Shown here one piece after another: positions 1-38,417 of a DNA stretch of 38,417 bases. Where the stretch lies: NCBI GenBank assembly GCA_001819605.1, contig MHNE01000015.1, positions 1 to 38,417 on the forward strand. The letters are read 5' to 3'. A model generated the notes under the pieces. The model was not told the DNA's origin, ran no database searches, and saw nothing but the letters and a program-made list of their open reading frames with translations. The translations under genes were made by a program, and so were the position numbers. This stretch comes from Candidatus Portnoybacteria bacterium RIFCSPLOWO2_01_FULL_43_11. Lineage in GTDB: Bacteria > Patescibacteriota > Minisyncoccia > Portnoybacterales > UBA2143. Within the stretch, counting starts at the first letter, position 1. Every line of letters begins with the position of its first letter.

Positions 1-2
1 CA

Positions 3-380
3 ATTAAAGACGGAGAGATAAAAAATGTCATCCAAGAATATTTTATAATCAAGGGACAACGGGAAAAAGACACGAAACGAATGGCGGAATTAAAAAAAAT
101 TATCAATCAATATTGCGATGAAAAAGGCATTGACAGGGTTTTTGGCGAAGATGGTTACATCACTCGCCTGCCCCAAAAACGATTTGAGTATGACGCTCTT
201 AAACTTAGAGAAATTTTAGAGCCGTTAGAAAAATGGGAGGAAATTTTAACCATAGATAAAAACAAATTTAAAAAGGTGATTTCTCAATTACCTTTTGACT
301 TAAGAAAAAAAATTGACGAGAGCAAAAAACTGGAAAAAGAGTTTAAGATAATTACAGCCAGTAAGACTACTAAAAAATGA
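3..380 (+). CDS. C-terminal part of a hypothetical protein, possibly PD-(D/E)XK nuclease-like; 5' end outside window
   Basis: Frame is open to the left window edge (IKDGEIKNVIQEYFIIKGQREKDTKRM...), stop at 380. Family guess is weak. Confidence 0.55.
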   Translation: MKDGEIKNVIQEYFIIKGQREKDTKRMAELKKIINQYCDEKGIDRVFGEDGYITRLPQKRFEYDALKLREILEPLEKWEEILTIDKNKFKKVISQLPFDLRKKIDESKKLEKEFKIITASKTTKK

Positions 381-389
381 CTTTAAACT

Positions 390-794
390 TTATTCTTGTC
401 TATAATCCGCCGGAGCTAATTTGTAGAAATTAGAGTCAGGTTTATAACCGGCGGCCTTGGCCTCGGCTTCGGAATTAAACCAGATTTGATTTTCCGGCTT
501 TATATTTTTAGCCGAAGGACACCAAGGCCAGTGGTATTTGTCGCTATTAATACTCCCGACAAACTTTCCTTGTTTCGCCGGCTCTGACTGATTATTCTCT
601 TTAACGCTCGCTCCTAACGATTGTTGAATTGAAGCAGTAGTCGCCGGATCCTGAATAGAAATCGGCTCTTTATTGGACTCAAAAACGGTTAATCTGCCGG
701 CTCCAAAACTAATTAAGGCAATTAAAATAATACCGATAACTAAAACAATATCTGGCTCATTTTTCTTGACAAAATTAATCAATTTTGTTAACAT
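390..794 (-). CDS. Membrane-anchored protein with Ada-like metal-binding/'HWPWCPSAKNIKPENQIWF' domain
   Basis: One N-terminal TM segment, then GSINSDKYHWPWCPSAKNIKPENQIWFNSEAEAKAAGYKPDSN, resembling the Ada zinc-binding fold. Confidence 0.7.
   Translation of the reverse strand: MLTKLINFVKKNEPDIVLVIGIILIALISFGAGRLTVFESNKEPISIQDPATTASIQQSLGASVKENNQSEPAKQGKFVGSINSDKYHWPWCPSAKNIKPENQIWFNSEAEAKAAGYKPDSNFYKLAPADYRQE
769..794 (+). promoter_or_regulatory. Inverted repeat in the spacer of a putative sigma70-type promoter for rpmA
   Basis: TTGACA (766-771), 17 nt spacer, TAACAT (789-794), then ATG at 801; spacer holds ACAAAATT-AATC-AATTTTGT (769-788). Confidence 0.5.
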
Positions 795-800
795 AATCTC

Positions 801-1091
801 ATGGCGAAAACTAAATCAGCTGGTTCAACATCATTGGGCCGGGATTCCCGGCCAAAATATTTAGGAGTTAAATTATTTGACGGACAACCGGCCCAACCCG
901 GCAGTGTTATAATCCGCCAGCGCGGCAGTAAATTTGTCGCCGGCAAAAATGTCCGTCAAGGCAAAGATTATACCCTTTATTCCGTGGCTAAGGGCGTAGT
1001 CAAATTTGCCACTAAAAAAATCAAACATTTTGACGGCTCGCGGAGAATCGCCAAGGTGGTTAATGTTGTATCGGGGGCAGCCCCTGGGTAG
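801..1091 (+). CDS. rpmA: 50S ribosomal protein bL27
   Basis: MAKTKSAGSTSLGRDSRPKYLGVKLFDGQPAQPGSVIIRQRGSKF is a clear L27 sequence. Confidence 0.97.
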   Translation: MAKTKSAGSTSLGRDSRPKYLGVKLFDGQPAQPGSVIIRQRGSKFVAGKNVRQGKDYTLYSVAKGVVKFATKKIKHFDGSRRIAKVVNVVSGAAPG

Positions 1092-1143
1092 ACTCCAGTA
1101 GAAAGCTTTTCAAGAACCTTTAAAATTAGGGGAGGGATGGATA

Positions 1144-1455
1144 ATGTCTAAAATAACGGAACAAGCTATTGAAAAATTTAATCTCGAGTTCAGGGATATT
1201 ACCGGGCTCGACGGTAGTTTAGACGGATGGTTAAATTATTGTGCAATAAGAAAATATCTTATCAAAGAAGACCCTATAATGGGGAAATTCATTAGCGACC
1301 TCGTCGCAAATGATGAACCCTTTTCTTCTAAGATTTTATCTATTTTCAAGGTCTATGCGCTCATGAAAGTCCAAATGCACCTGAATAGACAGGCTAGATG
1401 CGATAAATTTTACCAGGAGGATCCAAGAGATAATGAGGGGTATTATAAGTGGTAA
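1144..1455 (+). CDS. Hypothetical protein
   Basis: 103 aa ORF with GGGGAGG upstream of the ATG; no family recognised. Confidence 0.6.
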   Translation: MSKITEQAIEKFNLEFRDITGLDGSLDGWLNYCAIRKYLIKEDPIMGKFISDLVANDEPFSSKILSIFKVYALMKVQMHLNRQARCDKFYQEDPRDNEGYYKW

Positions 1456-1564
1456 TCAATCTATCAAGATTTTAGAGTTCAAACGGGAAAATGCGGCAGC
1501 GACTGATAGGTCAGTGCAAAGATGTTTTTCAAGAACCTTAACCTCTAAACCAAAACCTCTCTAA

Positions 1565-1594
1565 GGGACGCGTCAAATAACCGCGTCTCTTTTC
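1565..1594 (+). terminator. Candidate intrinsic terminator
   Basis: GGGACGCG (1565-1572) / CGCGTCTC (1582-1589) stem with one G-T pair, followed by TTTT. Confidence 0.5.
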
Positions 1595-3209
1595 ATTTCA
1601 ACCCGGCTTTCACAAATTCCCTAAACAAAGGATGGGGCCGAAGGGGTCGGGATTTGAATTCAGGGTGAAATTGGGTGGCGATAAAAAATGGGTGATTTTT
1701 AAGCTCAATGATTTCCACTAAATTGCGTTCAGGATTAAGGCCGGCTGTTACTAGTCCCCTACTTTCTAAAATGTCCCTAAAATCATTATTCACTTCGTAG
1801 CGATGACGATGTCTTTCAGAAATTGTGATTTGTCCATACGCTTTTTGGGCTTGCGTTCCTTTAGTTAATTCACAAAGATAAGCGCCCAAACGCATACTAG
1901 CGCCATAATCTTTTTTCTGAATTTTTATTTTCTGCTCGGGCAGTACATCTATAACCGGGTATTTTGTCCGGGGGTTGATTTCTGTGGTATGAGCCGCATT
2001 CATTTTACAGACATTTCTCGCGAATTCCACAACCGCCAATTGAAGACCGTAACATAGTCCCAAAAAAGGGATTTTATTTTTTCTCGCAAATTCAATGGCT
2101 TTGATTTTTCCCTCCACTCCCCTTTCGCCGTAGCCGCCCGGCACAATCAAGCCGTCAAAATTTTTTAATTCTTTAATCTTTTTGGGATTTTTTTCGTATT
2201 CTTCTGAATTAAGCCATTGGATCTCCGGTTTTCTTTTAAAATGCCAAGCCGCGTGCTTAATCGCCTCAATGACAGAAATATAAGCGTCAGCCAAAATAAA
2301 ATCGCCGGTGTTAAAATATTTGCCCACAATGCCGATTTTAATATTCTTATGATTATTTTTAATTATTTTTACCAAACTCCGCCAAGATTTTAAATCTTTT
2401 TTTCTTGCTCTTAAATTAAATTTGTTTAAAATTCTCTGGCCTAAATTGTCTTTTTCAAAATTTAAAGGCACTTCGTAAACGCTTTCAATGTCAGGCGCCG
2501 AGATAACATCTTCCGGAGAAATATTGCAGAAAATAGAAATTTTCTTTTTCCGGGGTTCGTCCAGAGAGTATTCGGAACGGGCCACGATGATATCCGGCTG
2601 AATGCCGGCTGAATTAAGGGTTCTGGCCGCGTATTGAGTCGGTTTGGTTTTCATCTCGCCGATTTTTTGAGGCACCGGCAAGTAGCTCACCAAAACAAAA
2701 AGAACATCTTTAAGATGCTCTAATTTCATCATTCTGGCCGCTTCCAAAAAAAGCATATTCTGATATTCGCCCACTGTGCCGCCTATCTCTATTAAAACAA
2801 AATCAGCTTTAGTTTGACGGGCCGCGCGATAAATTCTTCTGTTGACTTCTTCCGGAATATGAGGCACCACCTCAACGCATTTACCGTCATATTCCAAATT
2901 CCTTTCCCGATGAATTACGGTCTCATAAACCTTGCCGGTCGTCATGTAATTATCAGCCATAATGGTTCTGTCTAAAAATCTTTCGTAGTTGCCAATATCT
3001 TGGTCGGTTTCCATGCCGTCCTCCGTAACAAAAACTTCCCCATGTTCAATGGGGTTCATAGTGCCGGCGTCAACGTTAATGTAGGGGTCAATTTTAATGG
3101 CGGTTACTTCAAAACCCTTGCTCTGTAAAATCTTGCCAATGGAAGCCACGACTATCCCCTTGCCGATTCCGGACATCACACCGCCGGTGACAAAAATATA
3201 TTTAGCCAT
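1593..3209 (-). CDS. pyrG: CTP synthase
   Basis: MAKYIFVTGGVMSGIGKGI..., KIDPYINVDAGTM, C-terminal GATase domain with GLCYGLQ and HPEFKSRP. Confidence 0.98.
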   Translation of the reverse strand: MAKYIFVTGGVMSGIGKGIVVASIGKILQSKGFEVTAIKIDPYINVDAGTMNPIEHGEVFVTEDGMETDQDIGNYERFLDRTIMADNYMTTGKVYETVIHRERNLEYDGKCVEVVPHIPEEVNRRIYRAARQTKADFVLIEIGGTVGEYQNMLFLEAARMMKLEHLKDVLFVLVSYLPVPQKIGEMKTKPTQYAARTLNSAGIQPDIIVARSEYSLDEPRKKKISIFCNISPEDVISAPDIESVYEVPLNFEKDNLGQRILNKFNLRARKKDLKSWRSLVKIIKNNHKNIKIGIVGKYFNTGDFILADAYISVIEAIKHAAWHFKRKPEIQWLNSEEYEKNPKKIKELKNFDGLIVPGGYGERGVEGKIKAIEFARKNKIPFLGLCYGLQLAVVEFARNVCKMNAAHTTEINPRTKYPVIDVLPEQKIKIQKKDYGASMRLGAYLCELTKGTQAQKAYGQITISERHRHRYEVNNDFRDILESRGLVTAGLNPERNLVEIIELKNHPFFIATQFHPEFKSRPLRPHPLFREFVKAGLK

Positions 3210-3210
3210 T

Positions 3211-3663
3211 TTATTTTCCTTGTTCCTCTGTCACAATTACTTTTATGGCCGCCTCTAAATTATGAGGAAATTCTATGGCAACTTCGCGCTCTCCTGTTTC
3301 CTTAATCGGCTCATTTAGCCTAATCTGCTCTTTTTTAATTTCAAATCCCCGCGTTTTTAATTCGCTGGCAATTTGAGAAGCGGTAACAGAGCCGAAAAGC
3401 TTTCCATCTTCTTTGATTTTAGCCGGTATTTCAATCTCTAAACCATCCAGCTGACCGGCTAAGTCTTGAGAAATTTTTAACTCTTCTTCGGCTTTTTCAG
3501 CGTCAATTTTCTTCTGCTCTTCCGTCTTTTTAAAATTAGACTGGTTGGCTAAAACCGCCATTTTTTTGGGAAACAAAAAATTTCTGGCGTAACCGTCAGC
3601 CACTCGTTTGATTTCGTGTTTTTTACCTAAGTTATTGATATCTTCTAATAAAATAATTTTCAT
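3211..3663 (-). CDS. rplI: 50S ribosomal protein bL9
   Basis: MKIILLEDINNLGKKHEIKRVADGYARNFLFPKKMA is diagnostic for L9. Confidence 0.97.
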   Translation of the reverse strand: MKIILLEDINNLGKKHEIKRVADGYARNFLFPKKMAVLANQSNFKKTEEQKKIDAEKAEEELKISQDLAGQLDGLEIEIPAKIKEDGKLFGSVTASQIASELKTRGFEIKKEQIRLNEPIKETGEREVAIEFPHNLEAAIKVIVTEEQGK

Positions 3664-3684
3664 AAAAAATAACTATAATTAATT

Positions 3685-3963
3685 TTACTCGTATCTTATC
3701 TTAAACCCCTTAAATTCCCCGGTTGACTCTCCCCACTCCGTATCCACTTTTTCCACCCGGGCCAGCATAGGTCCATTATAACACCAGTTAATTAATTCTT
3801 TCAACCCTCTTTCATCTCCTTCGGCCATAATTTTAACCGTCCCGTCTTTTTCATTTTTCACCCAGCCGCTAAGCCCAAATCTTTTTGCCCTTCTTCTGGT
3901 TGAGTCTCTAAAAAATACCATTTGAACCCGACCGTAAATTTTTAAGGTTATTCTTTTACTCAT
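3685..3963 (-). CDS. acyP: Acylphosphatase
   Basis: LKIYGRVQMVFFRDSTRRRAKRFGLSGWVKNEKDGTVKI; start moved to the internal ATG (MSKRITLK) from the longer ORF 3685..4008. Confidence 0.93.
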   Translation of the reverse strand: MSKRITLKIYGRVQMVFFRDSTRRRAKRFGLSGWVKNEKDGTVKIMAEGDERGLKELINWCYNGPMLARVEKVDTEWGESTGEFKGFKIRYE

Positions 3964-4028
3964 AAAATATCTTATCAATATTTTACCATAAATGACCGTT
4001 TTTTTCAAATGCCAATTGCTTTCCGCTT

Positions 4029-5588
4029 CTAATATTTATACTCGTCCGCTAAAAATCCGTTTTTGTCTTTGAGAATTAATTTATCGCTGTCGTTATCTAA
4101 AATATCTGTGGATTTATTAAGAAAAACCCGCCATTTGTCTTCAAGGAAATTCGTTTCCAGATAATTATTCTTATAACAATAATTATAATTGAATTTTTCA
4201 TTAAGAAAAGCGGTGCACTCGTTATCCGCGCTGATTTTCCAGTTGCCGGAATAATCAGGGATTTCACAGGAATCTAACCCTTTAATGAAGTCGCGGCAAG
4301 TTTTTTTCAAATGACCGTATTCTTCTTCCTCTATTTTAGGACAATTTTTGGGAAGAGAGGGGAAAAATTGTTTATCCCGATCCAGATAACCGGTACATTG
4401 ATTTAACCGGCAATTTACGCCTTCAGGGCTTTTCCCAAAAGAAATAAGAACCTCGCCGCGGGAGGGAACCCTGATATCAGCGGAATCTCCGGCTGAAAAA
4501 GGATATTTTAACTGATTAACGGCCTTAGGAACAGAAAAGCTGTCCGCTTTGCTTTTAAGAGTCCAGCCGCTTATGTTTATCTCTTCGCTTGAATTATTTT
4601 TTAAAATCAGGTAATCGTTTTCAAATTTCTTTTCTTTTGGATGAACGTTTATGATTTCCATTTTTTGATAAAAAGGAGAAACGCCGATTTGAAAAGTACG
4701 CGAGGCCGGGGTCGGATCAATATAACCTTCGTCGTTTTTGGCCCGCGCGTAAAAGGTGTAAATCTTAGCTTCGTTTGATAATTTAAAAGTCTGGACGGTT
4801 TTTGTTCGCTGGTCTTTCCAGTTTAAATCATAACCCTTTAAATAGGTCTCAAAAGATAAATTTTTTACTTCTCCCAAAGGATTATTCCCGGAATATTTAA
4901 AACTAATTTCATTGCTCTCCAAAAGCGCGTCTTCTTCAGGACCTTCAAGAATAAAGGTATTGGGATATTTATTAGATTCCTGCTTCGCGCTAATAATCGG
5001 GCCGCCGGTAAAATAACCGTAAAATTCCGTTTGATTGACCGGCGCGATTTTTGACCAGTCAAACCCGAGCTGATTAAAAATCTCGGCTGTTTCTATCCAC
5101 CTTTTCTGATTATTCTCTATTTTATAAACTTTATAATCCCCCATCAAACGAATCAGCTCTGAATCATTGTAAGCGTTGAGTTCGGTTTGGTTGACCTCAA
5201 TAATGTCTTCCCATTTATTGCCGTAAGAAAGAAAAACCTCTGAATTTAAAACATGCCTCTTAAGTCCGCTTTCCGTGATATAATAAACCTTGGAAGTATT
5301 GGCTAATTTTATGTGTTTGACTCTCGGATATTTATCTAAATCCGCTTGGCTGATAATCTGAATATTTCCCCATTTATAACCGGGATAAGAATTAAAAACC
5401 GCCGGCGTCGGAATCCAGTGTTTTTTCCCTTTAGTAATCGCGTAAACATCGGAAGTATCAGCGGTTTTTATTAAACCGCCCTCCGGCAAAGACAAAGCGG
5501 CCTCGCTTATTCCGAAACTGAAATATGTTACCCAAAAACCAAAAATCAAAAAAGTAAACAGGAAAGGCGCAAGGTTTATTTTTTTCAT
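4029..5588 (-). CDS. Secreted/surface protein with three N-terminal ~60 aa repeats and a C-terminal lamin-tail domain
   Basis: Signal-like N-terminus; repeated VYxIxxGKKHWI...W..I..V.Q.EL..Y units; LTD-like EIINVHPKEKKFENDYLILKNNSSEEINISGWTL. Confidence 0.75.
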   Translation of the reverse strand: MKKINLAPFLFTFLIFGFWVTYFSFGISEAALSLPEGGLIKTADTSDVYAITKGKKHWIPTPAVFNSYPGYKWGNIQIISQADLDKYPRVKHIKLANTSKVYYITESGLKRHVLNSEVFLSYGNKWEDIIEVNQTELNAYNDSELIRLMGDYKVYKIENNQKRWIETAEIFNQLGFDWSKIAPVNQTEFYGYFTGGPIISAKQESNKYPNTFILEGPEEDALLESNEISFKYSGNNPLGEVKNLSFETYLKGYDLNWKDQRTKTVQTFKLSNEAKIYTFYARAKNDEGYIDPTPASRTFQIGVSPFYQKMEIINVHPKEKKFENDYLILKNNSSEEINISGWTLKSKADSFSVPKAVNQLKYPFSAGDSADIRVPSRGEVLISFGKSPEGVNCRLNQCTGYLDRDKQFFPSLPKNCPKIEEEEYGHLKKTCRDFIKGLDSCEIPDYSGNWKISADNECTAFLNEKFNYNYCYKNNYLETNFLEDKWRVFLNKSTDILDNDSDKLILKDKNGFLADEYKY

Positions 5589-5634
5589 AATTTATAGTAA
5601 AATAATATCGCGGACTAATTTAGTCTATTCTAAT

Positions 5635-7125
5635 ATGAAAATTAAAAATCGTCAAACCGTTATCCTTATTTTCTTAATATTAATTTTAGCCTCTTTTTTC
5701 CGTCTCTGGCGGATTGATTCTGTTCCGCCCGGGCTTTATTCCGACGAAGCCATGAACGGAAATAACGCCTTAGCCACTCTTGAAACAGGCCAATTTAAAG
5801 TTTTTTATCCGGAGAATAACGGCCGGGAAGGACTCTTTATAAATATCATTGCGTTCTCAATAAAGATTTTTGGCAATCAGGCCTGGGCCATTCGCCTGCC
5901 TTCAGTGCTTTTTGGGATTCTTACGGTTTTGGGAATATTCTTTTTAACGAAAATATTATTTCAAAACGAAAGAGTCGCGCTTTTTACGAGTTTTTTTCTG
6001 GCCGCGAGCTTTTGGCATATTAATTTTTCCCGCATCAGCTTTCGAGCCATAATGGCGCCGGCGTTTTTAGTCTGGAGTTTGTATTTGTTATGGAGGATAA
6101 TAAAAAAAACCGAACGGCAAAAATTAAAACCGGAAACAAACTTTATGTTCCGCTCTTCTATTTTAGCGGTCTTTTCCGGATTTATTTACGGCCTCGGCTT
6201 TCATTCCTACATCGCCTACCGGATTACGCCGCTTTTAATTCTTGCGGCTTTACTCGCATTTTTCTTTAAAGCTCCGGCTTATTTAAGGAAAAAGATTTTA
6301 CTTCCGATTTTTCTTTTTCTTATTTTTGCTTTTATCGCTTTTCTGCCGCTCGGTTTTTATTTTTTGGAAAATCCTCAAGATTTTTTCGGCCGGACTTCCC
6401 AAATCTCTATCTTTGAATCAAGCCGGACGATTCTTAATCTCTTTAAAAATACTTTTATAACTTCGCAGATGTTTGTCTTTTTGGGCGATTTTAACTGGCG
6501 CCATAATTACGCCGGCGCGCCCCAACTCTGGCTTCCGGTCGCCTTATTATTCCTGCTCGGAATTTTTAAGAGTTTTAAAAAATTATTTTCAAAAATCAGT
6601 CAATTTCGTTTTGAAAATCTGATTCTGCTTCTCTGGTTTTTTCTTTTGCTCTTGCCGGTTATTGTTTCAAATGAGGGTTTGCCTCATTCGCTTAGGGCGA
6701 TTCTGGTCGCGCCGGCCGCGATGATTTTTGCCGGCCTCGGCCTTGAAGAAATTATTAAAAAAATTCCAGGAAAAAAAACAACCGTTCTCTTCATTGTTGT
6801 TTTTTTTATCCTTATTGCCGGCCAAAGCTATAATCGTTATTTTAGAGAGTGGGCGAAAAATCCAAACGTTTCTCTGGCCTTTAATGAAAATCTAAGCCGG
6901 GTAGCAGATGAACTAAATGACGCTCCGGAAAATATCCCAAAATATATTATAATGAAAAATACGGAAATATTTGATTACCGCGGCACGCCAATGTCGGCCC
7001 AGCCAATTATGTTTTTAACCAAAACCTTTCTGCCTCAATGGCAAAAAGAGAAAAACTTTTTTTATCTTCCCCAAAAAGAGGCGGTTAATCTGCCTTCTGG
7101 CGCAAAAATTATATGGATAGAATAA
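5635..7125 (+). CDS. GT39/ArnT-type membrane glycosyltransferase
   Basis: Multi-TM protein with N-terminal RLWRIDSVPPGLYSDEAMNGNNALATLETGQFKVFYPENNGREGLF. Confidence 0.85.
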   Translation: MKIKNRQTVILIFLILILASFFRLWRIDSVPPGLYSDEAMNGNNALATLETGQFKVFYPENNGREGLFINIIAFSIKIFGNQAWAIRLPSVLFGILTVLGIFFLTKILFQNERVALFTSFFLAASFWHINFSRISFRAIMAPAFLVWSLYLLWRIIKKTERQKLKPETNFMFRSSILAVFSGFIYGLGFHSYIAYRITPLLILAALLAFFFKAPAYLRKKILLPIFLFLIFAFIAFLPLGFYFLENPQDFFGRTSQISIFESSRTILNLFKNTFITSQMFVFLGDFNWRHNYAGAPQLWLPVALLFLLGIFKSFKKLFSKISQFRFENLILLLWFFLLLLPVIVSNEGLPHSLRAILVAPAAMIFAGLGLEEIIKKIPGKKTTVLFIVVFFILIAGQSYNRYFREWAKNPNVSLAFNENLSRVADELNDAPENIPKYIIMKNTEIFDYRGTPMSAQPIMFLTKTFLPQWQKEKNFFYLPQKEAVNLPSGAKIIWIE

Positions 7126-8855
7126 CAAAAATCTCGGCTCTTTTGATTTTGGTTTTTATGTTTTTTATTTTGGTTTTTTCTTCCTGGAATGATTCTCTTA
7201 CCTTTGATGAAGTTGCTCATATTCCGGCCGGTTATTCGTATCTTAAAAAACAGGATTACCGCTTAAACCCCGAGCATCCGCCGCTTATAAAAGATTTAGC
7301 CGCTTTCCCTCTTTTATTTTTAAATCTTAATTTAAGAACCGATACGCCGGCTTGGCATAAATCAACCAACGACAGACAATGGGAAGTCGGAAATGATTTT
7401 CTCTATGAATCCGGAAATAATCCCGACCAAATCCTTCATTTTTCAAGACTGCCGATGATACTTCTGTCAATCTTTTTTGGTTGGCTGGTTTTTTATTGGG
7501 TAAGAAAAAGATACGGCGATAAAGTCGGTCTTCTGACTTTATTTTTCTACGCGATGTCTCCGACAATCATCGCTCATTCCCGCTATGTGACAACTGACAT
7601 CGGCGCCGGCCTTGGATTTTTTATGGGACTGATTACTTTTCTTAATTTTTTAAAAAATCAGACGAAGAAAAATCTTGTGATGGCCGGCTTAACTTTAGGT
7701 CTGGCTTCTCTTTTAAAATTTTCGATCATTCTTTTAATTCCGACTTACTTTATTCTAGCTGTTTTTTGGTTTATTCTTGAAGATTATAAAAACCTAAAAA
7801 CAACATTTTCTAATTTCTTTAAGATTATTTATAAACTTTTGCTCATCGGCCTTATTTCTATTCTCGTTATCTGGCCGGTTTATCAATTTCATGTTCTAAA
7901 CTATCCGCCGGAAATTCAACTTGAACACGCTAAAAGTATCTTGGGATCGGCTGACGCGCCCGGGGTTAATTTTATAATCAAAATTTCCGATAAACCGTTA
8001 ATTAGAGGACTCGCGCAGTATTTTTTGGGAGTGGCTATGGTTATTCAGCGCTCCGGCGGCGGAAATAATTTTTACTTTTTAGGCAAAGTCTCGTCAGCCG
8101 CCACCCCCTTTTATTTCCCTTTGCTTTATTTGGTAAAAGAACTTTTACCGCTTCATATCTTAACGCTCATCGCTCTTGTTATTTCTTTAAAAAATATTAT
8201 CTCTTCTCCGCGAAAAAAAATCAGCTCAATTAAAGAATGGCTAAGAAAAAATTTCGTTTTAGCCGCCAGCTTAATCTTTGTTTCCATTTATCTGATTCAG
8301 GCCATCACTGGAAACCTTAATATCGGCGTGCGTCATGTTATTCCGGCGCTCCCTTTTATCTGTTTTTTAACGGCCAAACAAATTGTCAGTTGGCTTGAAA
8401 AATCTTTTTGGAAAAAGGCAGTGGTTTTTGTTCTGCTTTTATGGATTTTAATTGAGACTCTTTGGGTTTTCCCTTTTTATCTTTCCTACTACAATGAGCT
8501 GGCCAAGGGAACAAAAAATGGCTATAAAATAGCCACTGATTCCAATTACGATTGGGGACAAGACTTAAAAAGATTAAAAGATTGGATAGATAATTATAAT
8601 ATTGATAAAATTTACCTTGATTATTTCGGCGGCGGCTCGCCAAAATATTATTTAGGAGAAAAATATGAGCCGTGGTGGTCAGCCAAAGGACAGCCAACCA
8701 AAGGCTGGTTCGCGGTTTCAATAAATCAGCTTCAAGGAGCTATGGCAAAACCGGTTAAGGGATTTGAGATAAAGCAGGAAGATACCTATTTATGGCTCAA
8801 AGACAAACAGCCGTTTTTCCGAGTCGGCACTTCAATTTTTATTTATCGGTTTTAA
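7113..8855 (+). CDS. Second GT39/PMT-type membrane glycosyltransferase
   Basis: Multi-TM; DSLTFDEVAHIPAGYSYLKKQDYRLNPEHPPLIKDLAA motif; overlaps the preceding ORF by 13 bp. Confidence 0.85.
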   Translation: MDRITKISALLILVFMFFILVFSSWNDSLTFDEVAHIPAGYSYLKKQDYRLNPEHPPLIKDLAAFPLLFLNLNLRTDTPAWHKSTNDRQWEVGNDFLYESGNNPDQILHFSRLPMILLSIFFGWLVFYWVRKRYGDKVGLLTLFFYAMSPTIIAHSRYVTTDIGAGLGFFMGLITFLNFLKNQTKKNLVMAGLTLGLASLLKFSIILLIPTYFILAVFWFILEDYKNLKTTFSNFFKIIYKLLLIGLISILVIWPVYQFHVLNYPPEIQLEHAKSILGSADAPGVNFIIKISDKPLIRGLAQYFLGVAMVIQRSGGGNNFYFLGKVSSAATPFYFPLLYLVKELLPLHILTLIALVISLKNIISSPRKKISSIKEWLRKNFVLAASLIFVSIYLIQAITGNLNIGVRHVIPALPFICFLTAKQIVSWLEKSFWKKAVVFVLLLWILIETLWVFPFYLSYYNELAKGTKNGYKIATDSNYDWGQDLKRLKDWIDNYNIDKIYLDYFGGGSPKYYLGEKYEPWWSAKGQPTKGWFAVSINQLQGAMAKPVKGFEIKQEDTYLWLKDKQPFFRVGTSIFIYRF

Positions 8856-9798
8856 AATACGCCCTATTCTCTATTCTTAAATCTATATATTCTAAACCTT
8901 CCCGCGCTTCTTTAATTTCTTCTTCTAAAACCCGTTTTAAAACCTCAATTTGTTTATCAACCGGCTTTTGAGGATTAAAATAAATCCGCCAGCCAAGAGA
9001 AGTCATTATTCTCAAATCTTGAATTGAAATAATACTGAAATTAAGCCCTCTTATATTTAATATTTCCGGCAATTTTTCTTTAGCCGTTAAAATGAAATCC
9101 GTTAATTCCCGTGAAATCACTTGCTCTCCGATTCCGATATTCCGCTTTCTTAAATCATTGATAACTAAAATCAGACTGCCGTCCATAGCCGGCGATTCTT
9201 TATAAATAATTCCTTCTTTGTCAAGATAAAAACACTGGCCTCTTTCTTCCGTTTCAATAATTTCGGTAGTGGTATTATTCTCAATGCCGTTAAAAGCCGG
9301 CACCATCTTAATCTGACACCACACGCCGACAGATTCCCGTTCTTTAATTTTTATCTCTAAAATATTATTTGAGCCGTTGACTGAACTTTGTAAGTCTGTC
9401 TGACCCGAGTTAACCCATTTGATAAACATAGCGAGGCGGCCGAAAAAATCTAAATTAAATTTTTTATTGACCTCAACTGAAGCTATTTTTGGAAAAACTC
9501 CTAAAATATCCGCCTTTATTTCATGAACCGGGATTAAAATAAGACTCTTTAAGGGAATAATTCCTGAAAATTTTTCCGACAAAGAATTTTGAACGATATT
9601 TTCTATTTCTGAAACAGAAACGGATTCAGCTCCCTTTATCTCAATTTTTTCCACCCGTAAAAACGAAGAAAAAATAAAAAAGTAAATTAAACCGATAACC
9701 AAACAAAAAAATAACCCTCCGAAGATTATTATCTTAAGGCGGGATTTTTTTGTTTTAGAAGACCGTTTAACTTGATAAACTCCGCGCTTTTTCCTCAT
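8839..9798 (-). CDS. ftsQ: FtsQ-like cell division protein (POTRA + single TM)
   Basis: Basic N-terminus, one TM, RVEKIEIKGAESVSVSEIENIVQNSL POTRA, LEIKIKERESVGVWC. Confidence 0.75.
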   Translation of the reverse strand: MRKKRGVYQVKRSSKTKKSRLKIIIFGGLFFCLVIGLIYFFIFSSFLRVEKIEIKGAESVSVSEIENIVQNSLSEKFSGIIPLKSLILIPVHEIKADILGVFPKIASVEVNKKFNLDFFGRLAMFIKWVNSGQTDLQSSVNGSNNILEIKIKERESVGVWCQIKMVPAFNGIENNTTTEIIETEERGQCFYLDKEGIIYKESPAMDGSLILVINDLRKRNIGIGEQVISRELTDFILTAKEKLPEILNIRGLNFSIISIQDLRIMTSLGWRIYFNPQKPVDKQIEVLKRVLEEEIKEAREGLEYIDLRIENRAYFKTDK

Positions 9799-10154
9799 AA
9801 TGCTCTTCTTATAATTTTATACCAATCAGGATAATCAAAAATACCTTGAAAAATCACGCCAATAATCATTCCCTGAAAAATAGTCTCTTTTAAGACCGGC
9901 ACAATGTCAAAAATTCCTAAAAAAAATAAAGAAAGGCCAATCAACCAATGATGAAAATGAAGACGATATCGACCTATGTTTAATATTATTGATTTTATCC
10001 GGCCCGGTAAGCCGACTTTTTTGCCACCACCCCATCTGGCCAAAAAATAACCCGTCACTCCGGCAAGTGTAATCGGAAATGAAATAAAACTCAAAGCCCC
10101 TAATGAAGAAATTAAAAGTTTTTTATTTTTAAGTAATTTTATCTTTTCCCACAT
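9795..10154 (-). CDS. Small multi-TM protein with HFHHW motif, unknown function
   Basis: 119 aa, several hydrophobic segments, YRLHFHHWLIGLSLFFLG; ATGA overlap with ftsQ. Confidence 0.65.
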   Translation of the reverse strand: MWEKIKLLKNKKLLISSLGALSFISFPITLAGVTGYFLARWGGGKKVGLPGRIKSIILNIGRYRLHFHHWLIGLSLFFLGIFDIVPVLKETIFQGMIIGVIFQGIFDYPDWYKIIRRAL

Positions 10155-11376
10155 ATTTTCTTAAAACTTTCGGCACCAGCACACTGCCGTCTTTTTGTTG
10201 ATAATTTTCTAAAATAGCGATAATTGTTCGGCCAATGGCCAAGGCAGTGGCGTTAAGCGTATGAACAAAAGATGTCTTATTTGTCTTTTGGTCCTTATAA
10301 CGAATATTAAGCCCTTGGGCTTGAAAATCAGAGGTATTTGAACAAGAATGCGTTTCCCGATACTGATTTTGGCCGGGCAGCCATGTCTCAATATCATACT
10401 GCTTTACGTCAATCCAGTCCATATCCCCGGCGCAAAGAAGCACCACTCTATAAGAAAGCCCTAATAACTGCATAATCATTTCTTCTTGAGCGAGTAAAAA
10501 ATCGTGCTCTTTTAAGGAATCTTTTGGCTTAGTAAACACAAACATCTCTACTTTATCAAATTGATGAACCCGTAAAATACCTTTAGTATCTTTACCATAA
10601 GAGCCGGCTTCGCGCCGAAAACAGGTGGAAAAACCCACATAACGCCGCGGCAGATCCTCTTCTTTAAAAATCTCATTCATATGCATCGGACCAACCGTAT
10701 GTTCGGCGCTGCCGATTAAATAAAGCTCGTCCTTGGGAATAAAATAACGTTCTTCTTCCATACCGGCTAAAAGACGGCCAGTTCCTCTATAAGGCCCGGG
10801 TTTAATCATCACCGGTGGCGCAATCGGAATAAATCCCTCTTTTATTAAAACATCAAAAGCTAATTGAATCAAAGCGAATTCCAATAAAACCGCTTCTCTT
10901 TTTAAATAACCGAAACGACTGCCCGAGACCTTAGCCGCTCTTTCTATGTCAATTAAATCTAATTTTTCCGCTATGGTCAAATAATCTTTTGGCTTAAAAT
11001 TAAACTTTGGCTTTTTGCCAACTTCACGCAAAACTTTATTGTCTTTTTCGTCTTTTCCTTCCGGCACCTCGTCAAGCGGCAAATTCGGCGCCTGCTGGAT
11101 TAAATTCTCCAGTTCTTTTTCGGTTTTTTCCAGTTCCGGCTCTAATGATTTTATTTGCTCTTTTATCTTTTTGGCATTTTTATGTTGTTCGCTGTTCGCT
11201 GTTCCTTGTTCGCTAATTCTATTCTGTTCTGCCCGCAGTTGCTCCACTTCCTGAAGCATTTCTCGCTTTTTTTTATCCAATTCCAAAAGCCAATCAATAT
11301 CAACCTTGACCTGTTTTTTCCGACAACCCTCTTTTACTTTCTCCGGATTTTCACGGATGAATTTGATGTCGAGCAT
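10129..11376 (-). CDS. serS: Serine--tRNA ligase
   Basis: MLDIKFIRENPEKVKEG coiled coil, class II motifs (GSAEHTVGPMHMNE, FRREAGSYGKDTKGILRVHQFDKVEMF). Start set to MLDIK (11376). Confidence 0.98.
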   Translation of the reverse strand: MLDIKFIRENPEKVKEGCRKKQVKVDIDWLLELDKKKREMLQEVEQLRAEQNRISEQGTANSEQHKNAKKIKEQIKSLEPELEKTEKELENLIQQAPNLPLDEVPEGKDEKDNKVLREVGKKPKFNFKPKDYLTIAEKLDLIDIERAAKVSGSRFGYLKREAVLLEFALIQLAFDVLIKEGFIPIAPPVMIKPGPYRGTGRLLAGMEEERYFIPKDELYLIGSAEHTVGPMHMNEIFKEEDLPRRYVGFSTCFRREAGSYGKDTKGILRVHQFDKVEMFVFTKPKDSLKEHDFLLAQEEMIMQLLGLSYRVVLLCAGDMDWIDVKQYDIETWLPGQNQYRETHSCSNTSDFQAQGLNIRYKDQKTNKTSFVHTLNATALAIGRTIIAILENYQQKDGSVLVPKVLRKYVGKDKIT

Positions 11377-11387
11377 AATAATTTTCA

Positions 11388-11413
11388 ACAGCGAAGAAAT
11401 ATGTCTTCGCTGT
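11388..11413 (-). repeat. Perfect 10-bp inverted repeat between lysS and serS
   Basis: ACAGCGAAGA (11388-11397) / TCTTCGCTGT (11404-11413), 6-nt loop. Confidence 0.75.
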
Positions 11414-11423
11414 CCGCTTCATT

Positions 11424-12899
11424 TTATTTCGGCCTCATCAAAGGAAATAAAATTATTTCCCGCAAGCTGTGCGAATCGGTTAAAAGAGCGGCTAAACGGT
11501 CCAAGCCCATGCCAAAGCCCGCCGCCGGCGGCATGCCGTATTCCAAGGCCTCAATAAAGTCTTTATCGTATCTTTGCGCTTCGTCGTCTCCGCCTTTCCT
11601 GTGTTTTTCCTGCTCTTTAAATCTTTTATCCTGCTCCAAAGGATCGTTTAATTCTGAAAAAGCGTTATTTAATTCAATTCCGCCGGCAATCAACTGAAAC
11701 CGGGCTGCCTTAGTCAAATCCCCCTCAACCGATTTAGCCAAAGGCGTCATTTCAATCGGATGATTAATCACAAAACACGGCTGAATTAATTTCGGCCTGA
11801 CTGTTTTTTTATACAACTCATCAATTATTTTACAACGCGGGTCTTTAGATTCTATTTTTAAGTCAAATTCTTTTACCTTTTGACGCAAGTCTTTTGTCTC
11901 TGTTTTTTCAATGTCTATCCGACATTCTTTTTTTATTAAGTCTTGAAATTTAATCCGCGGCCAAGGTCTTTCAAAGTTTATTTTATGATTTTGATAGTTA
12001 ATCGTTGTCTGTTGTTCGCTGTTTGCCAATATCTGCTTTAACAGATATTCAAACATCTCTTCAATCATCTCCATTAAATCCTCATAATCAGCGTAAGCCC
12101 AATAAAATTCAAGCATGGTAAAATCAGGGTTATGAGAAAAATCAACGCCTTCGTTTCTAAAACAACGGCCGATTTCATAGACTTTTTCAAAACCGCCGAC
12201 TAACAACCTTTTTAAAAAAAGCTCCGGCGCTACCCTAAGATACAAATCAAAATCCAAGGCATTGAGATATGTTTTAAAAGGTCTGGCCGAGGCGCCCCCG
12301 GGAATTAACTGAAGAATCGGCGTCTCTACTTCAATAAATCCCTGTTTTTCTAAAAATTCTCTGATAGATTTAATAATCTGGTTGCGGACTAAAAATTTTT
12401 CCCGGACATCTCTATTCATCGCTAAATCCAGATATCTTTTTCGAAATCTCTCCTCCACATCCTTTAGGCCGTGCCACTTCTCCGGCAAAGGTAAAAGAGT
12501 TTTGGTTAAAATCCGGTAATCTTTGACCAACAAAGTCCTCTCGCCTTTTTTAGTCAAAAAAACCTCGCCTTTGGCTTCAATAAAATCGCCAATGTCAAAA
12601 TTATCCAAAAAAAACTTATATTTTTTTTCGCCCAGCCGGTCTTTTTTAAAATAAAGCTGGAATTTGGCTGCGGCGTCTTCAATATGCGCGAAAGTTGAAC
12701 CGCCATGCTCACGAATATTTCTCAAGCGACTGGCCAAAACTACCTGACTCTTTTGACTGGATAAATTCTTAAAATCATCAAAAACTTCTCTGCAGGTATG
12801 AGTCCGTTTAGTTTTAGCCGGATAAGGATTTAAACCTTCTTGGCGGATATTTTCCAGTTTCTTTAAACGAGTTTTTCTAATAGATTGAACAGAAGACAT
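11424..12899 (-). CDS. lysS: Lysine--tRNA ligase (class II)
   Basis: FIEVETPILQLIPGGASARPFKTYLNALDFDLYLRVAPELFLKRL and GMGLDRLAALLTDSHSLREIILFP motifs. Confidence 0.98.
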   Translation of the reverse strand: MSSVQSIRKTRLKKLENIRQEGLNPYPAKTKRTHTCREVFDDFKNLSSQKSQVVLASRLRNIREHGGSTFAHIEDAAAKFQLYFKKDRLGEKKYKFFLDNFDIGDFIEAKGEVFLTKKGERTLLVKDYRILTKTLLPLPEKWHGLKDVEERFRKRYLDLAMNRDVREKFLVRNQIIKSIREFLEKQGFIEVETPILQLIPGGASARPFKTYLNALDFDLYLRVAPELFLKRLLVGGFEKVYEIGRCFRNEGVDFSHNPDFTMLEFYWAYADYEDLMEMIEEMFEYLLKQILANSEQQTTINYQNHKINFERPWPRIKFQDLIKKECRIDIEKTETKDLRQKVKEFDLKIESKDPRCKIIDELYKKTVRPKLIQPCFVINHPIEMTPLAKSVEGDLTKAARFQLIAGGIELNNAFSELNDPLEQDKRFKEQEKHRKGGDDEAQRYDKDFIEALEYGMPPAAGFGMGLDRLAALLTDSHSLREIILFPLMRPK

Positions 12900-12909
12900 A
12901 TTATAGGAA

Positions 12910-13371
12910 TTATTTGATATTTACTATTTTATACCTAACTTTTTTTCCGGGTATTTCTACATCAACCACATCGCCGACCTCGTGACCCAAAAAGGCTTTG
13001 CCCAGAGGCGATTCGTTAGAAATTTTTCCCTGACTTGGTTCGGCCTCTTGGGAACCGACAATGTTAAATACGTGTTTTCTAAGACTTGACCTGACTTCAA
13101 TCACGGACCCCAGACCGACTTTCTTTTTAGAACCGGTGTCTTTGCCCGGCTGAATAACAATTATATTTCTAATCATATCTTCCAATTCTAAAATTCTTCC
13201 TTCATTAAATGACTGCGCTTCTTTCGCAGCCGAATATTCCGTATTTTCGCTTAAATCTCCTAATGACTTGGCTTCTTCCAATCTTTTAGCTATCTCTTGC
13301 CGTTTTTCAATTTTTCTCTCTTTTAATTCATTTTTTAACTTTTGAAGACCTTCTGGAGTAATGTATTTCAT
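12910..13371 (-). CDS. greA: Transcription elongation factor GreA
   Basis: ITPEGLQKLKNELKERK..., LGDLSENTEYSAAKEAQSFNEGRILELE, SPLGKAFLGHEVGDVVDV. Confidence 0.96.
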   Translation of the reverse strand: MKYITPEGLQKLKNELKERKIEKRQEIAKRLEEAKSLGDLSENTEYSAAKEAQSFNEGRILELEDMIRNIIVIQPGKDTGSKKKVGLGSVIEVRSSLRKHVFNIVGSQEAEPSQGKISNESPLGKAFLGHEVGDVVDVEIPGKKVRYKIVNIK

Positions 13372-13391
13372 CTTTTTAGTGTCTTATATAT

Positions 13392-13645
13392 TGTAAGAAA
13401 TCCAACCGTTGTTTACATTTCTTGAGAAAAGAGCAGAAAATCTTTTCCCAACCAGCATATTGGAGCAATAGAGACAAATTACCGAAGCGAGCGAGAGGGA
13501 GACCGAAACTGCGGGAGCGAAGCGACCAAATTTCGGAGGGTTCCCCGAAGCGAGCGAGGATAATTTACCTATTGCGAAGATCCGGCTGGCGGGAAAAGAT
13601 TTTCTGCTGAATATAAAAATCTAAACAACACTCGTAATTCTTACA
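13392..13645. repeat. Long palindromic intergenic element A
   Basis: Perfect arms AGCAGAAAATCTTTTCCC (13432-13449) / GGGAAAAGATTTTCTGCT (13591-13608); outer TGTAAGAA/TTCTTACA and GTTGTTT/AAACAAC; inner GCAATAG/CTATTGC, AAATTA/TAATTT, CCGAAA/TTTCGG. Confidence 0.9.
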
Positions 13646-13653
13646 TAAGAATT

Positions 13654-15654
13654 TTACCGACTAAACCACCATTCAAATACTTCCTTAGCTACCGGCACAG
13701 CCGCCCGGTGCCCTTCGCCGCCTCCTTCAACCACCACGGCTAAAGCGATTTCCGGGTTTTCATAAGGGGCAAACCCGGTAAACCAAGCATGAGTTTTATC
13801 AGAAACGCCAAATTGAGCTGTGCCGGTCTTTCCGGCCGCTCTTACGGGCAATGTCCCTAAAGCCTGAACTGAACCGGAAATAACCGATTCGCGCATTCCT
13901 TTTCGCACTATGGCTAAATTTTCTGAACTGATAAAATTTTCCCGGATAATTTTTGGCTCGATGTCTTTTATGGTATTTTTCTCTGAATCCATAATTTTGT
14001 CAACTATCTGCGGCTGATATAAAATCCCGTTGTTCGCAATGGCCGCGGTGGCCAAGGCCATCTGAAGCGGCGTAACCATTATGTCTCCCTGACCAATAGA
14101 GGCATGGTAAGTATCGCCGATATACCATTTTTCTTTCTTGGTTTCTTCTTTCCAGTTTTCGTCAGGAATCAAACCGTCTTCTTCAAAAGGCAAATCTATA
14201 TCAGTCAATTCACCCAAACCGAATAATTGAAGGTATTTTTTAATTCTATAAATGCCTAAACCATCTATATTTCCGTAGCCGCCTCCGACAGTGTAAAAAT
14301 AAACATTGCAGGATTCGGCGATTGCCTTTATTATATCAGTTAATCCGTGAATTTTCCAATCTGAAAAGGTATAGACGACTTGCGGATTATACGGATTGAC
14401 CACGGAAATTTCGCCCTGACTGTCATTGATTTTCTGACTGGGGCTGACTATTCTTTCTTCAAGAGCCGCGCTGCCGATTAAGGGCTTAATGATTGAACCG
14501 GGCGGATATTGTCCGGCTATTGCCCGGTTAAAAAGCGGTTGGTCGGGATTCTTAATCAAAGCGTCGTAATCAGCCGAAGAAATGCCTTGAGAAAAAATAT
14601 TATTATCAAAAGCGGGAAAACTTACCAAAGCGAGAATACCGCCATTTTTTACGTCAACAACTACGGCAGCCGCTTTTGTAACTTTTCCGCCCGGAGCGGA
14701 AATTTGACCAATTATTCTATTCAAACTCTGATAAAGTTTATCCTGCAGTCCTTTATCAATAAAAAGACCCAGACTTTGACCCGGCTCAGATGGCTTAAGC
14801 GCTAAGAATTTCCGGCTTTGTCCGAAAACATCCACCTCTATTTCTTCTTTTCCGGCCTCTCCTCTTAATAATTCCTCGTACTGAAGCTCTAAACCGGTTT
14901 TGCCGATCTCGTCATCCGGCCCGTATGAAAATTGAGACCCCAAATCAGCTGAATTAATCTCTCCCGTATAACCCAAAACATGAGAAAGAATCGGAGCTTC
15001 ATTTTCTCCTAAAATATATTGACGATGAATATTTCTGACCAGTCTCACGCCTGGCCACTCGCTGACCAAACTCTCCAGAACCAAAGCGGCTGACTGTTCT
15101 ATGTTTTTTACTAAAACTACCTGGGCTGTTTTGCCTTGAGCTTCTTTTATCTTTTTTTTAAACTCTTCTGATTTGTTGCCTGCTTTAGGAATTTTTTCTT
15201 CGCTCCGCGCTAAAGAATTTTTCTCCTGGTTTTCCCTTAAAATAACACTTATTTCTTTTAGAATCTCTTCTTGAACTGAAGCTGAATTTACCAGAAAATC
15301 CGCTAAATTAACCCTTAAATCAAAAGCCGGAACATTATAAACCAAAGGATCTCCGTAACGGTCATAAATAATGCCCCGGGGCGCGGCTAAAGAATATGTT
15401 TTAATTCTATTCCCTTCGGCTAAGTTCCTGTAATATTCACCCTTGATAATCTGAAGATACCCGGTCCGGATAAATAAAGCAAAAAGAGCGCTGACTATTA
15501 AAATATAAAAAAGGATAAAATTACGCGCTTTAATAGGCTGTTCTAATTTCCCTTTATCTTCCAAGGAACGAATGGCCTCGGCGTCTAAAAAAATCTCCTC
15601 GGCTTCAATGTTTTCATCTGAATTGTTTTTGATAGAATATTTTTTTAATCCCAT
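13654..15654 (-). CDS. mrdA: Penicillin-binding protein 2 (peptidoglycan transpeptidase)
   Basis: N-terminal TM; active-site PPGSIIKPL (SxxK), AESCN (SxN), KTGTAQ (KTG). Confidence 0.95.
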   Translation of the reverse strand: MGLKKYSIKNNSDENIEAEEIFLDAEAIRSLEDKGKLEQPIKARNFILFYILIVSALFALFIRTGYLQIIKGEYYRNLAEGNRIKTYSLAAPRGIIYDRYGDPLVYNVPAFDLRVNLADFLVNSASVQEEILKEISVILRENQEKNSLARSEEKIPKAGNKSEEFKKKIKEAQGKTAQVVLVKNIEQSAALVLESLVSEWPGVRLVRNIHRQYILGENEAPILSHVLGYTGEINSADLGSQFSYGPDDEIGKTGLELQYEELLRGEAGKEEIEVDVFGQSRKFLALKPSEPGQSLGLFIDKGLQDKLYQSLNRIIGQISAPGGKVTKAAAVVVDVKNGGILALVSFPAFDNNIFSQGISSADYDALIKNPDQPLFNRAIAGQYPPGSIIKPLIGSAALEERIVSPSQKINDSQGEISVVNPYNPQVVYTFSDWKIHGLTDIIKAIAESCNVYFYTVGGGYGNIDGLGIYRIKKYLQLFGLGELTDIDLPFEEDGLIPDENWKEETKKEKWYIGDTYHASIGQGDIMVTPLQMALATAAIANNGILYQPQIVDKIMDSEKNTIKDIEPKIIRENFISSENLAIVRKGMRESVISGSVQALGTLPVRAAGKTGTAQFGVSDKTHAWFTGFAPYENPEIALAVVVEGGGEGHRAAVPVAKEVFEWWFSR

Positions 15655-16159
15655 AAAAAATCAAGGTAATTAGAATCGTGTTATAGACCGCTTCTAAAAG
15701 AATTGAATAAAATGAATACGGATTAACAGGCCAAGACCCGTCTTTAAAAGAGATTGAACCAAAAAGAACAGAAATCGGAATAAACAGTCTAATCAAAATA
15801 ATTAAAATCAGGTTATAAAAAAGAGTGGCCGCGAGCGATAAAAGAACTAAGCTCCCAAAATTTATCCGGCTGAAAATATTTTTAATCAGCCAATCAACTA
15901 AATATGTAAGACCGATAAAACTTAAACTGAACACCCCGAAGGGCAAACCGCTGAATAAATCTAAAAGCAAACCGGCCAATATAATCGGCCAGAATTTCCG
16001 GCTGTCGGACAAATCTTTCTGGAAAACCAAGATAACCCAAGCTAAAATAAAAACTAAAACTAAATTAGGCGCTGCCCCGTAAATACCCAAGGCCGGCCAA
16101 AAACTGGTTTGACTGATAACGGATATCAATAAAATCAGAACAATGCTTAAAGATTTCAT
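15614..16159 (-). CDS. mreD: Rod shape-determining protein MreD
   Basis: Multi-TM ~180 aa protein between mreC and mrdA; FWPALGIYGAAPNLVLVFILAW and LAGLLLDLFSGLPFG motifs. Confidence 0.88.
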   Translation of the reverse strand: MKSLSIVLILLISVISQTSFWPALGIYGAAPNLVLVFILAWVILVFQKDLSDSRKFWPIILAGLLLDLFSGLPFGVFSLSFIGLTYLVDWLIKNIFSRINFGSLVLLSLAATLFYNLILIILIRLFIPISVLFGSISFKDGSWPVNPYSFYSILLEAVYNTILITLIFYGIKKIFYQKQFR

Positions 16160-16947
16160 CTTATTACAAAAACTCTGTCTATTTTCCCGAAATCCGCCGC
16201 GGGTCTGATAATCGCCTCTTTGAAAACCTGCGGCTGGCTGGAAATAACTTTTTCAATTTGACCAATAAAAATCCCTTTTGGAAAAAGATTAGCCAAGCCG
16301 GAAGTAATTACGGTTTGATTAGACTCAATTTTCTCGTCTTGAGCTATCCAATCCATAATTAAGCTGTTATAAGATCCCCCTCTGATAATCCCGCTGATTC
16401 CGGATTCCTGAATCAAAGCGTTAACCCGGCTGCCGGGATAAGTAATCAGCAAAACTTTGGCCGTTGAATTTGAAACTTGAGAAATCCTTCCCACTAAAAG
16501 ATTGCCGGCCGCGATCACTGTTTCTCCTGCCTTTAAGCCGTCTTTTTCTCCTTTATCAATTAAAATATACTCCCCTAAATTGGCCGGACTTTGTCCGATA
16601 ACATCGGCTAAAATCAATTGCCCTTTAATTTGTTCCGGTAAATCTATTTGCTGGCGAAGGAATTTATTTTCCCGGGCTGTTTCTTTTAATCCAGCCAATT
16701 CCCCCTTTAATTTCCTGTTTTCTTCCTGATATTCAATATTTTGAGAATTAAGCCGTTTGATATTTTTTAATAAATCAATAATATCCTTAAACTTCAGACT
16801 AATCTGATAAGTGGATTTTTGGAGAGGCGCCGTTATCCGAAAAAAAATATCTTTGGGCTGTTTTAATAATCCCTGACCGTTTATAAAAATTAAACCGATA
16901 ATCGTCAAAAGGGCTAAAATTACGGGTTTTTTAAATATTTTTTTCAT
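16156..16947 (-). CDS. mreC: Rod shape-determining protein MreC
   Basis: N-terminal TM, coiled coil, DVIGQSPANLGEYILIDKGEKDGLKAGETVI. Start taken as MKKIFKKP (16947) rather than 16989. Confidence 0.93.
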   Translation of the reverse strand: MKKIFKKPVILALLTIIGLIFINGQGLLKQPKDIFFRITAPLQKSTYQISLKFKDIIDLLKNIKRLNSQNIEYQEENRKLKGELAGLKETARENKFLRQQIDLPEQIKGQLILADVIGQSPANLGEYILIDKGEKDGLKAGETVIAAGNLLVGRISQVSNSTAKVLLITYPGSRVNALIQESGISGIIRGGSYNSLIMDWIAQDEKIESNQTVITSGLANLFPKGIFIGQIEKVISSQPQVFKEAIIRPAADFGKIDRVFVIR

Positions 16948-17032
16948 CACAGGCAGTTTATCATAAATAAAAAATCCCAACAATACCAACTAATTTGTCA
17001 GGTTTAAAATTAAAAATAATAAAAATGTAAGA

Positions 17033-17194
17033 CTAAACTGACTTTTCTTCTTCGGATTCGGTCGGTTCTTCCTTGCTCATCGAAGACGTCTCGGTCCCGC
17101 CCATTTCTTCCTCTCCCTTTCCTTTTCTAGACATTGCCCACCAAATTATACCGATAATTACTACTGCCGCGATACCGATATAAACCCATGTCAT
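17033..17194 (-). CDS. Small single-TM protein with acidic C-terminus (53 aa), absent from the ORF track
   Basis: MTWVYIGIAAVVIIGIIWWAMSRKGKGEEEMGGTETSSMSKEEPTESEEEKSV*, with AGGAG upstream of the ATG. Confidence 0.7.
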   Translation of the reverse strand: MTWVYIGIAAVVIIGIIWWAMSRKGKGEEEMGGTETSSMSKEEPTESEEEKSV

Positions 17195-17261
17195 ATTACT
17201 TTCTCCTTTCTGTCGCTTAGGCGACTAAATTTAGTTTAGCATATTTTAATTATTTTCCAAA

Positions 17262-18569
17262 CTAGAACTCTGTGGATAACTTCCAAACATCCCCGGCGCC
17301 CATTGTTATAACTACATCATTTTTTTTAAGGTGTTTTTTTAAATAATTTGCCGTCTTGGGAATGTCAGGAATATAGTTCACCCTTGCTTGATGCTCAAGA
17401 ATTGATTTTACCAGGTCTTTTGAATGCACTCCCCCTCTTTTTTCCCGAGCCGAACCATAAATATCCAAAATTATCACTTCGTCGGCCATATTAAAAGAAC
17501 GGGCAAAATCATTTAAAAGAACTTTAGTTCTCGTAAAAGTATGAGGGTGGAAAACGCACCAAATTTTTCTATCAGGATAAAGTCGTTTAGCCGCCTTTAA
17601 AGTAACTCTCACTTCTGTTGGGTGATGAGCGTAATCGTCAATAATTAAAATTCCATTTTTGAGTTTTTTCCTAATTTCAAATCGCCGCGCTGTTCCCTTG
17701 AATCTTTCTAAAATCTCTTTAGCTTTTTTAACATCAAGACCTAACTCTCTGACTAAAGTTAAAACAGCCAAAGCGTTCAGCCGATTATGCTCGCCCGGCA
17801 ATTCTAAAAAAAGCTCGCCAAATTTTTTAAAATCTTCTTGACGATATAATAGAATTTTACAAGGCGTTTTCTCTATAACTTCTTTAATGGTTTTGTCGCC
17901 GCCCCAACCGATAAACAAGCCGTCCTTCGGCAGCCTGGAAATTAATTTTAAAAAAGATTCTTTATAATCCTTAAAACTTCTAAAAAAATCAGGGTGGTCG
18001 TATTCAATATTAGTTAAAATTAAAATTTTAGGCCGGTATTTTAAAAACTTATTTTGATATTCGTCTATTTCAGCCGCGAAGTATTTAGACCTGCCGACCC
18101 GGGCATTGCTTTTCCACTCTAAAACCTTACTTCCGACTATAACTGTCGGATCCAAACCCAACCCCTCTAAGACTCGGCCAAGCATTGCTGTCGTAGTGGT
18201 CTTGCCGTGGGTTCCCGCTACTCCCAAACCATAGCTCTCTTTAAAAAGTAAAGCTAAAATATCAGAATAAGAATAAACGAATTTTCCTTGTTTTTTAACA
18301 TATTTAATCTCCGGATGAGAATCTTTATAGGCGCTCGAAGCCACGATTAAATCCGCGTCTTTGGGAACATTTTTAACTTTAAACCCTTCAAAAACTTTTA
18401 TTTTCAATTTATTTAAAACTTCATCGGTAAAAAATTTCTCGTGGGTGTCAGAACCCGAAACTTCAATGCCCCGGCCCTTTAAAACTTGAGCCAAAGCAGT
18501 CATCCCCACTCCTTTAATCCCGATAAAATAAGCTTTTTTTGTTTTTGAGAGATTTATTATTTTTGTCAT
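17262..18569 (-). CDS. murC: UDP-N-acetylmuramate--L-alanine ligase
   Basis: KKAYFIGIKGVGMTALAQVLKGRG, GVAGTHGKTTTTAMLG, DDYAHHPTEV. Start taken at MTKIINLS. Confidence 0.97.
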   Translation of the reverse strand: MTKIINLSKTKKAYFIGIKGVGMTALAQVLKGRGIEVSGSDTHEKFFTDEVLNKLKIKVFEGFKVKNVPKDADLIVASSAYKDSHPEIKYVKKQGKFVYSYSDILALLFKESYGLGVAGTHGKTTTTAMLGRVLEGLGLDPTVIVGSKVLEWKSNARVGRSKYFAAEIDEYQNKFLKYRPKILILTNIEYDHPDFFRSFKDYKESFLKLISRLPKDGLFIGWGGDKTIKEVIEKTPCKILLYRQEDFKKFGELFLELPGEHNRLNALAVLTLVRELGLDVKKAKEILERFKGTARRFEIRKKLKNGILIIDDYAHHPTEVRVTLKAAKRLYPDRKIWCVFHPHTFTRTKVLLNDFARSFNMADEVIILDIYGSAREKRGGVHSKDLVKSILEHQARVNYIPDIPKTANYLKKHLKKNDVVITMGAGDVWKLSTEF

Positions 18570-18622
18570 TTTATATTTAACTATTTCGTAAGCAAGCAAA
18601 TATACTTTAATATTTTTTCACT

Positions 18623-19315
18623 TTAATAAATTCTTGATTTAATCACCAACCAAGGAAATACCACAACGGCCTTAAAAATTCTTTTAACGCGCCGTGGCTC
18701 TTGAATCAATCGCCACAGCCATTCCAAACCAATAATCCTTAAAATCTTCGGCGCCCGGGGAATTTGCCCGGCTATAAAATCAAACGCGCCGCCAACGCCC
18801 ATCGCTAATTTAATTAAAGGCATTTTCCCTAAATTTTCAACTATCCATTTTTCCTGCTTTGGGGCGCCAAAAGCGACAAATAAAATACCTTGACTAAAAA
18901 GTACTTCCCGAGCCTCAAACGCCTTAATATTTAACAGGTAGTACTTCTTTTTTAAATTATTTACTACACTTTCCGCCACCCCCTCCCTGCCTCCTAATAA
19001 AAAAACCGGCCAATTTTTTCGGCTGGCCAAATTACAAATACTTTCAATTAAATCAACGCCGGTAATTCTCTGTTTTAAGGGCTGACCCAAAAACCAGGAA
19101 GCAAAAACCAAACCAACACCGTCCGCTACGGCCAAGTCCGCTTGATTCAAAATCTTTTTAAATTCATCGTCATTTTGAGCTTTAACTAAAAATTCCGGAT
19201 TAGCCGTGACAATATAATGCTGTTTTCCGTCCGTCATAAATCGCTCTACTTTTTTTAAGGCCTTGCTTGCGGTTAAATTATCAATTTTAACGTCAAGAAT
19301 CTTTATTTTAAGCAT
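18623..19315 (-). CDS. WecG/TagA/CpsF family glycosyltransferase
   Basis: VTANPEFLVKAQNDDEFKKILNQADLAVADGVGLVFASWFLGQPLKQRITGVDL and FVAFGAPKQEKWI. Confidence 0.93.
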   Translation of the reverse strand: MLKIKILDVKIDNLTASKALKKVERFMTDGKQHYIVTANPEFLVKAQNDDEFKKILNQADLAVADGVGLVFASWFLGQPLKQRITGVDLIESICNLASRKNWPVFLLGGREGVAESVVNNLKKKYYLLNIKAFEAREVLFSQGILFVAFGAPKQEKWIVENLGKMPLIKLAMGVGGAFDFIAGQIPRAPKILRIIGLEWLWRLIQEPRRVKRIFKAVVVFPWLVIKSRIY

Positions 19316-19331
19316 TAATAAATCAAAAGAA

Positions 19332-19514
19332 AGGATAGCTACTTACATTTTGCGAAATTGTGAAGTTTTGGAAACAGATAAACGAGTGGAGTCAGAAGGG
19401 GAGCCCGATGGAGGCCGCCTGAAAGGCGGCCGACATTGGAGGGGCATCCCCCTGACGGAACAAGTATTATCTGTCCAAAACGAAAGTATGAAGTAAAATG
19501 TAAGTAGCTATCCT
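19332..19514. repeat. Long palindromic intergenic element B
   Basis: Perfect 20-bp arms AGGATAGCTACTTACATTTT (19332-19351) / AAAATGTAAGTAGCTATCCT (19495-19514); inner GTTTTGG/CCAAAAC, ACAGATA/TATCTGT, GTCAG/CTGAC, GGCCGCCT-GAA-AGGCGGCC. Confidence 0.93.
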
Positions 19515-20074
19515 CCCAACGGTGTCGATTCTAAAACCACGTACTCCGCCCCATCTCTTAATAATCGGCTCTCCATTACTTCTATTGACTCAACTAAAAA
19601 AGACAAAGAAACTTCCTTTTCTATATTGGGCTTTGAGGGCATTAATCGCCACTCTCTCTGCCTGATTCTCGCCAAAGTAATGTGAGGACGAAAAGCCCGA
19701 ACTTCTTTACGATTGTAACCGCTCTGGTTTGAATCTAATAAATGACCTTCAAAATCATCTTTCAATTCAGCCAAAGCTAAATTTTCCTCCCCCTCCAGCC
19801 AAATTATCCGGGGAGAGCGGCCGGGCGGCCCAAAACAAATCCTTTTTAATTCAATTTCAAATGGTTGATGCCTCCTGCCTGTTTCTTTCGCTGTTTGACA
19901 AACCTCTAACATCTCTTCATCTCCGGCATAGCCGATAAAAACCAAAGTGATGTGAAGACTTTGCTTTTTAGTCCACCTGACCGGCAAGCTCGTCCACTCC
20001 TCTTGCCAATTTAATATTCTTTTCTTAATATATTCCGGCAAATTAATAGCCGCGAAGATCCGTCGTTTTTTCAT
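19508..20074 (-). CDS. thpR: RNA 2',3'-cyclic phosphodiesterase / 2'-5' RNA ligase family (ThpR-like)
   Basis: MKKRRIFAAINLPEYIKKRI, two HxT motifs (LHITLVFIG, RPHITLARI). Start set to 20074 instead of 20209. Confidence 0.9.
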   Translation of the reverse strand: MKKRRIFAAINLPEYIKKRILNWQEEWTSLPVRWTKKQSLHITLVFIGYAGDEEMLEVCQTAKETGRRHQPFEIELKRICFGPPGRSPRIIWLEGEENLALAELKDDFEGHLLDSNQSGYNRKEVRAFRPHITLARIRQREWRLMPSKPNIEKEVSLSFLVESIEVMESRLLRDGAEYVVLESTPLGG

Positions 20075-20082
20075 GTGTCGCC

Positions 20083-20126
20083 TTGTATTATACCTCTTTC
20101 TTGATATACTACAAGTATAATTACAA
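20083..20126. promoter_or_regulatory. Symmetric divergent promoter region
   Basis: Inverted repeat TTGTATTATAC (20083-20093) / GTATAATTACAA (20115-20126); + strand TTGTAT-N16-TATACT and - strand TTGTAG-N16-TATAAT. Confidence 0.5.
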
Positions 20127-20581
20127 TGCCCAAGAAAAAAAATAAAAAACGGGGAATAAAAAAACAAAAAGAAACCGCAATCCAACAGATTGTTAATTAT
20201 TATTTCCATACCAAGGGTTTAAGTTTGAACCAGATTAAAAATAACGCTAAAAAAAGAAAGATAATTTATTCCCGATTCACTAGGCCGGCCAAACAGCTTT
20301 TGGAGCTGGCCGGGTCAATCAGAGCCGCGAAAAAAGCCGTCAGCAAAGTGGCTAAATGGGCCAAATCCAGAAATTTGGACTACGCCATTGAAACGGTCTT
20401 TAAAAAATGGCTGGAATTGGACAGATTAAAGCCAAAAGAAATCGTCAAGAAACCATTTTTTGACGATAATCCGATGATTTGGTCAGCGACTAAAAAGAAA
20501 TGGTATGTCATAAGAGACGATGGCCAATGGTTGGAATTCGCGGGCCAGGAATCAGAAATAGAATGGCGGATAATAAAATAA
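20126..20581 (+). CDS. Hypothetical basic protein
   Basis: 151 aa, lysine-rich N-terminus, no recognised family; ends just before a terminator hairpin. Confidence 0.75.
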   Translation: MPKKKNKKRGIKKQKETAIQQIVNYYFHTKGLSLNQIKNNAKKRKIIYSRFTRPAKQLLELAGSIRAAKKAVSKVAKWAKSRNLDYAIETVFKKWLELDRLKPKEIVKKPFFDDNPMIWSATKKKWYVIRDDGQWLEFAGQESEIEWRIIK

Positions 20582-20606
20582 CCCTCAAGAAAATTACTCT
20601 TGAGGG
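20582..20606. terminator. Hairpin between convergent genes, likely terminator
   Basis: Perfect stem CCCTCAAGA (20582-20590) / TCTTGAGGG (20598-20606); T-rich tract follows on the minus strand. Confidence 0.7.
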
Positions 20607-20626
20607 CTAGAAAAAGATTTTAACCT

Positions 20627-20833
20627 TTAAGCCTTTTTAAAAATTATCATTATAGCCCCCACAAGAAGTGCAAACAACCAAAAAACTGTTAGAAGCGAAA
20701 GAAATAAGGATTTTTTAAGTTTGTTATTTATTTGAATACGACTTCCTCTTTCAAAGTCTTGGCAATATTCTTTTGCCACAATAAAAGAAAGAAAAAAACC
20801 CACTATTAAATACCCCATTATTAACCATTTCAT
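20627..20833 (-). CDS. Small two-TM hypothetical protein
   Basis: 68 aa with hydrophobic N- and C-terminal segments; AGAGAGGTGAG upstream. Confidence 0.6.
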   Translation of the reverse strand: MKWLIMGYLIVGFFLSFIVAKEYCQDFERGSRIQINNKLKKSLFLSLLTVFWLFALLVGAIMIIFKKA

Positions 20834-20876
20834 TTTATCTCACCTCTCTTTATTTTAAAAAGTTAAAAAAGAACAA

Positions 20877-21383
20877 ATGATTATCCCCATCCAAACTAAT
20901 CCTAATAATCCCATTTTACGGCAAAAAGCTAAAGAAGTCAAGGAAATTACCGCTGAAATTAAGCGGCTGATTTTAGATATGGAAGAAACCATGGAGAAAG
21001 CGGCCGGAGTCGGGCTGGCCGCGCCTCAAATTGGCCAATCGCTTCGGGTGCTCGTCGCCAAATCAAATGATGAACCCCGCACCTTTCGCGGACAAAGTAT
21101 TTTTGCGCGAAAACGCGGCCCGCAAAAGGTGCGGGGTGAAATCATCGCTCTGATTAATCCGGAAATTAAAAAATTTTCTCGGAAAAAAGTCGTGATGGAA
21201 GAAGGGTGTTTAAGCTTGCCTAAACAATTCTCTCTTATAGAGCGACCGGCTAAAATTAAAGTAAAAGGATTAACTGAAGAAGGCGAGAAAATTAAAATTA
21301 AAATAAACGGACTCTTAGCGCGGATTATCCAACACGAAATTGACCATTTGGACGGGATTTTAATTATAGATAGAATCAAATGA
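20877..21383 (+). CDS. def: Peptide deformylase
   Basis: GVGLAAPQIGQSLRV, EGCLSLP, IIQHEIDHLDGILIIDRI motifs. Confidence 0.97.
   Translation: MIIPIQTNPNNPILRQKAKEVKEITAEIKRLILDMEETMEKAAGVGLAAPQIGQSLRVLVAKSNDEPRTFRGQSIFARKRGPQKVRGEIIALINPEIKKFSRKKVVMEEGCLSLPKQFSLIERPAKIKVKGLTEEGEKIKIKINGLLARIIQHEIDHLDGILIIDRIK
21069..21146. repeat. In-frame palindromic element inside def
   Basis: ACCCCGCACCTTT (21074-21086) / AAAGGTGCGGGGT (21125-21137) perfect 13 bp; flanking GATGA/TCATC; inner GCGG/CCGC. Confidence 0.85.
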
Positions 21384-22342
21384 AAAAATTAAAAATTATA
21401 TTTATGGGCACCCCGGATTTTGCCGCGCCTGCTCTTAAGCAATTAGTCAGTAATAATTATGAAATTTCAGCGGTGATTACCGCGCCGGACAAACCGATCG
21501 GCAGAAAACAAGAAGTCACTCCCCCGCCCATTAAAAAACTGGCTCTTCAATATAAAATACCAGTTCTTCAGCCAGAAAAAATCTTAAACTCGTCTTGGCC
21601 GAAGCCAGATCTCAAATCTCAAATCTTAAATCTTAATCCTGATTTAATCGTGGTTTCCGCTTATGGAAAAATTATTCCAAAAGAAATTTTGGACATCCCC
21701 CAATACGGCTCTTTAAATATCCACCCTTCGCTTCTGCCTAAATATCGCGGCCCCTCGCCTATTCAATTCGCTATTTTAAACGGCGAAAAAATAACCGGCG
21801 CGACCATTATGCTCATGGACGAAAAAATGGATCACGGCCCGATTCTTGCTCAAGAAAAAATAGAAATTCCGTCAGACGAAACCAGCCAAACGCTTCATGA
21901 TAAATTAGCTCAATTAGGAGCTGATTTACTAATCAAAACTATTCCTCAATATGTTCAAGGCGAAATCAAACCAAAGCCGCAAGATGAAAAAAATGCCAGC
22001 TATACTAAAATATTAACCAGAGAAGACGGAAAAATTGACTGGCGAAAAAGCGCTGAAAGCATTGAACGGCAAATCAGGGCTTTTACTCCCTGGCCCGGGG
22101 CCTGGACCATTGACGGAAAAAGATTAAAAATCCTTAAGGCGAAAGTGGTGGATAAAAAAGACGGATTGACTTTTAAAACCAAAAGGGGTTATTTACTTTT
22201 AGAAATGGTCCAGCCCGAAGGCAAAAAAACAATGAGCGGCGAGGAATTCATAAGAGGTTATGGGCGAGGAAATATGCCCTTGAGCGACATAGAATTGCGA
22301 GCGGGCATGGTGCCGCCGAAGGCGGCGAGCGAGCAATTATAA
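21380..22342 (+). CDS. fmt: Methionyl-tRNA formyltransferase
   Basis: KIIFMGTPDFAAPALKQLV, LNIHPSLLPKYRGPSPIQFAILNGEKITGATIM; ATGA overlap with def. Confidence 0.97.
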   Translation: MKKLKIIFMGTPDFAAPALKQLVSNNYEISAVITAPDKPIGRKQEVTPPPIKKLALQYKIPVLQPEKILNSSWPKPDLKSQILNLNPDLIVVSAYGKIIPKEILDIPQYGSLNIHPSLLPKYRGPSPIQFAILNGEKITGATIMLMDEKMDHGPILAQEKIEIPSDETSQTLHDKLAQLGADLLIKTIPQYVQGEIKPKPQDEKNASYTKILTREDGKIDWRKSAESIERQIRAFTPWPGAWTIDGKRLKILKAKVVDKKDGLTFKTKRGYLLLEMVQPEGKKTMSGEEFIRGYGRGNMPLSDIELRAGMVPPKAASEQL

Positions 22343-22402
22343 CGAGCAAAAATTCTCGCTGGGAATTTTTGCGTTCGCTCAAGGGCATATTTCCTCGCCC
22401 AT
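22260..22402. repeat. Long palindromic element C spanning fmt 3' end and fmt-ychF intergenic region
   Basis: Perfect 28-bp arms ATGGGCGAGGAAATATGCCCTTGAGCGA (22260-22287) / TCGCTCAAGGGCATATTTCCTCGCCCAT (22375-22402); inner GCCGCC-GAA-GGCGGC and GCAAAAATTC/GAATTTTTGC. Confidence 0.95.
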
Positions 22403-22414
22403 TTGTCCAATATT

Positions 22415-23446
22415 ATGTCATTTTCAATCGGCATCATCGGCCTCCCTAATGTCGGCAAATCAACTTTATTCAAGGCCCTGACCAAACAGCCAGTGGATAT
22501 TTCCAATTACCCGTTTTGCACCATTGACCCGAATGTCGGCATAGTTAAAGTGCCTGATGAACGGCTTCTTAAAATAGCGGCCGTCATAAATCCCCAAAAA
22601 ATTACTCCCACTATCATAGAATTCGTTGATATTGCGGGCTTGGTTAAAAACGCTCACCTAGGCGAAGGATTGGGCAATCAATTTTTGGCCCGCATCCGGG
22701 AAACAGACGCAATCTGCCAAATTGCGCGGGCTTTTGAAAACGAAAATATAGTTCATACTGAAGGCCGGACCAACCCCAAAAGAGACATTGAAATTATTAA
22801 TAAAGAATTAATAATGAAAGACCTGGAAACAATAGAAAAAAGACTGGAAAAAACCAAAAAAGAAACTAAATCAGGCAATAAAGAAGCCACGCGAGAATTA
22901 GAAATCTTAAATAAAATTCATGAAATATTAAAAAGGGATAAAATGATATTAGAATATGAAACGGCTGAAATGAAACAAATAATTAAAGAACTTCAATTAC
23001 TGACCGCCAAGCCGATGATTTATGTTTTTAATGTCAGCGAACAGCCGATAAGCAGTGAAGAAAATATTGCGTCCATTAATCTTCAGCTTGAATCGGAACT
23101 TTCCGAGCTTGCGCCAGAAGAAATAAAAGAATTAGAACTGCCTCCTTCTAAACTCAATGAACTTATTAAAACTTGCTATCAGGCCCTAAATTTAATCACT
23201 TTCTATACGGTAACCGGCGGCAAAGAAACCCGGGCCTGGACACTTAAGAACGGCTTAAAAGCGCCTCAAGCCGGCGGGGTGGTTCATACTGATTTTGAAA
23301 AGAATTTTATCAGGGTTGAAGTAATTAACTGGCAAAAATTAGTTGAAGCCGGCGCTTGGTCTAAAGCCCGTGAAAAAGGCCGGCTCCAAACAGAAGGGAA
23401 AGATTATATTGTCAAAGACGGAGATGTTATTGAATTCAAGATATAA
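22415..23446 (+). CDS. ychF: Ribosome-binding ATPase YchF
   Basis: MSFSIGIIGLPNVGKSTLFKALTKQPVDISNYPFCTIDPNVGIV; TGS-like C-terminus. Start set to ATG 22415. Confidence 0.97.
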   Translation: MSFSIGIIGLPNVGKSTLFKALTKQPVDISNYPFCTIDPNVGIVKVPDERLLKIAAVINPQKITPTIIEFVDIAGLVKNAHLGEGLGNQFLARIRETDAICQIARAFENENIVHTEGRTNPKRDIEIINKELIMKDLETIEKRLEKTKKETKSGNKEATRELEILNKIHEILKRDKMILEYETAEMKQIIKELQLLTAKPMIYVFNVSEQPISSEENIASINLQLESELSELAPEEIKELELPPSKLNELIKTCYQALNLITFYTVTGGKETRAWTLKNGLKAPQAGGVVHTDFEKNFIRVEVINWQKLVEAGAWSKAREKGRLQTEGKDYIVKDGDVIEFKI

Positions 23447-23485
23447 CCACTTGACCCCGTTTATCTTCTTTGCTAACCTATAACT

Positions 23486-23989
23486 ATGAATGACCAGCCA
23501 AAACTCTACCAACTCACCTATCTTCTTCCTCCTTCCTTAGATGAAAAAGGAGCAGTTGAAATTAGCCAAAAAATAAAAAAGTGGATTGAAGAAAAACAGG
23601 GAAAAACAGAAAAAGAAGAAACGGTCAATAAAAACTTGGCTTATCCGATTAAAAAATATCATCAAGCCGTCTATTCAAATTTATCTTTTCGAATAATCCC
23701 GGAGTTCATAAAAGAAATTCAAGAATATTTAAAATTAGAAAATAATATTTTACGATATGCGATTCAAAGAGAAATGCCCCGCCGTTCTCCGTCTAAGAGC
23801 GCGAAACCGGCCCGGGTAAAAATCGGACCGGCTAAAGTTTATCCGGACCGTGATTTATTCAGACAAGTTCACCTTAAAGAAGAAAAAACAAGGAAACCGA
23901 TAGAAAAACCGACCCCCGCCTCGCCGCAAAAAGAAAAAGTGAAATTAGAGGAGTTGGACAAAAAGCTGGAGGAAATATTAAAAGAGTAA
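23486..23989 (+). CDS. rpsF: 30S ribosomal protein bS6
   Basis: YQLTYLLPPSLDEKGAVEISQKIKKWIEEKQGK..., LAYPIKKYHQAVYSNLSF; upstream of ssb and rpsR. Confidence 0.92.
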   Translation: MNDQPKLYQLTYLLPPSLDEKGAVEISQKIKKWIEEKQGKTEKEETVNKNLAYPIKKYHQAVYSNLSFRIIPEFIKEIQEYLKLENNILRYAIQREMPRRSPSKSAKPARVKIGPAKVYPDRDLFRQVHLKEEKTRKPIEKPTPASPQKEKVKLEELDKKLEEILKE

Positions 23990-23992
23990 TCA

Positions 23993-24080
23993 CTAATCAA
24001 TCGCTAATTTTATCTCTAATAATCGCGAATAAAAAATTATTTATTAGAGGAAATTTGCGATAAAATTCGGGATTGATTAG
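23993..24080. repeat. Long AT-rich hairpin between rpsF and ssb
   Basis: CTAATCAATC/GATTGATTAG, AATTTTATC/GATAAAATT and TCTAATAA/TTATTAGA nested in register. Confidence 0.88.
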
Positions 24081-24093
24081 GGATATAATACTT

Positions 24094-24624
24094 ATGAATT
24101 TCAATAAAGTCTTTATTGCCGGCAACCTGACTCGTGATCCCGAAGTAAGAGCCCTGCCTTCGGGCCAAACCGTGGTCTCGTTTGGGGTGGCGACTAACAG
24201 AGTCTGGACCAACCAAAGCGGGGAAAAACAGGAAGCGGCTGAATTCCATAATGTAGTCGCTTTTGGCAAATTAGCTGATATTTGTTCCCGTTATTTAAGT
24301 AAGGGGCGGCTGGTTTTAATTGAAGGCCGACTCCAAACTCGTTCCTGGCAGGGTCAAGACGGAATTAAAAAATACAAAACGGAAATTATTACCGATAATA
24401 TGCAGATGGGACCCCGCTTATCCGGCTCCTCCGGCGAAAACGACCAATTCAGAAAAAAAGAGAGAAGCGGCGATATGACCAAAGAAGAAATACCGGTTAT
24501 TGAAGCGGACGAACCGGCTTCGGAAGAATCATTCTCTTCTTACGAAAGCGATAAAGAAACCAAAGAAACTTTTACTGAAAGCGACGACAAAGGAGAGATA
24601 GAAGTAAAGGATATACCATTTTAA
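24094..24624 (+). CDS. ssb: Single-stranded DNA-binding protein
   Basis: MNFNKVFIAGNLTRDPEVRALPSGQTVVSFGVATNRVW; acidic tail ending DIPF. Start set to ATG 24094. Confidence 0.97.
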   Translation: MNFNKVFIAGNLTRDPEVRALPSGQTVVSFGVATNRVWTNQSGEKQEAAEFHNVVAFGKLADICSRYLSKGRLVLIEGRLQTRSWQGQDGIKKYKTEIITDNMQMGPRLSGSSGENDQFRKKERSGDMTKEEIPVIEADEPASEESFSSYESDKETKETFTESDDKGEIEVKDIPF

Positions 24625-24628
24625 TATT

Positions 24629-24832
24629 ATGACAAAGTCTTGCTATTTTTGTCAGCAAAAAATCAGTGAAATCGATTATCAAAATACCGAACTTCTTCGG
24701 CAATTTATTTCTGGACAGGCAAAAATAATCTCGCCCAAAAGAACTGGCACCTGCGCCAAACATCAAAGAAAAATAGCTAATGCAATAAAAAGAGCCCGCG
24801 TTATGGGGCTATTGCCGTTTACGACTAGATAA
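24629..24832 (+). CDS. rpsR: 30S ribosomal protein bS18
   Basis: CYFCQQKISEIDYQNTELLRQFISGQAKIISPKRTGTCAKHQRKIANAIKRARVMGLLPFT. Confidence 0.96.
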   Translation: MTKSCYFCQQKISEIDYQNTELLRQFISGQAKIISPKRTGTCAKHQRKIANAIKRARVMGLLPFTTR

Positions 24833-24846
24833 TTTTATAATAAAAT

Positions 24847-25863
24847 CTATGCCTGCTCTTGAGCGGCTTTTTTTATTTTATTGGCGATTTCAGCGGCAAC
24901 TTTTGGATTTTCTTTAAGATAAACCTTTGAAGCTTCCATTCCTTGACCTAATTTCTGGTTTTCGTAATTAAACCAGGCGCCGCCTTTGTTTAATATTCCG
25001 TATTTAACGCCGGTATTTAATAAATCTCCGAGATATGAAATGCCCTGATTGTAAAAAATATCAAACTCGGCAGTTCTAAAAGGCGGAGCGACTTTGTTTT
25101 TAACTATCTTGGCCTTAACCCGATTGCCGATAATTTGCTCCCCTAATTTAATTTGAGCGGCTCGCTTAAGCTCTATTCTCACTGAAGAATAAAATTTCAG
25201 AGCCTTGCCGCCCGGCGTCGTTTCCGGATTCCCCCACATCACTCCTATTTTCGTTCTGATTTGATTGGTAAAAATAGTGGTGGTGCTGCTTTTAGCGGCG
25301 ATAGCGGTCAATTTTCTAAGCGCCTTTGACATTAAACGGGCCTGAAGTCCAATTTGCTGATCTCCCATCTCGCCCTCAATTTCCGCCCGCGGCGTTAAAG
25401 CGGCCACTGAATCCACAATCACCAAATCAACCACGCCGGATCTGACCAAACTCTCCACGATATCTAAGGCCTGCTCCCCGTTATCCGGCTGGGAAATTAA
25501 TAAATCATTTATTCTGACGCCGATTTTTTTAGCGTATTCTGGGTCTAAAGCATGTTCAGCGTCAATAAAAGCCGCCAAACCGCCTCTTTTTTGCGCTTCA
25601 GCCACGGTGTGTAAAACCACGCTTGTTTTTCCCGCGCTTTCCGGACCGAAAATTTCAATAATCCGGCCCTTTGGCATACCGCCCACGCCCAAAGCCAAAT
25701 CCAAAGAAATGGAACCAGTGGGAATAGCGTCTACTTCCACCCGTCTGGCTTCGCCTAATTTCATAATCGCGCCTTCGCCAAAACGATCTTTAATTTCAGC
25801 CACGGTCGCTTCTAAAATTTTTTGTTTTTCCTCTTTATCCTCCGCAGATTTATTCTTAACCAT
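24847..25863 (-). CDS. recA: Recombinase RecA
   Basis: [30 protein letters not shown]..., full-length, no intein. Confidence 0.98.
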
Positions 25864-25867
25864 AAGT

Positions 25868-28021
25868 TTAGTCTATCCTCTCCTCTTCCGTTGTCAATAT
25901 TTCGCGCGGTTTGGCTCCTTCAGCCGGACCCACGACTCCGTTTTTTTCCAATATGTCAATCAGCCGCGCGGCCCTGGCATAACCAATTCGCAGACGCCTT
26001 TGAAGTAATGAAGCAGACGCTTTGCCGGCCTGAATAATCACCCCTTTGGCTTCTTCGTATAATTCGTCATCAGTTTCCAAAGAGGCAAAACTTCCTCCAT
26101 AACTCATTTCACTTCCGGCGCTGGCGCTTAAAATAGATTGGTTGTATTCCGGCTCCTGAACCTTTTTCAAATAATCAGCCACTTTTTTAATTTCTTTGTC
26201 TGAAACATAAGTGCCCTGAATCCGGCGGGGTTTGCCCGCGTCGCCGGCCAAATAAAGCATATCGCCGTGACCCAATAATTTGTCCGCCCCGGCCATATCC
26301 AAGATAGTTCTGGAATCTATTTGAGAAGCGACTTGAAAAGCAATCCGCGAGGTAATATTTGCTTTAATCAATCCGGTAATCACTTCAACCGAGGGACGTT
26401 GGGTAGAAACTACCAAGTGAATGCCAACCGCCCTGGCCATTTGAGCCAAACGAACAACAGCGGCCTCCACTTCCCGGCCCCGGGAAGTCATTAAATCAGC
26501 CAGTTCATCAATAACAACGACGATGTAGGGCAAAGTTTCGTGATTTCTGCCGTTATAAGCTAAAATATCCCGAGTCCCTCTTTCCTGTAAAACATCAAAT
26601 CTTCTTTCCATTTCGCTGATGGCCCAGCGCAAAGCGTTAACCGCTTTATCAGGATGAACGATAACCGGAGTTAATAAATGAGGAATATTATTATAAGGAG
26701 TAAACTCCACTCTTTTGGGGTCAATTAAAATAAGTCTTAAAGTAGACGGGGAATTCTGATAAAGTAGACTGATGATTAAGCCGTTAATGCCGATTGTTTT
26801 GCCGGCGCCGGTGGCTCCGGCGATTAAAAGATGGGGCATCCGGGCCAAATCGCCGTAAAAAGGCCGGCCAGCCACGCTCCGACCCAGGGCAAAAGACAAA
26901 CGGGACGGCAATTCCCTAAAAGTCGGATGCTCCAGAAGATTTCTCAAACGAACCAAGACCGTTGTTTTATTGGGAATTTCAATCCCGACTAAAGCCCGGC
27001 TGGGAATAGGCGCTTCTATACGAAGAGGATGAGCGGCCAAAGCCAAAGCCAAATCATTATGAAGAGCCGTAATCCTGGCCAATTTTACGCCCTGGGCCGG
27101 CCGAAGAGTGTATTGAGTAATTGTCGGCCCGATATTGACTTCAGCCATCTCCACTTCAATGCCGAAATTATGAAGAGTTCGTCTGATAATATTTTGGTTG
27201 GCTTTTATGTCGCCGCTCGTCGGCTGACCTTTATCTTTTTCCAAAAGATCGAGCGGCGGCAGTTTAAAATCAGCTAAACCAGCGGGGGCTTTAGCTTTTT
27301 GGTTTTTAGATAATTTAGCCGCGCCTTCCTCAAAATATTCGTCTTTTTTAACCGCTTCTTCTGCTCTTGGCTCTTCTCTTTCTGATTCTTCTTTTTTAGG
27401 ATTAGCTTTATTTTTAAATTTTTCCCATAAGCCCGGTTTCTTTTCCTCGGGCAAGGGAATTTCTTCTCTTATTTCTTTAATCTCCTCTTCTTTTTTTTCT
27501 TCTTTTTTAATTTCTTCAATCTCTTCTTTTTTCCTTCTTAAGGGCATATTAAAGGTTATTAAAATAGAAATTAATAAAAGAGCCGATAAAACCACCAAAC
27601 TGGCCCAGAAACCTAAAAATTTGGCCAATGGCCAGCCAATTAAAAAGCCAAAATATCCTCCTCTTTTATTTAATACTTCTTCTCCGCCAAAAATATGGAA
27701 AACTCCCAAGATACTTAAAATAAAAAGCGTCATTCCAATCAAAGTGGAACGATAAGCCGGCCGATGAAAAGACTTTAAAAAAGCCAGACCGGTCAAAATA
27801 AAACCAATGGGAATCAGAAAAAATCCCCGGCCAAAAAATATGCGGCTGATATCCGCAAAATACTGGCCGAAAGCGCCGGCTGCTTTAAAATAACTTAAAA
27901 AACTTAAGAGAGCCAGAGTAAAACAAACAACCACCGCTATCCCCTTCTTAGTTTCAGGATGAAGGGCCGGTTTTTTGGGCTTGATTTTTTTGTTTTTAGA
28001 AGATTTTTTAAGTTTAGCCAC
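25868..28021 (-). CDS. ftsK: DNA translocase FtsK/SpoIIIE
   Basis: N-terminal TM region, charged linker, [30 protein letters not shown]-terminal gamma winged helix. Confidence 0.97.
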
Positions 28022-28027
28022 AGAAAA

Positions 28028-28115
28028 AATTTTTAATTTCTAATTTTTAATTTATAAACTGTTTGAAAATTGGGTTATTGAAAATTTAATAGAAATTGAT
28101 AATTGAAAATTGAAA
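28028..28115. repeat. AT-rich degenerate short tandem repeat in ftsK-rpoC intergenic region
   Basis: Repeated AATTTCTAATTTTTAATTT and AATTGAAAATTGAAAATT units. Confidence 0.7.
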
Positions 28116-28116
28116 A

Positions 28117-31100
28117 TTATTTGCGGAATCCCGTGCCAGCCGGAATCAGCTTTCCTATTATAACATTCTCCTTTAGTCCTTTCAATTTATCAATTTTTCC
28201 CTGAACAGCCGCGTCAATCAAAACTCTGGCCGTCTCCTGAAAAGAAGCGGCGGAAAGAAAACTGTCAGTACTTAAAGAAACTTTAGTAATACCCAAAAGC
28301 AAAGATTGAGCTTCGGCTGGTTTTAATCCCTTATTTTTGGCCCGGGCGTTTTCTTCCTGCAGACTGGCTTGTTCAACTACCTGTCCGGCTAGGAAATTTG
28401 TCTGACCCGGATCTATAATCAGGGCCCGCGAAAACATTTGCCGGATAATTATTTCTATGTGTTTATCGTTAATTTTTTCACCGGCAATGGCGTAAATAGA
28501 CTGAACGCCCTTGACAATATACCTCTGAACCGCTTCTTTCCCCGCTAATCTATATAAGTCCTTTAAATCAACATGGCCCTCGTTTAACTGCTGTCCCTTA
28601 GTTATTAAATCGCCTTTACTAATCCATGTTCCTGTATTCGTAGGCACAACATATTCTTTAATTTCTTCTTTCTTTTCTTTAAGTTTTTTAGAATTTTGGA
28701 TTTTAGATTTAGAATTTGTTTCGGATTTCGGATTTGGAATTTGGAATTTTATCTTAATTATCTTCTGATTTTCTTTTTCAAAAACATCTATCACCTGACC
28801 GTCAACTTCAGAAATAATAGCTTTGCCCTTTGGGGATCTGGCCTCAAAAATTTCGTCTACTCTGGGCAAACCTTGAGTAATATCCTGTCCGCCGGCCACG
28901 CCGCCGGTATGAAAAGTCCGAAGCGTTAATTGAGTGCCGGGTTCGCCAATGGCTTGGGCAGTAACAATACCCACTGCCTCGCCCAAATTAACCAATTGAT
29001 TGCGCCCCAAATCATAGCCATAGCATTTCTGGCAAACCCCGTTTATGGCTTTACAGGTAATGACTGATCTGACTTTAATCTTATCAAGACCGGCCTCCTC
29101 TATTTTATGAGCTATTTCTTTATCAACTAGTTGTCCGACTTTTATTTCTATTTCAGACCCGGGTATCTGGATTTTCTCAAGAATAACTCTCCCAATCACC
29201 CTCTCGGCTAAACTATGATTAAACTCTTCTTCATCTTCTTTGTAAATATAAATACCTTCTCTATCTCCGCAGTCATTTTCCCTGATTACGATATCTTGAG
29301 TAACATCAACCAACCGCCTGGTTAAATAACCAGCCGTGGCTGTTCTAAGAGCCGTATCAGCCAGTCCTTTTCTGCCTCCGTGAGTGGCGATAAAATATTC
29401 CAAAACGTCAAACCCTTCTTTATAAGAACTTCTGACCGGCAATTCAATGGTTTCGCCTGAAGGATTAACCACTAATCCTTTCATTCCCATCATTTGCGCG
29501 GTCTGTCCCCATGAACCGCGCGAACCGGAATCAATCATCATATAAACCGGGTTGGCCGGACTTAAAGATTGAGAAACCTGCTTAGCCATCTTTTCCGTTA
29601 CTCTTGACCAAACCTCAATTACCCGTCCTTTTCGCTCTGTATCGGTTAAGAGTCCGTCAAGATACTGGCTCTGAATAGTTTCAACTTCTTTATCCGCTTC
29701 TTTTAACCATTCTTTCTTTTGATGAGGCACCTCTAAATCATCCATTCCCCAACTAATGCCTGACACGGCGGCGTACTTAAATCCCATTCTTTTTATCTTA
29801 TCCAAAATTACCGCGGTTTTCTTTAAACCGCATTTATCAATTAATTCGCTTATGAGCTTGCGAAGCTCCCGCTGATTCATAATCCTGTTAATAAACCCGA
29901 CTTCTTCAGGCAGGTATTCGTTAAAAATCATCCGGCCCACGGAAGTTTCTAAAAGATTTCCGTCTAACCTGACCTTTATTTTCGCCTTTAAATCCACCTC
30001 CCCGAAATGCTTAGTCAAAAGAGCTTCTTCAACTGAACCAAAAATTTTTCCCTCTCCTTTTAAACCTTCTCCCATGCTAGTGAGCCAATAACATCCAAGA
30101 ACCACATCTTGAGTAGGGATGGCCACCGGATCGCCGGCTGCCGGCTTTAAAAGATTTTTTGAAGAAAGCATAATTTCCCTTGCTTCTTCTTGGGCTTTTT
30201 CAGTTAAAGGTAAATGAACGGCCATTTGGTCTCCGTCAAAATCAGCGTTAAAAGCCCGGCAAACCATTGGATGAACCTGAATGGCGTTTCCTTCAATCAG
30301 CTTTGGCTGGAAGGCCTGAATGCCCAAACGATGCAAAGTGGGAGCCCTATTTAAAAGAACATAACGATCCTTGATAACTTCTTCCAAAACGCTCCAAATA
30401 TCGTCTGATTCCTGATCAATCAAACGGCCGGCGCCGCGGATATTATGAACCAATCCCCTTTCAACTAATTTGTTAATGACAAAAGGCTTAAAAAGCTCCA
30501 AGGCCATATATTTGGGCAGACCGCACTCATGAAGCTTTAATTCCGGACCCACGACAATTACGGAGCGGCCGGAATAATCAACCCGTTTTCCTAAAAGATT
30601 CTGTCTGAACCGGCCTTGCTTGCCTTTGAGCATATCAGCCAAGGAACGGAGAACCCGTTTTTGGCCGGTCGTAGCCGACACGGCTGACTGGCCGCGCCGG
30701 GCCGTATTGTCAATTAAAGCGTCAACCGCTTCCTGAAGCATTCTTTTTTCGTTTCGGCAGATAACTTCCGGCGCCTTTAATTCCAATAAATGCTTTAAAC
30801 GATTGTTTCTGTTAATTACCCGGCGGTATAAATCATTAACGTCAGAAGTGGCGTAGCGGCCGCCGTCTAACTGAACCATAGGTCTTAAATCAGGCGGCAA
30901 AACAGGCAAAGCCGTTAAAAACATCCATTCTGGTCTGATTTGAGCCCTAATCAATCCCTTAATCAGCCGTAATCGTTTTTGTATTTTTTTCTGAAGTACC
31001 GGACTGGCCTCTTTGACCCGCGCTGTAAGTTTTTTGGCCAGCTCCTCTAAATTCATTTCTTCAAAAATTTTCCGCAGGGTTTCGGCCCCGGTCCCGGCTT

Positions 31101-31731
31101 CAAAAACTTGAGCGTATTTCAAGCTTAAATCCCGATATCCCAATTCGGGAAGAATCTGAAAACGATGCAAATCCCTCAATTCCCTCACTGCTCTATCCCG
31201 CTGTTCTTTTAATTGATTTTTTAAATTTGAAGGTTTTGAGTTTTGAGATTTGAGTTTTTGTTTATATTCTCTCTCTATTTCCTCAATTGATTTTTTTCTC
31301 GCTTCTTCATCAATCTTAGTAATAATATAACCGGCAAAATAAATAATTTTTTCCAAATTTTGAACGGAAACGTCTAAAAGCAGGCCAGTTTTAGAAGGCA
31401 CGCCTCTTAAAAACCAGATATGAGAAACCGGCACGGCTAATTTAATGTGTCCCATCCTTTCCCGTCTGACAATGGCCCTTGTCACTTCAACGCCGCATTT
31501 GTCGCAAACTACTCCTTTATAGCGAATCCGACGGTATTTGCCGCAGTAGCATTCCCAGTCTTTTTCCGGACCGAAAATTTTCTCACAAAACAAACCGTCT
31601 TTTTCCGGTCTCTGCGTCCGATAATTAATAGTCTCCGGCTTTGTAACTTCGCCTTTTGACCAATCTAAAATCTCATCCGGCGAAGCCACTCTTAAAACAA
31701 TCGATTCAAAATCTGAAACTTTAGTGCTCAT
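28117..31731 (-). CDS. rpoC: DNA-directed RNA polymerase subunit beta'
   Basis: [38 protein letters not shown]-like region, [16 protein letters not shown]. Confidence 0.99.
28689..28749. repeat. In-frame degenerate short-repeat tract in rpoC (tract 1)
   Basis: GAATTTTGGATTTTAGATTTAGAATTTGTTTCGGATTTCGGATTTGGAATTTGGAATTTT; encodes [21 protein letters not shown]. Confidence 0.8.
31209..31262. repeat. In-frame degenerate short-repeat tract in rpoC (tract 2)
   Basis: TTTAAATTTGAAGGTTTTGAGTTTTGAGATTTGAGTTTTTG; encodes [17 protein letters not shown]. Confidence 0.65.
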
Positions 31732-31734
31732 AAT

Positions 31735-34700
31735 TTATTGCTCCCTTTTTAATCCCTTTAATTCCACATTCAGCCCCAGCGCTTTTAATTCGCTTATTAA
31801 AACATTAAACGAGGCCGGCACATTAGGGGCTTGAATCGGCTTGCCGCGAATAATGGCGTCATAGACATTAGCCCGACCCAAAACATCATCCGACTTAATT
31901 GTCAACATCTCCTGCAAGGTATAAGCCGCTCCATAACCCTCCAGGGCCCAGACTTCCATTTCGCCGAAACGTTGACCGCCGAATTGAGCTTTGCCGCCCA
32001 AGGGCTGCTGGGTAATCAGAGAATAAGGACCCACTGAACGCATATGGATTTTATCCTCAACTAAGTGAAGCAGTTTCATAATATAGATGTAACCGACCGT
32101 CACCGGCTGATCAAACGGCTCGCCGCTTCGGCCGTCGTATAAAATAACCTTGCCGTTTTCCGGCAATCCGGCTTTTCTTAATTGATCCTTAATGTCTTTT
32201 TCTTTAATCCCTGAAAGAGCCGGACTCAAAGCCGGCTGACCGAGATGTTTAGCGGCCCAGCCCAAATGGGTTTCTAAAATCTGCCCGATATTCATCCGTG
32301 AAGCCACGCCTAATGGATTAAGAATAATTTCTATCGGCGTCCCGTCGGCTAAGTAAGGCATCTCCTCTTCGGGTAAAACTTTGGCAATGACGCCTTTGTT
32401 GCCGTGGCGGCCGGCTAATTTGTCGCCCACCGCCACTTTGCGCAGCTGCGCCACTTCCACCTGAATGCTTTTAATTACGCCGGCCTGCAGTTTATCTCCC
32501 CGGTCGCGGGAAAAAATCTGGATGTTAACCACCCGGCCCCGCTTGCCGTGAGGCAGACGCAAAGAAGTATCTTTGACATCGCGGGCTTTCTCTCCAAAAA
32601 TAGCCCTTAATAATCTTTCTTCGGCCGTTAAATCCGTTTCGCCCTTAGGCGAAATTTTACCGACCAAAATATCATTGGGTCTTACCTCTGCCCCGATTCG
32701 GACAATTCCCTCTTCGTCCAAATCTTTTAATCTTTCTTCGCCAACATTAGGAATATCCGGAGTGGTGATTTCCGGACCCAGTTTTGTTTCCCGAACATCG
32801 CAGGTAAAGCTTTCAATGTGAATGGAAGTATAACGATCGTCTCTGACTAATTTCTCGGAAAGAATAATCGCGTCTTCAAAATTATTTCCCCGCCACGACA
32901 TAAAAGCCACCAAAACATTCTGGCCCAAAGCCAGTTTGCCGTGATCCGTGGCCGCCCCGTCGGCTAAAATGTCTCCCTTTTTTATTTTTTGTCCCTTTTT
33001 TACTATAGGATGCTGATTAATGCATGTGTATTGATTGGTCCGGCTAAAAGAATGGAAAAGATATTTTTTGGATTTCTTGTCAGTTTTTAGAATTACCTGA
33101 TCAGCGTCCACTTCTTCCACAAACCCGTCTTCTTCCGCGATAATTAACTGGCCTGAATCGCGAGCCGCTTTTTCTTCTATGCCCGTACCCACCAAAGGCG
33201 CTTCCGGATTAATACAGGCCACGGCCTGACGCTGCATATTTGAGCCCATTAGAGCCCGGTTCGCGTCATCGTGCTCCAAAAAGGGAATCAAAGAAGTGGC
33301 CACGCTGATGCATTGCTGGGGCGAAATATCTATGAAATGAACTTTAGAACGTTCAATAAGACCCGGCTGTCCTTGAATACGGGCTTCTACTCTTCTGTCT
33401 AAAAACTCGCCCTTCTTACTTAACTTTATTCCAGCATGAGCAATATTGTATTTTCCCTCTTCCCAGCCATCAAGATAAACAATCTCGTCTGTTATCCGCC
33501 AATTTTTTACTTTTCTATAAGGCGTCTCAATGAAACCATGTTCGTTCAACCGGGCATAAGTGGCTAAATGACCGACCAAACCGATATTCGGACCTTCCGG
33601 AGTTTCAATGGGACAAATCCGGCCGTAATAACTGGAATGCACATCCCTTACCTCAAAACCGGCCCGCTCTTTGGTGAGGCCGCCCGGCCCCATGGCTGAC
33701 AAACGGCGCTTATGCTCCAGTTCAGCCAAAGGATTAATTTGATCCATAAACTGGGACAATTGAGAAGAAGTAAAGAATTCCTTAATTGAAGCGATAAAAG
33801 GCCTGGCGTTAATCAACTGCCCGGGAGTTAAACCGTATATCTCCAAGGTAGACATCTTGTCGCGGATAATTCTTTCAGTCCTCGTCAAGCCGACCCTTAA
33901 CTTATTCTGAAGCAATTCGCCCAATGTCCTCACCCGGCGATTGCCCAAATGGTCAATATCGTCCGGTTTAGAATTGGGCGTATTATTCAGTCTGATAATT
34001 TCTTTAATAACGGCGATAATGTCTTCCAAATGTAAAATACGGTCTTCTTTGGTAATTTCCTTTTTTCCGCCGGACGCGCCTTTTATATCCTCTAATCTTT
34101 GATTAAACTTCCACCTGCCTACTTCTTTTAAATCATATCTTTCAAAACTAAACATGGCGGCAATAAAAGAACGGGCATTGTCCACTGTGGCCAAATCGCC
34201 CGGCCTGATTCTTTTGTAAACTTCAATAAAACCCTCGTCAGCGCTCTTTGACGAATCTTTAGCCAGAGTGGCTTCTATATAATCCGTTTCGCCTTTATTG
34301 ATATCGCTGAAAATATTTTTAATGTCCTCATTAGTTAATTTGTCATCCTGAGGGCGAAGCCCGAAGGATCCCGTAGATTTAGTATTTTTGCCGCGGGATT
34401 CTTCGCCCGCTGGCTGGCGGGCTTCAGAATGACGAAGTTTTTCTAAGGCCGCAAAAACTCTCAATAAAGCCGTGGCCGGGGCCTTTCTTTTCCGGTCAAT
34501 CTTTACGCCAATGGCGCCGTCTAAATCCGTTTCAAATTCCAGCCAGGCGCCGCGGTTGGGAATGACTTTTGCCCCGAACAATTGCCGGCCGCGGACAAAT
34601 TGAGAAGTAAAAAAAACCCCGAACGACCGAATCAATTGAGAAATGACCACTCTTTCCACGCCGTTAACGATAAAAGTGCCTCGTTTGGTCATTATGGGAA

Positions 34701-34995
34701 ATTCGCCCAAATAAATCTCCTGCTCTTTGACTTCTTTTGTTTTTTTATTTATTAACTTCAAACGGCAACGCAAAGAAGCCTCATAAGAAGCGTTATGGGC
34801 TTTAGCTCCAACTTCATCATATTTTGGCTCGTCTAAATGATAATCTAAAAAATAAAGCTCTAAGTCTTTGCCGCTCCAGTCTCTGATTGGACTTATCTCG
34901 TCAAAAAGCTCTCTTAATCCCTTCTCTAAAAACCACTTATATGAATGGAGTTGTGTTTCAATTAAATTAGGGAGCCGGAAACCTCCTTTGAGCAT
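31735..34995 (-). CDS. rpoB: DNA-directed RNA polymerase subunit beta
   Basis: [96 protein letters not shown]. Confidence 0.99.
34342..34433. repeat. In-frame palindromic element inside rpoB
   Basis: GTCATCCTGA/TCAGAATGAC ends; CGAAGGATCCCG (34362-34373) / CGGGATTCTTCG (34394-34405); GCCCGC/GCGGGC. Confidence 0.88.
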
Positions 34996-35059
34996 AAAAA
35001 CAAAACCAAACTTCCCTACCTCTTTTTAGGGTTTATACGAAAATATTTCTGTTGTTTTA

Positions 35060-35087
35060 AGTATAAATGATTTTGAAAAAAAGTCAA
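35060..35087 (-). promoter_or_regulatory. Sigma70-type promoter upstream of rpoB-rpoC
   Basis: Minus strand TTGACT (35082-35087), 16 nt spacer, TATACT (35060-35065), ~65 nt before the rpoB ATG. Confidence 0.65.
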
Positions 35088-35090
35088 CCC

Positions 35091-37496
35091 CTACAAAGCG
35101 GGCCGACTAAGTTCGTTAATCTTTGCCTCAACTTCCGCGTTGCCCGGCGCAAGCTGATTAACAATCTGAAACTGAATTAAAGCTTCCTGATTTCTTCCTT
35201 TCATTTGATAAGACGCTCCTAATCCGTATCGGGCGTTAGCGTGCTGGGGCGTTACAATAACTGATTGTTCAAACAATTCAATGGCCCTGTCAAAATTCTT
35301 CAAGTTAAAATGCATCCGACCCATCTGAAAATAAATTTCCGTGGCCGCTCCGGCTAAGGCGGATCCCCTTTTAAAACTAATGCCCTTTAAACGATCCAAA
35401 GCTCCTTCCAACCGCTTAGCCGCTTCTTCCAAATTGCCTTTTCTTTCATAAACCATGGCTAATTGAATATGAGCGTCCAGGTAATTTGGTTTTAAGTCAA
35501 CCGCTCTCTGGCATTGATTTAAAATCTCGTTACTGATTTCCTGTTCCGTCATCAGATTAAGCCGACAGAGTTCTCTGTAGAAAAACGGGTTAGTTGGTTC
35601 CAGTTCTAAAGCCCGCTTAAATGAATCAACGGCAAAGGGCGAAATCCCGCTGACTAAATTACTTAAATCACGATAGATACCGCCTAAGTTCTCCCAGGTC
35701 ATAACTAATTTTGGACTTATTTCCGTCGCTTGTCTGGCTTGGTCAATGGCGCCGGCCGCGTAATTTTGTAAAAGCTGAATATCCCGCCCATCTTCCGGCT
35801 TTTGAACCTCTCTCCAGGCCATAACCAAATAAACTTGGGATAAGCTAAAACGATAATTAACCCGATATTTATTAAGATTAACCGCTTTTTCAAAATTAGG
35901 GAGCTTATTGTCTATATCGCTTTGATTCAAGCCCTTAAGATAATAAACGTCAGCCGCGTAAAATCTGGCGCTTAAATAAAATAATCCCAAAACAGCAAAA
36001 ACAAGAACAAGAAATATGGTGCCTAAAACTAAACCAAATTCCGGCCATTTTTTAAACGAGAAACTTATCTTTGAACGAGGAATACCAAGATTATCTCGCC
36101 AAGCCACGATACCCAAACCGGTAAACAGCCAAAAAGAAAATGATAAAACAGTATTTTCCAAGTAAATAAATTGGGCGATAAAAAAAGAAAGCCAGGGGAA
36201 AAAAATTGGTAAAATAACTGCTCCCGCCGTCATCCTGAGCGAAGCGAAAGATTCCGTATTAGAGCCATTTTCTTCGGAATTCTCCGGTAAAACTCCAGAA
36301 TGACGTTGTTTCCTTAAAAACATACCCATCACAAATAAAAACATTACGACAACTGCCAAATAACTTAAAATTCCCAATATGCCAATGGCGCTGACCAGTT
36401 CCATTAAATAACTTTGTCCTTTGTCAAACCTGATATTCCAAAATCTGTTATCGTTAAATTCCTCCTGTTTGAATTTAGAAAAGCCGTATAAGAAAGTGTC
36501 CGGCCCGGAGCCCAAAACCGGATAATTTTTAACAACCTCTTCCGTAATAAAGCCGGCGGTCTTGTAATCCAAAATAACTTCTTGAGGCAAGGGGTTATTT
36601 GTAAAAATAGAAGTCCCTTGTTTTGCTTTTAATACAACTCCGAAAAATCCGGCGGCTGAAATAACAATCAGAACAATCGGCAAAAGCAGAACATTAACTC
36701 GCTCCCTAAACAGCCGCGTCCAAAATGACGCGAGCAAAAGAATCAGCATCGTTATTCCCAAAACAACCCAAGCGGCCCGGAAATCAATCAGGAGTAATAA
36801 AATTATAGCGGCCAATAGAATTAAGTAATGAGTAATAAGTAACGGATAATGAGTAATTGATTCTTTATTCTTAATTCCGATTAAGACTCTTCCTACAACC
36901 AATCCAATCACAGCCGCTAAAAAAATCGCCAATCCCTCCAAACTTCCGGTCATCGGATTAAATGTTTTTAAACTCATTAAGCCCGGCAATCGCTCCCCTA
37001 ACCAGGGAATTTTCGTCCAAATTCCCAAAATAGAAAAATAAGCCGCGATAATAACCAAAAAACTTGAAGCTAAAAACCAATTCAATAAAGAATAAACATT
37101 ACTCTTTATTCTCCGTTCTTTATTCAGTGACGCATTATTAACCACCACAAAATACATTAAGAGTATTGTTAAAAATCCGGCCGTTGCGCCGCTAAACCGG
37201 CCGTAAAACCCCAGCCAGGAAGAAATGCCGTCTACGGAAAAAACAGCGCTTAAAATTATCACGAGCATTAAAACTAAAATTGGAATATCCAAAGCCGTCC
37301 TCTGCCAAACTATTTTTTTCCGGACAATAACCATTTTAAAAAGCCAGACTAAAAAAACAAGTCCGACTAAGAAAAATAATAAATACTGCTTATTAAACTC
37401 ATAGGCCTCTAAAGTAAAAGGCAGCCAAAATAACGGCGCTAAAAAAACAAGCAGACAAATAGATGTTCTGATAATAAAATTGCTTAATTTTAACAT
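35091..37496 (-). CDS. O-antigen ligase-like membrane protein with C-terminal TPR repeats
   Basis: About 10+ TM segments, GSGPDTFLYGFSKFKQEEFND, then TPR-type helices (ANARYGLGASYQMKGRNQEALIQFQ). Confidence 0.85.
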   Translation of the reverse strand: MLKLSNFIIRTSICLLVFLAPLFWLPFTLEAYEFNKQYLLFFLVGLVFLVWLFKMVIVRKKIVWQRTALDIPILVLMLVIILSAVFSVDGISSWLGFYGRFSGATAGFLTILLMYFVVVNNASLNKERRIKSNVYSLLNWFLASSFLVIIAAYFSILGIWTKIPWLGERLPGLMSLKTFNPMTGSLEGLAIFLAAVIGLVVGRVLIGIKNKESITHYPLLITHYLILLAAIILLLLIDFRAAWVVLGITMLILLLASFWTRLFRERVNVLLLPIVLIVISAAGFFGVVLKAKQGTSIFTNNPLPQEVILDYKTAGFITEEVVKNYPVLGSGPDTFLYGFSKFKQEEFNDNRFWNIRFDKGQSYLMELVSAIGILGILSYLAVVVMFLFVMGMFLRKQRHSGVLPENSEENGSNTESFASLRMTAGAVILPIFFPWLSFFIAQFIYLENTVLSFSFWLFTGLGIVAWRDNLGIPRSKISFSFKKWPEFGLVLGTIFLVLVFAVLGLFYLSARFYAADVYYLKGLNQSDIDNKLPNFEKAVNLNKYRVNYRFSLSQVYLVMAWREVQKPEDGRDIQLLQNYAAGAIDQARQATEISPKLVMTWENLGGIYRDLSNLVSGISPFAVDSFKRALELEPTNPFFYRELCRLNLMTEQEISNEILNQCQRAVDLKPNYLDAHIQLAMVYERKGNLEEAAKRLEGALDRLKGISFKRGSALAGAATEIYFQMGRMHFNLKNFDRAIELFEQSVIVTPQHANARYGLGASYQMKGRNQEALIQFQIVNQLAPGNAEVEAKINELSRPAL
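36229..36304. repeat. In-frame palindromic element in O-antigen-ligase-like gene, homologous to the rpoB element
   Basis: GTCATCCTGAGCGAAGCGAAAGATTCCG ... CGGAATTCTCCGGTAAAACTCCAGAATGAC; encodes RHSGVLPENSEENGSNTESFASLRMT. Confidence 0.88.
36821..36863. repeat. In-frame degenerate short-repeat tract
   Basis: TTAAGTAATGAGTAATAAGTAACGGATAATGAGTAATTGATT; encodes ESITHYPLLITHYLI. Confidence 0.75.
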
Positions 37497-37589
37497 AAAT
37501 TTTTCCTTTCTTTTTTAAATTAATTCGTGTTTGAATTTTTGACCCCAATATTTTAACATTTTTAAAAATTAAATACAACTAAAAAAATT

Positions 37590-38417
37590 CTAAGCTTGCG
37601 GTTCTGGTTCAGGCTCGGGTTCCGGAACAACTTCCTCTACAACTGGTTCAAAAACCGGCTCTTCCTCTGAAATCTCCGGAGCGGGTTCTTGCTCCTGACT
37701 AGGAACTTCTTCAATAGGAGTTTCCTGGATAGGAACTTCCTGACTCTGATAGCTTCCTTCAGCGCTCGTCTCGGCCGAAGCTGGACAAGCTCCTTGCGTT
37801 TTATTCCATTCTCCATTTGCGATGCTCACGCAGTAAATCTCTCCGGTCGCGCTGTCTTTCATTTCCAATTGCTCAAGAACCGCTTTTTTAGCCGTGATTT
37901 TATCAGCGATAAATTCTTTGGCGGAAACAATGCCATCCCAAAAAGAAACGCCGATATTTTCAAACCAAGCTAAAATTAAGCTGAACAAACCATTGTTATC
38001 AGTGTTATTTAAAGAATCATTAAAGGATTCGCTTGAAGTTGAAATTGGAGAAATTAACGCTTCTAAATCTTCAATTCTTAAAGTCAAATCATCAACCCTT
38101 TCCCCTTGAACTTTCACTCCGCTCTCACCCAAATTCACAAACATTAAAATCTTTCCGGTTCCGTCTTCTGAAACTTTAGTCTCGTCAAAATCTTCCAAAG
38201 CAATGCCAAGAGTCGTTGATGAACTAGTGGCTTTCATACCAATACCCGGAATAGAACTAACGGCGATTCTATCGCCCAACTTAATCTCTCCGCCTTCTAA
38301 ATTAACTCTAACCGGCACTCTTCCTGAAAGAGCGACAAATACGGGTCTGCCTAAGTTAATTGGCTCTGCTTCGCCTATGGCAAATCCCGGTTTCTCCGAG
38401 ACTACTCCCAGTATCGC
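37590..38417 (-). CDS. Surface/structural-type hypothetical protein, 5' end outside window
   Basis: Frame is open to the window edge (AILGVVSEKPGFAIGEAEPINLGRPVFVALSGRVPVRVNLEGGEIKLGD); acidic PEPEPEPEP tail. Confidence 0.75.
   Translation of the reverse strand, partial: AILGVVSEKPGFAIGEAEPINLGRPVFVALSGRVPVRVNLEGGEIKLGDRIAVSSIPGIGMKATSSSTTLGIALEDFDETKVSEDGTGKILMFVNLGESGVKVQGERVDDLTLRIEDLEALISPISTSSESFNDSLNNTDNNGLFSLILAWFENIGVSFWDGIVSAKEFIADKITAKKAVLEQLEMKDSATGEIYCVSIANGEWNKTQGACPASAETSAEGSYQSQEVPIQETPIEEVPSQEQEPAPEISEEEPVFEPVVEEVVPEPEPEPEPQA

Follow-up and report, generated by a model that had tools for sequence, protein, structure and literature searches.

Element B, a 183-bp palindrome between two genes of Candidatus Portnoybacteria bacterium RIFCSPLOWO2_01_FULL_43_11 (genome G000), is probably (we put it at about 55%) a low-copy, non-autonomous mobile foldback element of Parcubacteria, recognized by way of its folded purine strand. 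We favor this reading because related elements are dispersed, low in copy number, and intergenic, and because the fold of one strand is conserved while the sequence drifts. The B family is a previously undescribed group of small hairpin-forming elements between genes in CPR bacteria and is defined by structure, not by a sequence repeat. No account of such CPR elements was found in the open-access literature, which is weak evidence of absence. Sequence searches miss the family almost completely; BLAST rates B as unique, and the family recurs across families of Parcubacteria.

Structure of Element B

The window, the whole 38,417-nt stretch of DNA that was analyzed, contains B, a second member of its family (element C), and a third long palindrome (element A; table 1). 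The preliminary description of B holds in its main features: the outer arms are perfect complements, further pairs are nested in register, the tip is rich in G and C, and the right arm includes the stop codon of thpR. Within the inner hairpin, GTCAG (19391–19395) pairs with CTGAC (19452–19456), and the center is formed by GGCCGCCT/AGGCGGCC around 19413–19431. A repeat search gives an inverted pair of 41 nt at 78%. Folded as RNA, B reaches −99.2 kcal/mol versus −43.3 ± 4.2 for 200 dinucleotide shuffles (z = −13.4), and none of the shuffles is as stable, so that B withstands the comparison with shuffled controls suggested earlier. A 77-aa ORF with a TTG start runs across this stretch, and nothing supports it. 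Palindromes are common as a class in this genome, with 37 inverted repeats (arms of at least 13 within 320 bp) in 273 kb of G000 versus 4.6 in shuffles.

Table 1. Features of the window in and around elements A, B, and C
Feature	Coordinates	Strand	Remarks
Element C	13432..13608	.	Second palindrome of the B family
Core of element C	13466..13574	-	Found by model R3, built without C
wecG/tagA-like glycosyltransferase	18623..19315	-	Start 17 bp from B
Element B, whole palindrome	19332..19514	.	183 bp
Left outer arm of B	19332..19351	.	20 bp, perfect; sequence unique to B
Conserved structural core of B	19366..19480	-	Covariance models R1–R3
Stem b of B	19366..19371	.	TTTTGG, pairs with CCAAAA at 19475–19480; covaries across the family
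Conserved 2-nt bulge of B	19372..19373	+	AA on the plus strand
Stem c of B	19374..19381	.	ACAGATAA, pairs with TTATCTGT at 19467–19474
Internal loop 2 of B, purine side	19382..19390	+	Opposite 19457–19466; mismatches G.A-rich on the plus strand
Variable inner hairpin of B	19391..19456	.	Second 2-nt bulge (AA, 19396–19397); GC-rich tip
Right outer arm of B	19495..19514	.	Contains the thpR stop codon (TAG, 19508–19510)
thpR-like 2'-5' RNA ligase	19508..20074	-	Stop codon supplied by B
Element A	22260–22402		Third long palindrome besides B and C

Presence and Absence at Gene Junctions

The thpR-like and wecG/tagA-like genes that flank B are both on the minus strand. Relatives that share this gene order have no B at the junction, which is a gap of 7 bp in G007 and of about 30 bp in G003. 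The junction in G001, of the same genus, also lacks B and has a different, 26-bp perfect palindrome that likewise supplies the thpR stop codon. The lack of B in relatives implies that it was gained here or else lost repeatedly. We considered whether the palindrome in the orthologous gap of G001 marks an insertion hot spot and discounted it, because such palindromes occupy 16 of the 24 gaps in that genome that measure at least 60 bp and a coincidence is therefore expected. Element C is missing from the pbp2–greA junction in G001 and G007. A copy in G290 follows a stretch that is conserved in G217, a member of the same genus, which has an unrelated nested palindrome in its place. No clear target-site duplication was found at sites of the B family, where junctions of copy-free relatives are too diverged.

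A Family Recovered by Covariance Models

Neither BLAST nor a pattern with three mismatches found a copy of B in its own genome, 56 relatives, or 387 genomes of the class. Matches to the arm pattern with one to three mismatches were rejected as they are not palindromic and are about as frequent as those of reversed controls. One weak BLAST match in G201 (L071, the same as L078) falls inside another palindrome and has both sides of the inner loop of B plus a compensatory stem change. A covariance model (R1) of the cores of these two sequences, in which a short loop stood in for the variable tip, found two more members. A four-sequence model (R2), applied to 38 genomes under laxer filters, added further members, among them five from G217 and two each from G290 and G030. 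A twelve-sequence model (R3), which scores its training member B at 79.4 bits, matched three elements outside of its training set: L106 in G195 (54.4 bits), L092 in G201 (53.2 bits), and element C (26.1 bits, E = 0.003 in 874 kb, where E-values are rough owing to a short calibration). Element C was not detected by R2 and was accepted as a member only after the match to R3, together with two 16-nt blocks, AAATTATCCTCGCTCG and CGCTTCGGTAATTTGT, that it has in common with L106.

Across the genomes searched, the family has 15 members in seven Parcubacteria genomes (five in G217, two each in G000, G201, G290, and G030, and one each in G136 and G195), a count that depends on filters; few of the 387 genomes of the class scored, and laxer filters revealed G136 and G290 among the 38. 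Carriers other than G136 are multi-contig assemblies, and the parts that were read amount to about 39% of G000 and 36% of G217. Matches at L082, L083, L085, L086, L088, and L094–L096 (16–37 bits) were not counted because the architecture is absent or, by eye, they are AT-rich or plain hairpins. On BLAST alone, B has neither copies nor conservation, which the preliminary description had named as grounds for rejecting the element; sequence copies are indeed missing, and the covariance models show conservation. Copies are intergenic, their neighboring genes are unrelated from copy to copy, and their orientation to genes varies, with the purine strand being sense to the next gene in roughly eight copies and antisense in about six, as assigned by eye. 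Some are located just upstream of start codons, and several (G217d, G217e, G290a, and L078) lie between divergently transcribed genes.

Conserved Anatomy and Strand Bias

In all members, a 6-bp stem and an 8-bp stem are separated by a one-sided 2-nt bulge and accompanied by a purine/pyrimidine internal loop, and B has this architecture, with loop 2 following its 8-bp stem. On the minus strand, the order is an outer arm whose sequence is free, internal loop 1, stem b (NNNNGG/CCNNNN), the 2-nt bulge, which lies on the 3' side, stem c (ACAAATAA/TTATTTGT), internal loop 2 (TAYTCGCTC/CTCGCTCAT-like), and a variable inner hairpin that often contains another 2-nt bulge. The sequences of the arms and hairpin tip vary freely among members. 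In an alignment of the 15 sequences, 97.5% of cells are paired versus 36–48% in slid controls; fitting the alignment to the model biases this figure upward, and the gap in covariation is still large (score of 0.53 vs. 0.04–0.15 in slid versions). Both sides are altered in 11 of 16 pairs, which no shuffle equals, and RNAalifold recovered the same stems from the alignment.

The fold is conserved on one strand. Both sides of the internal loops are rich in pyrimidines when read on the minus strand and consequently rich in purines on the plus strand. When arms were aligned to each other without strand preference, the purine strand (plus for B) had 100 G.A or A.G mismatches versus 13 C.T or T.C, counts that are not independent events because members are homologous. 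In 38 unrelated palindromes from these genomes, each scored on its better strand, the bias is far smaller (118 vs. 56). Tandem GA or GAA motifs number 27 on the purine strand versus none on the other. Whether RNA or DNA parameters are used, the purine strand gives the more stable fold in 13 of 15 members, and the difference in energy between strands is larger with RNA parameters. In stems, isolated G.T mismatches are about as frequent as isolated A.C mismatches (3:4 in a strict count), so this test does not tell RNA and single-stranded DNA (ssDNA) apart.

A Probable Mobile Foldback Element and Alternatives

We suggest that B inserted into the short thpR–wecG gap, where it now provides the thpR stop codon. 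What is maintained is the shape of the purine-rich strand and not the sequence: helices stack on one another, with G.A-rich internal loops and one-sided 2-nt bulges between them. This strand may fold into a hairpin while single-stranded during replication, and a putative trans-acting enzyme would read the bulges and G.A pairs and copy or move the element elsewhere, making folded ssDNA the likely substrate of transposition. An HMM search found no RAYT in 273 kb of G000 (about 39%) or about 400 kb of G217 (about 36%). This result speaks against mobility, as do the lack of a clear target-site duplication and the fact that copies are few (one to five per genome) and diverged; movement, if any, need not be recent. 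The MITE-like character guessed at earlier is partly borne out: dispersal, intergenic position, and absence from junctions of relatives support it, but a target-site duplication, a RAYT partner in the sampled portions, and further sequence copies in G000 were looked for and not found.

The main rival to a mobile element is a family of structured non-coding RNAs, in which the purine strand is transcribed, the RNA is functional as a leader or on its own, and copies are paralogues. Covariation and conserved bulges are consistent with this, as are tandem G.A pairs, which are typical of RNA helices, the larger energy difference with RNA parameters, and a leader with promoter-like bases that lies upstream of the G290 copy and is conserved in G217. 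Nevertheless, copies differ in whether the purine strand is sense or antisense to the next gene, the contexts of copies are unrelated, G.T is no commoner than A.C, and no Rfam covariance model matched B at gathering score, and we view an RNA family as unlikely. Of the large structured RNA proposed in the preliminary description, the conserved, covarying, and strand-specific structure stands but a consistent orientation to genes does not. Termination of transcription, or stabilization of mRNA ends, between genes is more improbable still. B is a very stable hairpin directly after the thpR stop codon and is followed by a T-rich stretch, TTTCTTTTG, on the minus strand, but a terminator scan had no match at B (a promoter scan likewise found nothing there), a terminator does not need conserved internal loops, and copies also occur between divergent genes and just upstream of start codons. 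The earlier suggestion of a termination unit lacks support as a function of the family.

Last, the palindrome could have been made in place by template switching during replication and kept perfect by quasi-palindrome correction, with no mobile family involved. The outer arms of B are perfect yet unique in the genome, and at this junction the sister species G001 carries another palindrome, although, given how many gaps in G001 carry palindromes, the latter is expected. Template switching leaves unexplained the core common to 15 elements, whose bulges and loops are conserved across families; this core largely refutes it as a full account, which we regard as very improbable, and it may still be a source of arm homogenization.

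Comparison with Known Elements

ERIC (IRU) and bcr1-type elements are about 120–180 bp in size, form one long imperfect hairpin, occur between genes in either orientation, are non-coding, and are thought to be non-autonomous. The B family is alike in size, long imperfect hairpin, intergenic location in either orientation, and lack of coding capacity. Unlike ERIC, B matched nothing among 20,395 E. coli records, the family has one to five copies per genome, and its sequence is diverged with a covarying structure and strand-specific G.A loops and bulges. ERIC is a presumed MITE (PMC3116915). B has the terminal inverted repeats of a MITE, its perfect 20-bp arms, but not several near-identical copies; it is single by BLAST and by the three-mismatch pattern, and C is related only at the level of structure. 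REP sequences and REPINs are extragenic, form hairpins in ssDNA, and show compensatory changes (PMC3116915). The B family likewise consists of extragenic hairpins with compensatory changes, but its unit is much larger, it lacks the high copy number of the short REP core, and no RAYT was found in the sampled portions of G000 and G217. In phage and plasmid collections, no match was found to the G217c member.

Integron attC sites are imperfect palindromes known by their fold, in which extrahelical bases fix the strand and the tip is variable. The B family is alike in fold, extrahelical bases, and variable tip, a comparison of how the two may work only; no integron boxes, integrase, or cassette array were seen in a comparison by eye, and on present evidence B is probably not a member of this class. 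Rickettsia palindromic elements are likewise small palindromes of reduced genomes and occur within genes as well as between them, whereas copies of the B family are intergenic. Element A and a palindrome inside def are closer to them in habit.

More speculatively, CPR bacteria could harbor a new class of mobile elements whose identity resides in a strand-specific fold (tandem G.A pairs and extrahelical bases) and not in sequence, and that are moved as folded ssDNA by a putative enzyme and can nest with other palindromes; we consider this unlikely. If mobile hairpins defined by structure alone are common in CPR bacteria, much "unique" intergenic DNA would be repeat DNA under constraint on folding. 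The B family offers a test of whether folding of ssDNA drives the spread of foldback elements in streamlined genomes.

Other Palindromes

Element A has 28-bp perfect arms and is multi-copy in G000 (also L008 [C20] and L009 [C8], and partial in L012 and L015). It lengthens the fmt protein by ...MPLSDIELRAGMVPPKAASEQL, and its arm resembles a ribosome site plus ATG (GAGGAAATATG). Palindromes that open with ACCCCG (ACCCCGCACC..., ACCCCGTTAGA...) are located at 21074–21137 of the window, L035 10884–10961, L042 18205–18331 and 19042–19102, L038 18018–18120, and L049 1586–1907, with many in G217 (L129–L142). One is in-frame within def, one surrounds a tRNA-Arg gene, and one surrounds an apparent GIY-YIG reading frame.

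Three genomes have in common an outer inverted pair, GTAAGAAATC...CGTTGTTTACA (window 13393–13644; L038 920–1085; L047 121–352; L125 1991–2650), that encloses differing hairpins: element C, a REP-like hairpin, or the G136 member of the B family with another palindrome, an arrangement of nested palindromes. A palindrome with arms AGAGGTCATTTCAAAA is present in both G000 and G001 (L042 12310–12474; L048 4675–4795) with different inner hairpins. In G003, a REP-like TGTCATCCTGAGCG...GGATCTT...AGAATGACA (L033, about 650–1000) is at the junction that C occupies in the window. G001 has about 800 inverted repeats per Mb with arms of 14 or more, many of them TTTAGGAGC...GCTCCTAAA (L048, L047, L032), and its RAYT-type transposase gene (L048 12460–13176 and nearby) has one such palindrome within it and one just upstream.
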